A stretch of 64,000 nt of DNA from Eubacteriaceae bacterium (GCA_017531485.1 JAFXKY010000072.1:1-64000); one strand, 5' to 3'. Positions 1 to 64,000 are shown, numbered from the stretch's first letter. Made by a program: numbers and translations. Notes: generated from the letters alone by a model not told the origin.

Positions 1-1457
1 CCGCACTCCTCGCAGATCGTTCCGCAGTCAGAGCAGTACTGATAGCACTCCATACATACGGTGGCGCAGTTTTCACAGGTATCACAGCCCTCGCAAAGGA
101 TCGCACAGTCGGAGCAATATTCATGACAATTCTGACATAACGTGGCACAGTCACCGCATCGGTCACAATCCAGGCACAGGTCGGCGCAGTCGGAGCAGAT
201 GCCGCAATCAGGGCAAAGAGTACTGCATTCACTGCAGTGATCGCCGCAGCTGTCACAGACAGTTACACAGTCGGCGCAGTATTCCTCGCAACCGCCACAC
301 AGCGTTACACAATTTTCGCATAAACCGCAATCCAGACACATCTTGGCGCAGTCTTCACAGGTGCCGCAATCAGGGCAAAGCACCCCACATTCGCTGCAGG
401 TGCTGCCGCAATCCGGACAAACCACGGCGCAGTCTACACAGCGAAGTCCGCAGCCACCGCAGATGTCTACGCAGTTTTCACAAAGACCGCAGCTTTCACA
501 GATCATGGCACAGCTTTCACAGGTGCCGCAGTCATAGCACACGGTACCGCATTCGCTGCAGGTGCTCTCACAGTTCGGGCAGATCACAGCGCAATTATCG
601 CAGTTTCCGCAGTTATCGCAGTAATTTGCCACCTGTTCATAGCATTCATCGCAGCCGGGACAGTGCCAACCCTCTGCTATGGCGCAGGCTATACACATCT
701 CGCAGTCATCGCACCATCCATCCATGCATTCGCCGCAACGACCGCAGTCGGCACAGAATGTGGCCTCGTCCGAGCAACCCGTGCAAGTCTCACCGCATTC
801 AGGACAAACCGTTTCGCAGCCTGCGCAGGAGAAACAGTTTCCGCAATAGTCCTGCGACTCACATTCGCCACAGGTCTCGCGGCAGCCGGGGCACGTTGTA
901 TTTCCGTTGCAGTCGCCGCAGCGGCCGCAGCCTATGCAAAATTCGGAATCGTCTGAGCAGATAAAGCAGGCTTTGCCGCATTCGGTGCAGATCATTTCGC
1001 CGCAGTCTTCGCAATAGAAGCACTCGCTGCAGAAGTTTTTGGATTCGCATTCGCCGCAGGTCTCGCGGCAGCCGGGGCACGTTGTATTTCCGTTGCAGTC
1101 GCCGCAGCGGCCGCAGCTTATGCAAAATTCGGAATCGTCTGAGCAGTTAAAACACTGCGATTCACATTCGCTGCAGATGATTTCGCCGCAGTCGGGGCAG
1201 GCGCCGCATCCGTCGCAACGATCATCGTCTTCGCAGGCGTTGTTACATTCCGGGCAGTGATGAGCTTCATAGCAAACACTGTCGTTTTCGTTGCAGTGAT
1301 GCCCCATGCTTCCGCAGTCGCATACCCAGTCATCATATCTCCATTTGCCACAGAATTCACACTCATCGCCGTCTTCATATCCAGCAAAGACGCTTGCCGG
1401 GGTCATGCTGATAATCATTACGACAACAAGAATTACGGATATAATTTTCTTCATCAT
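1..1457 (-). CDS. Exported CxxC-ladder cysteine-rich protein (3' end beyond window)
   Basis: The frame is open from an ATG at 1457 to the window edge, so about 485 residues are visible and the C terminus is missing. The first 26 residues form a signal peptide (MMKKIISV start, ending SVFAG). The rest is an almost unbroken ladder of CxxC and CxxCxxC rungs; I count about 122 cysteines in 460 mature residues, with Asp, Glu and Gly between them and few hydrophobics. A 62-residue unit containing CGRCGDCNGNTTCPGC occurs twice. A GGAG lies about 12 bases upstream, and an adjacent ATG at 1454 is an alternative start. It lies 32 bases after the dockerin gene on the same strand, so the two are probably co-transcribed. 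The function is unknown. The cysteines may bind metal or form disulfides after export. Base composition looks more GC-rich than in the neighbouring genes. Confidence 0.85.
   Translation of the reverse strand, partial: MMKKIISVILVVVMIISMTPASVFAGYEDGDECEFCGKWRYDDWVCDCGSMGHHCNENDSVCYEAHHCPECNNACEDDDRCDGCGACPDCGEIICSECESQCFNCSDDSEFCISCGRCGDCNGNTTCPGCRETCGECESKNFCSECFYCEDCGEMICTECGKACFICSDDSEFCIGCGRCGDCNGNTTCPGCRETCGECESQDYCGNCFSCAGCETVCPECGETCTGCSDEATFCADCGRCGECMDGWCDDCEMCIACAIAEGWHCPGCDECYEQVANYCDNCGNCDNCAVICPNCESTCSECGTVCYDCGTCESCAMICESCGLCENCVDICGGCGLRCVDCAVVCPDCGSTCSECGVLCPDCGTCEDCAKMCLDCGLCENCVTLCGGCEEYCADCVTVCDSCGDHCSECSTLCPDCGICSDCADLCLDCDRCGDCATLCQNCHEYCSDCAILCEGCDTCENCATVCMECYQYCSDCGTICEEC
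851..1146 (-). repeat. Tandem coding repeat, 186-bp period
   Basis: Two nearly identical stretches of about 110 bases (851-960 and 1037-1146) lie 186 bases apart within the cysteine-rich gene. They encode the same 62-residue-spaced unit. This suggests recent internal duplication. Confidence 0.75.
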
Positions 1458-1489
1458 TCTCACACCATTCTCCTTTTATAATAATATTA

Positions 1490-3694
1490 TTATTTCAGAA
1501 TTGAAGATTTGTTGTTTGCATATCTTAAGATCTGCGTTGCATCAAGTGCATTGATTTTCCCGTCCTTATTGACGTCTGCTTTGCCTTTTGCTTCCGCATC
1601 ACTCATTGCTGCGATAACCGAAGACTTGTTGTTTGCATATCTTAAAATCTGTGTCGCGTCAAGTGCGTTGATCTTTCCGTCACCATTGACATCCCCGAGG
1701 AGATATTCTTCGGTTTCTGACATTACGATCTCAACCTCAACGTTCTTGATGCCTACCTGAATGTGCACTTCAGCTATCTTCTCACCGCCCTGATGAACTT
1801 CGATAGTATATCCGCCTGAATGTACTCCCACGAACTGGAAAACGTATCTTCCTTCGAGAAGCTCATACTGCCTTGTATCCTTATTCGGATCATCCGGATA
1901 CATAAAGATCTTGTGCTCCTTGGCTGGGTCTGATCCCTTTAAAACCCCTTTTACATAAACTCCCGTATCACATACACAGCAGTCTTCACATAATTCTTCG
2001 CACACTTCGCAAAGTTCCACACAGGAATTACATTTCTTACATTCTACGCAGTATGCATGAGTGTGATGTTCACGACATTCCGGGCAATGCTTGCCTTTAA
2101 GTACCGCACATTCGCTGCAGTATCCGCAATCAGCGCATAATTCCCCCTCAGGCTCTTTCATACATGACGGGCAGACAGGACGTGGTGTGCACTCGAAATC
2201 AAGCGTGATATTCTTTTCACCTACGGTAACTGTGCGCTGTGCAAGTGTGACGTCTGACTGAATGACTGTGATGGTATATTCACCCGAAGGAATCTCAGTG
2301 AATGAGTAAGAATCCGTTCCCGCTTTTACAGTCACGCTCTGCGCAGGCGTACCCGCTTTTGCTTCAAGTCTGATGATTACATCTTTACTTACGTCATGAC
2401 CTGCAATCGTTCCTTTTATGGTTACTTTGATGCATACGCAACATTCCTCGCATAATTCTTCGCATACTTCGCAAAGTTCCACACAGGAATTACATTTCTT
2501 ACATTCTACGCAGTATGCATGAGTGTAATGTTCACGACATTCCGGGCAATGCTTGCCTTTAAGCACCGCACACTCGCTACAGTATCCGCAATCAGCGCAT
2601 AATTCCCCCTCAGGCTCTTTCATACATGACGGGCAGACAGGACGTGGTGTGCACTCGAAATCAAGCGTGATATCCTTTTCACCTACGGTAACTGTGCGCT
2701 GTGCAAGTGTGACGTCTGACTGAATGACTGTGATGGTATATTCACCCGAAGGAATCTCTGTGAATGAGTAGGAATCCGTTCCCGCTTTTACAGTCACGCT
2801 CTGCGCAGGTGTACCCGCTTTTGCTTCAAGTCTGATGATTACATCTTTACTTACGTCATGACCTGCAATCGTTCCTTTTATGGTTACTTTGATGCATACG
2901 CAACATTCCTCGCATAATTCTTCGCACACTTCGCAAAGTTCCACGCAGGAATTACATTTCTTACATTCTACGCAGTATGCATGAGTGTAATGTTCACGAC
3001 ATTCCGGACAATGCTTGCCTTTAAGCACCGCACATTCGCTGCAGAAACCGCAATCCGCACAGATTTCAGATTCATTGCCGCATTTCGTGCAGGATGCACA
3101 ATGCACACCGAGATACACACTGCATGAGTTACAAAGTGCATGAGAAGGGCATAATACTGCGCAGTCGCTGCAATCCATGCATCCGGAACATACCACTCCC
3201 ACAGGAACCTTCCCGCATGACGGGCATGGAGGACGTGTACAGGAAAAATTCAGCGTAACATTCTTTGAACTTACAGTAATGCTTCTTTCTGCGATCTTAA
3301 TGTCTGACTGAATGACCATGATGGTATATTTACCTGCGGGGATCTTTGTGAATGAATAAGAATCCGTCCCAACTTTTACAGTACAGATCTGCTCGGGCAT
3401 ATCCGATTCGGGAACAAGTTTGACGATCGCTTCTTTATTTGCGAAATGTCCGAAGATTGTTCCCGTTATGGTTACTCCTGCGCAGTCACAGCATTCTTCG
3501 CATAATTCCTCACATACATCGCAAAGCTCTATGCAGAAATTACACTTTCTGCATTCTACGCAGTATGCATGAGTATAGCTTTCATGACATTCCGGGCAGT
3601 ATTCATTCATCCCCGCAAAAGCTGTCGCAGGTATCATACAGATAACAAGTAACGCTGCGAGCATGACACATAAAATTCTTTTTACTCCGGTCAT
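1490..3694 (-). CDS. Secreted CxxC / beta-sandwich repeat protein with C-terminal dockerin
   Basis: A 734-residue protein with an N-terminal signal peptide (about 1-27, ending ATAFA). Cysteine-rich segments (CPECREHYTHAYC, CVECKKCNSC, CEVCEELCEECC) alternate with about 80-residue domains that look like Cna_B or carboxypeptidase-regulatory beta sandwiches (GTDSYSFTEIPSGEYTI). The last 70 residues form a type I-like dockerin: two calcium-binding loops (DVNGDGKINALDATQIL and DVNKDGKINALDATQIL), each followed by an F-hand helix. Dockerins bind cohesin modules, so the protein is probably attached to a cohesin-bearing surface or secreted partner not seen here. No catalytic domain is recognisable; it may be structural, adhesive or metal-binding. 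A hairpin terminator separates it from the upstream phosphatase, and the partial CxxC gene follows it. Confidence 0.9.
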   Translation of the reverse strand: MTGVKRILCVMLAALLVICMIPATAFAGMNEYCPECHESYTHAYCVECRKCNFCIELCDVCEELCEECCDCAGVTITGTIFGHFANKEAIVKLVPESDMPEQICTVKVGTDSYSFTKIPAGKYTIMVIQSDIKIAERSITVSSKNVTLNFSCTRPPCPSCGKVPVGVVCSGCMDCSDCAVLCPSHALCNSCSVYLGVHCASCTKCGNESEICADCGFCSECAVLKGKHCPECREHYTHAYCVECKKCNSCVELCEVCEELCEECCVCIKVTIKGTIAGHDVSKDVIIRLEAKAGTPAQSVTVKAGTDSYSFTEIPSGEYTITVIQSDVTLAQRTVTVGEKDITLDFECTPRPVCPSCMKEPEGELCADCGYCSECAVLKGKHCPECREHYTHAYCVECKKCNSCVELCEVCEELCEECCVCIKVTIKGTIAGHDVSKDVIIRLEAKAGTPAQSVTVKAGTDSYSFTEIPSGEYTITVIQSDVTLAQRTVTVGEKNITLDFECTPRPVCPSCMKEPEGELCADCGYCSECAVLKGKHCPECREHHTHAYCVECKKCNSCVELCEVCEELCEDCCVCDTGVYVKGVLKGSDPAKEHKIFMYPDDPNKDTRQYELLEGRYVFQFVGVHSGGYTIEVHQGGEKIAEVHIQVGIKNVEVEIVMSETEEYLLGDVNGDGKINALDATQILRYANNKSSVIAAMSDAEAKGKADVNKDGKINALDATQILRYANNKSSILK
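1981..3060 (-). repeat. Tandem coding repeat, 462-bp period (two copies plus a partial)
   Basis: The same DNA word (cacgacattccgg with flanks) recurs at 2071, 2533 and 2995, exactly 462 bases (154 codons) apart. Copies are nearly identical from about 1981 to 3060, and a diverged copy continues to about 3620. Each unit encodes one CxxC segment plus one beta-sandwich domain, so copy number could change by recombination. Confidence 0.85.
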
Positions 3695-3730
3695 ATCCGA
3701 TCTCCTCTTTGTATATAATATTTATTTATC

Positions 3731-3756
3731 AAAAAATCATCTTTCCGTTAAGATGA
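3731..3756 (-). terminator. Intrinsic terminator of the metallophosphatase gene
   Basis: A seven-base-pair stem (TCATCTT 3737-3743 / AAGATGA 3750-3756) is followed on the minus strand by a run of six T. Confidence 0.65.
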
Positions 3757-3768
3757 AGCTTATCTCTG

Positions 3769-5232
3769 CTATTTTACCACAAGTCTGCCGCTGATCTCTC
3801 TGTCAAGGTTGCGGTGTTCTGAAAGATATTCTTCTATGACATCCCTGCATGAAGTGGAGACGATCCTTGCTTTTCCGTTTTTCTCGATCTCACTCAAGGG
3901 GATATTAAAGAATTCTTCGATATTCTTGAAATGGAAGTTCTGCAGGCCGACACGGTACAGCCTTTCTTCCGTAACATCCATTCCCTCGAAAGTAAATTCT
4001 TCGTATTCGTGAGTGCTTCTGTCATAAACAACTCTGAGGCCTTCAGAAAACTGATAAAACTCGCAGTGTGCACCTTCCCATACCTCATCCCTGACCATAA
4101 ACCTGATCATGTCTTTGAGCTGTTTTCCGTTTACCGTAAACATATACACTGCATCATCATACGGGAAAGCTTCCGTCAGGTCCTTCAGAAGGACCATCGG
4201 TCCCATCGCTTCGCATCTCAGGCTGCCCGAACCGAGAAGCATAATGTCCAGTCCGAGGGATTCTCTCAATGAATCCGCAATAAGTCCGCCGAGGGCAGTC
4301 TCCTGCGTTCTTGAGGGGTGAGTGAGCTGTCTGCGGAAACGGGTAATGAGACGACCGTATTTTTCATCTGTCTTGTCTTTGTAATGCTTTATGATCTCTT
4401 CCATCTCAGCATCGTGCGGACAATTTTCCGCATTGACGGGAACGGTCTTCCATGTGTATGAATCTATGCAGTTGTTGTCCATATCGACAACGATGTCGAA
4501 TCTTCCGATCTCGTCAGTTCCCGTACCGGCCTGAACAATGACGATGTCATTCACTACGGCAGGTTCTTCAAGGAAAGTGTGTGAGTGTCCACCGATGATG
4601 ATGTCAACACCCCATGCAGGATCGAGAAGGGATGCGAGGTGTTTGTCTTCTTCGTGTCCGATATGTGTCAAAAGCACTGTAAGGTCGACATCCAGCGAGT
4701 TATAGGTATTGCAGATCTTTCCGATTTCATCGGCCGCTTCCTTGATGTCAACAAATGAACCTATAAGACCGTCATTTTTTGTCTGCGAAATAACTTCTTC
4801 CGTTACTATGCCGATAAATAAAATTTTCATACCATCAATCTGAATGATATGATGGGGCTTGAAGAGCCTTGCGTTGTTGGTTTTTATGTGCAGATTGGCA
4901 TTGATGATAGGGAATTTTGCGCACTTTTCCAGAAACAGAAGATGAGCGATCCCATAATCCGTTTCGTGGTTTCCGACTGTCACCACATCCGGCGAAAGCA
5001 TGTTCATGATCTCGATCGTTGAAATGCCCTGAAACTCCGAATCTATGACTGAGCCGCGGAACATATCCCCTGCGATGGCGTAAATAGTATTCTTTTCTTC
5101 TTCCCTGACTTTATTGACATACCCCGAAAGGAGCGACACCCCTCCGACGAGGCTTTTTTCCAGTTCTTCAGCGAAAAAATCACCATGAAGATCATTTGAA
5201 TGAAGTATCGTTAATTTTTTTCTGTTGTCCAT
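3769..5232 (-). CDS. 5'-nucleotidase/2',3'-cyclic phosphodiesterase-type metallophosphatase
   Basis: The 487-residue protein has the two-domain 5'-nucleotidase layout. An N-terminal calcineurin-like phosphoesterase domain carries the dimetal motifs (HSNDLHGD near 10, GDMFRG near 54, GNHETD near 86, THIGHE, GGHSHT). A 5_nucleotid_C domain follows from about 290 (ETALGGLIADSLRES and AFPYDD). Family members hydrolyse nucleotides, cyclic nucleotides or UDP-sugars. They are usually exported, but this protein starts MDNRKKLTILHSND with no signal peptide, so it probably works in the cytoplasm. A GGAGGAG site sits ahead of the ATG. It appears monocistronic. Confidence 0.88.
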   Translation of the reverse strand: MDNRKKLTILHSNDLHGDFFAEELEKSLVGGVSLLSGYVNKVREEEKNTIYAIAGDMFRGSVIDSEFQGISTIEIMNMLSPDVVTVGNHETDYGIAHLLFLEKCAKFPIINANLHIKTNNARLFKPHHIIQIDGMKILFIGIVTEEVISQTKNDGLIGSFVDIKEAADEIGKICNTYNSLDVDLTVLLTHIGHEEDKHLASLLDPAWGVDIIIGGHSHTFLEEPAVVNDIVIVQAGTGTDEIGRFDIVVDMDNNCIDSYTWKTVPVNAENCPHDAEMEEIIKHYKDKTDEKYGRLITRFRRQLTHPSRTQETALGGLIADSLRESLGLDIMLLGSGSLRCEAMGPMVLLKDLTEAFPYDDAVYMFTVNGKQLKDMIRFMVRDEVWEGAHCEFYQFSEGLRVVYDRSTHEYEEFTFEGMDVTEERLYRVGLQNFHFKNIEEFFNIPLSEIEKNGKARIVSTSCRDVIEEYLSEHRNLDREISGRLVVK

Positions 5233-5313
5233 AATTCTCTCCTCCGGGCAATATTTAACATGACATAAATTATCTTTGTCCGATAAAACAAATTAACCGG
5301 ACCTCCATACCGA

Positions 5314-5343
5314 TTGACTGAATAAACAGTCGTGTGATATAAT
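5314..5343 (+). promoter_or_regulatory. Sigma-A-type promoter for the folded RNA/leader
   Basis: TTGACT (5314-5319), an 18-base spacer and TATAAT (5338-5343) face rightward. The expected start is near 5350, just before the hairpin-forming sequence. Confidence 0.6.
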
Positions 5344-5349
5344 CTATCG

Positions 5350-5504
5350 AAGTAGGGGAAATGACCTTTGCTTGTTGGCGCTGTGCAAAGGTCATTGTGC
5401 GTGGTCCCCTGCAAGATATATGGGCTCAACCAATACACTCCTGCAGTTATTATTATATAGATTTCCGTAATAATGTCCCCCTCAAAACCCCCGTAATTGA
5501 GGGG
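5350..5504 (+). ncRNA. Strongly structured RNA of unknown class (leader or small RNA)
   Basis: Inside the 335-base gap before the binding-protein gene, 5352-5359 pairs with 5405-5412 (8 bp) and encloses a perfect 12-bp stem 5360-5371/5385-5396 with a 13-base loop. An 8-base bulge, GTGCGTGG, sits on the 3' side. A second stem (CCCCTCAA 5478-5485 / TTGAGGGG 5497-5504) follows without a T run. The AGGGG and CCCCT segments of the two structures could pair alternatively, as in a switch. GUCCCCUG followed by GAUAU faintly recalls 6S RNA, but the overall fold does not fit 6S as I know it. It could be a riboswitch-like leader of the next operon or a separate RNA. Confidence 0.45.
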
Positions 5505-5506
5505 AA

Positions 5507-5515
5507 TGGTATAAA
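5507..5515 (+). promoter_or_regulatory. Possible extended -10 promoter of the binding-protein operon
   Basis: TGGTATAAA is an extended -10 element with no good -35. A perfect 6-bp inverted repeat, GGCGTA-T-TACGCC (5538-5550), lies just before the ribosome site and could be an operator or a small hairpin. Confidence 0.35.
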
Positions 5516-5567
5516 TTTTCTTTAAAAATCGGAAATCGGCGTATTACGCCAAGGAGGAATATGAAAC

Positions 5568-6896
5568 ATGAAAAAAACAATTTCGGTCATCCTTGCAATT
5601 ATGATTCTTCTGTCTGTCGCAGGATGCGGAGAAAAAGAAACATTGCTCTCAAAGGATGATCCGGTAACGCTGAATCTGTGGCATGTCTACGGCGAACAGG
5701 CAGACTCACCGATGAACCGCCTCGTGGAAGAATTCAACAAAACCGAGGGGCTTGAAAGAGGCGTCGTGGTAAAAGTAACAAACGTCACAAGCACATCCAG
5801 GATATCCTCACAGCTCATCGACTCAGCTGAAAAGAAACCGGGTTCTCTCGAAATGCCGGATATTTTTTCCTGCCATACCAATACAGCTGTATCCATCGGA
5901 GCAGATAATCTTGTGGACTGGAACGGATTCTTTACCAAAGAAGAACTCTCCGACTACGTTCCGGAGTTCATTTCCGACGGGACCCTTGACGGAAAATTCT
6001 GTGTGTTCCCCGTTTCAAAATCCACTTACACTCTTTACGTAAACGGAACGGGATTCGAAAAGTTCTCTCAGAATACGGGAGTGACATACGACGATCTTGC
6101 AACATGGGAAGGCTTTTTTGACGCGGCAGAAAAATATTATAATTATTCCGGCGGACAGCCTTTCTGTGCCCTTGATTATCTCATCAGGCACGTTGAACTT
6201 GACGTCATGGCAAAGGGTGATGAACTTACTTATACAGAAGACGGCTGGTATGACTTCACAGATCCGTCCCTCAAAGAATCATGGATGCAATTCGCAAAAG
6301 CACTCGTCTCAGGTCACATCATCGTATCAGACCTGTATGCGAACACTCAGATGATGACCGGTGAAGTTCTCGCGGGAATCGGTTCTTCTGCCGCTATCAC
6401 ATACTTCAATGATACAGTGACATATCCCGACAACACTACGGAAAACATGGATCTTCACGTCCTTGCCCTTCCGAAGACAGGAATGGGAAGTGAATATATG
6501 CCGCAGACAGGTGTAGGGCTTGCAGCGTACAAGACAGATGACAAAAAAGCCGAAGCCGCATATGTATTCATCAAATGGTTCACTCAGGCAAAAACCAACC
6601 TTGATTTCGTCGCAAGTACGGGATATATGCCGTCAAACAACGCGGCATATGACTCAATATCCGAATATGAATTCATCAACGAAGGTTACAAACGTCTTTA
6701 CGAAGCCATCCACACAATGAGCGAAAGCTACGTTCCCGTTGTCCGCCCCGCATATGACGGATATTACGACAAAGTGAATGTACTTTACGCTTACTTCCGC
6801 GAAAACAGAGGTGAGTTTGTCAACAGGATCAACAAAGGCGAAAGTGTCGAAACTCTTGCCGAAGAAACGTGGAGTTTCTTTGCGGGAATTAAATAA
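5568..6896 (+). CDS. Extracellular solute-binding lipoprotein (family 1)
   Basis: A 442-residue protein with a lipoprotein signal (lipobox VAGC, Cys at about 20). The body is of MalE/family 1 type (NLWHVYGEQADSPMNRLVEEFN, then GEVLAGIGSSAAI and a C-terminal region resembling sugar-binding proteins). No permease or ATPase gene is nearby. Eleven bases downstream is a membrane-anchored LuxR-type regulator, so this protein probably serves as an extracellular ligand sensor for that regulator and not as an importer component. A GGAGG site lies ten bases before the ATG at 5568. The upstream ATG at 5561 is in another frame. Confidence 0.85.
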   Translation: MKKTISVILAIMILLSVAGCGEKETLLSKDDPVTLNLWHVYGEQADSPMNRLVEEFNKTEGLERGVVVKVTNVTSTSRISSQLIDSAEKKPGSLEMPDIFSCHTNTAVSIGADNLVDWNGFFTKEELSDYVPEFISDGTLDGKFCVFPVSKSTYTLYVNGTGFEKFSQNTGVTYDDLATWEGFFDAAEKYYNYSGGQPFCALDYLIRHVELDVMAKGDELTYTEDGWYDFTDPSLKESWMQFAKALVSGHIIVSDLYANTQMMTGEVLAGIGSSAAITYFNDTVTYPDNTTENMDLHVLALPKTGMGSEYMPQTGVGLAAYKTDDKKAEAAYVFIKWFTQAKTNLDFVASTGYMPSNNAAYDSISEYEFINEGYKRLYEAIHTMSESYVPVVRPAYDGYYDKVNVLYAYFRENRGEFVNRINKGESVETLAEETWSFFAGIK

Positions 6897-6907
6897 AAGA
6901 GGATAAC

Positions 6908-8536
6908 ATGAAAACACAAAGAGCTTTTTCCTATGAAGAATGGCCGATGAAGAGGAAACTGTTCGCATATATGCTTATCCTTGGTGCAATACTCATCATA
7001 TCGTTTTTTATCGGCCTGCTCATATTCGGCAATGTCAGCACCCCCGAGAGAACCATGTCGGAAGCTCTCGGGTTGCAGATGTCCGTTTATGAAAAGGATG
7101 TTCTTACCCATTTTGAATACATAGCCGCCGCAGGGATCAATCTTTCGGAGGATATGTCATTTCTTATGAACAGATTCCTGTCCGCAAGAAACATTTCATT
7201 TGACGATCTTGCCGACAATGAAGAGCTGATAAGGCAGCTTCAGAATGAAATGATCTCGCCGATGCGTCAGAGTCTTTTGCAGGAAGACTGCTCCGGGATC
7301 TTCGTCGTGTGGGACACGACCGTCAACAGCCATATTTCATATTCCAATGAATCCAGAACGGGAATGTACCTGCAGATAAACGGATATGAAACGGCAAACC
7401 CGTCCGTCCTTTTATACAGGGGGCTTTCGGACGTCGGAAAAAACAACAATATAATGCCTCACCGCAAGTGGAACCTTGAGATCAACACGGATATGTTTGA
7501 TGAATATTTCTCCCTGAAAGATTCATCTACACCTTATGACGAAGCTTACGTCTTCTCGTCAATAGACAGGCTTCCGGGAACATCCGAGTCAGCGATGCAT
7601 CTCATAGTCCCTGTCCGAGGATCAGACGACGTGTTTTACGGCATATGCGGATTTGAAATAAGCGAAAGCTACTTTATGACATATCACGCTCAGCCGTCTT
7701 CCATGGCACACCTGAGTTGCCTTTTATCTGAATTTACAGAAAGCGGCGCCATTGAAGCCAGACGCTCGTTCAGTTGCGGAGTTTTAAACGGATATTACCG
7801 TGCACCGGGCGGCGTCCTCACCTATTCAAAGGCGGGAAAGGATCTGTACAGCTACAAAGGCGACTCTCCCGAATATATCGGAATAACAAAAAAGATCAGC
7901 CTTTCTCCGAACAACAAAGACCATCTTCTCAGCGTCATGGTCCTCAAAAGCGATTATGACAGCATCAGAACGACAAGCCTGCTGAAAAATTCACTGCTCG
8001 TTCTTCTTCTGTTGTTCTTCACGGTGACCTGCAGCATGTTTTTCAGCAAAAGGTTTATCTCCCCTATCCTTAAAGCGATAGACGAGATAAAGACCGATAG
8101 CGCATTGTTATCCGAATCGACTGTGCCGGAAATAAACGATTTGTTTGAATTTCTGTCAAAAAAAGATACTCTTCACGAAAAAGACCTCAATGCTCTTACG
8201 CAGAAGACCGAGGATTATCTCAACGAAATCAACCGCCTTGAGAGCGAATACGAAAAGGCGAAAGCAGAGATAGCACGTCTTGCGTATTCAAGAAAGCAGG
8301 AAGTTGATCCGGAAAACTATAAACTGTTCCTCGAGGGTATAAATACTCTTACTCCCACGGAAAGAAAGATCTTCGGATATTACCTTTCGGGGCTCAGTGT
8401 GAAAGAAATATTGGAAACAGCAAAAATAAAGGAAAGCACTCTCCGTTTCCACAATCAGAATATTTACAGCAAGCTTGGAGTAAATTCCCTGAAACAGCTT
8501 CTGAGATACGCAGCCTTGATGGAAAATGAAGAATAA
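6908..8536 (+). CDS. Membrane-anchored one-component regulator with LuxR-type HTH
   Basis: The 542-residue protein has a transmembrane helix at about 18-40, an extracellular region at about 41-356, a second helix at about 358-378, a charged probable coiled coil at about 410-465, and a LuxR/GerE-type helix-turn-helix in the last 65 residues (LTPTERKIFGYYLSGLSVKE, then ESTLRFHNQNIYSKLGV). The extracellular part is the size of a double Cache-like sensor, though I cannot assign it. The protein lacks kinase and receiver domains, so the signal would pass through the membrane directly to the DNA-binding domain. It is co-transcribed with the binding lipoprotein, which may present the ligand. GAGG lies six bases before the ATG. 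A bidirectional terminator follows. Confidence 0.85.
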   Translation: MKTQRAFSYEEWPMKRKLFAYMLILGAILIISFFIGLLIFGNVSTPERTMSEALGLQMSVYEKDVLTHFEYIAAAGINLSEDMSFLMNRFLSARNISFDDLADNEELIRQLQNEMISPMRQSLLQEDCSGIFVVWDTTVNSHISYSNESRTGMYLQINGYETANPSVLLYRGLSDVGKNNNIMPHRKWNLEINTDMFDEYFSLKDSSTPYDEAYVFSSIDRLPGTSESAMHLIVPVRGSDDVFYGICGFEISESYFMTYHAQPSSMAHLSCLLSEFTESGAIEARRSFSCGVLNGYYRAPGGVLTYSKAGKDLYSYKGDSPEYIGITKKISLSPNNKDHLLSVMVLKSDYDSIRTTSLLKNSLLVLLLLFFTVTCSMFFSKRFISPILKAIDEIKTDSALLSESTVPEINDLFEFLSKKDTLHEKDLNALTQKTEDYLNEINRLESEYEKAKAEIARLAYSRKQEVDPENYKLFLEGINTLTPTERKIFGYYLSGLSVKEILETAKIKESTLRFHNQNIYSKLGVNSLKQLLRYAALMENEE

Positions 8537-8543
8537 ATCTGTT

Positions 8544-8595
8544 AATTATAAAAAATCACCTCACAGTTAAGCCTGTGAGGTGATTTTTTATAATT
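8544..8595. terminator. Bidirectional terminator with 23-bp stem
   Basis: A perfect 23-bp stem (8544-8566 / 8573-8595) with a 6-base loop (TTAAGC) carries A and T runs on both arms. It ends the rightward regulator operon and the leftward ABC operon, and it overlaps the stop codon of the last ABC gene. Confidence 0.9.
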
Positions 8596-9268
8596 AATGA
8601 ACGTGATCTTCATCACCGTGTTCGTGGTCATGAATATGCGTATGAGTATGTGAATGGACGTTATTGAGCTTTGTGAGGTCAACGATCCTTGTGCAGACCC
8701 TCTTTGCAAGCGACATATTGTGGGTTATGATCATCATCCCGAGATTTCTCTCTTCGGAGATCTCCATGAGAAGATGCCATATCTGCGCCTGCGTTATTAC
8801 GTCAAGCATCGTAGTGATCTCGTCACAAATAAGGAATTTTGTTTCGGGACCGAGGACCCTTGCGATACAGAATCTCTGAAGCTCCCCTCCCGAAAGCTCT
8901 GACGGCCAACGGGTCAGCCATGATTTTTCAATTCCCATTTTTCTGAGCAGTTCGTCATCCGGCTGCCACGCTTCATTCAATATCTTATCCATTCTGTGAC
9001 GCGGGTTGACTGCCTGTTCCGGATGCTGATACACCATCTGCACAGGGCAATATCCCGTCATGGGAAGTGGCTTTCCGTCAAGGAGAACTTTTCCTTCTTC
9101 CGGAAGGCGATATCCCGAGAGGATCTTTGCAAGAGTGCTTTTGCCGTATCCTGACGGAGCAACGATGCCGACTCTTTCGCCGCTGTTAACTTCGAGGGTA
9201 ATATCTTTCAGAACAAACGGTCCGTCATCAGTATAACGGAAGCTTATATTTTCTGCTTTAAGTTGCAT
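8594..9268 (-). CDS. Nickel/peptide-type ABC ATPase with histidine-rich C-terminal tail
   Basis: A 224-residue ABC ATPase (NikE/OppF-like position in the operon). Walker A is APSGYGKST, the signature is LSGGELQRF and Walker B is FLICDEITT. The last 23 residues hold nine histidines (HSHTHTHIHDHEHGDEDHVH) and would face the cytoplasm, fitting nickel or zinc binding. It is shorter than typical OppF because the usual C-terminal extension is replaced by this tail. It overlaps the upstream ATPase gene by 11 bases and is the last gene of the operon. Transport of nickel is inferred from the tails and the nearby nickel enzyme AcsB, not proven. Confidence 0.88.
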   Translation of the reverse strand: MQLKAENISFRYTDDGPFVLKDITLEVNSGERVGIVAPSGYGKSTLAKILSGYRLPEEGKVLLDGKPLPMTGYCPVQMVYQHPEQAVNPRHRMDKILNEAWQPDDELLRKMGIEKSWLTRWPSELSGGELQRFCIARVLGPETKFLICDEITTMLDVITQAQIWHLLMEISEERNLGMMIITHNMSLAKRVCTRIVDLTKLNNVHSHTHTHIHDHEHGDEDHVH

Positions 9269-10187
9269 GAACGCACCTTACCTTTCCGCCGCGCAGATCC
9301 CTCATGGGAATCTCTCCGGCACATTCATCATCCCGATACGGACAACGGTCCGCAAACAGACACCCGCTCGGGAGATTTCCCGCATACGGCTGCGTTCCTT
9401 CGATGGGTTTAAATTTCTTCTGCGGAAGAGCATCGACAAATGCTGCGCTGTACGGGTGTCTTAAAAAGCCTCGTCCCATGATAAAGTCAAGGGTAGATGC
9501 TATCTCAACGACCGTTCCCGCATAAAATACAGCGATCCTGTCCGCTACTTCAAAAGCGAGGTCGATGTCGTGAGTTATCATGAGAACTGCCGTACCTTTG
9601 TCTGCAAGCTCCCTGAAGTTGTTCAGCGTTTCCATAGCCATTTCAACATTAAGCCCCGGAGTAGGTTCGTCGGCGATGATAAGTTTAGGTTCTTCCATAA
9701 CTGCGGAAGAGATGAGAACTCGTCTTGCCATACCGCCTGACAGCTGGAAAGGATAGAGAGTATCGACTCTTTCATCAAGATGATACCTGTCAAAGACTTC
9801 TCTCTGACGCTCTTTATTGCCATAGACTCCAATTACCTGCTTATCCACATGCATAAGCGGATCAAGATAATCAACAGACTGCGGAATAAAAGCGATGTCC
9901 CTGCCGAGAAGCTCTTTTACATACTTATCATCAAGCTCCTTGCCGCAATATTCAATCTTTCCGCCGACCTTCGCGTTTTTGGGGAGAATGTGAAGGATGC
10001 TGTGAGCAAGAAGGCTCTTTCCCGAACCGGATGAGCCGACGACTGCCACGATCTCCCCTTCCTTTACGTCGATGGAAAGTTTGTGTATAACTTCAAGATC
10101 TGTCTTTTTGAACGCACCTTTCTGATACATATTAAATGCAACAGTAAGGTCTTCAACATTCAGAACTGTCTTTTTTTCTTCTGACAT
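9258..10187 (-). CDS. Nickel/peptide-type ABC ATPase (NikD/OppD-like)
   Basis: A 309-residue ATPase with Walker A VGSSGSGKS, signature LSGGMARRV and Walker B LIIADEPT. The C-terminal oligopeptide-type extension carries four cysteines (GCLFADRCPYRDDECAGE and later RCVHA). Such cysteines bind an iron-sulfur cluster in some relatives. It would form the ATPase heterodimer with the following gene and power the two permeases upstream. It lies eight bases after the second permease, with an AGGAGG-like site. No histidine tail is present on this subunit. Confidence 0.88.
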   Translation of the reverse strand: MSEEKKTVLNVEDLTVAFNMYQKGAFKKTDLEVIHKLSIDVKEGEIVAVVGSSGSGKSLLAHSILHILPKNAKVGGKIEYCGKELDDKYVKELLGRDIAFIPQSVDYLDPLMHVDKQVIGVYGNKERQREVFDRYHLDERVDTLYPFQLSGGMARRVLISSAVMEEPKLIIADEPTPGLNVEMAMETLNNFRELADKGTAVLMITHDIDLAFEVADRIAVFYAGTVVEIASTLDFIMGRGFLRHPYSAAFVDALPQKKFKPIEGTQPYAGNLPSGCLFADRCPYRDDECAGEIPMRDLRGGKVRCVHAT

Positions 10188-10195
10188 ACTTCCTC

Positions 10196-11056
10196 CTATT
10201 CGTTTCCGCTTTGCGGATTCCAGAGTTTTTTGAGGTTGTCACCGATGACATCAAAGAGAACAACCGCCACAAGAAGCATCAGCCCCGGGAATACTGCGAG
10301 CCACCATTTCCCCGTCGCGAGATAATCCATACTTTCCGAAAGGATTACGCCGATGGCGGGCATTTCCTTGGGAAGTCCGAATCCGAGGAATGTGACGCTT
10401 GCTTCGTGCATGATCGCGTGCGGGAAAAGAAGGATGAGTCCGATGACGTATGACGGGATGACGTGCGGAAGAATGTGCGTAGCCGCAACCTGCCATTTTG
10501 TCTTGCCCATTTTATAAGCCGCCTGAACGTACTGTGAAGAACGCACCTGCATTACTTCTGCCCTGACGATCCTCGTAAGGCTCGGCCAGTGAGTGAAGAT
10601 TACCGCAAGAGTAACGCCGTTAACACCCTTTCCGAGCATGAATGAAATGAGGATGAGAAGAACCAGATGCGGAAGCCCCTGACAAAGGTCAACGCACCAG
10701 TTCACGAATTTATCCACCCATCCGCCGAACACTGCCGACGCAACGCCCATGAAAAGCGCGATGAATGAAGAAAACAGCGATGCGAGTACGCCGATTATAA
10801 GGCTGTTTGAAAGCGCCTTTATACAACGGCTGAACATATCCCTTCCCATGAAGTCCGTTCCGAACGGGTGATCAAAATTCGGAGAAACGAATTTTGCATC
10901 GTAATTTACCGCATAGCTTTCGGGATCCATGAAAAGCCCCCATATACCTACACCGACGAGATATACCACCGCGAAAATCACCATCATGGTGACGAATGTT
11001 TTTCTGTTGAATTCGAAACGTTTTTTATCAGTGTGAGTGTGCGTGTGTGTGCTCAT
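10196..11056 (-). CDS. ABC permease (NikC/DppC-like) with N-terminal His-Thr tail
   Basis: A 286-residue permease of the DppC type, with a hydrophilic N terminus, a first helix at about 22-42 and five more helices, and the EAA-like loop near DLCQGLPHLVLL and ARIVRAEV-type sequence. It begins MSTHTHTHTDKKRFEFNRKT, a cytoplasmic His-Thr run absent from ordinary family members. Its first 29 bases overlap the end of the NikB-like gene in another frame, and the shared CA-rich DNA encodes histidines in both. The overlap suggests translational coupling. The predicted substrate is nickel (inference). Confidence 0.87.
   Translation of the reverse strand: MSTHTHTHTDKKRFEFNRKTFVTMMVIFAVVYLVGVGIWGLFMDPESYAVNYDAKFVSPNFDHPFGTDFMGRDMFSRCIKALSNSLIIGVLASLFSSFIALFMGVASAVFGGWVDKFVNWCVDLCQGLPHLVLLILISFMLGKGVNGVTLAVIFTHWPSLTRIVRAEVMQVRSSQYVQAAYKMGKTKWQVAATHILPHVIPSYVIGLILLFPHAIMHEASVTFLGFGLPKEMPAIGVILSESMDYLATGKWWLAVFPGLMLLVAVVLFDVIGDNLKKLWNPQSGNE
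11028..11056 (-). other. Dual-frame coding overlap giving His-rich ends of both permeases
   Basis: On the minus strand a CA-dinucleotide run is read as HTHAHSH-stop in the upstream permease frame and as STHTHTHT at the start of the next permease. One stretch of DNA therefore supplies a histidine tail to two partner subunits. Confidence 0.9.
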
Positions 11057-12038
11057 ATGTTATTACACCCTCCTTGATCCTCGGGTCAAATACTCCGTAA
11101 AGGACATTTGCCATTAAGTTTCCGGCAAATACGAATACCGCACTGCATACGGCGATGCCCAACAAAAGCGGCACATCTCCGTTTACGGCTGCCGCTGTGG
11201 TGGCAGTACCGATCCCCGGATATGAAAATACGTTTTCAGCAAGAGCCATTCCGCCGAATAGTTCGCTGAAAGATGCGAACTGTACGGTTATTGCGGGAAG
11301 CGCGATATTTCTGATGACATGACGAAGAACAATCTGTTTTTCGTTTTCACCTCTTGCCCTTGCGTAAAGAATAAAGTCCGAATTGATGATCTCGATGAGC
11401 TTCTGTCTTGTGTAAAGCATTATATCGCTCATGCTGATTATTGACAACGTTATTACCGGAAGCGCCATATGATATAATCTGTCCCAGAAAGTTACTTCAT
11501 TCGCCGGTTTTCCGAGAGGAACCGCCATTCCTATGGGGAACCATTTCAGCTCGACGGCAAAGATGACCAGAACGAGAAGACCTATCCAGAATGTAGGTGC
11601 AGATTTGACCATAAGACAGAAATATTTCGTGATCCTGTCAAACCATCCGCCTTCCCTCATTCCGGAAATAATTCCGACGACAAATCCCAATAAGCCCGAG
11701 ATGACCCAGGTGCAGGCCATAAGGCCGAAAGAGTATGAGAATCTTTCTGAAATGACATCTTTTACGGGACGTTTGTAAGTTATTGAATCTCCCCAGTCGC
11801 CGCGGACAATGTTTCCTACCCAGCTCATGAATCTTTCTGCCGGCGGATCATAAAGCCCCCAGTATTCCGCGATCTCATCCCTCGCTTCCTGCGAGAGAGT
11901 GGATTCGGGCCCTACATAAGATGTAAGGGGATCGATCGGAGAGTTTATTACGAGGAAGAAGGCTATTATACTCACCGCTATGAGCAAAAGCGCCATTCTG
12001 ATACTCTCCGAAATGACATTTTTCATTTTTTTGTTCAT
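11028..12038 (-). CDS. ABC permease (NikB/DppB-like) with C-terminal His tail
   Basis: A 336-residue permease: N-terminal helix (LLLIAVSIIAFFLVINSPIDP, the DppB entry motif), a loop containing WGLYDPPAERFMSWVGNIV, and five further helices with the EAA-type motif ARARGENEKQIVLRHVIRN. The C terminus, GVITYEHTHAHSH, would be cytoplasmic and adds a metal-binding tail. The histidine codons lie in the 29-base overlap with the next permease gene. A hairpin separates it from the binding-protein gene upstream. Confidence 0.88.
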   Translation of the reverse strand: MNKKMKNVISESIRMALLLIAVSIIAFFLVINSPIDPLTSYVGPESTLSQEARDEIAEYWGLYDPPAERFMSWVGNIVRGDWGDSITYKRPVKDVISERFSYSFGLMACTWVISGLLGFVVGIISGMREGGWFDRITKYFCLMVKSAPTFWIGLLVLVIFAVELKWFPIGMAVPLGKPANEVTFWDRLYHMALPVITLSIISMSDIMLYTRQKLIEIINSDFILYARARGENEKQIVLRHVIRNIALPAITVQFASFSELFGGMALAENVFSYPGIGTATTAAAVNGDVPLLLGIAVCSAVFVFAGNLMANVLYGVFDPRIKEGVITYEHTHAHSH

Positions 12039-12065
12039 ATTTGCTCCACTTTCCTTAACCCAAGA

Positions 12066-12085
12066 TACACCGCATGTGCGGTGTA
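12066..12085 (-). other. Intra-operon hairpin after the binding-protein gene
   Basis: A perfect 9-bp stem (TACACCGCA / TGCGGTGTA) with a two-base loop and no T run. It may stabilise the 3' end of the binding-protein message, raising it over the permeases. Confidence 0.55.
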
Positions 12086-12131
12086 CCTTTATTGTTAATT
12101 TTTCAGACTAAAAATGTTTCAGACGGATTTC

Positions 12132-13733
12132 TTATTTTACATATGTCCAGTCTGCCATGTTGTTGATGATCGGCGCACCGTGTCCGTGTGGGTGCGGTAT
12201 CTGAGTATCCATTGAGATATCGATTCGGTCGCTGATGAAGAATCCGTGACGGATATTTACGATGTAAATGTACGGATATTCCGCGTTTGCGACATCCTGA
12301 GCAGCGATCCAGTTTTTAGTTGCTTCTTCCTGAGTTTCGGCTGTAATTGCCGCATTGATATAAGCATCAACTTCCGGATTGTCATATCCGCCTACGTTAT
12401 CATATGTACCAACCAGGAAGCGGTCTGAAGAGTAAAGTGACTGAATTACTGTCGGTGAGAACTGTCCCCAACCCCAGATTACGCCGTTTGTATACTGAAG
12501 CTGTTCAATTTCGCCCCATGTTCCTGTCTTGGCCGTAATCTCGATTCCAAGCTCTTTAGCTTCTTCACCGAGAGCAGAAAGAAGTCTGTAACGGTCATCG
12601 TCACCGCTTGCAGCAATAACATCGATAGCACATCTGAGACCGTCTTTTTCTCTGATGCCGTCGCCGTCCGTATCGATCCAGCCAGCAGCCTCAAGGATCC
12701 GTTTAGCTTCTTCCTTGCGGTTATCTTCATAACCTGTTTTGCTCGTCCATGTGAGGTTTTCAGTGTAGTTTTCTGTAGCGCGTCCTACTCCGTTGAGCGC
12801 GTTGTTGATGATTGTCTGACGATCAATTCCGATCGCGATTGCTTTTCTTACGTTCACATCACATGTAACGTCGTTTCCGACTGTGATGTCTTTACCGGTT
12901 ACAGGATGTTTGATCGTTCTTACAGGCTGAGTTACGAGTGAAAGGTTTCTTACATCCATTGTGTCGAATTCCACATATTTCATACCTTCAATCTTTTCGT
13001 CAGCATAGCTTACGCTTACCATTACGATGTCAAGGTCCCCTGATTTAGCAGCTGCAAATGCGGCTGACTGATCCATGTATACAAGAGTAACTCTCTTGAT
13101 ATCCGGAGCTGTTCCGTGATAATTTTCATTTGCTTCAAGAATGATCTGCTGGTTTGTGTCGTACTGAACAACTTTATATGCGCCTGTTCCGACAGGCATT
13201 GTATCGAAAAGTGTTGAATCATAACTGTCGCTCGGTACGATCTGAAGCATTGCCGTTACATCGAAGAACGGTGAATAAGGTTTTGTGAGCTTGAATTCAA
13301 CTTCGTAATCGTTAAGCTTTGTTACGCTTTCAAGACTTGAAAGATCAACATTTGAGTTGAGCGCCTGATTGTTCTTTACTGTTTCGTATGTAAACACTAC
13401 GTCGTCTGCGTTGAAATCTGTTCCGTTTGAGAATTTAATTCCCTGATGAAGCTTGAAGCGGTAAGTTGTTGCATCAACCATATCCCAGCTTTCAGCAAGA
13501 CATCCAACGTATTCGGAATCCGGATTTGCCATCATAAGAGCTTCGCACACAAACGGATAACCGTATGACATACTGCCTTTGATAGGATCTAAACTGTCAT
13601 CAAAGAGCGATGTTCCGGCCGAAACTATGATACCGTTTTTGCTTTCATCTTTGTTTCCGCATCCTGTAAATGTTCCCAAGAGCATTACCGCCACGAGTGC
13701 GATGCAGAGTATTTTCTTTATTTTGTTATTCAT
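12132..13733 (-). CDS. SBP family 5 (nickel/peptide) binding lipoprotein
   Basis: A 533-residue lipoprotein with lipobox TGC at about residue 25 and the family 5 solute-binding fold (SWDMVDATTYRFKLHQGIKF, NADDVVFTYE, RKAIAIGIDRQ, AGWIDTDGDGIREKDG). Near the C terminus the sequence IPHPHGHGAPI contributes three histidines that could ligand a metal. It is the extracellular receptor of the downstream permeases. The family takes peptides, nickel or nickel chelates; the histidine content of the operon favours nickel. The first gene of the operon, encoding a His-rich small protein, lies 17 bases upstream. Confidence 0.88.
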   Translation of the reverse strand: MNNKIKKILCIALVAVMLLGTFTGCGNKDESKNGIIVSAGTSLFDDSLDPIKGSMSYGYPFVCEALMMANPDSEYVGCLAESWDMVDATTYRFKLHQGIKFSNGTDFNADDVVFTYETVKNNQALNSNVDLSSLESVTKLNDYEVEFKLTKPYSPFFDVTAMLQIVPSDSYDSTLFDTMPVGTGAYKVVQYDTNQQIILEANENYHGTAPDIKRVTLVYMDQSAAFAAAKSGDLDIVMVSVSYADEKIEGMKYVEFDTMDVRNLSLVTQPVRTIKHPVTGKDITVGNDVTCDVNVRKAIAIGIDRQTIINNALNGVGRATENYTENLTWTSKTGYEDNRKEEAKRILEAAGWIDTDGDGIREKDGLRCAIDVIAASGDDDRYRLLSALGEEAKELGIEITAKTGTWGEIEQLQYTNGVIWGWGQFSPTVIQSLYSSDRFLVGTYDNVGGYDNPEVDAYINAAITAETQEEATKNWIAAQDVANAEYPYIYIVNIRHGFFISDRIDISMDTQIPHPHGHGAPIINNMADWTYVK

Positions 13734-13749
13734 ATAAATCCTCCTTTAT

Positions 13750-14115
13750 TTACATAAGATCCTGAGCTTTTCTGAAAGCTTCATTTGCCTTGTTGAGAAG
13801 CCCGATGGCTTCCTCGAGAGCATTTGCCACGTCTTCTTTACCGTGAGCTCTTGCTTTTTCAACCCACTCCTCATAGCTTCCCACATGATCTTCACCGTGA
13901 TGAATCCAGTGCTTCACAAGGGCTTTGAGCGTTGCCATGTCTTTTGCGGAATCGTGCAGGTTTACTTCTTCGTGGGAATGCTCCGCTCCATCGTGAGTGT
14001 GTTCGTGGGTATGTTCATGTGTGTGTTCAATACCGTCATGTGTGTGAGTATGAGCGTGCTTGTGGTCATGATGTCCGTCAGAATCATGATGACCTTCGTG
14101 TAAAAATATTTTCAT
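13750..14115 (-). CDS. Small histidine-rich protein, probable nickel-binding chaperone
   Basis: A 121-residue protein with 19 histidines in its first 56 residues, mostly in HTH, HEH and HDH steps (HDHKHAHTHTHDGIEHTHEH). The C-terminal half is a predicted helical domain (WIHHGEDHVGSYEEW, then NALEEAIGLLNKANEAF). There is no signal peptide, so it should be cytoplasmic. Leading the ABC operon, it could collect or buffer metal brought in by the importer, similar in idea to the His-rich parts of HypB or SlyD, but I do not recognise its family. ATG at 14115 follows a GAGAGAGGAT-like site. Confidence 0.85.
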   Translation of the reverse strand: MKIFLHEGHHDSDGHHDHKHAHTHTHDGIEHTHEHTHEHTHDGAEHSHEEVNLHDSAKDMATLKALVKHWIHHGEDHVGSYEEWVEKARAHGKEDVANALEEAIGLLNKANEAFRKAQDLM

Positions 14116-14168
14116 TTATTATCCTCTCTCTTTATCAGGGTAAACCGGTTACTCAATATTGTGACTAT

Positions 14169-14197
14169 ATTCTATCATCCCTTTTCTCACCCCACAA
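14169..14197 (-). promoter_or_regulatory. Promoter of the nickel-type ABC operon
   Basis: On the minus strand TTGTGG (14197-14192), a 17-base spacer and TAGAAT (14174-14169). A C7-G5 inverted run lies upstream near 14200-14211. I saw no clear NikR-type operator. Confidence 0.5.
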
Positions 14198-14322
14198 GCC
14201 CCCCCGGGGGATAATTTTATGGAAATTTATTATTTTTTTATAACTATTTTATTTTCGTGAAGCCACTCAAGCGCATGGACAAAATTGCCCCACGCAGATC
14301 CTGGATTTTGATTGCAACATTG

Positions 14323-14358
14323 TAAAACAAAAATACCTTTCCAAATGGGAAAGGTATT
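14323..14358 (-). terminator. Terminator after the NAD kinase fragment
   Basis: An 11-bp stem (14332-14342 / 14348-14358) with a 5-base loop is followed by TTTTTGTTTT on the minus strand. Between the ABC promoter and this site, 14200-14322 shows nothing else recognisable. Confidence 0.8.
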
Positions 14359-14374
14359 AATGGTGATGTATTTT

Positions 14375-14785
14375 TCAGACCTCAAGATAAATGAGGCTTT
14401 CCGGTGATTTTGTTACAGTAATTACCGTATTCTTCGGAACAAATATTCTTCCCTCGCCGTCTGCGCTCATATACATATCTTCACAGCTCGATATTCTGAT
14501 CTCTTCGTCAGCCTTTATGATGACCGGATTTCTGCAATCATTCTGAGGACATAGCGGTGTTAACTGAAGTACATCAAGACTTCTGTCTATGACGGCGCCG
14601 CCTGCCGATTTATTATATGCGGTGGAGCCTGTGGGAGTTGATACTATTATCCCGCTGGCACGGACAGACTTCGTCGGCAAACAGTTACTGTCAATGCTGA
14701 AATGGTTAAGTGTTTTCGGGGATGTAAAGACTATATCATTTACTATACCCGTATGCATCACATCATTCACGCGGGCAGAGAAACA
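14375..14785 (-). pseudogene. NAD kinase, C-terminal fragment only
   Basis: The frame encodes the C-terminal part of an NAD+/NADH kinase: SGIIVSTPTGSTAYNKSAGG is the conserved NAD-binding stretch, followed by LQLTPLCPQ and a final MSADGEGRIFV. About 130-150 N-terminal residues, including the GGDGT motif of the family, are missing. Homologous-looking sequence begins near 14785 and the frame closes at 14794, where MFS sequence takes over on the other strand. A GTG at 14770 could start it but no ribosome site is convincing. It is either a real rearrangement remnant or an assembly join. It keeps its own terminator. Confidence 0.8.
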
Positions 14786-16005
14786 CCATCCTTACAGGTG
14801 TTGCAATTCAGCTCACAGGCAGAATCATCATGATACTCGCACCTTCATGGCCGTTTTACGCAGCAGGTCAGCTCATTCAGTCAATCGGTGGCGGATTCTA
14901 TATCTCAGCAGCATATGTTCTCATGCCTCTCGACGTTGACCGTTCAGAACTTGCAAAATTCTTCGGTTATATCGCAGTAGCAAACGCTCTCGGTTCTATC
15001 TTCGGACCGCTTGTAGTAAGCTTCGTATACGCAATGGGCGGAATCATGAGCAAGATCGACCTTATTATGAACCTTCCGTTCATCGCTGCCGGTCTTTTAC
15101 TCGTAATCAAAGGTTGCCCCAACAACAAAAACAAAGATGCGGCAAAGGGTTATGACTTCCTCGGCCTTATCCTTACTGTTGTAGGAATCGCATCTCTCGT
15201 ATTCTGCCTCAACCTCAGCGGAAAGATGTTCGCATGGGGAAGCGCACCATGCCTTATCCTTGCGGCAGTTGCTATCGCATCTATCGTTACGATGATCCGT
15301 CGTTCTCTCACGATCGCGAAACCGGCAGTTCCCATCAAGATGTTCAAAAACAAACGTCTTACATACTCCTTCATCTGCGCAGCGGTTGCTTCAGCATATT
15401 CAACATGCTCAGGTTCATACTGCGCTATGTGGATCAGAACAAACTTCCAGGGACTTCCCGCATCAACATTCTTCACAGGTACAGGAACAATGGCTCAGGG
15501 TATTGTGATCTTTATCCTCGGATTATTCCTCGGCGGATACGTAGGCAAGAAATTTGCAGTACGTTTCAGAGTTTTCGGTATCCTGTCTATGGTTACATCA
15601 ATGACAGCCTGCGGAATCCTTTATTGCCTTAAATTCACAGGCACAGCTGCAGGCGGAGATCTTATGCTCATCGTTAACGGCACCATCCCCGTAGGTATGC
15701 TTCTCATTTACCTTGCAACAGCTATCGGCGGTTTTACATCTGCAGTTGCTCAGTCACTTTATTCAGCATACTGGCAGTCAACAATGCCCAAAGAAGACAT
15801 CGCGACAGGTTCTGCACTTTACAACTTCGGTAACACAGGCGGCAGCGTAATCTTCAGCGCAGTTGTAGGCGTTGTTTTAGGCACAAGCGGCGACTTCTCA
15901 AGAGCATTCCTTACAGGCTTTATATTTGCTTGCCTTGGTCTTGTCGCTGCAATCGTAGGTTTTAAATTCACTCCGGAAGAAGTGGAAAAAGCAAAAGCAC
16001 AGTAA
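14773..16005 (+). pseudogene. MFS (EmrB/QacA-type) transporter lacking its N terminus
   Basis: The sequence gives an MFS transporter of the 12-14 helix drug type from about helix 3 onward (QRNTILTGVAIQLTG, GGGFYISAAYVLM, GPLVVSFVYAMGG, ending KFTPEEVEKAKAQ). Motif A of the 2-3 loop appears only as its end (GQRNTI) and the first two helices, about 70-80 residues, are absent. In-frame stops lie at 14707 and 14725. An ATG at 14830 exists inside a helix without a ribosome site, so a functional product is unlikely. The break coincides with the truncated end of the NAD kinase fragment. Confidence 0.75.
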
Positions 16006-16024
16006 GACTAAATTTCAGACATGT

Positions 16025-16047
16025 AAAAAAGGCACCCCAGGGGTGCC
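16025..16047 (-). terminator. Terminator between convergent genes
   Basis: Stem GGCACC / GGTGCC (16031-16047) has six T following it on the minus strand, ending the HD hydrolase gene. It may also act weakly on the plus strand. Confidence 0.7.
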
Positions 16048-16052
16048 TTCCT

Positions 16053-16544
16053 CTATATATCCAGCGGTTCCGTCAATGTTTCATTAAGATCCCTGACTGC
16101 TCCGATGATTCTCGGGTCAAGATCGACATACCACTGAAGACTCTCAAGAATATATTTCCTTCTGAATTCTTCTGTACTGACAACAGCGCTCCTTAGGTTA
16201 TGCAGTCTGTCCGCAGCTTTGACGACTCTGGCTATTGGGTTGGATCTGATATTGGAAATATATTCTTCCTGAACATATCCCTTAGTCTTTGTGAGCAGTT
16301 TTACAGCCCTCAGCACTTCTTCTCCCGCAATACTCCTTATCTCATCTTCTGTCGCATCCGTGTCCTCAAGCAGGTCATGGAAAAGCGCTGTGATGAGATA
16401 GTCCTCTCCGTAACCGTCTTTTTCGAGCATCTCACATACTGCCATGGGATGAATGATATAATCCTCGCCGCCTTTTCTGTATTGCCCTTCGTGTTTTTCC
16501 GATGCAAATTCAAGCGCCGTTTTAAGTTTTCCCGTATATTCCAT
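16053..16544 (-). CDS. HD-domain (p)ppGpp hydrolase-like protein (MESH1/SAH type)
   Basis: The 163-residue protein matches the stand-alone hydrolase domain of RelA/SpoT: HEGQYRKGGEDYIIHP, then the HD motif ALFHDLLEDT near 52 and AADRLHNL near 108. Small alarmone hydrolases of this type cut the pyrophosphate of (p)ppGpp with Mn2+; other nucleotide substrates are possible. No synthetase domain is attached. A GGGAGG site precedes the ATG at 16544. It may be read from the polymer cluster upstream if the weak hairpin between them is leaky. Confidence 0.82.
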   Translation of the reverse strand: MEYTGKLKTALEFASEKHEGQYRKGGEDYIIHPMAVCEMLEKDGYGEDYLITALFHDLLEDTDATEDEIRSIAGEEVLRAVKLLTKTKGYVQEEYISNIRSNPIARVVKAADRLHNLRSAVVSTEEFRRKYILESLQWYVDLDPRIIGAVRDLNETLTEPLDI

Positions 16545-16566
16545 ACTTACCTCCCTATAACAACAA

Positions 16567-16590
16567 ACGTGCTCTCATGAGAAAGCACGT
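16567..16590 (-). terminator. Weak hairpin terminator after the AMP ligase
   Basis: ACGTGCT (16567-16573) pairs with AGCACGT (16584-16590), with TTTGTTGTT after it on the minus strand. The tail is poor, so readthrough into the HD hydrolase gene is likely. Confidence 0.4.
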
Positions 16591-16598
16591 CAAAAAAA

Positions 16599-18059
16599 CT
16601 ATTCATTATACATCTTTATGATCTTCTTACGGTCGATCTTTCCGTTGAAGGTTCTCGGGATCTCATCCACCGCTTCGATGAACTTCGGAACTTTATAATC
16701 CTCAACCTTGTCTGCGATATACGAAGCAAGTTCTTCCGCATTAAGCTCACATCCGCCCTTTACCTTCACGAGGAGTTTGACAACTCTTCCGAATCTCTTG
16801 TCTTCATAAGGAATACATACGCATTCATCCACCGTTTCATGGCGAAGAACAACATCTTCAACTTCCGTCGGAGCAATCTTAAGGCCGCCGACATTAATTA
16901 CGTCATCTCTTCTTCCCACCAAATAGAGATATCCGTTTTCAAGATATCCAAGGTCGGTCATGTAAATAACGCCGTCAATGATGGTATTGGCTGTAATTTC
17001 AGGCTCGTTCCAATAACCTGCTGTTACTGTATTGCTTCTGATAGCGATGATTCCCGGATTGTCTTCCGTCGCTTCTATTCTGTTATAATCTTCGTCAACA
17101 ATAAACACTTCTACCCCGGGATTCGGCTTTCCGACGCATTTTGTGTTATCTCTGTTTGCATTATAATCAATATAACATACAGCTCCGACTTCGCTTCCGC
17201 CGTAAGCATCGAATTTTCTTACTGTCGGAAGAACGCTTATGAGCTTTTCTTTATCTCCGCCGGGAAGAGCTGCGGAACTTGAATAAAGGAAATCAAGCTG
17301 TTCGTCATATTTAGCAAGTTCTTTGGACGCGAGCATAAGAATATAATGCACACCTGCAGGCGGCAGATAAATTGATGTTACGCCATAATCACGGATGTTT
17401 GCAAAGAACTGTTTGAGGTTTGTGAAACCGTTCATCAGAACGACCTGACTGCCTCTTACCATAGACATATGGGTCTTCCTCAGCCCTGCTGCGTGGTTCA
17501 TCGGTGTGGGGATGAGCCATACATTGTCGATACTGAAATCTAAAACTGCATTCTGAGATACACACATATTCATCTGTCCGTAATGAGTGATCATTACTCC
17601 TTTTGATTTGCCTGTGGTTCCCGTCGTAAAGAGGATCTCCTGAAGCATTTCTTCTCTCGGGAACCCGAGTTCTGCCTGAGGAAGATCAAACAGATCGTTA
17701 AGAGTCAATCCGAAATATTCAAGGGGATGCTCTCCTGTAATGACCATAGAAGGTTCGATCTCTTTTGTGATCTCTTCAACTCTCTCTGCCGGCGCACCGT
17801 TTTCCACGGGCACATGAACACCTCCTGCGAGATGGACAGCGTAGCATACTGTCATAAATTCAACGCTGTGGCTTGCTTCGAGAATAACCCTCTGCCCTTC
17901 TTTAAGGCCTTTTTCGATGAGTTTCTGCGCAGTAACGTTAATGATATGCCAGAAATCCTTATAATTCACCGTCATATCCGGAGCAATGATCGCAATTTTA
18001 TCTGCTCTGGAAATGCTGTGCTGATATATGCATTTTACAATACTTCTCTGAGCATCCAT
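16599..18059 (-). CDS. AMP-dependent acyl/aminoacyl ligase
   Basis: About 486 residues of an ANL-superfamily enzyme: core motif FTTGTTGKSKGVMITH near 150, YGGSEVG, YMTDLGYLENGYLYLVGRRD and the C-terminal lysine motif NGKIDRKK. It should adenylate a carboxylic acid and load it on CoA or on the acyl carrier protein encoded two genes upstream. The start is ATG at 18059, one base after the preceding stop, which points to translational coupling; a longer upstream reading overlaps the acyltransferase gene and is unlikely. It is the last gene of a polymer-type operon with wzx and wzy homologues, so its product may decorate a cell-surface glycan. Confidence 0.87.
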   Translation of the reverse strand: MDAQRSIVKCIYQHSISRADKIAIIAPDMTVNYKDFWHIINVTAQKLIEKGLKEGQRVILEASHSVEFMTVCYAVHLAGGVHVPVENGAPAERVEEITKEIEPSMVITGEHPLEYFGLTLNDLFDLPQAELGFPREEMLQEILFTTGTTGKSKGVMITHYGQMNMCVSQNAVLDFSIDNVWLIPTPMNHAAGLRKTHMSMVRGSQVVLMNGFTNLKQFFANIRDYGVTSIYLPPAGVHYILMLASKELAKYDEQLDFLYSSSAALPGGDKEKLISVLPTVRKFDAYGGSEVGAVCYIDYNANRDNTKCVGKPNPGVEVFIVDEDYNRIEATEDNPGIIAIRSNTVTAGYWNEPEITANTIIDGVIYMTDLGYLENGYLYLVGRRDDVINVGGLKIAPTEVEDVVLRHETVDECVCIPYEDKRFGRVVKLLVKVKGGCELNAEELASYIADKVEDYKVPKFIEAVDEIPRTFNGKIDRKKIIKMYNE

Positions 18060-18060
18060 A

Positions 18061-18624
18061 TTATTTATCCCTTCTTCTCGTAAATCTCTCCCACTCAGCT
18101 GCCGCAATAGCGTCATCAAGCTCCTGATTCTTGAATTTAACTCTCTGGGATTTGCTCATTTTACGAAGAGCCATGAACATATCCGTTCTGCCTGTGGGCT
18201 TTGCGGGAATGCCTGATGCCATAGAGTTTTCCGGAATGTCTGAAGAGACTACGCTGCCTGACGAAATGATGCAGTTTTTATTGATCCTTACGTCCGGCAT
18301 GACGATAACATTCATGGCGATATAAACGTTATCCATAAGTTCAACGCATCCGAGCTTTTCACCAAATCCGAAATCAGCATCCGGCTGGATCTTCTGGAGA
18401 TATTTGTTGAGCATATCGTGAGTTACGATCTTTGCTGTCTTGTGTACATGAACATTATCTCCGAGTCTGATGAGCTTGGGATAAAGCGGCAGAAGCCACG
18501 GTCCCCACTTGCAGTTTTCTCCGATACTTCCTAAAATGTCATGTTTTTTGAGATACGCTGCGCGTTTCGCAGGTGTTCTGCATAAGAACAATCTTACGCT
18601 GTGATACATTCTGTCTGCTCTCAT
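18061..18624 (-). CDS. Hexapeptide-repeat acyltransferase (LbH/CatB-like)
   Basis: The 187-residue protein carries left-handed beta-helix hexapeptides (GDNVHVHKTAKIVTHD, VELMDNVYIAMNVIVMPDVR, KNCIISSGSVVSSDIPEN) and ends with the typical GIPAKPTGR turn. Relatives O- or N-acetylate sugars using an acyl-CoA. A His in VTHD may be catalytic. Its position between the acyl carrier protein and the ligase suggests it transfers the group those proteins activate onto a polysaccharide unit (inference). Confidence 0.82.
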   Translation of the reverse strand: MRADRMYHSVRLFLCRTPAKRAAYLKKHDILGSIGENCKWGPWLLPLYPKLIRLGDNVHVHKTAKIVTHDMLNKYLQKIQPDADFGFGEKLGCVELMDNVYIAMNVIVMPDVRINKNCIISSGSVVSSDIPENSMASGIPAKPTGRTDMFMALRKMSKSQRVKFKNQELDDAIAAAEWERFTRRRDK

Positions 18625-18645
18625 TTTAAAGTCCCTTCGAGAATA

Positions 18646-18876
18646 TTATTTTAATCTCTCTACCATTTTAACGATAGCATCGATTGAGTTGAAGTTTTCG
18701 GGAACGATCTCATCAACCTCGATCTCAATTCCGAATGTTTCACTCATAGCTGTGATGAGTCCCATGAGCTCGAATGAGTCAATGTATCCGCCTTCTACGA
18801 TATCTTCGATGCCTTCAAGATTTTTTGTCGGTTTTACTTCTGTAAGAATATTTACGATTGTCTGTCTGATATCCAT
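18646..18876 (-). CDS. Acyl/peptidyl carrier protein
   Basis: A 76-residue carrier protein with the phosphopantetheine site at Ser34 in GGYIDSFELM (Asp-Ser followed by Phe in place of the usual Leu), and acidic helices 2 and 3 (FGIEIEVDEIVPENFNSI). It lies 2 bases after the flippase gene and 21 bases before the acyltransferase. It is more like D-alanyl-carrier or specialised ACPs than a fatty-acid ACP given its neighbours. The partner is probably the AMP ligase of the same operon. Confidence 0.88.
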   Translation of the reverse strand: MDIRQTIVNILTEVKPTKNLEGIEDIVEGGYIDSFELMGLITAMSETFGIEIEVDEIVPENFNSIDAIVKMVERLK

Positions 18877-18878
18877 TT

Positions 18879-20333
18879 TTATTCCTCCGGATTGGTTTTC
18901 TTTCTTTTTAATTTTCTGTTTATTAATTTCAATATTATATTTCTGTACTTATACATTATCACCGCTGCCGCTACAGCCATTATTCCGATCACTGCATATC
19001 TCAGAATAGTATTCTTATACAGATAATAGCTTACACCCATGATGACAAATGTGAAACCGATTACAGCCAGGATGCCTTTGATATTTATATATTTTCCGTA
19101 TCCTGCCCTGACAACGAGATAATAATTCACAGCCGTCAGTGTGCCGAAGCAGCAAATGTTGATAAACGGCAGAATGATAACTCCGAATACGGGAAGCAGG
19201 AACATCTTTGAGAGAATACACACTACCGATACTATCGACGTATACAGTGCGGTCTTGACGACCTTCTTTTCATATGTAAGGATAATGGTAAATATCGTCG
19301 AAATCGACTGAACCATCGCTGAAACGACCATTCCCGGCATGAGATAAACAGAATCTGCGTATTTTGCTCCTCCGAGTATCCATATTACTTCCGGTGACAT
19401 CAACATGACCCCGACAGATACCGCCGCAACTCCCGCAACATACAGAAGAGTTCCTTTTCTGACTGCCTTGATATTCTGTTGATTGAGGTTGTCCATAAGC
19501 CACGTGCTGACTGCGCCGGATACGGACTGCAAAAGGATGGTAAGTATATGGTTCGCACTTGATGACATACTTACAGTTGACACAGCCTGTGAACCAAGCA
19601 CATTTTTTGTTACGATAGTGTTTGAAGATGTAAGCAGATGTGCAGAGAGATAATTTGCAATAAGCGGAAGCGAAAGCTTCATGGCATATTTGCAATACTC
19701 GAATTTATACTTCCTGCTTCTTTTGAGAATGACATACGCGCACATCGCCCCGATTAGCGCCGACGGAATATAAAATCCGTATATTCTTGCTGAAAGCCTT
19801 GAAGATTCTTCCGAAAGCATTACCAGCACAACGGCTATAAGTGTCGGAATTATGAGGTTGCAGACGCTCATCGCCGCTACGGACTTATATCTGTAAAGTG
19901 TCCTTTCCCTTGCTAGATATATCTGCTTGCACGCCTGAAATGTCAGTACGAAAAACAGAACGTGGATAAATTCTTTCGGTATAGCAATGATACTCAGGAC
20001 ATAATCACCGCCGATAAGAGCCAGTACATACAGCGTCGCGCTGATCATACAGCTTGTTATTGTAACGGTGGAAACATATCCGTCAAAGTCTTCGCTGAAA
20101 TCGTAATATGCCCTGTTGATCGTGTTGTAAAGCTCCGCTCCCACGATAATTAGCAGCGTCGCCTGCCAGCTTGCAAAGTTGGAAAATTCGCCATAGTCCC
20201 CTTTGCTCATCAGGCGCGAAAAAACGGGGGTAGTTATAAATGAAAGTCCTTTTACCAGAAATGTGCTGATGACATACCACAGTCCTGCCTTTATGGCAAG
20301 ATTGGTGCTGCCTCTTTTTTCCGAATCTGTCAT
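18879..20333 (-). CDS. Wzx-type polysaccharide flippase
   Basis: The 484-residue membrane protein has 12-14 predicted helices and the start typical of the MOP superfamily (YVISTFLVKGLSFITTPVFSRLMSKGDYGEFS). It would flip lipid-linked oligosaccharide units across the membrane. The C terminus is basic (KLINRKLKRKKTNPEE). GAGG lies eight bases before the ATG. It works with the Wzy-like polymerase upstream. Confidence 0.87.
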   Translation of the reverse strand: MTDSEKRGSTNLAIKAGLWYVISTFLVKGLSFITTPVFSRLMSKGDYGEFSNFASWQATLLIIVGAELYNTINRAYYDFSEDFDGYVSTVTITSCMISATLYVLALIGGDYVLSIIAIPKEFIHVLFFVLTFQACKQIYLARERTLYRYKSVAAMSVCNLIIPTLIAVVLVMLSEESSRLSARIYGFYIPSALIGAMCAYVILKRSRKYKFEYCKYAMKLSLPLIANYLSAHLLTSSNTIVTKNVLGSQAVSTVSMSSSANHILTILLQSVSGAVSTWLMDNLNQQNIKAVRKGTLLYVAGVAAVSVGVMLMSPEVIWILGGAKYADSVYLMPGMVVSAMVQSISTIFTIILTYEKKVVKTALYTSIVSVVCILSKMFLLPVFGVIILPFINICCFGTLTAVNYYLVVRAGYGKYINIKGILAVIGFTFVIMGVSYYLYKNTILRYAVIGIMAVAAAVIMYKYRNIILKLINRKLKRKKTNPEE

Positions 20334-20466
20334 TCGTTCACCTCAAATTTTCTGTTATTACGCCAATTTTCGGCAAGTTTCCTTATATACATAGCGATTT
20401 TATTATATCATAATGCAACTTACAATACAATAAAATTCACATAAATAACCCTTATACAAAATCTCC

Positions 20467-21726
20467 TCAGTCAATGTCCCGCACTTTTTTTTCTTTACTG
20501 ACATATCCGCTCATAATAAGCATACTGAAATTTATAATGCCTACCGTAGCGTGTGTATGTACACTTGCAAGAGATGTTGCAAGAACTCCCAGAGAGACAA
20601 TGCTGCAGGGAAGCGAAGACTTAAACACCGCAAAGACATAAACACTGTACGAAAGCACCATGCCGATTATCCCGTGGCGATACAAAACATCCGCAAATCC
20701 GGGGATATTAAATGTAATCCCACTTGTATTATCTCTGACACCATTGATGTAATCTTTCAGCGTCATACCATCGAGAAGCTGGAGTGCTTTTTTTATTCTT
20801 CCTTCGATCGCAGAGGATCCGCCGACCTCTTTGGGGATGAAGATCCTCGTAACCGCTTCCCTGAAGAACGGAACGACGATCATAAGAACGATAAAAAGAG
20901 CAATAAATGCAGCGAATATTTTCAGAACCTCCGGTCGGAAAATATTTTTAACGCTGAACGAACCGCTTTCTTTGTCCCTGAGGATAAAATATAAGATCCA
21001 GATTGCCGCCGCCGCAACAATGCCCATTCCGGACGTTGAAAGAACAAGTCCGAGAGAAATGAAGATTGCCGGATAAAGAGAATGTTTTTTATCCTTTTCG
21101 CTGAACAGGAAAAAGACAAGATGTGGGAACATATACAGATAAGCGTGTGAAGGCTCCAGAAAAAATGCCGACGGACGGTATGTATCCCTGAGAACGCCTG
21201 TTATTCCGTAAAGACCCGTCTTTGCTCCGAGTATCCACTGATCTGCCGAATCGATAAGAAGCTCTGTGGGAACCATCTGAAGATGGAATCCGAAAATATA
21301 AAAGCATATGTACTGCATGACAAGACAAGCAGATGCAAAGATCGCAATATACGAAGCGAATCTGACATAGTTTTTCAGGTCAATACATCCGAGAATCATA
21401 CTCAGCATAAATATACCTATAACTCCTGACTGACCGAATTCGGTGACAGATGTCCCGTGGTTCACCACTCTGAATACAAGGTATATCATCATAGGCACCA
21501 TAGGCATGATATCTTTTACTTTTATATTCTTTATATTTCCTGCCGTGAGTGCCATAAGCCAGAATGACACGATTATAAGAACGAAAACTCCGGCATTAAA
21601 CACCGGTGCTTTATAATGCTGCAGAATCGGGCAAAAAACGAGAAACGCTGCACATATCTTGCTGACAGCCGATACTGTCTTTTCATTAATTCCGAAGACT
21701 TCCGAATTATAAATTGCTTTTTCCAT
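20467..21726 (-). CDS. Wzy-like O-antigen/polysaccharide polymerase
   Basis: A 419-residue membrane protein with about ten helices and a large extracellular loop in the middle (GAKTGLYGITGVLRDTYRPSA) and a second one near HTHATVG at the end, as in O-antigen ligase/polymerase families. Such proteins join repeat units outside the membrane. The sequence alone gives family-level confidence only. It heads the five-gene operon; glycosyltransferases that would build the repeat unit are not in this window. Confidence 0.75.
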   Translation of the reverse strand: MEKAIYNSEVFGINEKTVSAVSKICAAFLVFCPILQHYKAPVFNAGVFVLIIVSFWLMALTAGNIKNIKVKDIMPMVPMMIYLVFRVVNHGTSVTEFGQSGVIGIFMLSMILGCIDLKNYVRFASYIAIFASACLVMQYICFYIFGFHLQMVPTELLIDSADQWILGAKTGLYGITGVLRDTYRPSAFFLEPSHAYLYMFPHLVFFLFSEKDKKHSLYPAIFISLGLVLSTSGMGIVAAAAIWILYFILRDKESGSFSVKNIFRPEVLKIFAAFIALFIVLMIVVPFFREAVTRIFIPKEVGGSSAIEGRIKKALQLLDGMTLKDYINGVRDNTSGITFNIPGFADVLYRHGIIGMVLSYSVYVFAVFKSSLPCSIVSLGVLATSLASVHTHATVGIINFSMLIMSGYVSKEKKVRDID

Positions 21727-21872
21727 TTATCATTTTCCTTTAACGCTTCTTTTTACAAAACTCCGTTTATTTTATCATACCCATTCATGCAAATCAATGA
21801 TTTGCATTATATTTACCCAAAATCAGCGGCAACTGCCGTAATGAAAAATAAATTTCCGATATTGCTCACAAG

Positions 21873-21898
21873 AAAAACTGCCCGACTATGCGGGCAGT
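21873..21898 (-). terminator. Terminator of the P-type ATPase gene
   Basis: ACTGCCCG / CGGGCAGT with a six-base loop and five T on the minus strand. Confidence 0.85.
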
Positions 21899-21915
21899 CT
21901 GAAATTTAAATTATA

Positions 21916-24636
21916 TTACGCTTCTTTATTTTTAGAGCTCATTCTCTTGAAGAATTTACCGATTTCAAACGCCGGGAATACGGTGAGTGAAAGGCCGATA
22001 GAGATAACAAGTTCATTGAAGTGGAAGGTTCCTTCTTCGATACCGAATACTGTAGAAAGACCCGGCATATAGATAGCGGCGAATGTAAAGACAGATGTCA
22101 CGATCGCAGCACCTACTACCCACCAGTTCATGTGTGTGAGGAGATGTTTTGAGAAGAGTGATTCTCTCTGTGAACGCATATTGATAGCGCAGAACATTTC
22201 TGAGAAGTTAACTACGAGGAATGCCATTGCCATAGCGTTTGTGCAGAGTGTTCCTGACATGATGCCTGTGAATGAACCGACTTCGATGTGGTAACCGATG
22301 AAATAAGCAGCGAGCTCGATGATAGCGAGGTAAATACCCTGCCATACCATGTCAACGCCTGCACCGTTAGAGAAAATGCCGTCTTTGGAATCTCTCGGTT
22401 TACGTTTCATTACGTTACCTTCAGCAACTTCCATACCGAGAGCAAGGCCCGGAAGTGAGTCTGTAACCATGTTGATCCAGAGGAGGTGAACAGGTTCAAG
22501 AATAGTGAAGTTCATGAGTGTTGCAACAAACATGATGATAACTTCTGCGAGGTTTGTTGAGAGCTGGAACTGAAGAACCTTACAAACGTTGTCGAAGATC
22601 TTTCTTCCTTCTTCAACTGCGTTTACGATCGTCGCAAAGTTGTCGTCTGCGAGGATCATGTCCGCAACGCCTTTTGTTACGTCAGTACCTGTGATACCCA
22701 TACCGATACCGATGTCAGAAGCTTTGATTGACGGAGCGTCGTTAACGCCGTCACCTGTCATAGCGGTTACCTTGCCTCTTGCTTTCCATGCGTTTACGAT
22801 TCTTGTCTTGTGTTCCGGCTGAACACGTGCATATACTGAGTATTTAACAACTTCTTCAACGAGTTCTTCGTCGCTGTATTTATCAAGTTCAGCACCGAGG
22901 ATAGCCTGTGTTTCATCAGTGATGATTCCGAGGTCTTTACCGATAGCAACAGCAGTGTCTTTGTGGTCACCTGTGATCATGATCGGTCTGATACCTGCAC
23001 GTTCACATTCCTTGATAGCGTCATATACTTCCGGACGGCACGGGTCGATCATTCCGACGATACCGATAAATACGAGATCCTGTTCGAGATCAGCGGCATC
23101 GTATGAAGCCGGTGCGTTGTCATATTCTCTGTAAGCAGCGCAGAGAACGCGGAGAGCTCTGTCAGCAAATGCTTTATTGGCTTTATTGATGGCATCTTTG
23201 AGTTCCTGAGTCATGGGAATTACTTTGCCATCCATAAGATATCCGCTGCAGAGATCAAGCATTACATCGCATGCACCTTTTGTATACTGCATGAATTTGC
23301 CTGATTCGTCATGTACTGTACTCATCATCTTTCTGCCTGAATCGAACGGAGCTTCGCCGATACGCGGGAAAGATTCTTTAAGTTCATATTTCGGGAGACC
23401 GAGTTTATTAGCGTAGTTTACGAGAGCACATTCTGTCGGTTCTCCGATAGAGAATTCTTCGCCGGGCTTGATTTCAGCGTCTGAGCAAAGAGCCATTGCT
23501 TTCGCAAGAAGGTTTTTATCTGATGTATATTCATCTACAACAGTCATCTTGTTCTGTGTGAGAGTACCTGTCTTGTCAGAGCAGATGATCTGTGTGCATC
23601 CGAGAGTTTCAACAGCCGTAAGCTTACGGATAAGCGCCTGACGCTTACTCATAGCTGTAACGCCGATTGAAAGGATGATAGTTACAACTGCCGGAAGACC
23701 TTCCGGAATAGCAGCTACTGCAAGTGCGATAGCCGCAACGAATGTATCAAGGCCGACTGAGCCTAAAAGTGCCATTGAGAACGGCTCGCCTGAAAGGAGA
23801 AGACCTTCAACGAGACCGATAGCGAATACGAGAACGCAGATTCCGATAACGAGCTTTGTAAGGAAGTGAGAAAGCTCTGCCATCTTCTTCTGAAGCGGAG
23901 TCTGTTCTTTTGATGCCTGTGTAAGAGCATCTGCGATCTTACCCATTTCAGTGTCCATACCTGTAGCTGTTGCAACGGCCTTACCGCGGCCGTAAACTAC
24001 TGTGGAACCGCTGTAGAACATATTTGTTCTGTCGCCGAGAGAAACGTCTTCCTGACCGTTTTTGAGCATGAGAACCTTCACGATCTTGTCTACCGGCACA
24101 CTTTCCCCTGTAAGTGCAGCTTCTTCAACTTTAAGGCTGTGAGATTCAATAATACGGCAGTCAGCGGGAACAGCATCCCCGGCTTCGAAAACGATAACGT
24201 CACCGACAACGATGTCTTCACTCTTGATTACTTTTACTTCGCCGTCTCTCATTACTTTTGACGTAGCGGCAGTCATCTGCATGAGTGCTTCCATAGCGGC
24301 TTCGGATTTACTTTCCTGAACAAGGCTCATTACTGAGTTAATGATTACAACGACTAAAATTACGAATACATCCGCAAAGTCTCCGAGTGTCGGAACTCCG
24401 CCTGCTTCCAATACTGCCACAACAGCCTGAATGCCTGCTGCAACGAGAAGCATGATGATCATCGGGTCAGCAAGTGCATTTAAGAATTTCTTGAACGTGC
24501 TTACTTTTTCAGCTTCTTTAAGTTTGTTTTTGCCGTTTGCGGCAAGTCTTTTCTCCGCTTCTGCAGATGAAAGACCGTTTTCAGTAGTATTCAGTTCTCC
24601 GAGAACCGAACTTACTTCTTCAAGATAGTGTTTCAT
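21916..24636 (-). CDS. P-type cation ATPase (P2A, calcium/manganese efflux)
   Basis: The 906-residue protein has the full P2 layout: N-terminal cation ATPase domain, TGES (LTGESVPVDK), helix 4 PEGLP (AAIPEGLPAV), phosphorylation site CSDKTGTLTQNK, TGDGVNDAPS hinge, and helix 6 NMVTDSLPGLALG with the Asn-Asp pair of calcium-type pumps. It resembles bacterial PMCA/SERCA-like exporters. The upstream yybP-ykoY element senses Mn2+, so manganese export, perhaps along with calcium, is the better guess for its physiological role. It is monocistronic with its own terminator. Confidence 0.9.
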   Translation of the reverse strand: MKHYLEEVSSVLGELNTTENGLSSAEAEKRLAANGKNKLKEAEKVSTFKKFLNALADPMIIMLLVAAGIQAVVAVLEAGGVPTLGDFADVFVILVVVIINSVMSLVQESKSEAAMEALMQMTAATSKVMRDGEVKVIKSEDIVVGDVIVFEAGDAVPADCRIIESHSLKVEEAALTGESVPVDKIVKVLMLKNGQEDVSLGDRTNMFYSGSTVVYGRGKAVATATGMDTEMGKIADALTQASKEQTPLQKKMAELSHFLTKLVIGICVLVFAIGLVEGLLLSGEPFSMALLGSVGLDTFVAAIALAVAAIPEGLPAVVTIILSIGVTAMSKRQALIRKLTAVETLGCTQIICSDKTGTLTQNKMTVVDEYTSDKNLLAKAMALCSDAEIKPGEEFSIGEPTECALVNYANKLGLPKYELKESFPRIGEAPFDSGRKMMSTVHDESGKFMQYTKGACDVMLDLCSGYLMDGKVIPMTQELKDAINKANKAFADRALRVLCAAYREYDNAPASYDAADLEQDLVFIGIVGMIDPCRPEVYDAIKECERAGIRPIMITGDHKDTAVAIGKDLGIITDETQAILGAELDKYSDEELVEEVVKYSVYARVQPEHKTRIVNAWKARGKVTAMTGDGVNDAPSIKASDIGIGMGITGTDVTKGVADMILADDNFATIVNAVEEGRKIFDNVCKVLQFQLSTNLAEVIIMFVATLMNFTILEPVHLLWINMVTDSLPGLALGMEVAEGNVMKRKPRDSKDGIFSNGAGVDMVWQGIYLAIIELAAYFIGYHIEVGSFTGIMSGTLCTNAMAMAFLVVNFSEMFCAINMRSQRESLFSKHLLTHMNWWVVGAAIVTSVFTFAAIYMPGLSTVFGIEEGTFHFNELVISIGLSLTVFPAFEIGKFFKRMSSKNKEA

Positions 24637-24660
24637 ATTTACCCCTTCATATTATATTAT

Positions 24661-24704
24661 TTATATAAAAAGACCTTCATCATAGACACTATGCTGAAGG
24701 TCTT
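24661..24704 (-). terminator. Riboswitch expression-platform terminator
   Basis: A 10-bp stem (AAGACCTTCA 24704-24695 in minus sense, with TGAAGGTCTT 24679-24670) and a 15-base loop are followed by TTTTATATAA. The first arm is also part of the conserved aptamer 3' end, so ligand binding would prevent this hairpin. Confidence 0.8.
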
Positions 24705-24790
24705 GCCAACAAATTATTGCTTCGTATGCCAGCCTTGCGGCGGTTGTTGACATACGAATAAAGGCTACTCCCCCTCGGAGGGTATGCAAA
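24668..24790 (-). promoter_or_regulatory. yybP-ykoY manganese riboswitch
   Basis: The minus-strand leader contains GGGGGAGTAGCC, GTCAACAACCGCC, GGCTGGCATACG and TTGGCAAGACCTTCA in order, matching the conserved segments I know for the yybP-ykoY aptamer (GGGGAGUAG near the 5' end, GCAAGACCUU at the 3' end). It sits immediately ahead of the P-type ATPase and is followed by a terminator hairpin. Known members turn on Mn2+ exporters when Mn2+ is high. Confidence 0.85.
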
Positions 24791-24849
24791 AATATTGAGG
24801 ATATTATACACTACCAAAGCAAATTTTTCAACCTTAACTTCGCGGTTTT

Positions 24850-25644
24850 TTATCTTTTTTGCTCGGCCGAACGATAATCGCCATACAGCGGAGTTCCGAG
24901 TCCGAAGCCTCCCGAGACTGAAAGAATCTGTCCTGTCGTGAAGCGAGAATCATCTCCCGCAAAGTACATTACCGCATCGGCGATTTCTTTTGCTTCCGCC
25001 ATTCTTGACAACGGAGTATGCTTCAGAAAGATATCCCTGAATTCATCCGTAAGATTATTCATCACCGACTCGGTCGCCGTCATTCCCGGAACAACGGCAT
25101 TGCATCTTATATTATTTTGGGCTTCCTGAACCGCAATGATCTTTGTCATATGATTTATTGCCGCCTTTGCCACGCCGTATGATATCTGTGAAATATCGGC
25201 AACCGTTCCGCTGACAGAAGATATATTCACTATACTTCCGCCTCCCGAATGTTTCATGCACTCAACTGCGTACTGTGAAGCAAGAAACACACTTTTTATG
25301 TTCATATTCACAGTCCTGAGAAAGACCTCCACATCCGTGTTTTCAATATCTCTGTCCGAAACCGGATCTGAAGTGCCGAAATTATTCACAAGGACATCCA
25401 GTCTTCCCGACCGATCCATAATCTCAGCAAACATACTTTCATAACTTTCGCTGTCTGTCGCATCACTGTAAACCACATTAACAGACAATCCCATATTTCT
25501 CATATCTCGCACTTTCTCTTCTGCCACTTTGATATCCCTTGCGGCGAGATATACTTCATAACCTGTATCTGCGGCCTGAGAAACAACAGAAAATCCTATA
25601 CCGCGGCTTGCGGCAGTAACGAGCATTACTTTTTTATTATTCAT
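24850..25644 (-). CDS. Short-chain dehydrogenase/reductase
   Basis: A 264-residue classical SDR: nucleotide motif TAASRGIGFS near 10, NNFGT near 88, catalytic Ser in NISSVSGTV near 144 and the YGVAK (Tyr-x-x-x-Lys) motif near 156, ending GGFGLGTPLYGDY. It resembles 3-oxoacyl-ACP reductase-like enzymes, but the substrate is unknown. It overlaps the end of the MFS gene upstream by 8 bases, so the two probably act on the same compound. Confidence 0.86.
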   Translation of the reverse strand: MNNKKVMLVTAASRGIGFSVVSQAADTGYEVYLAARDIKVAEEKVRDMRNMGLSVNVVYSDATDSESYESMFAEIMDRSGRLDVLVNNFGTSDPVSDRDIENTDVEVFLRTVNMNIKSVFLASQYAVECMKHSGGGSIVNISSVSGTVADISQISYGVAKAAINHMTKIIAVQEAQNNIRCNAVVPGMTATESVMNNLTDEFRDIFLKHTPLSRMAEAKEIADAVMYFAGDDSRFTTGQILSVSGGFGLGTPLYGDYRSAEQKR

Positions 25645-27049
25645 TTATTCCTCCTTTTTTATCTATGCGTAAGCTTCTCACGATCAGAATTGCAGAAAAA
25701 ACAAATATCAATTCAATGCGCCCCAGTTTTCTTACTGCGCTGACTGCAGAAAGCGCCGGCGAGATTCCCATAGAAACAAGCTTTGAAATATCGTTCGTAA
25801 ACATCGGTACAAGAACGGAAACTCCAAGTGGCGCCGCAAGATCCCTGAATAAACCGTATGTCCCCGTCGCCGCACCGGCAAGACGGGTGGGCATTCCCGA
25901 AAGGGCTGTTTTCATAAACACCGTCGCATTTCCGCCCAGCCCAAATCCGAGAAGGCCGAGGGAGAGGGAAAGAAGAGATAAAGAAGTATCCTCCGTAAAC
26001 AAAAATAACAACGAACACGAAACAGCTGTAAGCAGAAGCGATGCAGTAAGCACATTGTCAGCCCTGAACCTGTCAGCCAGAGGCCCTATTATCACCGATC
26101 CAAGCGACATCCCCGCATACATCACCGAAACCGCATATCCTGAGATAACCGCGTTTTCAGGCTGAGAATAATTCACAAACACTATCATATTTGTCATGTT
26201 TGCCTGCATCAGACCCTGAGTGAGAAAAAGTGCCGCGACAGTCAGTATGAATTCTTTTCTGCTCATAAATTCCACCGACAGAACAGGCGATGACGAATTC
26301 TTTTGGGTATATACCAGAAAAACAAACGCGAAAGCAGCAGATATGATTATTACGAGAGAAACTGTACTCGTCCATCCGTAATTCTGCCCTGCGGAAGGGA
26401 TACACAATGCGATACTAAAAAATAAAATTATTGCGATACTGCCGGAAATATCGGGATAATCCGCATTTATTCTCTTTTCTTCCCGAAGCGATTTTCCGAA
26501 AACAAGCGCCGTAAAGCACGTCACGGATAAACTTATAGCTGCGCAGATCCACATCATGACCCTCCAGCCGTATCTTCCGATGATCACTCCGCCTGTTCCC
26601 GGGCCGAATATCACCCCAAATCCGGAAACAAACATATACAATGAAAATCCTTTGGAAACTTTATCCTGCGGAAATTCGGATATGATGTATGCCATGACGA
26701 CGGGAGAGATCGCTGCAGTACCAATGCCGACGATAAATCTTGCAGGCAGCATTACAACCATACTTTCGGAAAGCGCAGTCAGTACATTACCCAACGTAAA
26801 TATCAACAGTCCCGCAACAAGACTTTTCTTTCTTCCCACAATATCGCACAACTTTCCCAGAACAGGGGCAAACGATGCGGATGACATCGCTGTTGCAAGA
26901 GCCGTCCATGCGGTATTGTTGTAACCTATTCCGATATCTTTTACAAACGCAGGCCCCAGAACGCTCGCAAATCCGCCCACGAGCCCTATGAGAAATGCAG
27001 AGAGTGCATATGGAAAGAAGTTTTTCAGATACTTTTCGCTTTTCAACAT
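25637..27049 (-). CDS. MFS transporter (14-helix drug/metabolite type)
   Basis: About 470 residues with 14 predicted helices. Motif A is GKLCDIVGRKKSLVAG near 65, and the motif C-like SGFGVIFGPGTGGVI follows near 150. The ATG at 27049 (MLKSEKYLKNFFPYAL) follows AAAGG and GGTGA; a longer in-frame reading upstream lacks support. It is coupled to the SDR gene, so export or uptake of an SDR-linked metabolite is possible. Confidence 0.85.
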   Translation of the reverse strand: MLKSEKYLKNFFPYALSAFLIGLVGGFASVLGPAFVKDIGIGYNNTAWTALATAMSSASFAPVLGKLCDIVGRKKSLVAGLLIFTLGNVLTALSESMVVMLPARFIVGIGTAAISPVVMAYIISEFPQDKVSKGFSLYMFVSGFGVIFGPGTGGVIIGRYGWRVMMWICAAISLSVTCFTALVFGKSLREEKRINADYPDISGSIAIILFFSIALCIPSAGQNYGWTSTVSLVIIISAAFAFVFLVYTQKNSSSPVLSVEFMSRKEFILTVAALFLTQGLMQANMTNMIVFVNYSQPENAVISGYAVSVMYAGMSLGSVIIGPLADRFRADNVLTASLLLTAVSCSLLFLFTEDTSLSLLSLSLGLLGFGLGGNATVFMKTALSGMPTRLAGAATGTYGLFRDLAAPLGVSVLVPMFTNDISKLVSMGISPALSAVSAVRKLGRIELIFVFSAILIVRSLRIDKKGGINE

Positions 27050-27101
27050 ACATTCACCAACCTTTACAAAAGTATTCTTTCCGGATCGGATCAAAATATG
27101 T

Positions 27102-27127
27102 AAAAAAAGAACAGCATCAGCTGTTCT
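27102..27127 (-). terminator. Terminator after the three small acidic genes
   Basis: AGAACAGC / GCTGTTCT with a four-base loop and seven T on the minus strand. Confidence 0.85.
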
Positions 27128-27142
27128 CATCACCCTTATTAT

Positions 27143-27664
27143 TCACTCTCCTGCAAACAACTCCCTGTAAAGCTTTTCATCATCCTTCCAGTCCGGATAA
27201 AGCGTTCTGAAACGTCCTGTAAGAACATTTTTTGCAATAAACACTCCATGTCCGTCAACTCTGTTTTCGTCCGTCACGACTACCCATTCAAATGAGTCAT
27301 CAAACAGCATTATAAGCGGCTGGATCCGTATATCTTCAAATTTCAGTACGTATTCGTCATACCCCATCGGTAGCCTGAATGAGTATATCTCGCACATTTC
27401 GGGATACTCCTTTTCGCCCTGAGGTTTTGTGGCAGCAAGATCAAACGCAGAATTCATAATATAAATATTTCCGTCATTTTCCATGAGCCTGCTCAAGGCA
27501 GAAAACTGCTTATCTGTGAGAACGACATCATCCACATAACATAAATACGTCATCTCATACCCTTCCCTGAGCTTTATTTCCGATACGTCCTCAAACTTTT
27601 CTGATAAAAATATCTCTCCTAGCCTGCGCATTATTTCGTAATAATCTTTACCTGAATTCATCAT
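27143..27664 (-). CDS. Uncharacterised acidic protein (third of an overlapping trio)
   Basis: A protein of about 174 residues, acidic, without signal peptide or helices for a membrane, that I do not recognise (YEMTYLCYVDDVVLTDKQF, then MGYDEYVLKFEDI and DENRVDGHGVFIAKN). I prefer the ATG at 27664; a TTG at 27694 gives 183 residues. It overlaps the preceding gene's end by 17 bases. Gene size, acidity and overlap resemble immunity-protein sets of polymorphic toxins, but no toxin lies nearby. Confidence 0.65.
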   Translation of the reverse strand: MMNSGKDYYEIMRRLGEIFLSEKFEDVSEIKLREGYEMTYLCYVDDVVLTDKQFSALSRLMENDGNIYIMNSAFDLAATKPQGEKEYPEMCEIYSFRLPMGYDEYVLKFEDIRIQPLIMLFDDSFEWVVVTDENRVDGHGVFIAKNVLTGRFRTLYPDWKDDEKLYRELFAGE

Positions 27665-28103
27665 TTTCTTCGTATATTCCTGTGCGTATTCCAATATTTC
27701 CGATATCGCCGAATTTTCTCAGGCGCTTTCCCATTTCTCCGAGAACTCCGATCTCCGTGCGGACATAAAAACAATAATTATGAGCTGAATAGCCTCCACC
27801 GTCACCGATCTCGCCCCTGACTTCAATAAGAACATGGCCAAGTTCGTCTTCGTTTGCCATTTTAAGCGAAAAACATTCCGAAGAATCGTCCCCGAACTCT
27901 CCGCTCTGCCAATGAAATTCGTTTATCTCACCATCCGTAAATTTCCTTATTCCTTCGCATAGCTCCATGATCCCTGAACGGTCCGTATATATTTCCGAAG
28001 ACGCCCTGATAAACTTATTTTCCGATGTTACCCTCAGCTCGAAGAAACAATCGAAAAGGCCGTCTTCTTCCCATATCTTCTCAATAATGATATTATCATT
28101 CAT
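27648..28103 (-). CDS. Uncharacterised acidic protein (second of trio)
   Basis: About 151 residues starting MNDNIIIEKIWEEDGLFDCF. The protein looks like a beta-rich WapI-like or immunity-type domain (FELRVTSENKFIRASSEIY, LIEVRGEIGDGGGY), but I cannot name the family. The ATG at 28103 overlaps the stop region of the first gene by 8 bases with GAGG just before it. A longer reading upstream runs inside the preceding gene and is unlikely. Confidence 0.68.
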   Translation of the reverse strand: MNDNIIIEKIWEEDGLFDCFFELRVTSENKFIRASSEIYTDRSGIMELCEGIRKFTDGEINEFHWQSGEFGDDSSECFSLKMANEDELGHVLIEVRGEIGDGGGYSAHNYCFYVRTEIGVLGEMGKRLRKFGDIGNIGIRTGIYEENDEFR

Positions 28104-28584
28104 CCTCATCCACCCAGACCGGAATAATGTCGGCTCCTTCCGGATATTTTCTGTCATATGTATATATCTTGAATCCATCATAAAAATCACCCGGCATCTC
28201 ATTCAGGATACATCGCTCAATGATCATTTCGACCTCGAATTTTCCACCATCAAAGCTGTTGCAATCAAAGATCTCCTGCACTGCCGCGTCTGCATCATCT
28301 TCACATGAAAATAATCCTGCAGGAACAACGTACTCAAATTCAAGATCCTGCGTATGGATATATAAATAAGCATTGAATATCTCATCATTACTGACATTTC
28401 CATTAACAACGCGTGGTTTTATCAGAAATCCGTGTTCGTTTTCCCCGAATCCGGGAAGCGATAAGTAATATGATTTTGCCGAAAGAGCTGTATCAATGTC
28501 TGAATAAAATCCAAGCTCAAGCTCATTCAATACACTCTCTCCTTTATATTCAAAACAAATATGCGTCAGTTCATATATCTTCAT
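28096..28584 (-). CDS. Uncharacterised acidic protein (first of trio, DUF7336-like start)
   Basis: A 162-residue acidic cytoplasmic protein. The opening MKIYELTHICFEYKGE plus IGFYS-like LELGFYSDIDTALSA and GFLIKPRVVN recall small proteins annotated with DUF7336 or as possible immunity proteins; I hold this loosely. GGAGAGAAG precedes the ATG. It heads a three-gene overlapping set, so the products may work as a complex or belong to the same defence or immunity locus. Confidence 0.68.
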   Translation of the reverse strand: MKIYELTHICFEYKGESVLNELELGFYSDIDTALSAKSYYLSLPGFGENEHGFLIKPRVVNGNVSNDEIFNAYLYIHTQDLEFEYVVPAGLFSCEDDADAAVQEIFDCNSFDGGKFEVEMIIERCILNEMPGDFYDGFKIYTYDRKYPEGADIIPVWVDEDE

Positions 28585-28632
28585 GCTTCTCTCCTTTTTT
28601 ATATTTTACAATACTTTCTTCCTGCATACAAT

Positions 28633-28656
28633 AAAAAAACAGCCGCAGCTGTTTTT
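28633..28656 (-). terminator. Terminator of the glucosaminidase gene
   Basis: AAAAACAGC / GCTGTTTTT with loop CGCA and T run on the minus strand; it overlaps the stop codon. Confidence 0.85.
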
Positions 28657-30763
28657 AATTGCTTTCAACGACCTTCACTCTGTAATACCCTGCATCGCCT
28701 TCGTGTGACGTCACGATAATGGTATAAAGCCTGTATGTACCTTCATTTTTTCCGCCGATGACCTCAACAGCCGAATACGGGGATACGGGGATATATTCAA
28801 ATGATATATCTTTTGAAAGATCCGCAACTTCGAGAGTGTATTCCCTTGTCTGTTGTCTGAAAGCCTTCGTAAAAGATCCGTAAGAAGCCGAAAGGCTCGA
28901 AAGATCAATACTCGATTCTCCCTCTTCGGGATAGCTTCTGATGACATTTAATGTGTATACATTACAATGTCCTTCTTCGTCCGTTACAGTAATTTCGATC
29001 GCACTGATCCGTCCTTCTTCAAGAACATACTCCCCGATCTTTACTGCATCATTCTTATCCTCCGCCACAGCGGAAATATCAAGGGTTTCAATATCGTTTT
29101 CAACCGTCAGGGTATATGACAATGTGTTTTTATCAAATCCGATATCATATCCTTCCACAATCAGCGAGGCGAGCCTTGGAAGAAGGCTCATATTTCCCGC
29201 ATCATAAACAAGATCTATGTCGCTCTTCAATACGTATGCGACAGAATAATTTTCGTCATACTCCCATGTGTAGCACGCATATCCGTCTTTATTTACAGGC
29301 ATATCGGAAAGGATCTTATAAAAATCCCCCTCTTCACCGATTATCGTCACCATCATCCCCACAGGATCACTACTGAGCGTTCCTGCTTTGCGGTTGCGGT
29401 CCTTGCAGGAATACTTATAAAGCTTCCATGATGAGATGTCCGCCTCTCTGTACGCATAAGTTATCTTGTTGGTCATGCCTATTGAATACCTGCCGTAATC
29501 CTTCATTCCAAGATATTTGTCAATGGCATACATATGCCCTGCGACTTTTTCGCCGTGAAACGGATCAGATGCATAACGGACATTTACCCCTGCGTTCTTA
29601 TTTCCGGGATTTGTGCCGAAATAAGTCGGGTCACCTGCATAATTTTCGATATATCCCGAAGATTTGTCCTCAACGTCATAATACGAACTTCCGAGAGATG
29701 AATCGATATATGCATACGCATCAAAATAAAACCTGCTCATGTGATATTTCGTGTGGTTTAAAATGCAAGCCTCGGGGCTTACAAACGTATACGCATTCCC
29801 GAAAGCTTCATCTTCCGCGCCGACACCGAAGAAGTTATATTTCGACTTTGCAAGGCCTGAGGTGCCGTAAGCACTTTCATGATTAGCAAACGACATTTCC
29901 ATCGCCGCATTTACTCCGTATTTCTCCTGCCCTTCCAGAAACGCTGAAACGTCATTTCTGTAAACACTTGACGTTGTACGGGATGAGAGATATGAAGACA
30001 GTTCATCTGCAGTATACTCAGTACGTGAACGGTAAGAGAGGTTTTTATAATATATACAATGTCTTCCGACCTCATTTTCTCCCCTCACCGCATCAATGGG
30101 ATCGAGATAATACTTATATCCGTCAACGGAATAATATCTGACTCCATTTTCCATAAATCCGGGAGCTTTGTCTATGACGATGCTGTCAAAATCCGTAACT
30201 CCGCCGTTTGAAGAGAGATATGTGCTTATATAATGCACGAGATCTCCCGATGAGTTTACAGCATAATAATCAAATTCATACCTCGCATTCACTTCATTAT
30301 ACGGATAACAAAACGCCGCGGGAATGAGTATCATATCGCTGACATCCGCATATCCTTCAAATCCGGATATTACGATCTTCGCTTCCGATGCGTTCTTGTT
30401 TTCAATATAGTACCCGACCTGATTTATTGATGTGTATGGGTTATAACCGTTTCCGAACAGGGAAGTAAAAATAAATATTGATGAATCAGTTTCCTGTGTG
30501 ATTACCATGCCGTTCTTCATGGCTATGACCTTGCCCGAAGAATTTCTCACTACCGCGTGTTCGCTTTCGTGTTTTTTCATGGCAGTATAGGCGGATGAGA
30601 AAGATGAATACGATTTCACTTTGGTATAACATACACTGTCAATGCTGTCGCACGTCACATCCGCAATATATACCGTATACGTACTTGCTGCAAAAACCTC
30701 CGCAGGCACCGCCAACAGTAATATATTTATAATCATTAATATCGCAATCAGTTTTTTTGTCAT
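28655..30763 (-). CDS. Secreted endo-beta-N-acetylglucosaminidase (LytB/LytG-like) with cadherin-like domains
   Basis: About 702 residues with a signal peptide (MTKKLIAILM start, ending EVFA). The N-terminal half is unassigned. A glucosaminidase domain follows at about 280-420, with the family sequence AAMEMSFANHESAYGTSG; the Glu in NHESA is the likely catalytic acid. A bacterial SH3-like segment follows (about 450-530). Two cadherin-like beta-sandwich domains end the protein (LIVEGYDIGFDKNTLSYTL and LSASYGSFTKAFRQQTREYT). It probably cuts peptidoglycan glycan strands outside the cell. ATG at 30763 is preferred to a TTG seven codons upstream. Monocistronic. Confidence 0.85.
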   Translation of the reverse strand: MTKKLIAILMIINILLLAVPAEVFAASTYTVYIADVTCDSIDSVCYTKVKSYSSFSSAYTAMKKHESEHAVVRNSSGKVIAMKNGMVITQETDSSIFIFTSLFGNGYNPYTSINQVGYYIENKNASEAKIVISGFEGYADVSDMILIPAAFCYPYNEVNARYEFDYYAVNSSGDLVHYISTYLSSNGGVTDFDSIVIDKAPGFMENGVRYYSVDGYKYYLDPIDAVRGENEVGRHCIYYKNLSYRSRTEYTADELSSYLSSRTTSSVYRNDVSAFLEGQEKYGVNAAMEMSFANHESAYGTSGLAKSKYNFFGVGAEDEAFGNAYTFVSPEACILNHTKYHMSRFYFDAYAYIDSSLGSSYYDVEDKSSGYIENYAGDPTYFGTNPGNKNAGVNVRYASDPFHGEKVAGHMYAIDKYLGMKDYGRYSIGMTNKITYAYREADISSWKLYKYSCKDRNRKAGTLSSDPVGMMVTIIGEEGDFYKILSDMPVNKDGYACYTWEYDENYSVAYVLKSDIDLVYDAGNMSLLPRLASLIVEGYDIGFDKNTLSYTLTVENDIETLDISAVAEDKNDAVKIGEYVLEEGRISAIEITVTDEEGHCNVYTLNVIRSYPEEGESSIDLSSLSASYGSFTKAFRQQTREYTLEVADLSKDISFEYIPVSPYSAVEVIGGKNEGTYRLYTIIVTSHEGDAGYYRVKVVESN

Positions 30764-30852
30764 TATCCCGGTCTGCACTTTCAAAATAAATACTTAAAAA
30801 TAAAAACGAGAGTCTTATTTTATCCTTCAACTCTCCGAAATGATTATAACAG

Positions 30853-30883
30853 AAAAACTCCGCACAAGTCAAACCGTGCGGAG
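30853..30883 (-). terminator. Terminator of acsB
   Basis: CTCCGCAC / GTGCGGAG (30858-30865 / 30876-30883) with a ten-base loop and five T on the minus strand. Confidence 0.85.
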
Positions 30884-30925
30884 TAATTTACTGTTATTTT
30901 TGTCGAAAATGACAATTTTTACCGA

Positions 30926-33058
30926 TTACATGATTTCTTCCATTCCGAGAGCCGGGTGGTTAACGCTTGCAAGGAATGTGAGAACGCCTTCAGAATCTGT
31001 AGCGATAGTTTCGTCGCAGATCATGTCTGTGAAGTTTTCAACGCCAAACATTTCTTTAGCTGTGATGTCGAGTTTTGCTCTTACGTCTTCTTTGAGTTCT
31101 TTCGGCATCCATACGATTCTTTCAATTCCGCCTTCAGCGCTCATGAATTTCTTGGACGGGATGAAGTTTCTGCCGTGACCCATGAAGCCCGGTGTCTGAA
31201 CGCCGCCGCCTGTCATTGAAGCGAGTTCACCGAATGTCATACCAACCGGTGTCATACCTGCATATTCTCTGTTGCAGATAACAACGCCTTTAGCTTCCGG
31301 CATGATTCCGCAGATACATTCGAAGCATCCGCATGATGTCATCGGGTTTTCAAGGATTGAGTAGAGTGAAACGTGTTCGAGTGCGCCGTGTGTAGCTTCT
31401 TTAACTACTCTGTCAACTTCTTCGTACTGACCTGTTCTTTCGTCGATAAGACCTACTTTCGGGATCGGCTGGCACGGACCTTCCGGCTGAAGTTCCTTTG
31501 TAGCTTTTGCGTCAAGCCATGATACAGCACCGCAAAGACCAAGTCTTTCAGGTGTAACTACGCAGCAGTGTGCCGGTGCGAATGACTGGCAGAGGATGCA
31601 TGTGTAGAATGTGTCAACGCTTTCGTCTGTCATTGTAGAAAGTCTTTCGTCACGTGCGTCATATGTGGGAAGCGCGAGGTTGTTCATCATGTCATTAACC
31701 TTATCAAGGTCTGTGATGAGTGTTACCTGGCATTTATCAACAACTGTGTCGAATTCATCCATCATCATATGATAGATAACTTCGCCGATGTGTTTAAGTC
31801 TGAAGCCTGCTGCGAAAGCATCTTTTGTAATGCGGATACGGAAGATGTTTCTCTGTCCTGTGTGCATAACGCCGTCCATGTAGTTGAGCCATGTGTGGAA
31901 TTTTCTTTCGAGAACAGATTCAAAGTCTTTCTGCATCTTAGCACCGTATACTTCTACGAGAACGCCAAGGGGAAGTGTAAGCGGGTTTTCGCAGTCGATG
32001 TCCGGACCGATAACTGTGATCTTGTGATCTTCTACTTCGTTTTCTTCTTTCATGAGAAGAAGTTCGCATGTGGGAACTTTTTCACCGTTGAATTCAGCAT
32101 GCATGTTTGCACGTCTTACGATTTCACCTTCGAAAGCTGCAGCAAATCCTACCGGAATGGGGATTTCTTTACTTTTGATCTTGATTCCTCTGAGAGCGAG
32201 TGATTTTTCAACTGTCTTTGTGTGGTCAAGTTCTGTTTCGAGAGCGCCCGGAACCTGATTTTCAGCGAGATCAACGTCTACGATAACGGGGAAACCGAGA
32301 GCGATTGCGCCTGCGCCTGCTGATACAACGACTTCATTGAGAGCGCCGAATGTGTTAACGAATGCGGGAACTCTTTCTTTTGTGTAGTTAAGGAGAGCTG
32401 CGAGGTTGCCCGGTTCGATACCACCGAAGATGAGTGCAGCACGAACTGCTACTGTTACAACGTGGATAACGCTTGTTACGTCATGACCAAGGGGTACAAC
32501 ACGGTATTCAAGACCTGCTTTAACGCCGTTTTCGATGCACTGTTCGATAACGTTGCCAACGAGGAATGTGAGGATACCTTTGTTCTGATAGCTCTTTACT
32601 ACTTCTGCTACGTCTGCCGGGTTTTCAGCTTCACCAAGAACTACTGCTACGCCGGGGATGTCGCCTGTAACAAGGGGTACACCGAGTGAACGGATGATCG
32701 GGTCGCCTACAAAGCCGATACCTGATTCGTTTACATACGGGTTTTCGCTTTCAACATATTTGAGAGCTTCGATAATTTCTGCGCCAACTGCTGTTGCAAG
32801 ACCTGCGTTGAGAGCTGCGCCGAGATCTTCTTCGTTTGTGATGAGTGATTTCATTACGCCTACACAAGCAGGAAGATCACCGAGTTTTGTAACCTTTACG
32901 CCTGTTGCAGCGTAGATTGTCGGAAGGCAGTATGCTGTGTCGGGCATAGCTACTTTCTTTTCTTCGCCGTATTTGCTGATAGCTTCATTTACGGCGCCTT
33001 CTGTGAGTCCTAAAACAGCATTGCTGCCGCCATAGATAAGATCTGTTAAAACGCTCAT
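30926..33058 (-). CDS. acsB: Acetyl-CoA synthase catalytic subunit
   Basis: The 710-residue protein is a full-length bacterial acetyl-CoA synthase (family length about 730). The cluster A ligands are visible: CILCQSFAPAHC with a further LGLCGAV (C-x2-C-x8-C-x9-C) for the Fe4S4 cluster and its bridge, and the CGC motif (TSCGCFEC) for the distal nickel. The N-terminal CODH-binding domain is kept. It joins a methyl group from the corrinoid protein, CO and CoA into acetyl-CoA in the cytoplasm. It lies 182 bases after acsE behind a terminator and has its own promoter, so it can be made apart from the methyl-branch subunits. GGAGG lies 9 bases before the ATG. The CODH partner acsA is not in this window. 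Confidence 0.97.
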   Translation of the reverse strand: MSVLTDLIYGGSNAVLGLTEGAVNEAISKYGEEKKVAMPDTAYCLPTIYAATGVKVTKLGDLPACVGVMKSLITNEEDLGAALNAGLATAVGAEIIEALKYVESENPYVNESGIGFVGDPIIRSLGVPLVTGDIPGVAVVLGEAENPADVAEVVKSYQNKGILTFLVGNVIEQCIENGVKAGLEYRVVPLGHDVTSVIHVVTVAVRAALIFGGIEPGNLAALLNYTKERVPAFVNTFGALNEVVVSAGAGAIALGFPVIVDVDLAENQVPGALETELDHTKTVEKSLALRGIKIKSKEIPIPVGFAAAFEGEIVRRANMHAEFNGEKVPTCELLLMKEENEVEDHKITVIGPDIDCENPLTLPLGVLVEVYGAKMQKDFESVLERKFHTWLNYMDGVMHTGQRNIFRIRITKDAFAAGFRLKHIGEVIYHMMMDEFDTVVDKCQVTLITDLDKVNDMMNNLALPTYDARDERLSTMTDESVDTFYTCILCQSFAPAHCCVVTPERLGLCGAVSWLDAKATKELQPEGPCQPIPKVGLIDERTGQYEEVDRVVKEATHGALEHVSLYSILENPMTSCGCFECICGIMPEAKGVVICNREYAGMTPVGMTFGELASMTGGGVQTPGFMGHGRNFIPSKKFMSAEGGIERIVWMPKELKEDVRAKLDITAKEMFGVENFTDMICDETIATDSEGVLTFLASVNHPALGMEEIM

Positions 33059-33100
33059 TGATTTAAGCCTCCGGATTTGTCTTTATTTTAACTAAATTAT

Positions 33101-33109
33101 AGTATACCA
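33101..33109 (-). promoter_or_regulatory. Extended -10 promoter of acsB
   Basis: TGGTATACT on the minus strand is an extended -10 element about 40 bases before the acsB start; an overlapping TATAAT lies 5 bases downstream. No good -35 is seen. Confidence 0.5.
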
Positions 33110-33193
33110 CACTATTCCCCGTTTGGAGAGTTTTTTTTTGAAATTTATCACATTTACAGCATAAAAATATTATTAATTCAAAGCGATAAACAC

Positions 33194-33220
33194 AAAAAAG
33201 ACCGCATAAGCGGTCTTTTT
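33194..33220 (-). terminator. Terminator between acsE and acsB
   Basis: A perfect 11-bp stem (AAAAAGACCGC / GCGGTCTTTTT) with loop ATAA. It should stop most transcripts leaving acsE. Confidence 0.88.
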
Positions 33221-33239
33221 AAAGGTAATCTTATATAAA

Positions 33240-34025
33240 TTACATTTCGAGGAAAGAATCTGCATAGAGGAAGTTATTCTTGATGATGTCGCAAGATTTA
33301 ACTGTTTCCATGAGTCTTGTGTCGCACGGGTTAACGATAGCTGATGTGAAACCGCACATCATAGCCATAGCGAGCATGTTAGAGTCTACGATCGGACGGA
33401 TGTGTTTCGGCATACCGTTTGATACGTTTGAAAGACCGCCTGTTGTGTTGAGGCCCATGTCAGAAATGTCTTTGATAGCTGCGAGTACGTCGAGCTGTTT
33501 GTCCTGCATACCTTTGATTACGAGGAAGAGCGGGTCGAACCAGATGTCTGTCGGATCCTGTCCGAGCATCATCCACATTTCGAGCATTTCCTGGCAGTAA
33601 AGCATACGTTCGTCGTTGTCTTTCGGGATACCATCTTTAGAAAGAAGAGCGATAACGATAGCATCGTTGTCAGCAGCGAGGTTGATGTTAGAAATTCTGT
33701 CACCAGCGTCAGCTGAGTTTACGATCGGTTTACCGTTTGTTCTGTTGTATACAGAGATACCAGCTTCGATAGCTTTCTGGTTAGCTGTGTCAAGAGCGAG
33801 GGGAATGTTGTTGCATTCGCTCTGGATGAGCTGTACAGCCCATTTCATGAGGTCTTCGCCGTCTGATTCAGCAGGTCCGATGTTTACATCGATATATGTA
33901 GCGCCAGCTGCGATCTGTTCTTTAGCTCTTTTGAGGATCGGTTCCGGGTTTCTTGTAGCCATAGCTTCTTTGATAACCGGAGAGATGCAGTGAATTCTTT
34001 CACCGATTGTGATAAATTTTGCCAT
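33240..34025 (-). CDS. acsE: 5-methyltetrahydrofolate:corrinoid iron-sulfur protein methyltransferase
   Basis: The 261-residue protein matches the TIM-barrel pterin-binding methyltransferase AcsE (usual length 262): GERIHCISPVIKEAM start, GATYIDVNIGPAESDGEDLM, PLALDTAN, PIVNSADAGDRISN and TTGGLSNVSNGMPK. It moves the methyl group from methyl-THF to the cobalt of AcsCD. It is the fourth gene of cooC-acsD-acsC-acsE. Confidence 0.96.
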   Translation of the reverse strand: MAKFITIGERIHCISPVIKEAMATRNPEPILKRAKEQIAAGATYIDVNIGPAESDGEDLMKWAVQLIQSECNNIPLALDTANQKAIEAGISVYNRTNGKPIVNSADAGDRISNINLAADNDAIVIALLSKDGIPKDNDERMLYCQEMLEMWMMLGQDPTDIWFDPLFLVIKGMQDKQLDVLAAIKDISDMGLNTTGGLSNVSNGMPKHIRPIVDSNMLAMAMMCGFTSAIVNPCDTRLMETVKSCDIIKNNFLYADSFLEM

Positions 34026-34083
34026 TTTAGGTCTCCTTAAAATATTATTTTTTCGTCTTTATGCGGCTTTAGTCCGCCCAAGA

Positions 34084-35403
34084 TTAGAGATCTCTGAGGA
34101 ATTTAACAACCTGAACTGCTTCGTTCGGTCCTACAACGATGTTCCAGTTCGGGAGTTTTTCCTGCATTTCGCCTTTAAGTACAGCTACTTTACCAGGAAT
34201 GATGAGTGTTCTGTTGTTGATCTTGTTTTCAATGTCAGCTTCTTCGATGAATTTAGCGATTGAACCAGCACCGAGTTTACCAGCAGCCCAAGCTGTGAGT
34301 ACTGAGTAACCACCAGCATCCGGGATAAGGAGGTTGCACGGAACGCCAGAACGTTCGATTTCACCAGAAATTGTGAAGTATGAAAGTGCGAAGTCAACTG
34401 TAAGAGCACATACTGAATCCGGTGTAGCACCGTTGAGTTCGTAGATACCCGGTTCAACTCTCATCGGTTTCTGCGGGTCTGTGTATACGTTCTGTCTGAG
34501 GCCGTAAAGCGGGAGAGCCTGAGCGTATGACATACCTGACATAACAACGATTGAGCCATATTTCATTGTGAAGAGTGTAGCAAGAGCTTCCTGCATTGTT
34601 GCATCTGCAGCATATTTCGGGTTAGAGATGTCAACGATTGTCGGGTAACCAGCTGTTCTGTTTTCTTCTTTGAGAGCTGCTCTTCTGAGCTGAACTGCTG
34701 CTGCGAAAGCTTCTTTGATTGTCGGAAGTGTAACGTCGATAACGAGGTTCTTGTTTCCAGCTGCTTCGAGAGCTGCTACTGTGTCATAGAGTTCGTCGAT
34801 GTTTTCGCCTCTTACACCAAGAACGCAACCAGCTGCTGTAGCTACTTCGTTCATTGCTGCATAGTTTTCAGCTGTAGCGCCGTTAAGGATAACGTCTTTG
34901 CCTGTGATAGCGAGAGCTTCTTTAGCAACTTCCGGGCATTTGCATCCGAGGATGATTGTTTTGCCAGCTTCTTTAGCTTTTGTTACGAGTTCAAGGAATT
35001 TTTCCTTGTTGTCAACGTAGTTTACATATGCGAATTCAACATACATTCTTTCGCCGATTCTTTCGTAATCAACATTGCCCATGTTAGCAAGTGCTTCTTC
35101 GCAGTTCGGGTCTTTTTCGCATACTTTTACTGCGTAGAGTGTCTTAGAAACGAATGTTTTTTCGTGTCTGTAGAGAACTGTTTCTCCACCGAGTTTGTAT
35201 TCGCCAACTGTGATAGTTTTCATCGGCGGCTGTGTAGCTTCAGAAAGTTTTGCAAGTGCTTCGTCTGAGAAGTACGGGCATTTATCAACTGTAACTGCGC
35301 CCTGAGCAACTTTCATAGCGAATGCCATACATGTCGGTACGCCACATTCTTTACAGTTCTTTTTCGGTGTAAGTTTGAAAATTTCAATACCTGTAAGTGC
35401 CAT
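34084..35403 (-). CDS. acsC: Corrinoid iron-sulfur protein, large subunit
   Basis: A 439-residue protein close to the usual length of about 446. The N terminus has the Fe4S4 motif CKECGVPTCMAFAMK followed by a distal Cys (VDKCPYF). A TIM barrel and a C-terminal corrinoid-binding region follow (GAGSIAKFIEEADIENKINN). With AcsD it carries the methyl group as methylcobalamin between AcsE and AcsB. It has the Ala-rich, GCT-rich codon choice expected of a highly expressed gene, as do its neighbours. Confidence 0.96.
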   Translation of the reverse strand: MALTGIEIFKLTPKKNCKECGVPTCMAFAMKVAQGAVTVDKCPYFSDEALAKLSEATQPPMKTITVGEYKLGGETVLYRHEKTFVSKTLYAVKVCEKDPNCEEALANMGNVDYERIGERMYVEFAYVNYVDNKEKFLELVTKAKEAGKTIILGCKCPEVAKEALAITGKDVILNGATAENYAAMNEVATAAGCVLGVRGENIDELYDTVAALEAAGNKNLVIDVTLPTIKEAFAAAVQLRRAALKEENRTAGYPTIVDISNPKYAADATMQEALATLFTMKYGSIVVMSGMSYAQALPLYGLRQNVYTDPQKPMRVEPGIYELNGATPDSVCALTVDFALSYFTISGEIERSGVPCNLLIPDAGGYSVLTAWAAGKLGAGSIAKFIEEADIENKINNRTLIIPGKVAVLKGEMQEKLPNWNIVVGPNEAVQVVKFLRDL

Positions 35404-35428
35404 TTTATTCTATTCCTCCGTATTATAA

Positions 35429-36370
35429 TTACATTAAAGCGTCAATGAATGCTGCTACTGTAGCAACTGATTTCGGATGTCTGAGGATAACAGCGTTAGA
35501 ACCTGATGCGAGGCAAGCTGCTGCTGTGCAAACTTCCATGTTTACGCCACGGTCTTCCTGCGGACCCCATGCGGGCATATCAGCTTCGCTTACGAGAGAT
35601 TCTTTAACTCCCCAAGCCTGGCTGCCTACCGGAGTGATGATCGGCATCTGGAGCATGTTATCGTTCTGGCTGAGAGCTGCTGCTTCGATTCTGTCCATAG
35701 CAGAAACTACGTATTCGAAACCGTAACCAGCTGCTGCTGTACCAACGTTCATAACGATGTTAGCTGCGTTTACGCCTACCTGACCGATGAGAACGTTGAG
35801 CTGTTTAGCAAGGTTGATGTCTACTGCTGATTCAGCGCCTACTTTATGACCGTAAGCAAGACCTGCTGATGCAGCTACTGTTTTGTATGTATCTTCTTTT
35901 GCAGACATAACGAGGATGTTTTTGCCTTCGAGTGCGCCTGAAACAGCGTTGAAGAGTTCAACATCTTTTTCGTTGTTACCGCATCCGCAGATTACGAGCG
36001 GAAGATCGATAGCGTCAGCTACTTCTTTAGCTGCTGCAACACATTCTTCTACTGATTTGTTTTCGCCGATCGGGTCAGCGCCTTCAAATGTAAGTGTAAC
36101 GAATGATGCACCTTCTGCAGCTGCAGCTTTAGCAGCGATTTCGCCAAGTGTTGTAGCACCTGCATAGTATTCTTTGATGCAGTCAGCGAATGTTTCTACA
36201 CCAAGGTCTGTGATTTCAATACCAACTACGGGTTTGTTTTCGATCGGAGCGTCGAAAGCGTAAAGCGGGTATACGCATTCTCCTCCAAGTACAATTTTCT
36301 TATCACCGCTGCCGATTTCAACTGTGTTGATTGCAGCATTAAATTTCTGGGGTGATGATTTAAACGGCAT
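35429..36370 (-). CDS. acsD: Corrinoid iron-sulfur protein, small subunit
   Basis: About 313 residues starting MPFKSSPQKFNAAINTVEIG at 36370, which follows GGGAGGACAAC; an in-frame reading 14 codons longer lacks a site. The TIM-barrel sequence (DPIGENKSVEECVAAAKEV, AGYGFEYVVSAMDRIEAAAL, MPIITPVGSQAWGVKES) is characteristic of AcsD. It forms the heterodimer with AcsC. Confidence 0.96.
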   Translation of the reverse strand: MPFKSSPQKFNAAINTVEIGSGDKKIVLGGECVYPLYAFDAPIENKPVVGIEITDLGVETFADCIKEYYAGATTLGEIAAKAAAAEGASFVTLTFEGADPIGENKSVEECVAAAKEVADAIDLPLVICGCGNNEKDVELFNAVSGALEGKNILVMSAKEDTYKTVAASAGLAYGHKVGAESAVDINLAKQLNVLIGQVGVNAANIVMNVGTAAAGYGFEYVVSAMDRIEAAALSQNDNMLQMPIITPVGSQAWGVKESLVSEADMPAWGPQEDRGVNMEVCTAAACLASGSNAVILRHPKSVATVAAFIDALM

Positions 36371-36418
36371 TTTTGGTTGTCCTCCCTGTAAAATATATAA
36401 AATTATTATCACAAACTC

Positions 36419-37189
36419 TTAAATACCGAGCTTGCCCATAATTTCCCAAAGTGCTTTCTTTGACGGTGTTTCGTCAGAAAGTGTTGCTGTCGGAACGCCT
36501 TCTCCGTCAGCTTCAAAAATCATTTCGTCCTGCGGCACAACACCTGCAAGATCGAGGTTGTATTTAGCGATCTCTTCGAGAACGCCCTGTGTGAGTTCTC
36601 CGTTGGGAGCTCTGTTGACGATGAGTTTTACATTCTTCGCCTTGATGTTTACGTTGTCTACAAGTTCAGCAATTCTTCCTACTGCCTGGATACCTCTTCT
36701 TGAGCAGTCGCTTATCAAGAATAACGTATCGATTCTCGGAAGAATACCTCTGGCAATATGTTCCATGCCGGCTTCATTGTCAACAACCATTGTTTTGTAG
36801 TTGCCAACGAGTCTCTGGATCTGAGTCTTAAGAACTCCGTTTACATAGCAGTAGCATCCTTCGCCCTGAGTCTTACCCATTACAAGCATATCAAAGTCAT
36901 CATCTTCGATGAGAGCCTGCGAAAATTTCATATTCATGTAATCCATTTTCGACATTCCTGCAGGAATGGGGCTGACAACAGCGAGTTCTGCTCTGGCAAC
37001 TTCTTCACGGATATCTCCGAGTGTCTGCTCAACTTCAACACCTAAAACTTCATTGAGGTTTGAGTTTGCATCGGCATCAACTGCCAATACAGGCGTTTTT
37101 TTGGTTTTGCACAGATAGTCGATCATAAAACCACAAAGCGTAGTCTTACCCGTTCCGCCTTTGCCTGCCACAGCAATCGTATATGTCAT
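36419..37189 (-). CDS. cooC: CooC/AcsF-type nickel-insertion ATPase
   Basis: The 256-residue MinD-like ATPase has the deviant P-loop VAGKGGTGKTTL near residue 7 and GEGCYCYVNGVL, whose Cys-x-Cys pair matches the nickel-binding cysteines of CooC. VVDNEAGMEHIARG is typical of the family. It should deliver nickel to acetyl-CoA synthase and/or CO dehydrogenase. It heads the operon with acsD, acsC and acsE, under a promoter 73-100 bases upstream and a leader that folds. Confidence 0.93.
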   Translation of the reverse strand: MTYTIAVAGKGGTGKTTLCGFMIDYLCKTKKTPVLAVDADANSNLNEVLGVEVEQTLGDIREEVARAELAVVSPIPAGMSKMDYMNMKFSQALIEDDDFDMLVMGKTQGEGCYCYVNGVLKTQIQRLVGNYKTMVVDNEAGMEHIARGILPRIDTLFLISDCSRRGIQAVGRIAELVDNVNIKAKNVKLIVNRAPNGELTQGVLEEIAKYNLDLAGVVPQDEMIFEADGEGVPTATLSDETPSKKALWEIMGKLGI

Positions 37190-37211
37190 TGCGGTCCTCC
37201 TTTGAAATTTC

Positions 37212-37233
37212 TGTCATAGCATCAGCTACGACA
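37212..37233 (-). other. Leader hairpin in the cooC-acs mRNA
   Basis: In the minus-strand leader, TGTCGTAGC-TGAT-GCTATGACA forms a 9-bp stem (one G-U) with a four-base loop about 25 bases before the cooC start. A GC-rich stretch (37239-37254) precedes it. This could be a regulatory RNA; I do not recognise a class. The 300-base gap 37190-37489 otherwise holds the two divergent promoters. Confidence 0.45.
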
Positions 37234-37261
37234 ACCAAGCGCAGTCGCCCACGCTTAAACA

Positions 37262-37290
37262 ATTATATATGCTCGCACGAAATTTTGCAA
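37262..37290 (-). promoter_or_regulatory. Promoter of the cooC-acsDCE operon
   Basis: TTGCAA, a 17-base spacer and TATAAT on the minus strand. A start near 37255 gives a leader of about 65 bases. Confidence 0.7.
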
Positions 37291-37451
37291 GGTTTTTGTT
37301 TAAAATTTTACTCAAAATTGCACTTAAAATATGGTCAATATCCTAAATTTAAGCTCTTTATGAAATATTTTACCACAGAGTTTGAATAATATACCAAACC
37401 ATAAAAAAGCTTTTTCAAAAAACACATCGGGGAAAATATACCCGTTCACAT

Positions 37452-37480
37452 TTGAATCTTTCCGGGCTTAGTGATATAAT
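37452..37480 (+). promoter_or_regulatory. Promoter of the UPF0280 gene
   Basis: TTGAAT (37452-37457), a 17-base spacer and TATAAT (37475-37480), 19 bases before the start codon. Confidence 0.8.
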
Positions 37481-37498
37481 ACCACAGAGGTGACAATT

Positions 37499-38206
37499 AT
37501 GCAAAGATTTTATCGCGACAACATGTCCGCTGACGAACTTATATATTACCGTGTCGTCTATAAGGAAACCGACCTTTACGTTGCAACCGCAGACGACAGA
37601 CGCGATGAATGTATGGATATCATCACATCCCTGCGCACTGAGCTTGAAGAGTACATTTCCCGCCACAAAGGCTTTCAGTCCGCCCTCGCGCCAATATCCC
37701 TTTACAAGGATGCACCGGTTATTGCCGTAAAGATGGCAGAGGCCGCAAGAGCTGCAAAAGTCGGTCCGATGGCGGCCGTTGCGGGAGCATTTTCCCAGAG
37801 TCTTTCGGAAAAACTCGGCAATCCGGACGAGCTCATCATCGAAAACGGAGGAGATCTTTATATCCGCTCAAAACACGACCGCACCATCAGTATCTATCCC
37901 GGAGAGAACCGATTCAAAGGCAAGCTCAGGTTTCATTTCGATGCGGACAGTTTTCCTTTGTCCGTCTGCACGTCTTCTGCAAAGCTCGGTCATTCCCTCA
38001 GCTTCGGAAAAGCAGACAGTGTGACGATCATTTCCCACGATGCATATCTCGCCGACGCTATGGCAACGAGCGTATGCAATATGATAAGGACCCCGGAAGA
38101 TATCCCGAAAGCCCTTGAATTTGCACAAAGCGTTGACGGAGTTCTCGGCGCGGTTGCAATAATAGACGACAAACTCGGGGCGTTCGGGCTTGTTAAGTTC
38201 GTATAA
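37499..38206 (+). CDS. UPF0280 family protein
   Basis: A 235-residue ApbE-like protein of the UPF0280 family: KMAEAARAAKVGPMAAVAGA and a middle ENGGDLYIRS correspond to the conserved family signatures, and KLGHSLSFGKADSVTI follows. Related proteins occur in methanogens and acetogens, and ApbE itself transfers flavin; the function of UPF0280 is unknown to me. It is divergent from cooC, which hints at a role linked to the acs system. The ATG at 37499 is eight bases from AGAGG; a GTG at 37490 is inside that site and unlikely. Confidence 0.85.
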   Translation: MQRFYRDNMSADELIYYRVVYKETDLYVATADDRRDECMDIITSLRTELEEYISRHKGFQSALAPISLYKDAPVIAVKMAEAARAAKVGPMAAVAGAFSQSLSEKLGNPDELIIENGGDLYIRSKHDRTISIYPGENRFKGKLRFHFDADSFPLSVCTSSAKLGHSLSFGKADSVTIISHDAYLADAMATSVCNMIRTPEDIPKALEFAQSVDGVLGAVAIIDDKLGAFGLVKFV

Positions 38207-38211
38207 AAAAC

Positions 38212-38243
38212 AAAAGTCTTCATGACGAGATGAAGACTTTTTT
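38212..38243 (+). terminator. Terminator of the UPF0280 gene
   Basis: A 12-bp stem, AAAAGTCTTCAT / ATGAAGACTTTT, with a six-base loop and T tail. Confidence 0.88.
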
Positions 38244-38338
38244 ATTTGTATAAACATAGTGCGGACAGATCTTCAGGCAGTTTGTCCGTTCATCCGGCCT
38301 GCATTACAGCCACATCCATGCCGGCTGCACACATAGCG

Positions 38339-38800
38339 TCACCATTCATAAGCAATATCCACACTTTTGGCGTATACGGTAACAAACGGAAATGAATGAT
38401 CATGTCGTCTGAAAAACACCCATTGTTCATTATCTTCACCGAAATGATAAAGTCCGTCTGATATGAACAATTCGATCCGGACACCATTGTCCATACATAT
38501 AACAACATCATGAAGGGGATTTACTCTTACGGACAAGACAGTACCGCCAATGATCATGTCTTTGTATTTACCGACAAAATACCATTCGTCGTTATTTTCT
38601 GCGTTTACCCCGTCCCAGCTCTGATAATCAGAAGTCGTCGTTATGATCTCATCATTCATGACGATCCGCGTCAGACATTGGGAATGCAACGAATATTCAC
38701 CAAAAGAAAACATCATCATCTCGCACGCAAGCGAGAGATCATCCAGCCGTTTTCCGACAATATCATTAATCAGTTTTTCTGTTTCTGTAGTATGTACCAT
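38339..38800 (-). CDS. Uncharacterised small cytoplasmic protein
   Basis: A 153-residue protein rich in beta structure (EMMMFSFGEYSLHSQCLTRI, VLSVRVNPLHDVVICMDNG). The pattern resembles small sheet proteins seen among immunity families, without a firm match. It stands alone; ATG at 38800. Nothing in the neighbourhood gives a function, and 38244-38338 shows no further feature. Confidence 0.65.
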   Translation of the reverse strand: MVHTTETEKLINDIVGKRLDDLSLACEMMMFSFGEYSLHSQCLTRIVMNDEIITTTSDYQSWDGVNAENNDEWYFVGKYKDMIIGGTVLSVRVNPLHDVVICMDNGVRIELFISDGLYHFGEDNEQWVFFRRHDHSFPFVTVYAKSVDIAYEW

Positions 38801-38846
38801 TATTCCCTTTCAAAATGTATGATAAAGACATATTCACGTATAATTT

Positions 38847-39878
38847 TTACTTGCAATACGCAACAAGCAGTCTGAGTGTGTTTTCCACTCCGTCCTTATG
38901 GCTTCTTTCATATCCGTGGGAAGCATAGACTCCCGCGCCGATAAGGCCGTGACGGACGTCATAACCTGCTCTTAATGTCACATCGACGTCTGAACCGTAA
39001 AACGGATATACGTCGACGGCAAAATTGATGTCGTTGTCTTTCGCAGCCTTTATAAGTCCCGTTACGACGTCGTAGTTATACGGTCCCTGAGAATCCTTGG
39101 CGCATATCGACACCATATGTTCATCACATTCAAGTCCGTCGCCGACACATCCCATATCTACCGAAATAACTTCCGTAACTCCTTCGGGAATTGACGTTGC
39201 GCCGCCGTGACCGACTTCTTCATATACGGTGATAAGGTGATACTGTCTGTTTTCAGGCTCTACGTCGTTTTCTTTAAGATATTTCGCATATCCCAGCAAT
39301 ATGCCTACGCTGAGTTTGTCATCAAGAAAACGGCTCTTGATATATCCCTTCTCCGTAACAGTAGTTCTCGGATCAAAGCAGACAATGTCGCCGACCATGA
39401 TCCCGAGCTTCTGAGTATCTTCCTTGGAATGTACCGGTTCATCAAGCACCACTTCCATATCCGGGAAACTTCTCTTTGTGTCGTTATAACTTCCGTTTAC
39501 GTGCAATGATGCGTTGTTGAGCTGGAAGGTTCCTTCGTATATTCCGTCAAAGCGCGTTACGATACGGCAGTTTTCCGCTTCAGCATTGTTCGGATTCATT
39601 CCCCCGAGGGGAGAAACTTTCAGACTTCCGTTGCTCTTGATGCCGCATACCATTGCTCCGAGAGTGTCGACGTGTGCCGCAAGGACGATTCCGTTATCCT
39701 TGTTTTTGCCGCCGATGTCTACGATAACGCCGCCTTTGACTGTCATCTTCGGTTCATAACCCATTTTTCTGTATTCTTCCATGACAAACTCCGCCGCATT
39801 TTTTGTGTATCCGCTGGGGCTGTCCACTGCAAGAAGACGGCAGGTCACATCGGTAATATAGTCCACATATTTCTTCAT
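38847..39878 (-). CDS. M42-family aminopeptidase
   Basis: About 343 residues. The dimetal ligands of the M42 glutamyl aminopeptidase/deblocking family are visible: AAHVDTLG near 69, FLDDKLSVG near 180, YEEVGHGGA with catalytic Glu near 212, VDMGC near 235 and YASHGYERSH near the end. It trims peptides in the cytoplasm, probably as a dodecamer. ATG at 39878 is preferred to a GTG four codons upstream. Confidence 0.87.
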   Translation of the reverse strand: MKKYVDYITDVTCRLLAVDSPSGYTKNAAEFVMEEYRKMGYEPKMTVKGGVIVDIGGKNKDNGIVLAAHVDTLGAMVCGIKSNGSLKVSPLGGMNPNNAEAENCRIVTRFDGIYEGTFQLNNASLHVNGSYNDTKRSFPDMEVVLDEPVHSKEDTQKLGIMVGDIVCFDPRTTVTEKGYIKSRFLDDKLSVGILLGYAKYLKENDVEPENRQYHLITVYEEVGHGGATSIPEGVTEVISVDMGCVGDGLECDEHMVSICAKDSQGPYNYDVVTGLIKAAKDNDINFAVDVYPFYGSDVDVTLRAGYDVRHGLIGAGVYASHGYERSHKDGVENTLRLLVAYCK

Positions 39879-39969
39879 GGTATTTCTCACTTTCCTGTTA
39901 TTTGTTCAATAAATTCATTATAGCATATATGAGTATGAAATCACATAAAAAGAGATAACTCACCCCGAT

Positions 39970-40338
39970 TTATTCCTCCGTCACATCCACAGAACTCTTT
40001 GTGAGAGCGATCAGTTCATCTTTGGTAAATTCCTTATATCTTCCGTCGGAAAACATGGTATTTGTCGTATCGGGAATATTCTTCATAATCTTACCGGGAT
40101 CGATCTGTTTATCCGGGAGAATGAGATTTCCTTCCTCATCTTCCGATTTATACACGCAAAAGATAAATTCATTACTTTCAAAATCAATACTGAAAGAATT
40201 CGTAACTTCCAATGGATCCACGTCGAAATACTCTTCCTGATCCTCGATGAATTTTTCATATACAAACTCAAAGAGTGCATCTTTGCTGATTTTGATAACT
40301 CTTACATTATTTTCACTCAGGTTCTTTTTCATCTTCAT
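39970..40338 (-). CDS. Uncharacterised small acidic protein
   Basis: The 122-residue protein starts MKMKKNLSENNVRVIKISKD at 40338, where GGAGG lies six bases upstream; a longer reading has no site. It is acidic, with FIEDQEEYFDVDPLEV and a helical C terminus. I do not recognise it, and it has no obvious partner gene. Confidence 0.65.
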   Translation of the reverse strand: MKMKKNLSENNVRVIKISKDALFEFVYEKFIEDQEEYFDVDPLEVTNSFSIDFESNEFIFCVYKSEDEEGNLILPDKQIDPGKIMKNIPDTTNTMFSDGRYKEFTKDELIALTKSSVDVTEE

Positions 40339-40503
40339 ATACGTCCTCCATAACACTATGCTGATAAAATATTGACATATTTCATACAAAAATGACAGAT
40401 ACCTATTTATGCATTAAAACTCCGCAGGCATGCGTATTTTACGGATTTCACAATGAAAAACTTCAAGCCACGCCGGATGCCGGATAGTACTGATCCGCCA
40501 CAA

Positions 40504-40893
40504 TCACTTCCCGATCAGCGTCATATAATAACGGGCAACTTCCTCGGGGGTATGTTTTGTATCTTCCTTCATCCACCACTTGATGGTCTCGGCAAACGAT
40601 CCGGAAAGATATTGCAAAAGAAGATCCTCCGGGATCTCAGACATGAATTCATCCGTATATCTCAAAAACAGTTCGCAAAGATACCTCTTCAGAAACCCGA
40701 CAAACAGTTCCCCGCTCTCACCGCCGAGGATCACCTTCAGATTCGCTTTACTTTCCCTGATATGATAAAGAATCGGTCTTATCAGCTGCAGCGCAGCAAA
40801 CGCATCGCTCCTTAACAATTTCGAGATCGTTGCAACATCACTGATTGCATTATTGATTTTCAGGGAATCCATATCACGACGCCTTGCCTCCAC
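40504..40893 (-). pseudogene. TetR-family C-terminal domain without its DNA-binding domain
   Basis: About 130 residues match the ligand domain of TetR regulators (LKVILGGESGELFVGFLKRY, then LSGSFAETIKWWMKE and a final ARYYMTLIGK). The N-terminal helix-turn-helix of about 50 residues is missing: upstream the frame gives unrelated sequence and a stop at 40948-40950. A GTG at 40893 is the only start and has no good ribosome site. It is probably a decayed gene. Confidence 0.7.
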
Positions 40894-40958
40894 CGGGGAT
40901 AAATAGACATATATACGAAAAATGACAGGATATTTTCCTGTAATTTTTCATTTATGTT

Positions 40959-41561
40959 TTAATACGTAAAATTCCTCTTTCTGTCGCATTGATACCGTAA
41001 AACTTCCAGATGCCCGAAATCATCCGGATCAAAACTTTTGTCCGCGGTGTTGAACTCAATGGACAGGCGTTTCAGACTTCTGCAGTTTTTCAGGGGAGTA
41101 ATGGTCTTTACGGTATATTTGTTATGCATCGAGCTGAACAAAAGCAGTTCCTCAAGATTCGGCGCGTATTGAATCTCTTCGAGATCATAAAGCAATTTCT
41201 TGCAGTCTGAGATCATTATTCCCTGCAGGTTTTCGTTTTTTCTCATATCCCACAATTTTTCTCCACTGACATTATAAAACAAAAGATATTTCACCTTCCT
41301 GAGAGAAGAAAGCGCGGAGAGATCTTTGACTTTTGTGTTCTGAAAGAAATATATGGATTGGAAATTATCTCCGTAATTTTTTATAAAATAATCAAACTCA
41401 TTCTGAGTAAGGTTGCTGACCTGAACAGACGACACTCCCGCATGATACTTCATCTCCTCGTCAATATCGGACAGTGCCTTTGTCGGATTTGCAGAAAATG
41501 TAATTATCTGTTTTGATTCATAAGCCATTGCGGAAAATTCATGCAGATCAAATTCGCTCAT
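40959..41561 (-). CDS. Leucine-rich-repeat-like protein of unknown role
   Basis: The 200-residue protein has irregular leucine-rich repeats in its middle (LSALSSLRKVKYLLFYNVS, NLQGIMISDCKKL, NLEELLLFSS, CRSLKRLSIEF). It has no signal peptide. Similar short LRR proteins are seen in Clostridia, sometimes as immunity-like genes. It has a GGGGAG-type site before the ATG at 41561. Neighbours suggest nothing more. Confidence 0.7.
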   Translation of the reverse strand: MSEFDLHEFSAMAYESKQIITFSANPTKALSDIDEEMKYHAGVSSVQVSNLTQNEFDYFIKNYGDNFQSIYFFQNTKVKDLSALSSLRKVKYLLFYNVSGEKLWDMRKNENLQGIMISDCKKLLYDLEEIQYAPNLEELLLFSSMHNKYTVKTITPLKNCRSLKRLSIEFNTADKSFDPDDFGHLEVLRYQCDRKRNFTY

Positions 41562-41676
41562 TTCTGTCTCCCCTTTTTATTATCATACCACACAAAATAA
41601 AAATTTCAATTAATCATTTTTATAATTGCCCCGTCAGGCAAAGAGTGGTAATATATCAGCGTAAAGGAATGATGAT

Positions 41677-42567
41677 ATGGAAAAATGTAATCTTTGTCCG
41701 CGAAAATGCGGCGTTGACAGAACAAAATATAAGGGATACTGCCAAAGCTCCGATAAGATAAAGCTTGCAAGGGCGGCGGCACATTATTGGGAAGAACCGA
41801 TGATCTCCGGGGAAAACGGCTCCGGCGCGATCTTCTTTTCAGGCTGCACTCTCGGATGTGTTTATTGTCAGAACAACGAGATCTCTCATGAAGGAGTCGG
41901 AACGGAGATAACGCCCGAAGAATTAAAGGATATCTTCTTCCGTCTTAAAAACGAAGGATGCCACAACATAAATTTAGTTACAGCGGATCATTATATGCCA
42001 CTCATTAAAAAAGCCATCGACATGGCTAAATGCGAAGGCTTTGATCTTCCGTTTATATTAAATACCGGCGGTTACCTTACAAGGCAGTTCGTAACATCCC
42101 TTGACGGATATATTGACATATTCCTGACGGATTTCAAGTATCTCTCCGAAGAGATGGCAAAGCGCTATTCAAAGGCGGAGAACTATCCGCATTTCGCAAA
42201 AGAAGCGCTTGAAGAGATGGTGAAGATGTATCCGGAATGTGTTTATGACGAGGACGGAATGATGAAAAAAGGCGTCGTCGTCCGCCACCTCGTTCTTCCG
42301 GGATATGCAGAGGAATCGAAAGCTGTGCTGAAATATTTATGGGAAACGTACGGTGACAGCATTGTTTATTCCATAATGGGTCAGTATACTCCCCTCTCTC
42401 AGAATTTGAAGAACCACCCGGAAATAGACCGCAGGCTGACGGAAGAAGAGTATGATTCCGTCACAGACTATGCATGGGATATCGGAATCGAAGACGCGTT
42501 CATCCAGCTCCCCGGAAGCGATACGGAAGAATATATCCCGGATTTTGATAATACGGGTGTAAACTGA
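41677..42567 (+). CDS. Radical SAM protein of the PflX/COG1313 type
   Basis: A 296-residue protein with an N-terminal cysteine set (CNLCPRKCGV and GYC) and the radical SAM motif FSGCTLGCVYCQNNEIS (C-x3-C-x2-C) near 55. It is of the COG1313 family related to pyruvate formate-lyase activating enzymes. Its target is unknown; no glycyl-radical enzyme is nearby. ATG at 41677 follows AAAGGA. It has its own terminator. Confidence 0.85.
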   Translation: MEKCNLCPRKCGVDRTKYKGYCQSSDKIKLARAAAHYWEEPMISGENGSGAIFFSGCTLGCVYCQNNEISHEGVGTEITPEELKDIFFRLKNEGCHNINLVTADHYMPLIKKAIDMAKCEGFDLPFILNTGGYLTRQFVTSLDGYIDIFLTDFKYLSEEMAKRYSKAENYPHFAKEALEEMVKMYPECVYDEDGMMKKGVVVRHLVLPGYAEESKAVLKYLWETYGDSIVYSIMGQYTPLSQNLKNHPEIDRRLTEEEYDSVTDYAWDIGIEDAFIQLPGSDTEEYIPDFDNTGVN

Positions 42568-42569
42568 AC

Positions 42570-42603
42570 AGATCCCCTTTCAAATCGGAAGGGGATCTTT
42601 GTT
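42570..42603. terminator. Terminator between convergent genes
   Basis: AGATCCCCTT / AAGGGGATCT (42570-42579 / 42589-42598) with a nine-base loop and TTTG on the plus strand. Confidence 0.75.
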
Positions 42604-42612
42604 ATTGTAATA

Positions 42613-43371
42613 TTATTTTAAAAGTTTCTTTTCGATTTTTTTGATATTCTTCTTTATGCACATCTGAATATCTTTATCGGGATCGTCAACATATTCATTC
42701 AGAAAATCGAGAACTTCCTGCTCTGCGAAATATCCAAGACAATTAATACCATGGAATTTAAGCTCTCGCCTGATGTAGCCCATTTGTCTGTCGACATATT
42801 CATCTTCCGTCGTAAACCCGCAATCCGCCGCCGAAACATTTTCGGAAAAGAAATATCTGAAAGCAAGTTCTTTCATTCCCGGAATCTTCCATGACGCGAG
42901 CATCTGTGTCGTAAGCGGCAGATAATACGCATCTCTCGGATTATTGACAAGCTCAAACAGCTCTTTTTTCAGGCGTTTCGGACGCAGCTTTATAAACATA
43001 TTATCATACTGAACAAATATGAATGCAGGAGCAGGGCTTCCCGGAGAAGCGATGTATTCATCGGAATTTTTGAATTCGAAATATGACTTCAGGGTAAGTT
43101 CCGCGGCTTTCGGAACCTTATCAACAACGATCTGCATGAGCAGGACAGCCTTGATTGTGAGAGAATCAAATCTTTCGACATATTTTGCCATTATCGGTCC
43201 GCTTCCCTTGATGTTATACGCATTAAGTTCCGCAAGATAATGAAAATCCGTGCCTGTAAATGCGTTGATTTCTTCCAGAAGCTCATCCAGCACTATTCTG
43301 TCCGCTTCGGAATAAATGCTTGATTTTTTTTCTTCTTCTATGCTGTCACGCAGCAATACCGATCTTTCCAT
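42613..43371 (-). CDS. Uncharacterised helical protein
   Basis: A 252-residue, mostly helical cytoplasmic protein (LDELLEEINAFTGTDF, GPIMAKYVERFDSLTIKAVL, ELKFHGINCLGYFAEQEVLD) ending in a lysine-rich helix (CIKKNIKKIEKKLLK). The later half looks like HEAT-type repeats. I do not recognise a family. The ATG at 43371 follows GGAGC. Monocistronic. Confidence 0.7.
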   Translation of the reverse strand: MERSVLLRDSIEEEKKSSIYSEADRIVLDELLEEINAFTGTDFHYLAELNAYNIKGSGPIMAKYVERFDSLTIKAVLLMQIVVDKVPKAAELTLKSYFEFKNSDEYIASPGSPAPAFIFVQYDNMFIKLRPKRLKKELFELVNNPRDAYYLPLTTQMLASWKIPGMKELAFRYFFSENVSAADCGFTTEDEYVDRQMGYIRRELKFHGINCLGYFAEQEVLDFLNEYVDDPDKDIQMCIKKNIKKIEKKLLK

Positions 43372-43470
43372 ATTATGCTCCGGTTTTTCAGTTATAGGGC
43401 TCAGGCAAAACCCTTGTAAATATAATACACCATATCTGAGAACTCTGCAATATTGTATGAATGCCTTACA

Positions 43471-43501
43471 AAATTGTCGTCGCAGAATTTTCCGCGACGA
43501 C
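43471..43501 (-). terminator. Hairpin after the MATE gene
   Basis: GTCGTCGC / GCGACGAC with a ten-base loop, followed by AATTTTG on the minus strand. The tail is imperfect. Confidence 0.6.
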
Positions 43502-43506
43502 AGTCA

Positions 43507-44853
43507 TTACCCTACCAGTCCGTCTTTTTTCATCTTTTTCTGAGTTTTTAAAAGCATGAAAAGTGACAATACTGCCATAAGAACAGATGTTCCCGCCAGA
43601 TTGAGCCAGATGCCCGTAAGGCCGAGTGGCCACAGTATGAGCATTACGATAAGCGGAAAGACCATGGCACTTCCCACAGAAAGCACCGATGCCTGAAACG
43701 GCATTTCGATGGCAGTATAAAATCCCTGAGCGCAGAAACTGAACCAGCGGATAGTATATGCAAAGCAGAATATCTTTATCGCTTCTGTCGCGCCGCGAAG
43801 GAGCGAAATATCCGAACTTTCAACGAAGATGCCCGCAATATTTTCCCCGAAAATATGCATGCCGAAGCTTGCGACGACGGAGAATATTCCCGCAAAGGTA
43901 AATACGCACTTCGCAATGGCTTTCACCCTGTCGCCGAGTCCTGCTCCCCAGTTATAACCGATCGCAGGCTGTAATGAATCGGACATTCCGTACAAAAACG
44001 GCTGAATTATATCGCTTGAATACATCAGTATCCCATATATCGCAACGGCATCATCTCCGCCGAGAGATAACAGAACCATGTTCATGACGACGGAAGTGAT
44101 CCTTCCTGCCATTGTGCTGAGGAACGTCGGACATCCGCAGGAAACGATCTGTTTTATTACATTCATCTTAAAGACCGGCTTTCCGAAACGGAGAACCGTC
44201 TTTTTCAGTAGAAACGGAATGAACGTCAGGAGCGAACACAGCATCATAGAAACGCATGACGCAAGGGCGCTTCCGACAACTCCGAGCTTGCAGACGACAA
44301 TAAATACGTATAAAAGCGCGATAGTCAGAAACGACATGAATACATTAAGAACCATGCTCGTCTTTACAAATCCGCAGATCCTGAGATAATTATCCATGGC
44401 AAAAAGCACAGTACAGAACGGTCCGCACATAGCAAACGCCCGAAGGTAAATCGTCGCCATTTTCGCCGTTTCGCCCACAGCACCCATAAATTCAAACATG
44501 TACGGCGCGAAAAATACCATCATGCTTCCCGTAACGAGTGTCGTGGAAAAGATAAGCACCAGCGCGCAGGAGAAGATGTTGTTTGCATCTTTCTCATCTC
44601 CCCTTCCGAGAGCTATGGAAATGGGGACGGCAGATCCGACCCCGATGAGGTCCGCAAGTGCGAAATTTATCATTACGAACGGCAGCGCAAGATTCATCGC
44701 CGCAAAAGCGTCGGAGCCGAGGAATTTACCGATGAACATCCCTTCAAAGAGGGAATATATGCTCATTGAAAACATACTTATCATTCCCGGGACCGCCGCC
44801 CTGAAAAACAGTTTGATAGGTTTTGTATTAATAAAAAAATCCCTTGACTCCAT
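43507..44853 (-). CDS. MATE-family multidrug/sodium efflux transporter
   Basis: The 448-residue protein has 12 helices and the typical MATE start (KLFFRAAVPGMISMFSMSIYSLFEGMFIG) and central GYNWGAG near 295. Its ATG lies within two bases of the MarR stop codon, so the regulator and pump are translationally coupled. It likely exports drugs or a metabolite sensed by the MarR protein. Confidence 0.88.
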   Translation of the reverse strand: MESRDFFINTKPIKLFFRAAVPGMISMFSMSIYSLFEGMFIGKFLGSDAFAAMNLALPFVMINFALADLIGVGSAVPISIALGRGDEKDANNIFSCALVLIFSTTLVTGSMMVFFAPYMFEFMGAVGETAKMATIYLRAFAMCGPFCTVLFAMDNYLRICGFVKTSMVLNVFMSFLTIALLYVFIVVCKLGVVGSALASCVSMMLCSLLTFIPFLLKKTVLRFGKPVFKMNVIKQIVSCGCPTFLSTMAGRITSVVMNMVLLSLGGDDAVAIYGILMYSSDIIQPFLYGMSDSLQPAIGYNWGAGLGDRVKAIAKCVFTFAGIFSVVASFGMHIFGENIAGIFVESSDISLLRGATEAIKIFCFAYTIRWFSFCAQGFYTAIEMPFQASVLSVGSAMVFPLIVMLILWPLGLTGIWLNLAGTSVLMAVLSLFMLLKTQKKMKKDGLVG

Positions 44854-44854
44854 T

Positions 44855-45283
44855 TTAAAGCTCCTCCGTCATTTCTTTGAACGCATCAATAAATCTCTTG
44901 TTTAATGCGATGTAAGTATCCACTTCTTCTTTCGTCCATGATCCGAAGATCCTGTTCTCGATAGAAATGATCTTTCCGACCGTTGATTCCGCAAACTCAT
45001 TTCCGCTTTCAGTCAGGCAGACCGTCTTCTGCCTTTTGCCTTCAAGATAAATATATCCCTTACCTTCGAGCTTTCTGAGAGCAGAGTTTATTGTCTGCTT
45101 ACTCAGCCCCGTGGCGGTAATATCCGCAAGAGGGCGCTTTCCGCCGCTGTCGTATGTCATATATAAAACATTCATTTCGCTGTCCGTGATCCCAAGACGC
45201 CTTGCGGCTTCGTGGTACATCGGGTCGATTTCTGAAGTAAGTGCGTTTATTATTCTGAGATTCTCATTGGGCAGATTTGACAT
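44855..45283 (-). CDS. MarR-family repressor of the MATE pump
   Basis: A 142-residue MarR protein: winged helix TDSEMNVLYMTYDSGGKRPL, recognition region ATGLSKQTINSALRKLEGKG and wing IYLEGKRQKTVCLTESG. ATG at 45283 follows GAGGAGGAATT; a longer reading upstream runs through the operators and is unlikely. It should bind the two GTACGA-type palindromes at its own promoter and repress itself and the pump until a ligand appears. Confidence 0.88.
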   Translation of the reverse strand: MSNLPNENLRIINALTSEIDPMYHEAARRLGITDSEMNVLYMTYDSGGKRPLADITATGLSKQTINSALRKLEGKGYIYLEGKRQKTVCLTESGNEFAESTVGKIISIENRIFGSWTKEEVDTYIALNKRFIDAFKEMTEEL

Positions 45284-45295
45284 AATTCCTCCTCG

Positions 45296-45348
45296 GTACG
45301 ATTTCGTACAACGACGGATATTATAGTACGAAATCGTACGCATGTCAA
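45296..45348 (-). promoter_or_regulatory. MarR-MATE promoter with two palindromic operators
   Basis: The minus-strand promoter is consensus: TTGACA (45348-45343), 17 bases, TATAAT (45325-45320). One 14-base palindrome (GTACGA-AA-TCGTAC as read on the plus strand, 45326-45339) fills the spacer, and a second (GTACGA-TT-TCGTAC, 45296-45309) lies just past the start point. They are 30 bases apart, so both lie on the same DNA face. Confidence 0.88.
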
Positions 45349-45362
45349 GGCTTATTCAAAAT

Positions 45363-45388
45363 AAAAAACACCTTCCACAGGAAGGTGT
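45363..45388 (-). terminator. Terminator after the 289-residue membrane protein gene
   Basis: ACACCTTCC / GGAAGGTGT with a three-base loop and six T on the minus strand. Confidence 0.85.
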
Positions 45389-45397
45389 AAAAGCACT

Positions 45398-46267
45398 TTA
45401 TAAAAAACTCATCAGCCAAGCAAACTGCATATTCGCAAACACAAGGCTGACTCCCCACGAAACGAGATTGGCTGAGGCGGCATAAAATACCTTTGTCAAT
45501 TTTTTCGCCGTGGCAGGCTTTTGTGGATTCTCCTTGAGAAGACATGAATATATCAACGCTTCTGTGGCAAGGATCGCCATTTCCGTCGGGAAGAATCTCA
45601 GAAATCCCATAGTCGGTCCGCCGATGATGACAGAATGTCCGCATATGGCAGTGAGAATGATCTGCGTCAGTATATTCGTCCAAACAAACAATGCGGCGTT
45701 TCTTTTTATGGAAAAACCCATCAGAAGCAGTATCACTCCTTCGATGAGTAAAGTCGGAAGAAGCGTTGATATGTACTGCAGGACATAACTCACCCAGACG
45801 GGTGGCGTTGTTACTTCCCCCGTAAAATAATCAACAGTTACGCTTGACTGAAGGGACTTTCTGTGGATCTCATCGGTCACATGAACAACTCCGTGTTTGT
45901 TTACGATAATGATCCTGAAAGACTGAGGCACGCCGAAATAAGAAAATACGTGGACTATTTCTTCTCCCTCCGCTCTCCCGGTCAGTTCTCCGAAAAGCGG
46001 AATGTCCGTTCCGCCATAAAGCGCAGGATACCATCCTTCATTTTCGTAAGACGACAGATACTTCAGCATATCGGAATCGTACTCCTGAGGGTCTATGTTT
46101 TCATAATTCCCGTCATGAGCCTGCAACATATCAAGATAATACACTTCATCGGGGTAATTTTTCACTTTTACCGTCACCCTGTCCTTCGGACCGAAATCCG
46201 CAAAGGCAAGAGAAGGCATAAAAAGGATGATAAGAAATATCAATGCGCATACTCTTCTTCTTTTCAT
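45398..46267 (-). CDS. Membrane protein with N-terminal exported domain, unknown function
   Basis: The 289-residue protein starts with a signal peptide (MKRRRVCALIFLIILFMPSLAFA). An exported domain of about 140 residues follows (KVKNYPDEVYYLDMLQAHDGNY, RIIIVNKHGVVHVTDEI), then about four to five helices. The layout resembles clostridial membrane proteins without an assigned role. AGGAGG precedes the ATG. Monocistronic. Confidence 0.7.
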   Translation of the reverse strand: MKRRRVCALIFLIILFMPSLAFADFGPKDRVTVKVKNYPDEVYYLDMLQAHDGNYENIDPQEYDSDMLKYLSSYENEGWYPALYGGTDIPLFGELTGRAEGEEIVHVFSYFGVPQSFRIIIVNKHGVVHVTDEIHRKSLQSSVTVDYFTGEVTTPPVWVSYVLQYISTLLPTLLIEGVILLLMGFSIKRNAALFVWTNILTQIILTAICGHSVIIGGPTMGFLRFFPTEMAILATEALIYSCLLKENPQKPATAKKLTKVFYAASANLVSWGVSLVFANMQFAWLMSFL

Positions 46268-46344
46268 AGTCTTCCTCCTTTTGTCAGAATATCATATTTC
46301 AATTTCCCTTACAATAATCAAGACGCATTTTTTCAGCGGGTATA

Positions 46345-46968
46345 TCATGAAAAGTAATATATTCCGTATGACAAGGCGAAAAAAACTATAAACAGCCCGA
46401 ATATGTTTCCCATGCATTTACCTTTTCCGATAAGATCGATGTCCAGAAACGGATAAGGGTATTTACTGTGGGTGCCGTCTATTTGTTTGCCTTTCCTTGC
46501 GCGGAGCATAATAAATATGAAATATACAAACGGCACTCCGAGCCACAAAAAGCTGACTTCGGGACCTGGGTAAGATTTGTCAGCATATATAAACCAATAA
46601 AGGATAACGGCTATGGGAATGACATAGTGAAATATCACGCATTCCCCGAGTTTGATATTCATCTCCGTCAGAATCTCATTGTGTTTCAGCCCGTACGGCA
46701 CAAGGACGAAGTGAAACACCAGAAATGTCATGGTAATTATCATCGTAACACTGAAACTCACAGCGCTGTTCTCCAGAAACCGAAACTGCGGTAAAATACC
46801 GGTACGATAAAAAAACAGCATAAGAAAATATATACTGACGAACAGGTTACTGAGGTTTGTATAATACAAAAACATCCCTTTTTTAAACTCGCCTTTTATA
46901 AGCCCCGAATAACAAAACAAAGAAAAAAGTCCCACCAGTGAGATCAATAAGATAATTGAATTCTGCAT
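46345..46968 (-). CDS. Pr6Pr-family-like membrane protein
   Basis: About 207 residues with six predicted helices. The sequence FLYYTNLSNLFVSIYFLML and the ending KYPYPFLDIDLIGKGKCMGN are typical of the Pr6Pr/FAR-17a-like family. The function of bacterial members is unknown. The ATG at 46968 follows GGGGAAA; an upstream ATG-free extension is not supported. It is divergent from the acyltransferase gene. Confidence 0.75.
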   Translation of the reverse strand: MQNSIILLISLVGLFSLFCYSGLIKGEFKKGMFLYYTNLSNLFVSIYFLMLFFYRTGILPQFRFLENSAVSFSVTMIITMTFLVFHFVLVPYGLKHNEILTEMNIKLGECVIFHYVIPIAVILYWFIYADKSYPGPEVSFLWLGVPFVYFIFIMLRARKGKQIDGTHSKYPYPFLDIDLIGKGKCMGNIFGLFIVFFALSYGIYYFS

Positions 46969-47075
46969 ATGATATTTCCCCTTTATACGGAAATATTTTG
47001 TGGACAAAATGATGCTTTTATGCTACCATGAATTGTAAACAAAATATGAAAATATGTATAAAAAGGGACATGAAC

Positions 47076-48359
47076 ATGGATGTAAATTACAAGAACAACC
47101 GCCGTTACGACACCGACAAACCGCCGAGAAAAGTAGGAAAATTCATCAATTTCCTCATTTACACACTTTCCAAGATCGCCCTTACCGGCATTGATTACAA
47201 AATAGAAAAGATCGGCATGGAAGATGTGAAGGCGCCGTACATTTATCTGAGCAACCATATGTATTTCGTGGATTTCGAAATAAACGCCATCGCGAATTAT
47301 CCTTACTCAATAAACAACGTCGCGACTATCGACGGATATTACCGCCGCCCGTTTTTAATGGAGCTTGCGGGATGCATCTGCAAGAGAAAATTCACGACGG
47401 ACATGAGCCTTTTTGCTTCCATAAGAAAAGTCCTTGATGAATACGGAGATATTCTCGGAATGTACCCGGAAGCGAGATATACGCCTATCGGAACGACGGC
47501 GATCCTTCCCGAATCTCTCGGAATCATGATCAAGAGAGCCGGAGTTGACGTTGTCGTAGGGATCCATCACGGCAACTATCTCCACACACCGTTCTGGAAT
47601 TACAGAAAGAAGAGAAAAGTTCCCCTTTATCTCAGAATGGAAAAGATCATTGACAAGGAAGAATTAAAAGAAATGAGCGTCGCAGAGATCAATGAGAGAG
47701 TCAGAAATGCGATGCAGTATAATGAATATACGTACCAGAAAGAAAACAATATCCATATCACCGAGCCATTCCGCGCAGAAGGGCTTCATAAAGTCCTTTA
47801 TCAGTGTCCGCACTGCCTGACAGAAAGTAAAATGAATTCCAAAGGCACAAAGATATTCTGCGAAGAATGCGGCAAGAGCTGGGAGCTGACAGAGCTCGGG
47901 GAGCTCGTAGCGGAAGACGGTGTTACGGAATTTGCCACTCCGCCGGAATGGTTCGAGTGGGAAAGAAAGCAGGTCCGCAGGCAGCTTGAAGATGGCACTT
48001 ATCACTTCGAAGACGAAGTTGAAGTTTATTCCCTTCCGAGGACCATGCGTTTTGAAAAGCTCGGCATGGGCAAACTCACCCACACCACCGAAGGCTTTAC
48101 CCTCACAGGTAATTACCGCGACAGAGACTATGAAATAACAAGAAATACCAAGACTCTCTATGGTGTTCACGTTGAGTATGATTATTGCTACATCAAGCCC
48201 CATGACTGCATCGACATCTCAACCCTTGACGACTCGTTTTACTGTTATCCGAAAAAACAGAACGTCATCACCAAGCTTTCATTCGCAGTGGAAGAGATGT
48301 ATGATATGCAGGTAAACGAAAGAAGACGCAGAAAAAGCAAAAAAGAAGGTAATGAATAA
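47076..48359 (+). CDS. PlsC-type acyltransferase with zinc-ribbon insert
   Basis: About 427 residues. The N-terminal half is a lysophospholipid/glycerol-phosphate acyltransferase domain with the catalytic motif LSNHMYFVDFE (NHx4D) and the later MYPEARYTP. After about residue 230 comes a zinc ribbon (YQCPHCLTESK to FCEECGKSWEL), then a C-terminal beta-rich region. The zinc-ribbon and tail go beyond simple PlsC. AAGGG lies eight bases before the ATG at 47076; 47070 and 47028 are alternative starts. The next gene starts right at its stop. Confidence 0.8.
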   Translation: MDVNYKNNRRYDTDKPPRKVGKFINFLIYTLSKIALTGIDYKIEKIGMEDVKAPYIYLSNHMYFVDFEINAIANYPYSINNVATIDGYYRRPFLMELAGCICKRKFTTDMSLFASIRKVLDEYGDILGMYPEARYTPIGTTAILPESLGIMIKRAGVDVVVGIHHGNYLHTPFWNYRKKRKVPLYLRMEKIIDKEELKEMSVAEINERVRNAMQYNEYTYQKENNIHITEPFRAEGLHKVLYQCPHCLTESKMNSKGTKIFCEECGKSWELTELGELVAEDGVTEFATPPEWFEWERKQVRRQLEDGTYHFEDEVEVYSLPRTMRFEKLGMGKLTHTTEGFTLTGNYRDRDYEITRNTKTLYGVHVEYDYCYIKPHDCIDISTLDDSFYCYPKKQNVITKLSFAVEEMYDMQVNERRRRKSKKEGNE

Positions 48360-48665
48360 ATGGACGCTGCGGGAATAATTAAAAACTTCCTCGATGAAAT
48401 GGGAAAGCTCAAGGCTTTTCCCGCAAAGAGAAAGATGAAGATATATTGTCTTTATTATCTCGCGGAGAAAATATTTCCCGGGAAAACATATACGGAAGCG
48501 GAAATCAACGAGCTTCTCAACTCATGGCATACTTTCCATGATGCGGCAACGCTGAGAAGAGAGCTTTACAACAACTGCTTTGTCGACAGGGATCCTTCAA
48601 AAGGAACGTACAAAAGAAAAGACATACTTCCCGATCCTGAAGAGATCATGAAAAAGTTCGGATGA
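48360..48665 (+). CDS. DUF2087 domain protein
   Basis: The 101-residue protein matches DUF2087 (LKAFPAKRKMKIYCLYYLAE, YTEAEINELLNSWHTFHDAATLRRELYNN-type core and a DP-rich end). The family is often fused to or next to regulators and may bind DNA, but its role is unknown. Its ATG directly follows the stop of the acyltransferase, so the two are co-translated. Confidence 0.85.
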   Translation: MDAAGIIKNFLDEMGKLKAFPAKRKMKIYCLYYLAEKIFPGKTYTEAEINELLNSWHTFHDAATLRRELYNNCFVDRDPSKGTYKRKDILPDPEEIMKKFG

Positions 48666-48703
48666 GTTATTCTGTTGCAATAAGTAATAAAATAATGTAA
48701 AAT

Positions 48704-48733
48704 ATACAGGCTGACATTCAGCCTGTATTTTAT
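48704..48733 (+). terminator. Terminator after the DUF2087 gene
   Basis: ATACAGGCTGA / TCAGCCTGTAT with a three-base loop and T-rich tail. Confidence 0.85.
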
Positions 48734-48753
48734 TAATTCCGGGAAGTGAAAAA

Positions 48754-50502
48754 ATGCCCTACGATGGACTCAGTTTATATCATATTACAAAAGAATTAAA
48801 AAAACTTATTGGAACGAAGATCCATAAAGTATATCAGCCCGTAAAGGACGAGGTAATACTTTTCTTCTCCGACAAAGACAAATCAATGGTGCAGATCTCC
48901 GCAGATCCTTCACAGGCGAGAGTCTGCATCACATCAAACAGATACGACAACCCGACCACTCCGGGAAGTTTTTGTATGCTCCTCAGAAAGTACCTCATAT
49001 CTTCTCAGCTCAGGGATGTATATCAGAAAGATTTTGACAGAATAATCGTATTTTCTCTTGAAAATCTCGACGATGCGGGAAGACTCATAAAAATGGAGCT
49101 TATTTGCGAAGTCATGGGGAAATACAGTAACATCATTCTCGTAAACAGCGAAACGGGAAAGATCATCGACTCCATAAAGCACGTCACATCTCTCGTAAGT
49201 TCATACAGGGAAGTTCTTCCCAAAAAAGATTATGTCCTTCCGCCGAGCGAGAAATTGAATCCCCTTGAATACGATGAAGATACTTTCCTCGATCTCATAT
49301 CATTCAATATGGACAAAAATACATCCGCAGCGTTTATGAATACCTTCAACGGGATCTCCAAACAGCTTTCGAGAAGCATCCTGATCGACATCGGCTGCGA
49401 AGACGTCCCGTTAAGGTCACACGGCGGAAAAGATGAGATACTTGCCCTCACCGACCGGTTTATAAATTCCCTGAAGGAAAAAACGGAAAGTGACGGAGCA
49501 TATCTTTATTACGACGACGAAGGCAGGATCAAAGAATTCTCTTCTTCGTATTACAGCCTGTTCGAAGAATATACCGCTGAAAGAACAGACAGCATGAACT
49601 CCGCTACGGAGAAATATTATCTTTCCAAAGCCGTCAAGGCGCATATCTCCGAACGTTATGAGCATATAATATCAAAAGTATCCACGCTTCTTGCCCGCGA
49701 AGAAAGCAAACTTGACATACGTCTTAAAGAGTTGGACAATGCACTTGATTCAGATAAATACAACATCGCAGGAACGCTTCTTCTGTCCAATATGCACGCG
49801 TTCAAAAAGGGAGATACGTCTGTAGAGGTGGACAATTATTACGAAGAAGGAATGCCGAAAATAACCATCAGCCTTGAGCCGCATCTCAATCCGTCGCAAA
49901 ACGCAAACAGATATTTCAAGCTTTACACAAAAGCGAAAAACGCAGTAATTCACCTCGAAAGCCTCATCGAACAAAGCGAGAACGAAATATATTTTCTTTC
50001 ATCACAGCTTTGCTACCTTAAAAATGCACAAAACGCATCCCAGGCCGAAGAGATCATTTCAGAACTCGTAAAACACGGAACGATCCGCCTTAAAAAGAAT
50101 CAGTCTGTCAAAAAGGATATACCGTCGGCTCCGCTGAAATTGATGTTCGGGGAAAACGAGATACTCATAGGAAGAAACGACCGTCAGAACGACCGCCTTA
50201 CGTTCAAGATGGCGAATCCGGATGATATATGGCTGCACACAAAAGGCCTCGCCGGAAGCCACGTCATTTTGAGAACAAATATGGGAATTTACCCTGACGA
50301 AGCTCTTGATGCGGCGGCAAAACTTGCAGCGTATTACTCAAAAGGACGCGAATCCGGCAAGACGGAAGTGGATTATACTTTCGCAAAATACGTTAAAAAG
50401 CCCGCCGGCGCACCTGCGGGAAAAGTAATTTATACAAATCAGCATACTGCTTATGTAACGCCATTCTCTCCTGAAGACCTCGGAGCAGTGGAAATGAAGT
50501 GA
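48754..50502 (+). CDS. rqcH: Ribosome quality control protein RqcH (NFACT family)
   Basis: A 582-residue NFACT protein: start MPYDGLSLYHITKEL, the VYQKDFDRIIVF region with the conserved Asp-Arg pair near 92-93, coiled-coil middle, and the NFACT-R domain (LTFKMANPDDIWLHTKGLAGSHV-type, written here in part). RqcH binds stalled 50S subunits and adds C-terminal alanine tails that mark the nascent chain for degradation. GGGAAG lies ahead of the ATG. It is followed by a hairpin and then tRNA-Ser. Confidence 0.94.
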   Translation: MPYDGLSLYHITKELKKLIGTKIHKVYQPVKDEVILFFSDKDKSMVQISADPSQARVCITSNRYDNPTTPGSFCMLLRKYLISSQLRDVYQKDFDRIIVFSLENLDDAGRLIKMELICEVMGKYSNIILVNSETGKIIDSIKHVTSLVSSYREVLPKKDYVLPPSEKLNPLEYDEDTFLDLISFNMDKNTSAAFMNTFNGISKQLSRSILIDIGCEDVPLRSHGGKDEILALTDRFINSLKEKTESDGAYLYYDDEGRIKEFSSSYYSLFEEYTAERTDSMNSATEKYYLSKAVKAHISERYEHIISKVSTLLAREESKLDIRLKELDNALDSDKYNIAGTLLLSNMHAFKKGDTSVEVDNYYEEGMPKITISLEPHLNPSQNANRYFKLYTKAKNAVIHLESLIEQSENEIYFLSSQLCYLKNAQNASQAEEIISELVKHGTIRLKKNQSVKKDIPSAPLKLMFGENEILIGRNDRQNDRLTFKMANPDDIWLHTKGLAGSHVILRTNMGIYPDEALDAAAKLAAYYSKGRESGKTEVDYTFAKYVKKPAGAPAGKVIYTNQHTAYVTPFSPEDLGAVEMK

Positions 50503-50530
50503 AAAATGAGTGCCGAAAAACGGCACTCAT
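50501..50530. terminator. Hairpin after rqcH
   Basis: ATGAGTGCCG / CGGCACTCAT (50506-50515 / 50521-50530) with an A5 loop. The plus-strand tail lacks T; the minus-strand side has T5, so it may end leftward transcription as well. Confidence 0.65.
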
Positions 50531-50541
50531 AAAAATAATAC

Positions 50542-50570
50542 TTTACAAATAAAAATATATGGTGTATAAT
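50542..50570 (+). promoter_or_regulatory. Promoter of tRNA-Ser
   Basis: TTTACA, a 17-base spacer and TATAAT, 22 bases before the tRNA. Confidence 0.8.
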
Positions 50571-50592
50571 ATTGCTTGCGCAAATCATTTGC

Positions 50593-50685
50593 GGAGAAGT
50601 CGCGTAGCCCGGTCGAGCGCGCACGATTGGAAATCGTGTAGGCGTCAAAAGCGTCTCGAGGGTTCGAATCCCTCCTTCTCCGCCA
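50593..50685 (+). tRNA. tRNA-Ser (GGA)
   Basis: The acceptor GGAGAAG pairs with CTTCTCC, followed by discriminator G and encoded CCA. The anticodon loop TTGGAAA in the ACGAT/ATCGT stem gives anticodon GGA. A long variable arm (GGCGTC AAAA GCGTC) and the T loop GGTTCGAATCC confirm a class II serine tRNA. Confidence 0.96.
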
Positions 50686-50754
50686 TTTTTATTTTTTGGG
50701 ATTTTAACTAAGACTGCTTTGCGGCAGTTATTTTTTTCGCACAGATGCTTATAG

Positions 50755-51417
50755 CTAAATAAACTCATCAAAGCTGTCCGCATAATATTGAAAAGTGTCA
50801 ATAAATCTGCTGACGTGATACCCGTCAGTCGTCGCGTGATGACACGTTATCGAAAGTGGCATTTTAATTTTTCCCGCATCCTCATAGAATTTTCCCGCTT
50901 CCACAGACGGAAAGAAATAATCTTTGTTTTCGTAAGAATGAACGGCAAAATGCGAAAACGATATCCACGGCAGACATGAAACCGTGTATGCATTTTCAGG
51001 CGGAACCATGCCAGACTGCGACAGGATACCATGATTGTCGCCATAAAGCCTTTGGTTTTCAAGGTAATTATCATAAAACTCAGGAAAATCCTCCGCATAT
51101 TCTGTCCACATAAGAGAGAACGTCTTGTCATCTTCATGAAAAGTCGCATAAAGCGGGATCAGAGTATCATAATACCCGATCTGCCCGTCTTTTACAGCGG
51201 TCCTGAATTCCGGAAACATATTAAGGATCTTTGTGGTGAGCCAAAGATATGCAGGGAAAAATTTCATGCCTTTGTTTTTCAGCGTACTCCTCATTTTGGT
51301 GATGTCAACATCTACCGTGATTGAATAACCCGTCGGAGCCATTTTTGAAAAATAATAAAATATCTGAGTGCGCGGCCACGTGCTGAGATCTATTGGGGTA
51401 AAGTGATCGTTTATCAT
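50755..51417 (-). CDS. Chloramphenicol acetyltransferase-family protein
   Basis: A 220-residue CAT-like enzyme (family length about 215-220). The catalytic block CHHATTDGYHVSRF keeps the HHxxxDG pattern with its catalytic His. N-terminal WPRTQIFYYFSKMA and PEFRTAVKDGQIGYYD match the family. CAT uses acetyl-CoA on chloramphenicol; many chromosomal homologues have no known substrate, so resistance is not claimed. Monocistronic. Confidence 0.85.
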   Translation of the reverse strand: MINDHFTPIDLSTWPRTQIFYYFSKMAPTGYSITVDVDITKMRSTLKNKGMKFFPAYLWLTTKILNMFPEFRTAVKDGQIGYYDTLIPLYATFHEDDKTFSLMWTEYAEDFPEFYDNYLENQRLYGDNHGILSQSGMVPPENAYTVSCLPWISFSHFAVHSYENKDYFFPSVEAGKFYEDAGKIKMPLSITCHHATTDGYHVSRFIDTFQYYADSFDEFI

Positions 51418-51492
51418 AATATCCTCCTTAAAGGCAATTATAATATCCTCGCACCTATATTTTCAATCAACGCTCCGTAGAGTATCACCCAT

Positions 51493-51522
51493 AAAAAAGA
51501 AAACGTGACATACACGTTTTCT
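51493..51522 (-). terminator. Terminator of the APC permease gene
   Basis: AGAAAACGTG / CACGTTTTCT with a five-base loop and six T on the minus strand. Confidence 0.85.
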
Positions 51523-51540
51523 CAGAGGATATTTTTCCTT

Positions 51541-52932
51541 TTATTTTTTTCTTTTTTTATGGTGACGGACTTCATCTTTCGGCGGTTCTTTTTCGCCGGA
51601 ATAGACAGCTCCGATAGACATGATCACCACGAAAACGATGAGATAAGCAACAACCGTCTTTCCGTGAGCGAGAACTGCCGCGAAGCACATGAACGCACAA
51701 CCGATAACTGCGAGAAGCGGCATTACGAAACGCTTTACAAATCCAAGATCTTTTGATTTCACCATGAACATGATAAAGATCGGAATATATGCCGGATAGG
51801 ATGTGATGATAGGAATTTCAGAGGAATCAAACGTGAAGAATCCGAACCAGCTCGTTTCTGCAAGGTTTGCTCCGTAGAAATATAATACCCACGCCATAGT
51901 AACCAGCAGAGCGAATATGCCTGAATTTGTAGGCATATTTGTTCTCGAATCAACTTCTCTGAACGTTTCAACCGCAGGCCCACGGTTTCTTACAGCGATG
52001 GTATACATGCCTCTCGTGCATCCGAGCATGAGACCGTTGAGCGTTCCAAGACAACTGATAACGACGAATACGAACATAAACGTTCCGCCCATTTTACCGA
52101 AAATAGATGAGAACGCGATCTTCGCACCTGCTTCACCGCTTGCCATAAGCTCTGCGTTTGATACTGTGCCTGAAAGCCCGATATAATACAGAATATATAT
52201 TACAACAACGCTGATACTTCCCAGAACGAGCGCCTTCGGGAGAGTTTTCTTGGCGTCTTTAAGTTCAGAGTTCATGCTTGTGGCAATGATCCATCCGTCA
52301 TAAGCAAACGCCGTCGCACATACCGCACTGAACAGCGCAGGACCCGTTTCAACTTCTGTCGTGATCGTCGTAAAATTTTCGATCATAAGACCGGAACTGA
52401 GCCCTTTGAATGTTCCGATGATCGCCATCAGAAACAGCGGGATGAGCTTGATGATAGTAGTCGTGGTCTGGAATTTTCCTGCGAGAACAGGAGAAAGTGA
52501 GTTCAGCGCATAACTTCCGATGAGATAAAATGCCGTGATTACAAGACATTCGCCTCCCGCAATAGGGAATCCGAAAAGAACACAAGTATATCTCGCGGAA
52601 ACCCACGCAAGAACGGATGTAAGGGTCGGGTAGTATATTGTCGCAAGGAACCATGCGAGATAATATCCGTATGTCTTGCCGATGACCGCCTCAGCATAAT
52701 CGACAACGCCGTTAATGTAGGCAAATCTTGATGCCATCTGTGAAAAAGCGTACGCACACACAAGCATAATAGCTCCGCCGATGATCCACGCAGCTATACC
52801 AAGCGGAAGATCTCCTCCCGTGGAGGTGAGTACTTTTTCAGCTTTGAAGAATACACCGCTGCCGATTACAGTTCCGACAACCATGGCATATGCGGTGAAA
52901 AAACCATATTTTTTGTCAAGCTTGTTATCCAA
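51541..52932 (-). CDS. APC-family amino acid permease
   Basis: A 463-residue protein with 12 helices. The helix-1 motif GTVIGSGVFFKAEKVL is the amino acid binding loop of the APC superfamily, and FAYDGWIIA is in helix 6. The C terminus is basic (HHKKRKK). The substrate is not predictable by eye; the nearest appearance is to LAT-type exchangers or serine/threonine permeases. Monocistronic. Confidence 0.85.
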   Translation of the reverse strand: MDNKLDKKYGFFTAYAMVVGTVIGSGVFFKAEKVLTSTGGDLPLGIAAWIIGGAIMLVCAYAFSQMASRFAYINGVVDYAEAVIGKTYGYYLAWFLATIYYPTLTSVLAWVSARYTCVLFGFPIAGGECLVITAFYLIGSYALNSLSPVLAGKFQTTTTIIKLIPLFLMAIIGTFKGLSSGLMIENFTTITTEVETGPALFSAVCATAFAYDGWIIATSMNSELKDAKKTLPKALVLGSISVVVIYILYYIGLSGTVSNAELMASGEAGAKIAFSSIFGKMGGTFMFVFVVISCLGTLNGLMLGCTRGMYTIAVRNRGPAVETFREVDSRTNMPTNSGIFALLVTMAWVLYFYGANLAETSWFGFFTFDSSEIPIITSYPAYIPIFIMFMVKSKDLGFVKRFVMPLLAVIGCAFMCFAAVLAHGKTVVAYLIVFVVIMSIGAVYSGEKEPPKDEVRHHKKRKK

Positions 52933-53035
52933 AGCAATTCTCCTTTATTCTTTAATAATTTTACACCAAATTCATTTTATCAACAATTAATCACATAGTC
53001 AAACAAATTCAACGTACATATAATAGATTAAATTT

Positions 53036-53713
53036 TCAAAATAATATTATGATTTCATTCAGCAAATATAAAAAGCCGATGTGAAGCGGATAATATACAT
53101 AATAAAAGTATTTCTCGAATTTGGTTGTTTTCATTTTCTTACCGTCGTAAAACAAAAGAAGTGGCACAGCCATAAGAGAATATATCTGCACGGAAGAACT
53201 TCCTATGCTCTGCAGAATGAGTCCGCCCGTAAAAAACACAAGTCCGGAAAGCTTGTCACGGCGCATATACACAAAAAGCGGAAGCATACATCCCCAGAAG
53301 CCATACATAATATCAAGAATTCCCGTCAGCGTATTCATTACATACAAAAATACCATAAACCCGATACCTGCAACAAGCGCTGCTTTGCCTCCGTGCGTGG
53401 CGGCCTCGGCGAATTTATCATATACGGTGATTATGACGACCGAAAAAATAAATGTCATCATAATGCTGAAATACAGATATCCTTTTCCGATATAATACCC
53501 CACAAGGCACACAGCTTCACACATCGCCATGAGAGAAACGTATCTCAGTCTGTTTTTGGTATATCTGCAACCTTCAGCCACGAAATAAGCAAAGATCGGA
53601 AAAGATATCCTTCCGATGATGCGGAACATGTCAATATGCGGAAAAAGGATCATACCGATGTGATCTATGGTCATTGTTATAAGCGCTATTATCTTTAAAG
53701 TACGTCTGTTCAT
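53036..53713 (-). CDS. TraX family membrane protein
   Basis: About 225 residues starting MNRRTLKIIALITMTIDHIG, with the TraX-family motif IDHIGMILFP and GRISFPIFAYFVAEG, and about eight helices. TraX proteins acetylate F pilin in enterobacteria; chromosomal Firmicutes members are thought to be O-acyltransferase-like with unknown targets. ATG at 53713 follows GGGGAGG; a longer reading is not supported. Confidence 0.85.
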   Translation of the reverse strand: MNRRTLKIIALITMTIDHIGMILFPHIDMFRIIGRISFPIFAYFVAEGCRYTKNRLRYVSLMAMCEAVCLVGYYIGKGYLYFSIMMTFIFSVVIITVYDKFAEAATHGGKAALVAGIGFMVFLYVMNTLTGILDIMYGFWGCMLPLFVYMRRDKLSGLVFFTGGLILQSIGSSSVQIYSLMAVPLLLFYDGKKMKTTKFEKYFYYVYYPLHIGFLYLLNEIIILF

Positions 53714-53966
53714 ATTGCCTCCCCGAAGAAGTATATCACAAATACTGTCTTCCGTCAAAAACACTTTATTTTCACAAAAAAGAAAGCCGACACCGCAGCG
53801 CCGACCCTCTTTGTATAATAAGGTTAAAAATGGTTCTGAAATGAATTTCCCCTTAACAGGAAATTTATTATAGCACAGGCAAATTATAATGTCAATAAAA
53901 ACATGAAATTTCTTTATGGTCCGAGTAACGCGTTCCGTTCCGGCAAAACAATAAAGAACCTCAATG

Positions 53967-53992
53967 AAAAATCACCGGCGGATGCCGGTGAT
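53967..53992 (-). terminator. Terminator of the UroD-type methyltransferase gene
   Basis: ATCACCGGC / GCCGGTGAT with loop GGAT and TTTTC on the minus strand. The rest of the gap 53714-54006 shows no other clear feature. Confidence 0.8.
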
Positions 53993-54006
53993 GATACTGA
54001 GTGTAA

Positions 54007-55068
54007 TTATTTATCGAGTGCTTCCCTTGAAAGCTGATAGATGTAATCTCTCATTTTCGGCGGAGCCATAAAGAATCCTGCAATAACTCTCTTTTCAGGG
54101 AATGCAGGCGCATATTTGTCTACAAATGCCTTTGCAGCCGCATATACTTCTTCATCACTTGCATCCATCGGCGGGATTTCCGGAGAAACGCCGAGAGTGA
54201 TCTTGTCGCCGTACTGTTCATAAAGCATTTCCTTGTCGTTCATTACCTGACCGTTCCATGTGTCTACACCTGCTTCGATCATAGCCGGAACGAGCATTTC
54301 ATTCTTACCGCAGGAATGCATATTGACAAAGATTCCCTTTGAGTGCGCATATGATACTACTCTCTTGAGGTACGGAACGAGCATTTCCATTACTGTGTCA
54401 AGTGAGAAGAACGGTGCTCTCTGTGCACCCCAGTCATCATGGAATTCAAGAAGGTCGATCCGGAAGTATTCTTCGTATTTGTCAATAATTTCTTCCCATG
54501 TCTGGCAAAGGCGTGAAAGAAGAGCGTGAACTGCATCTTTCTGATCTTCGTCAATGAGTGCTGATGCAGCGCCTTCGAAGTCCATCCACGAGATGAGTCT
54601 TTCGAAAAGACCGCTTACGATGCTCGCGCATCTTACTCTGCCGCCGTCAAGGATGTCTTTGTTGTCAGCCGCACATTTTTCCCAGTCCCAGCTGTCAACA
54701 TCCGGGAATTTGATTACTTCCGGCCAGTCATTTGCATCAAGAAGCATCGGATTTCCCGGTTTTACCGTAGCACCACCTGCAACGTCAACGAAGATCCATT
54801 CGACGCCAAACATATCTCTCGGGTCGTGTGTTGCGGGATCTTCTACCGGCGAACGTGCGATATTATCGGGAAGAGCTTTCGGAAGGATCGTTACGACATC
54901 TGCTGACATCGGGATCCATAACGGCTTTTCGCCTTTCATCATAGCGATGTAGTTTTCTCTCGGTGTTACGGGAGTGTTGTATTTCGGTGAGCCGGGACGA
55001 CCTGCCCATGATGAAGCATATTCACCGATTACCTGGAATTCATCTGTTGAAAACGGTACTCTTTTCAT
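54007..55068 (-). CDS. Uroporphyrinogen decarboxylase-family methyltransferase
   Basis: A 353-residue protein of the UroD fold (ENYIAMMKGEKPLWIPMSAD, HDDWGAQRAPFFS, GIFVNMHSCGKNEM, DTWNGQVMNDK). The HxC in MHSCGK matches the zinc ligands of MtaA/MtbA-type corrinoid methyltransferases, and it is not a haem-pathway HemE since it lacks the usual FAGRYLP-like N terminus. It may act in methyl-group metabolism or demethylation feeding the acs pathway (inference). The promoter at 55108 and own terminator make it monocistronic. Confidence 0.82.
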   Translation of the reverse strand: MKRVPFSTDEFQVIGEYASSWAGRPGSPKYNTPVTPRENYIAMMKGEKPLWIPMSADVVTILPKALPDNIARSPVEDPATHDPRDMFGVEWIFVDVAGGATVKPGNPMLLDANDWPEVIKFPDVDSWDWEKCAADNKDILDGGRVRCASIVSGLFERLISWMDFEGAASALIDEDQKDAVHALLSRLCQTWEEIIDKYEEYFRIDLLEFHDDWGAQRAPFFSLDTVMEMLVPYLKRVVSYAHSKGIFVNMHSCGKNEMLVPAMIEAGVDTWNGQVMNDKEMLYEQYGDKITLGVSPEIPPMDASDEEVYAAAKAFVDKYAPAFPEKRVIAGFFMAPPKMRDYIYQLSREALDK

Positions 55069-55107
55069 TTTTCTCTCCTCATATTTTTGTTTTATTTTGA
55101 TGAGTTA

Positions 55108-55116
55108 ATTATACCA
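55108..55116 (-). promoter_or_regulatory. Extended -10 promoter of the UroD-type gene
   Basis: TGGTATAAT on the minus strand about 40 bases before the start codon; -35 is weak. Confidence 0.5.
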
Positions 55117-55191
55117 TACATATGTAATTCTTTGTATATAAAACCGATACAAAATATCCGTTTATATAACAGCAAAATTTGTTTACTGCGT

Positions 55192-55213
55192 AAAAAAAAC
55201 GCCCGTAGGCGCT
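55192..55213 (-). terminator. Terminator of the lipoprotein gene
   Basis: Short CGCC / GGCG stem followed by eight T on the minus strand. Confidence 0.6.
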
Positions 55214-55227
55214 GAAATAAGTATATT

Positions 55228-55974
55228 TTACGGCAACATTTCCGCAGGAAGGACCATTACTCCCACATACATAGTTCCCATATACGTCTGTCCGTCGTCG
55301 TTAAGATAAAAATCAATATCTGACTGTGTAAGGCTCTGGGCATAGAAAGTGATTTCGAGAATTGTTGCACCTTCCATATCGGCAGCTTCCGATCTTGAAG
55401 ACACCTCCACAGGCTTTCCGTCAACGAATACCATGGTATATATCTCATTGCCGTCATAAGAAAATACCATATCTTCCCTGTTTCCTGCTCCGTCGGTACG
55501 ATATTCAATTACGGGAAGTTTTGTAACAAGAACATTCTCAACTTCCTTTACGGCATCTTTATACGGAGCAAAAAATTCATCAACAGTCTTTTTCAGATTT
55601 TCCGTGTCGTTGAGAATGGCATCATCAACATCTTCATGCTGATATCCCATTCCAAGCATTGTAATGTTGTTATTCTTCATATCCGCTGTGAATGACAGAT
55701 TGTTGTAAAAAATTCCACCGACTTCCTTTGCCGTATCGGGAAAAACTTCAAAATAACGGCCGTCAGAAGAAAAATGTGTTTCCATGGTTCCGAGATTCCT
55801 GCTCTCAACAGAAGCTTTCGCATCGTCGTAATTATCTCCCATCATAACTCCTTCAAGAGCGATCTTACCATCAATCATTGAGAACGGGCCGTAAATTGCT
55901 GTTTCGTCTTTTCCGCAGGCACACACACCAAAAACGAGAAGCAACGTAAGTGCCATACAAATCAGCTTTTTCAT
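55228..55974 (-). CDS. Lipoprotein of unknown function
   Basis: A 248-residue lipoprotein (MKKLICMALTLLLVFGVCAC start, lipobox VCAC). The mature part is acidic and contains no domain I recognise (IYGPFSMIDGKIALEGVMMG, YNNLSFTADMKNNNITMLG). A GGAGG site precedes the ATG at 55974. The promoter contains a G12 tract on the coding strand, which might make expression variable. No partner gene is adjacent. Confidence 0.78.
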   Translation of the reverse strand: MKKLICMALTLLLVFGVCACGKDETAIYGPFSMIDGKIALEGVMMGDNYDDAKASVESRNLGTMETHFSSDGRYFEVFPDTAKEVGGIFYNNLSFTADMKNNNITMLGMGYQHEDVDDAILNDTENLKKTVDEFFAPYKDAVKEVENVLVTKLPVIEYRTDGAGNREDMVFSYDGNEIYTMVFVDGKPVEVSSRSEAADMEGATILEITFYAQSLTQSDIDFYLNDDGQTYMGTMYVGVMVLPAEMLP

Positions 55975-56012
55975 TTTTTACCTCCATTTTTAATAATATA
56001 TTTCACATCTTA

Positions 56013-56044
56013 ATTTTACCACCCCCCCCCCCCGAAAAATACAA
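56013..56044 (-). promoter_or_regulatory. Promoter with G12 tract in the -35/-10 spacer
   Basis: On the minus strand TTGTAT (56044-56039) is separated by 20 bases from TAAAAT (56018-56013), which carries an upstream TGG (extended -10). Twelve G of the spacer (56033-56022) form one homopolymer run. Loss of about three G would restore a 17-base spacer. Confidence 0.5.
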
Positions 56045-56131
56045 TATATTTAATCAGATTTTAATAATTCTCATAAAAGCAATACTCGTTTATAATTCTC
56101 CGCTTATTTTATTTCGTTACAAAAGGGGAAA

Positions 56132-56836
56132 TCACTGCTGAGGATGTTTTGTAAATACCCACAGGTTTCTTATCTGATCTGCGATCCTGTCATATTCCCA
56201 AAGTTTTTCCGAACGGGAAATGCTGTTCGGGTCATTCACCTTTATTTTTCCGTCGATATAATCCGTAAAAACTATAAAATGCCCTGTCGTCGTAAAATCG
56301 CCTTTCGCCATTATGGCTATTATCGGATTGCCATTTTTCAGATTTTCTTCTATATATCGCTCATTCAGCATAACTTCCTCCGAATTTATTCCAAGCATTT
56401 TTGCGCCATCAGACATAAGTGTCCACTTTGATCCGTCGCCGTAAGTTGAAAAATCATTTTCCGTTGCGAACTTTCCGATATATCCGGGATCATATTTTCC
56501 GTCCCCGGTGAGATATACCATTACCATACTCAGTGCCGTAGGGCCGCATCCGCTGAGCGCGAAATATTCCTCTGAGTACTTTTCATATCCCCACCTTCTG
56601 TCCCACTGCAGAAAATGCGGAACGCAGGATACAGAGATCTCTTCATCAGAAAGCCCCGTATTATCGGGCAAGGCTTTCCCGAAACCAAATACGAATTCCT
56701 CCGTTTCGGGATTTCTAGCATACAGTTCCATAAGCTCCGCGGGAATTTTAACCCTATCATCAGCCGGCATGTTTAAAACAGCGGAAATCAAAACAGATAC
56801 AATTACTAAGATCAGAAATATTGTCTTCTTTTTCAT
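56132..56836 (-). CDS. Exported C39-like peptidase domain protein
   Basis: About 234 residues. An N-terminal membrane anchor or signal (MKKKTIFLILVIVSVLISAV) is followed by a papain-like C39_2 domain: FLQWDRRWGY, ALSGCGPTALSMVM with the likely catalytic Cys near 110, GHFIVFTDYIDGKIKVNDPNS with the catalytic His and Asp. Homologues cut peptides, sometimes peptidoglycan stem peptides, outside the cell. ATG at 56836 follows AAGGAGA. It lies downstream of a VanRS pair and has a VanR-type box, so it is likely induced by cell-wall stress. Confidence 0.85.
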   Translation of the reverse strand: MKKKTIFLILVIVSVLISAVLNMPADDRVKIPAELMELYARNPETEEFVFGFGKALPDNTGLSDEEISVSCVPHFLQWDRRWGYEKYSEEYFALSGCGPTALSMVMVYLTGDGKYDPGYIGKFATENDFSTYGDGSKWTLMSDGAKMLGINSEEVMLNERYIEENLKNGNPIIAIMAKGDFTTTGHFIVFTDYIDGKIKVNDPNSISRSEKLWEYDRIADQIRNLWVFTKHPQQ

Positions 56837-56902
56837 AAAAAATACTCTCCTTGTTTTTGAGAGCATTTTAAAACATATCACGAATTATTGCTTTAACAAA
56901 GC

Positions 56903-56918
56903 CTTACGTCATTCTTAC
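56903..56918 (-). promoter_or_regulatory. GTAAG-N6-GTAAG box ahead of the C39 peptidase gene
   Basis: Two direct GTAAG repeats (56918-56914 and 56907-56903 on the minus strand) are 11 bases apart, just before TTGTTA. The same arrangement occurs ahead of the response regulator gene. Confidence 0.65.
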
Positions 56919-56925
56919 GTTTTTC

Positions 56926-57975
56926 TTAAACAGGGATTCTGACTGTAAAGAACGTATCGTTTTTATTCTTTTCGGCAGTGATCTCTCCGCCATGCATCCG
57001 TACGATTTCCTTTGCAATATAAAGTCCGAGGCCGCTTCCGCCTGTGGAAGAATTTCTTGCGCTGTCAAGGCGAACAAATTTGTCAAAAATATGACTCAGT
57101 TTACTATCGGGGATCTCATCTCCCGTACTTTTTACAGTAAACACCGCATCTTTTCCGTCTGCAAAAAGAGAAACCTTTATATCAGAATTGCGATAACAAT
57201 AATTCACGGCGTTGCGTATAAGATTATCAAAGACCCTGCTCATCTTGTCCGCATCTGCCACAGAGAAAATGCCGTTATCTATCTCCTTTACGCATCTTAC
57301 GCCCTTTTCCTCGAACATGGGATAAAATTCCTCTGTGAGCTGATAAACAAGAGTGGTAAGGTCGGTCTTTGACTTATTAAGACCGTTTTCGGAAAAATTC
57401 AGCCTTGTCATATCAAAAAACTGATCCATAAGTTCCTCTAGCCGATAAGCTTTTGACAGCGCTACGGAAACATATTTTTCTCTTTGTGCCTGCGGAATAT
57501 CCGGAGCTTCGTCAAGCAATGAAAGATATCCTATGACGGACGTCAGCGGAGTTTTCAGATCATGCGCGAGATACATTATAAGCTCATTTTTCTGCTGTTC
57601 CGAAAGTGCTCGCGCCTGTTCGGTATATTCGATCTCTTTGTTATGCGCCATAAGCTTTTCCGCAAATTCTTTCAGTTCATCCGGGCATCGGGATGTATAG
57701 ACATCGGTATTTCTGTTATCCAGCGATTTTCCCGCAAGAGAGATGTATGACACAAGTTTTGTTATGTCATATAGAGATATCAGTATCAACCCCAAAACAT
57801 ATCCGAGGCTGATGATGGGCTCGCGGTAGAAATAGATCGTGTTGAATAACACTTCCGGAATATCAATTCCAAGTTTGTCATACAAAAAACTTCGCATGGG
57901 ACCGACAATTATAAAATACACCACTGAAAATATTACTACTTTTATAATATACGAAACTACTGCTTTATCTTTCAA
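56926..57975 (-). CDS. VanS-like sensor histidine kinase
   Basis: A 349-residue kinase with two N-terminal helices, a short exported loop, a cytoplasmic HisKA domain (LIMYLAHDLKTPLTSVIGYL, with the phosphorylated His near 137), and an ATPase domain with N box NLIRNAVNYCYRN, and GSGLGLYIAKEI. The short sensor region fits VanS-type kinases of glycopeptide response. No vanHAX ligase genes are present, so resistance is not implied. It overlaps its response regulator by 11 bases. Confidence 0.88.
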   Translation of the reverse strand: MKDKAVVSYIIKVVIFSVVYFIIVGPMRSFLYDKLGIDIPEVLFNTIYFYREPIISLGYVLGLILISLYDITKLVSYISLAGKSLDNRNTDVYTSRCPDELKEFAEKLMAHNKEIEYTEQARALSEQQKNELIMYLAHDLKTPLTSVIGYLSLLDEAPDIPQAQREKYVSVALSKAYRLEELMDQFFDMTRLNFSENGLNKSKTDLTTLVYQLTEEFYPMFEEKGVRCVKEIDNGIFSVADADKMSRVFDNLIRNAVNYCYRNSDIKVSLFADGKDAVFTVKSTGDEIPDSKLSHIFDKFVRLDSARNSSTGGSGLGLYIAKEIVRMHGGEITAEKNKNDTFFTVRIPV

Positions 57976-58657
57976 TTTTATACCCCACTCCCCATACGGT
58001 TTTTATGAATCTCGGCTTTCTCGGGTTGTCACCGAGTTTTTCACGAAGGTGCCTGATATGCACCATTACGGTATTATTTGAATCGAGATAATCTTCTTTC
58101 CATACATTTTCAAATATCTCTTCCGACGACACGACATTTCCTTCCTGTTCACACAAAAGCCACAATATGGAAAACTCCGTCGGAGTAAGAGAAATTTCTT
58201 TATCATCAAGAAAACAGGTATGAGAAAGCCTGTTTATGACAAGTCCGTTTATATCTGTTACTCCATCAATATTTTCTTTTTTTATGGGATATTCCCGGTA
58301 TCTTCTTATCTGTGCCCTGATCCTCGCAACAAGAACCGGCGGACTGAAAGGTTTGGTGATGTAATCATCGCATCCCGCAGACAGTCCCGTAATCTTATCG
58401 TCGTCTTCACTTTTCGCCGTAAGAAGAATGATCGGAAAGAAATACTTTTCCCTTATCTTTCCGCAAAGACTCAACCCGTCAATGCCCGGCATCATTATGT
58501 CTATTATTGCAAGGTCAATTTTTTCTCCGTGTTTCAGGGCATATTCAAGAGCATCCTCCGGATCATAGAACTTCGCAGAAGAATATCCTTCTTTTTTCAC
58601 GATCTCTTCCACGAGGTCTGCAATTTCACGTTCATCATCGACTATAAGTATATTCAT
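57965..58657 (-). CDS. VanR-like OmpR-family response regulator
   Basis: A 230-residue regulator: receiver domain with acidic pocket VDDERE, phosphorylation Asp in LAIIDIMMPG near 53 and Lys in YITKPFSPPVL; winged helix with ISLTPTEFSILWLLCEQEGN and the terminal VWGVGYKIE. Its own promoter carries a GTAAG direct repeat. It likely activates itself, the kinase and the C39 peptidase gene. Confidence 0.9.
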   Translation of the reverse strand: MNILIVDDEREIADLVEEIVKKEGYSSAKFYDPEDALEYALKHGEKIDLAIIDIMMPGIDGLSLCGKIREKYFFPIILLTAKSEDDDKITGLSAGCDDYITKPFSPPVLVARIRAQIRRYREYPIKKENIDGVTDINGLVINRLSHTCFLDDKEISLTPTEFSILWLLCEQEGNVVSSEEIFENVWKEDYLDSNNTVMVHIRHLREKLGDNPRKPRFIKTVWGVGYKIER

Positions 58658-58701
58658 AACTTCCTCCGGTTCTATTATACCATAAACTGCACGGCTATTT
58701 T

Positions 58702-58717
58702 CTTACGATTTCCTTAC
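58702..58717 (-). promoter_or_regulatory. GTAAG-N6-GTAAG box ahead of the VanR-like gene
   Basis: GTAAG direct repeats (58717-58713 and 58706-58702 on the minus strand) with the 11-base period lie upstream of an extended -10 (TGGTATAAT) that lacks a good -35, fitting an activator-dependent promoter. Confidence 0.65.
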
Positions 58718-58720
58718 ATT

Positions 58721-58744
58721 AAAAAAGGCAGGATTCCCCGCCTT
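58721..58744 (-). terminator. Terminator of the PadR/DUF2812 operon
   Basis: AAGGC / GCCTT with interior GG/CC pairs, six T follow on the minus strand. Confidence 0.75.
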
Positions 58745-58753
58745 AAGCTTTGT

Positions 58754-59314
58754 TTATTCTTCCACTTCGCCTGTCACTTCAAGATTTTCACTGATCTTTT
58801 TAAGACGCTTTGCTCCGTAATATGATAATACTGCAACGAGGATATTCAACACGCCGATATAGTTGAATGATCCGTATAAAGTTCCGTTTAACGAATGAAT
58901 GATTCCTATGAGAACATTGGTGACTCCAATAAATCCGTTCATTCCGCCGACGGTCTTTATGAGCGTAAGCACACTTTTCATGTGTTTCAGGCGTGAGTTT
59001 CTGTCGCTGAAGAGTTCGAACGGTGTTCCGTCAGATTTCTTTTCGAGATAAATCCAGCGGAACCATTTTGAAACGACATTTATTCCCATTTCTCTCAAAA
59101 ATGCGAGATAATCCCTGTTTTTGGCGGAATTTGCCGATTCATCAAGGAGCTGGATACGGTATTCATATTCCCCCGGTTCGCAGGATACGAAATCATACTT
59201 TATAAAGAAATATTTATCAAGCCTCCAGCCGTTTTTCGCCTCTTCGTTGATCCAGTTTTCTTCTTTGTCATAATCCCATATGAAATTCAGCCTGTATTCC
59301 GTTTTCTTATTCAT
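58754..59314 (-). CDS. DUF2812 membrane protein
   Basis: A 186-residue protein starting MNKKTEYRLNFIWDYDKEEN. The cytoplasmic N-terminal domain (INEEAKNGWRLDKY, EPGEYEYRIQLLDES, WFRWIYLEKKSDGTPFELFS) is DUF2812, followed by two helices near 120-175. DUF2812 proteins nearly always sit beside a PadR regulator, as here; their function is unknown but they may be the membrane part of a stress response. The start overlaps the PadR stop by 8 bases. Confidence 0.85.
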   Translation of the reverse strand: MNKKTEYRLNFIWDYDKEENWINEEAKNGWRLDKYFFIKYDFVSCEPGEYEYRIQLLDESANSAKNRDYLAFLREMGINVVSKWFRWIYLEKKSDGTPFELFSDRNSRLKHMKSVLTLIKTVGGMNGFIGVTNVLIGIIHSLNGTLYGSFNYIGVLNILVAVLSYYGAKRLKKISENLEVTGEVEE

Positions 59315-59627
59315 TTCTTTCCTCCAACACATCTCCTGCCAACATCACAAGCTCTTTAAGCCTTCTGTATTCCGTCATAAGCGCGTCTTTTCCCGCTTCC
59401 GTAATGATATATTCTTTTTTACGGGAGCCGGCTTCTCCGTCAAGTTCGACTATCCACCCGCGGTTCAGAAGGTTGCTTATTGCGCCATAAAGCGTTCCTG
59501 CGGCAAGATTCACTCTTCCGTTTGTCTTTTCCGAAACGCTCTTTATTATTCCATACCCATGAAGGGGATTTACAAGTGAGAGAAGTATCAGATATACCCC
59601 CTCTGTCAGTACTATATTATCTGCCAT
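59307..59627 (-). CDS. PadR-family regulator
   Basis: A 106-residue PadR protein: LILLSLVNPLHGYGIIKSV, GTLYGAISNLLNRGWI (recognition helix and wing) and SRKKEYIITEAGK. It should repress its own operon through the TATATCG array in its promoter. It is co-transcribed and overlapping with the DUF2812 gene. Confidence 0.9.
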   Translation of the reverse strand: MADNIVLTEGVYLILLSLVNPLHGYGIIKSVSEKTNGRVNLAAGTLYGAISNLLNRGWIVELDGEAGSRKKEYIITEAGKDALMTEYRRLKELVMLAGDVLEERNE

Positions 59628-59640
59628 ATTCCACCTCAGT

Positions 59641-59713
59641 TATATCGCTTCTCTTTATATCGTCAACCGATATATCGTGTCTTTATTATATCGCCTGACG
59701 ATACATATGTCAA
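59641..59713 (-). promoter_or_regulatory. PadR operon promoter with four TATATCG operators
   Basis: The minus-strand promoter is TTGACA (59713-59708), 17 bases, TATAAT (59690-59685). Heptamers TATATCG (plus strand) start at 59641, 59656, 59671 and 59687, spaced 15, 15 and 16 bases; the third is part of the palindrome CGATATATCG. The array covers the promoter and the start. Confidence 0.8.
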
Positions 59714-59722
59714 CTATAAAAT

Positions 59723-59747
59723 AAAAAAAGCCGACAAATTATGTCGG
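59723..59747 (-). terminator. Terminator of the small membrane protein gene
   Basis: CCGACA / TGTCGG with a five-base loop and seven T on the minus strand. Confidence 0.75.
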
Positions 59748-59936
59748 TCAGTCGTTTTTGTTGTCATCATTATCTCCGCCTTTATCTTCCGCGACGTCGT
59801 TCACTTCTCTCAGAAATCCCCATCCGGAGATAATAAGTCCGAAGAGCGCCATGATCTGTGAGTTATCGAAGGAAATCGCTGCCAGAATTACCGAGATCCC
59901 CATAAGCATGATACATATATTGTACGAATTTTTCAT
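59748..59936 (-). CDS. Small membrane protein, two helices
   Basis: A 62-residue protein starting MKNSYNICIMLMGISVILAA at 59936, with GGAGGT six bases ahead. Two hydrophobic helices are joined by SFDNSQ, and the C terminus is highly acidic (EDKGGDNDDNKND). The function is unknown. Confidence 0.7.
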   Translation of the reverse strand: MKNSYNICIMLMGISVILAAISFDNSQIMALFGLIISGWGFLREVNDVAEDKGGDNDDNKND

Positions 59937-60006
59937 TTTATTACCTCCATATTTACTTAACACAATTATAACATAATATCTTAAAAATGTAAATATCTCC
60001 CAAACT

Positions 60007-60030
60007 AAAAAAGCCGTGCAAGCACGGCTT
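60007..60030 (-). terminator. Terminator of rny
   Basis: AAGCCGTGC / GCACGGCTT with an AA loop and T run on the minus strand. Confidence 0.85.
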
Positions 60031-60054
60031 TCGGGTCACATATATATTTGGTTA

Positions 60055-61593
60055 TTATTTTGCATATTCCACAGCTCTTGTTTCACGGATGATGTTAACT
60101 TTGATCTGTCCGGGATATTCGAGACTGTTTTCAATTTGTTTCGCAATATCTCTCGCTACGTGTACCATATTGAGATCTCCGACTTTTTCCGGTTTTACCA
60201 TTACGCGGATCTCTCTTCCTGCCTGGATAGCGTAGCTCTTTTCAACGCCTTCGTATGAGTTCGCAATAGCTTCGAGTTTTTCAAGACGCTTCGTGTAGCT
60301 TTCAAGAGCTTCTCTTCTTGCGCCCGGACGTGCCGCAGAGATAGCATCCGCCGCCTGAACCAGAACTGCTTCGAGAGTTGTCGGCTCTACGTCATTGTGA
60401 TGTGCTTCGACAGCATGAATGACTTCTTTTGACTCTTTGTATTTCTTGAGCATATCAACGCCGATCTGTACGTGCGGTCCTTCGATCTCATGGTCAAGAC
60501 CCTTACCGATATCGTGTAAGATACCTGCTCTTCTTGCAATACGTGAGTTAGCTCCGAGTTCATCCGCCATGATGCCTGCAAGCTGAGAAACTTCGATAGA
60601 GTGCTTGAGGACGTTCTGACCGTAGCTTGTGCGGTAGTTGAGTCGTCCGATAAGCTTCACGAGTTCCGGATGCATCTTCATTACGTTTGTTTCGAAGAGT
60701 GCCTGCTCACCCATTTCTTTTATCTTTGTCTGTATTTCAGTTTCTGCCTTTTTAACCATCTCCTCGATTCTTGCAGGATGGATCCTTCCGTCGACGATAA
60801 GTCTTTCGAGAGCGACTCTTGCGATCTCTCTTCTTACCGGGTCAAATGATGAAAGGATTACTGCTTCGGGAGTATCGTCTATAACTAAATCAACGCCTGT
60901 GAGTGTTTCCAGAGCTCTGATGTTGCGTCCTTCCCTTCCGATGATACGGCCTTTCATTTCATCTCCGGGTAAGTTAACCACTGAAACGGTACTTTCGGAA
61001 ACATGATCCGCTGCGCAACGCTGAATAGCATATGTGATGATTTCTCTTGCGCGTTTGTCGGCTTCTTCTTTTGCTTCCGCTTCCTGATTCTTGATGTATA
61101 ACGCAGTTTCTCTGGAAATTCGTTTTTCAACGTCATCGAGAAGGATCTGACGAGCTTCTTCAAATGTCAGTTTAGAGATCTTTTCAAGCTCTTCGACCTG
61201 CTGCTGATGAAGTTTTTCAACTTTCTCTTCTTTGGCTTCAATTTCCTTTAATTTCTTCGCAGTAAGTTCATCTCTCTTATCAAGACTCTGCTGTTTTTTG
61301 TCGAGAGTCTCTTCCTTCTGAATAAGTCTTTTTTCAGAAAGAGCAAGTTCGTTTCTGCGGTCTTTGACTTCTTTTTCGAAATCTTTTTTGGAATTGTAAA
61401 TCTCGTCTTTTGCTTCGACGATCTTTTCTTTTTTAATTGCTTCGCCTTCTTTAATAGCTTCTTCAACTAATCTTGCCGCTGTTGCCTGAGCTGTGTCAAG
61501 CTTGTTTTTGTTGATCTTTTCTCTGAGATAGTTTCCGATGAAAAAACCGATGAGTGCTGCGGCAACGATAAGTAAATATGCATACCACTTCAT
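60055..61593 (-). CDS. rny: Ribonuclease Y
   Basis: A 512-residue endoribonuclease with the N-terminal membrane anchor ([20 protein letters not shown]), a long coiled coil (about 25-180), a KH domain ([20 protein letters not shown]) and an HD domain ([13 protein letters not shown]) with the [10 protein letters not shown] motif. It starts mRNA decay at the membrane. ATG at 61593 follows GGAGGT; an upstream in-frame start six codons away is less likely. Confidence 0.96.
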
Positions 61594-61700
61594 ACAATAC
61601 CTCCTATTCAATTTTCAAACAGCTAACAAATATCTAATATCAAAATGCAACCTAATTATAATTATACAAAATAACCATGTAATTATGTTATCCGCATTAC

Positions 61701-61729
61701 ATTATAACATAACATACATGGTTTTGAAA
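61701..61729 (-). promoter_or_regulatory. Possible rny promoter
   Basis: TTTCAA, 17 bases and TATAAT on the minus strand, about 110 bases before the start. Confidence 0.4.
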
Positions 61730-61805
61730 AGCTTTTTTTCACTCTGCAAACGATATTATTGAATAAACAAACGACATATTTTTATATCTGTTCAATATTC
61801 ATACC

Positions 61806-62480
61806 TTATGCGTTCTCTTCTTTATTGTTTTTCGTATCTTCAACAGTATCGATGCTTTTTTTGCTGTGTTTTTTTATAGTCATCCAGAGAGATACTTCTT
61901 CTCCCTTTATAAGTCTTTTGATGTTGACGGCGTGCTTCAGGAGTATTACAACCATTACTATCCCGTTGAGGAGCGTCGGTACAGACATAAAGCCGTAAAC
62001 GTATACGGTTCTTATAAACATCAGTACAGCTACCGTTATCGTCGCAAGACCGATATATCCCGTTATAACCGTAACACCGATAAGGATCACAAGCAAAATG
62101 AGGGTTCCGGGGACCGTGATTCCGCCATACGCACCCATTGATGTGGCAAGACCTTTTCCGCCTTTGAATCCCATATAAAACGGGAAGATATGACCGAAAA
62201 TAACGAACATATATGAAAGGTATGCGAGGTTGACATTCCACTCTGAGATATAGTGAATGTAGTGAACCGTAACAAGTCCTTTCATTACGTCGACAAACGC
62301 CGTGATGATTCCCCACTTCCAGCCGAGAACGAAAGTTACGTTACTTGCACCTGCGTTGTTTGAGCCTTGTGAACGGATGTCAAAATTTCCGACGACTTTT
62401 CCGATTATGTAAGACGGATGGACCGAGCCGATGAGATAGCTTACGAGAGCTACTATTATATAATTTGAAATATTTGTCAT
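61806..62480 (-). CDS. plsY: Glycerol-3-phosphate acyltransferase PlsY
   Basis: About 224 residues. PlsY motifs are clear: SYLIGSVHPSYIIGK, DIRSQGSNNAGASNVTFVLG, GHIFPFYMGFKGGKGLATSMG, with five to seven helices and a basic-acidic C-terminal tail of 30 residues that is longer than usual. It moves the acyl group from acyl-phosphate to glycerol-3-phosphate. ATG at 62480 follows AAAGGTGA; the longer reading lacks a site. Confidence 0.92.
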   Translation of the reverse strand: MTNISNYIIVALVSYLIGSVHPSYIIGKVVGNFDIRSQGSNNAGASNVTFVLGWKWGIITAFVDVMKGLVTVHYIHYISEWNVNLAYLSYMFVIFGHIFPFYMGFKGGKGLATSMGAYGGITVPGTLILLVILIGVTVITGYIGLATITVAVLMFIRTVYVYGFMSVPTLLNGIVMVVILLKHAVNIKRLIKGEEVSLWMTIKKHSKKSIDTVEDTKNNKEENA

Positions 62481-62620
62481 GTAAGTCACCTTTTTCTTAA
62501 TATGATAACTTATTATACACTTTTTATACGCAGGTGGCAAGTGTATTTATTTTCCTTGATATTTCAATTCCTGTTGATTGAAGGCGCAAGTTGTGATATG
62601 CTGAAAAAAAGGAGGATGTT

Positions 62621-63877
62621 ATGAAAAGAACGATCGACATATTAAAAAATTCCGACAAAATGAAAAAAGCTTTTGCTTTCATTCATTCAGACGACGAAAA
62701 CACTCTCGCGCAGACCCTTGAGCTCGTAAAGATACCTGCGTTTTCGAATTGCGAAAAGAAACGCTCGGAACATTTCCGCGCTCTCATGGAAAACGAAGGA
62801 TATGAAGTAATAACCGACGAGGTTGATAACGTTTACACCATAATACGCGGAAGCGGATGCGGTCCGACCGTATACATCACAGCCCATCTCGATACGGTAT
62901 TTCCAATGGATACTCCCCTCATTGAAAGACGTGAAGGCGAAAAGATATTTGTACCGGGGATTTCTGATGACACACGCTGTCTTGCGGAAATTCTGAGCGT
63001 AATGAGAGCAATAAAAGCCGCTGAACTCACACCTGTCGGAGATATCATCATCGGCGCCAACGTCGGCGAAGAAGGTCTCGGAAACCTCAGGGGAGTGAGA
63101 AACTTCTTCAGAAACAATGCGGACAAAGTCGACGGATTCATCACCGTTGACGGGGCAGGCACGGGAATATGTATCGGCGCTGTGGGAAGCCTTCGTTATA
63201 AAGTGACATTCTCAGGCCCCGGCGGACATTCCAACGGAGCATTCGGCCTTGTAAACCCGATCCATGCCATGGGAAGAGCCATAGCATATATATCCGAAAT
63301 GAGAGCGCCGCAGGAACCGAGGACGACATTCTGCGTCGGAGTGGTTGAAGGCGGAACATCTGTAAACTCGATAGCAGGAAGCTGCAGCATGCTCATGGAC
63401 ATACGTTCCGTATCCCAGGAAGAACTTCTGAAGCTTGATGCGAAATTCAAGGAATGTGTACAGAAGGCAGTAAAAGACGAAAACGACCGCTGGGAAGAAG
63501 AAAGAAATTCTCCTTTCGCTCATTTCGACACATCAGCCCGCATTGAAGTCACCATCGAAGAGATCGGAAACCGTCCTGCGGGAATGCAGACGGAAAATGA
63601 CGACATCGTAAGGATCGTAAAAGAGGCGTATGAAGCTGTGGGCGTTACAATTCCGTACATGGGAGCCGCAAGCACCGATGCAAATATCCCCATTTCCTTA
63701 GGCATTCCTGCTGTGGCCGTCAGCGGCGGCGGAAAAAGCGGAAATGCCCATAACGTTGAGGAATGGTTCGACCCGACAGACGCATACCTCGGCGTTCAGA
63801 GGATCCTTCTCACATTATTCTCAATGGTGGGACTCAGCGGAGTAAGCGAAGCGCTGCTGCCGGTGAGGGGAAAATAA
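62621..63877 (+). CDS. M20-family peptidase (peptidase T-like)
   Basis: A 418-residue zinc peptidase: TAHLDTVF near 87 (His, Asp ligands), SDDTRCLAEIL near 117, GANVGEEGLGN with the catalytic Glu pair near 151, dimerisation domain GPGGHSNGAFG near 201, and a His in SGNAHNVEEWFD. It likely degrades small peptides in the cytoplasm. AAGGAGG precedes the ATG. Confidence 0.87.
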   Translation: MKRTIDILKNSDKMKKAFAFIHSDDENTLAQTLELVKIPAFSNCEKKRSEHFRALMENEGYEVITDEVDNVYTIIRGSGCGPTVYITAHLDTVFPMDTPLIERREGEKIFVPGISDDTRCLAEILSVMRAIKAAELTPVGDIIIGANVGEEGLGNLRGVRNFFRNNADKVDGFITVDGAGTGICIGAVGSLRYKVTFSGPGGHSNGAFGLVNPIHAMGRAIAYISEMRAPQEPRTTFCVGVVEGGTSVNSIAGSCSMLMDIRSVSQEELLKLDAKFKECVQKAVKDENDRWEEERNSPFAHFDTSARIEVTIEEIGNRPAGMQTENDDIVRIVKEAYEAVGVTIPYMGAASTDANIPISLGIPAVAVSGGGKSGNAHNVEEWFDPTDAYLGVQRILLTLFSMVGLSGVSEALLPVRGK

Positions 63878-63938
63878 GCAAAAATTATGATAGTATACGA
63901 CAAACTGTTTGATAAACTTGAATTTGTAGGAGGGAAAT

Positions 63939-64000
63939 ATGAAAAAACTGCTATTGATCGTTGGTATTATCAGTTTGATTCTGTGCGCTTTATCCTTGTT
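63939..64000 (+). CDS. Start of an exported protein (cut by window end)
   Basis: An ATG at 63939 follows GTAGGAGGG and opens a hydrophobic signal-type sequence (MKKLLLIVGIISLILCALSL). Only about 20 codons are visible. Confidence 0.7.
   Translation, partial: MKKLLLIVGIISLILCALSL

Follow-up and report, generated by a model that had tools for sequence, protein, structure and literature searches.

A putative nickel importer operon with histidine tails and a CooJ-like gene in a relative of the acetogens

The analyzed window, a stretch of 64,000 nt from a Eubacteriaceae bacterium related to acetogens, contains six co-oriented ORFs (H, A, B, C, D and E) that run on the minus strand from 14115 to 8594, as the original prediction had placed them. 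They encode, in this order, a His-rich protein of 121 aa, a family-5 binding lipoprotein, two permeases and two ATPases, with the following features:

13750..14115, minus strand: H, CooJ-like protein of 121 aa, the operon's first gene (homologs, motif, AcsB co-occurrence)
13948..14115, minus strand: N-terminal His tract of H, 19 His in 56 residues (count)
13885..13911, minus strand: HWIHHGEDH in H, the H(W/F)x2Hx3H motif of the CooJ-like helical domain (equivalent HFLDHVEGH in RrCooJ, 6HK5)
12132..13733, minus strand: A, family-5 substrate-binding lipoprotein (Pfam SBP_bac_5, 4e-72; closest solved relative YntA, 4OFL)
12177..12194, minus strand: HPHGHG near the C-terminus of A (motif found family-wide)
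11028..12038, minus strand: B, permease with the C-terminal tail EHTHAHSH (Pfam BPD_transp_1)
10196..11056, minus strand: C, permease with the N-terminal tail MSTHTHTHTD (Pfam BPD_transp_1; AAGGAGG ribosome-binding site upstream)
11028..11056, minus strand: overlap of B and C, 29 bp, CA-rich, encoding both permease tails in two frames (sequence)
9258..10187, minus strand: D, ATPase with an oligo_HPY domain and no His tail (Pfam)
8594..9268, minus strand: E, short ATPase with a His-rich C-terminal tail (Pfam, count)
8597..8665, minus strand: C-terminal tail of E, 9 His in 23 residues (9/9 His kept in the sister genome G001)
30926..37189, minus strand: acsB, acsE, acsC, acsD and a CooC-like ATPase gene (CODH/ACS genes), about 17 kb from the operon

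The gene set of a family-5 importer is complete in this one operon, with Pfam matches to SBP_bac_5 in A, to the permease domain BPD_transp_1 in B and C, and to ABC_tran in the two ATPases D and E. Apart from one tRNA, no Rfam element was found in the window, so no known riboswitch accounts for the operon. The CODH/ACS gene set lying in the same window is a nickel-demanding system, and the host's own genome (about 95% complete) encodes two AcsB, CODH, CooC and CooT, while a [NiFe]-hydrogenase was not found in it.

Lipoprotein A aligns over its full length (residues 46-531) with YntA (4OFL), the Yersinia nickel-binding protein, with an E-value of 1e-66. Orthologs, taken as A-E importers whose permease B is 46-69% identical, were collected at 10 loci from relatives and at 80 named loci, mostly from Bacillota, and nickel genes lie near some of these 90 loci (nikR at 8, lar at 7, hyp at 3, CODH at 1 and CooT at 1), the LarC and LarA neighbours being assigned by Pfam. 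The lar genes are those of the nickel-pincer cofactor. The NCBIfam models NikA, NikB, NikC, NikD and NikE all match operon proteins, all five far below their curated cut-offs, and the Opp/Dpp cut-offs are not reached either, so that "Ynt/Nik-like" is the proper name. From its gene content and relatives, this is probably a Ynt/Nik-type importer whose metal would be nickel, and its link to CODH/ACS is well supported. It shares the five-component family-5 architecture of Yersinia YntABCDE, from which it differs by a membrane-anchored lipoprotein, cytoplasmic His tails and a CooJ-like gene heading the operon; it also has the same component set as NikABCDE of E. coli, whose proteins lack such His tails.

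The last 66 residues of H form a conserved domain, which a single-sequence search detects in 35 of 101 relatives and a profile in 39, and HWxxHxxxH occurs in nearly all homologs of this domain. CooJ proteins reportedly combine an H(W/F)X2HX3H motif with a variable His tract, and the pattern is directly visible in the RrCooJ structure. When the H-family profile was compared with the PDB, RrCooJ (6HK5) was recovered with a statistically weak E-value of 0.02, the whole hairpin being aligned and HFLDHVEGH falling under the motif; the hhalign probability of the pair is 66%. An unrelated designed protein scores slightly above RrCooJ in this search, and the matches above CooJ (designed proteins 7n3t and 8e55) were discarded as His-tag or coiled-coil matches. 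A ferritin match of H, from a phmmer search of the single sequence against the PDB, was set aside as chance. No Pfam or NCBIfam model matches H. AlphaFold2 models a two-helix hairpin (helices 3-37 and 41-67, pLDDT 97), a very simple fold for which Foldseek returned generic rubrerythrin/CHMP hairpins, none of them significant. A histidine-attenuation leader peptide, another reading of this His-codon-rich first ORF, was dismissed: many other operons encode homologs of the conserved domain of H. RrCooJ shares with H its small size, richness in His, helical domain and H(W/F)x2Hx3H motif; the two differ in that the His tract of H is N-terminal and precedes the domain, whereas that of RrCooJ lies at the C-terminus, and in that R. 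rubrum CooJ is encoded with cooS/cooT and H with an importer. As the weak 6HK5 score is insufficient alone, it is the gene context that in our view settles the identification of H as CooJ-like, and binding of Ni(II) by H is predicted.

This context is most evident outside the window's family, where cooT (assigned by Pfam PF10133) adjoins the CooJ-like gene in 22 of 23 loci, in several of them with DUF3842 in between. The arrangement is comparable to that of the R. rubrum operon, which carries cooC, cooT and cooJ (PMC6006190), and thereby supports the CooJ identity. Moreover, in genomes of a probable Acetobacterium/Eubacterium type the CooJ-like gene lies immediately after acsB (acsD-acsC-acsE-acsA-cooC-acsB-cooJ), and in one genome (G022) a single reading frame (973 aa, L047 7697-10618) joins a CooJ-like protein to the N-terminus of a second AcsB. 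Within the window's family, cooT is absent beside the window operon and lies on another contig (C26) of the same genome, a second CooJ-like copy elsewhere has no nickel genes beside it, and no evident nickel genes adjoin the other CooJ-like loci of that family.

In a class-wide sample of 391 genomes, 19 carry the CooJ-like domain, 21 carry AcsB and 18 carry both (hypergeometric P = 5e-27, a value that ignores shared ancestry, the 18 genomes coming from seven families). Among the 101 relatives, AcsB is present in all 39 genomes with the CooJ-like domain, and four genomes have AcsB without that domain, three of these being weak AcsB matches and one a 72% complete genome. The original prediction had inferred a link to the nickel demand of AcsB and CooC and named a lack of association with nickel enzymes in other genomes as grounds for refutation; such an association is found, both in the way the CooJ-like protein tracks AcsB and in the ortholog loci beside nikR, lar and hyp, so that the nickel idea pointed the right way and stands on firmer ground than was claimed for it. 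The link between CooJ and CODH is already known in outline: standard annotation does not pick up CooJ, which is present in one-carbon-linked CODH operons (PMC13056359). The literature searched contains no report of cooJ linked to an importer operon.

The same family may account for a gene already studied in an acetogen. In C. autoethanogenum, the gene for the His-rich protein hp (CAETHG_1604) neighbours CooT where the Wood-Ljungdahl cluster ends, and the study that deleted it also names homologs from E. limosum and A. woodii; the deletion slowed growth in rich medium, left growth in minimal medium unaffected and lowered AcsB (PMC10230548). Although hp was not identified as CooJ in that work, its position and description suggest that it may belong to the same family as H.

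The histidine tails are found on permeases B and C and on ATPase E, while ATPase D has none, and in type I importers the tailed ends of B, C and E are cytosolic; five Lys/Arg lie within the first 19 residues of C. The counts given earlier for H (19 His in the first 56 residues) and for E (nine in the last 23) hold on recounting. Under a binomial model at the window His frequency of 0.0172, the tracts have probabilities of 7e-20 (H), 6e-6 (B), 4e-4 (C) and 9e-11 (E), and of the 1,031 long ORFs at 80 other loci, 1, 1 and 0 reach the His thresholds of B, C and E, respectively; enrichment by chance is excluded. The two permease tails, which had been counted as independent parts of the pattern, are present but not independent. 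The stop of B lies at 11028 and the start of C at 11056, and the resulting 29-bp overlap reads GAG CAC ACA CAC GCA CAC TCA CAC TGA in the frame of B (EHTHAHSH-stop) and ATG AGC ACA CAC ACG CAC ACT CAC ACT in that of C (MSTHTHTHT). Because this single CA-rich stretch encodes both tails in two frames, they represent one genetic event, not two. The start of C is credible, since it follows an AAGGAGG site and is the only in-frame start before the permease core.

The tails are restricted in their distribution. No His tail was found in any of the 90 orthologous importer loci, including 0 of 80 on B and 0 of 79 on C among the named loci; five ortholog E proteins were flagged, with His scattered within ordinary sequence and no tail. 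In contrast, the PHGH-type motif of the lipoprotein is found in most orthologs. The HPHGHG reported earlier is thus real but is a motif of the importer family and nothing special to the window operon, so it does not belong to the tail pattern. Tails together with a cooJ gene in the importer operon occur only in the window species and in the genus's one other genome (G001); all other orthologous importers work without tails, and both the tails and the linkage of cooJ to the importer are confined to these two species. Between them, all nine His of the E tail are kept while five codons changed synonymously, and H keeps 22 of 24 His, eight through synonymous codon changes (15 of 16 in its first part, 5 of them in this way). 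Retention of His despite synonymous change would look like selection for His, as judged from one species pair, and the tails appear constrained.

Taken together, these observations are best explained, with a probability of about 0.72, by a nickel importer of the Ynt/Nik branch acting with a cytosolic chaperone of the CooJ family, H. Nickel or a nickel chelate would be bound by A and pass through B and C, driven by D and E, to enter the cytosol beside the His-tail cluster of B, C and E. The tails would most likely hold nickel with low affinity at the channel exit and give it up by exchange to H, whose His tract and HWxxHxxxH site would take it up; H, with CooC and CooT, would deliver it to carbon monoxide dehydrogenase and acetyl-CoA synthase. 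Such a hand-off along the tails is plausible; the restriction of the tails to two species, with tailless orthologs that work, counts against it. A stricter version, in which nickel is channelled, the tails forming a landing site at the inner mouth where CooJ docks and carries nickel to acetyl-CoA synthase without cytosolic release, and both permease tails having arisen at once from one CA-repeat, is put forward only tentatively.

The main rival retains the nickel importer and its CooJ chaperone and gives the tails another role: they would buffer or sense nickel and throttle transport once cytosolic stores are full (trans-inhibition), or would only store it. The tails are on components that gate transport (the permeases and one ATPase), which fits this proposal, as does ZnuC of E. 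coli, an importer ATPase that, like E, ends in a cytosolic His cluster (IYRHHHNHRHD), but belongs to a zinc importer of another family and has no adjoining chaperone gene. However, an importer operon headed by the chaperone gene is seen only in the two species with tails, which favours a functional pairing of tails and chaperone and leaves the sensing or buffering role somewhat unlikely.

It is also unlikely, and more so, that the CA-repeat at the B/C junction produced the permease tails as a neutral side effect, with only the E tail and H mattering. A CA repeat gives His-Thr in any frame, one repeat suffices for both permease tails, and the orthologs lack these tails, which are limited to two species; against this, the overlap falls within a 36-nt run (11027-11062) that is identical to the sister genome and is the longest such run in the 5.5-kb operon, in B and C genes whose DNA is about 80% identical, although dual coding may also constrain it.

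As for the substrate, import of cobalt or zinc is very doubtful: both metals are also bound by His tails, but the neighbours of the orthologs (nikR, lar, hypA/B) are nickel-specific and the chaperone tracks the nickel enzyme AcsB. The least probable reading, an ordinary importer of oligopeptides or His-peptides, draws on Opp4 as the best NCBIfam models for the permeases, whose scores are nevertheless far under the cut-offs (Opp4B 227 against 450 bits, Opp4C 187 against 350), and it is at odds with a lipoprotein closest to YntA and with orthologs near nikR, lar and hyp.

A related idea has been proposed for clade B Ni-CODHs with His-rich termini and NitT/TauT ABC transporters, where the importer was hypothesized to supply nickel to the His-rich region (PMC6344411). 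In that system the enzyme carries the His regions and the transporter is of another family, whereas in the window operon the importer itself and a chaperone carry them.

The operon bears on how nickel moves from an importer to CODH/ACS, the enzyme pair of the Wood-Ljungdahl pathway, and on where CooJ, a known chaperone, is loaded. With a CooJ relative joined to an importer whose cytosolic tails are predicted to bind metal, it offers a concrete, small system for studying the transfer from importer to chaperone, and the hand-off path is a good, testable hypothesis. The CooJ identification also gives a testable identity to the unexplained His-rich hp gene of acetogens. Finally, the fusion to AcsB suggests that CooJ may serve acetyl-CoA synthase and not CODH alone, and the tails of the importer, together with its co-encoding with a CooJ relative, suggest that imported nickel may be passed directly to the machinery that assembles the CO-fixing enzymes.

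CooJ-like proteins, the family of small His-rich proteins with a HWxxHxxxH motif, occur in several further settings. Long and short forms are paired in five loci (L038, L040, L042, L043 and L044), where the second cooJ-like ORF, located after cooT and DUF3842, encodes a short paralog of 72-75 aa that keeps HWxxHxxxH and lacks the His tract. The window's own genome carries a second CooJ-like gene (L032 3887-4186, G000:C23; 99 aa) with no nickel genes evident around it, and its counterpart is found in the other genome of the genus (G001, L034 5921-6205). A very His-rich protein without a CooJ domain (38 His in 168 residues) is encoded shortly ahead of cooJ-cooT in G176 (L090 8350-8856). In G022, a second AcsB carries a CooJ-like His-rich domain at its N-terminus as an in-frame fusion (L047 7697-10618), which looks like a merger of adjacent genes, since the surrounding genes retain an Acetobacterium-type order.

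DUF3842 (PF12953), a candidate nickel-homeostasis protein for which a literature search found no paper, was recorded as follows:

L044 9933-10355, DUF3842
L127 10034-10447, DUF3842
L038, L042, L081, L082, L157, L160, L196, L198, L203 and L204, further loci with DUF3842

In many acetogen-type loci it is found between cooT and cooJ; in another seven loci it lies close to the nickel importer or to lar genes.

Within the importer operon of the window, the stretch between the lipoprotein and permease genes A and B (12039-12131) holds a GC-rich inverted repeat, ACACCGCACATGCGGTGT, which also forms in G001 with a differing loop and is possibly an mRNA stem setting apart lipoprotein and permease expression. 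Orthologous importers adjoin lar genes in L125-L128, L168, L198 and L203, which suggests that nickel destined for lactate racemase's nickel-pincer cofactor enters through these importers.
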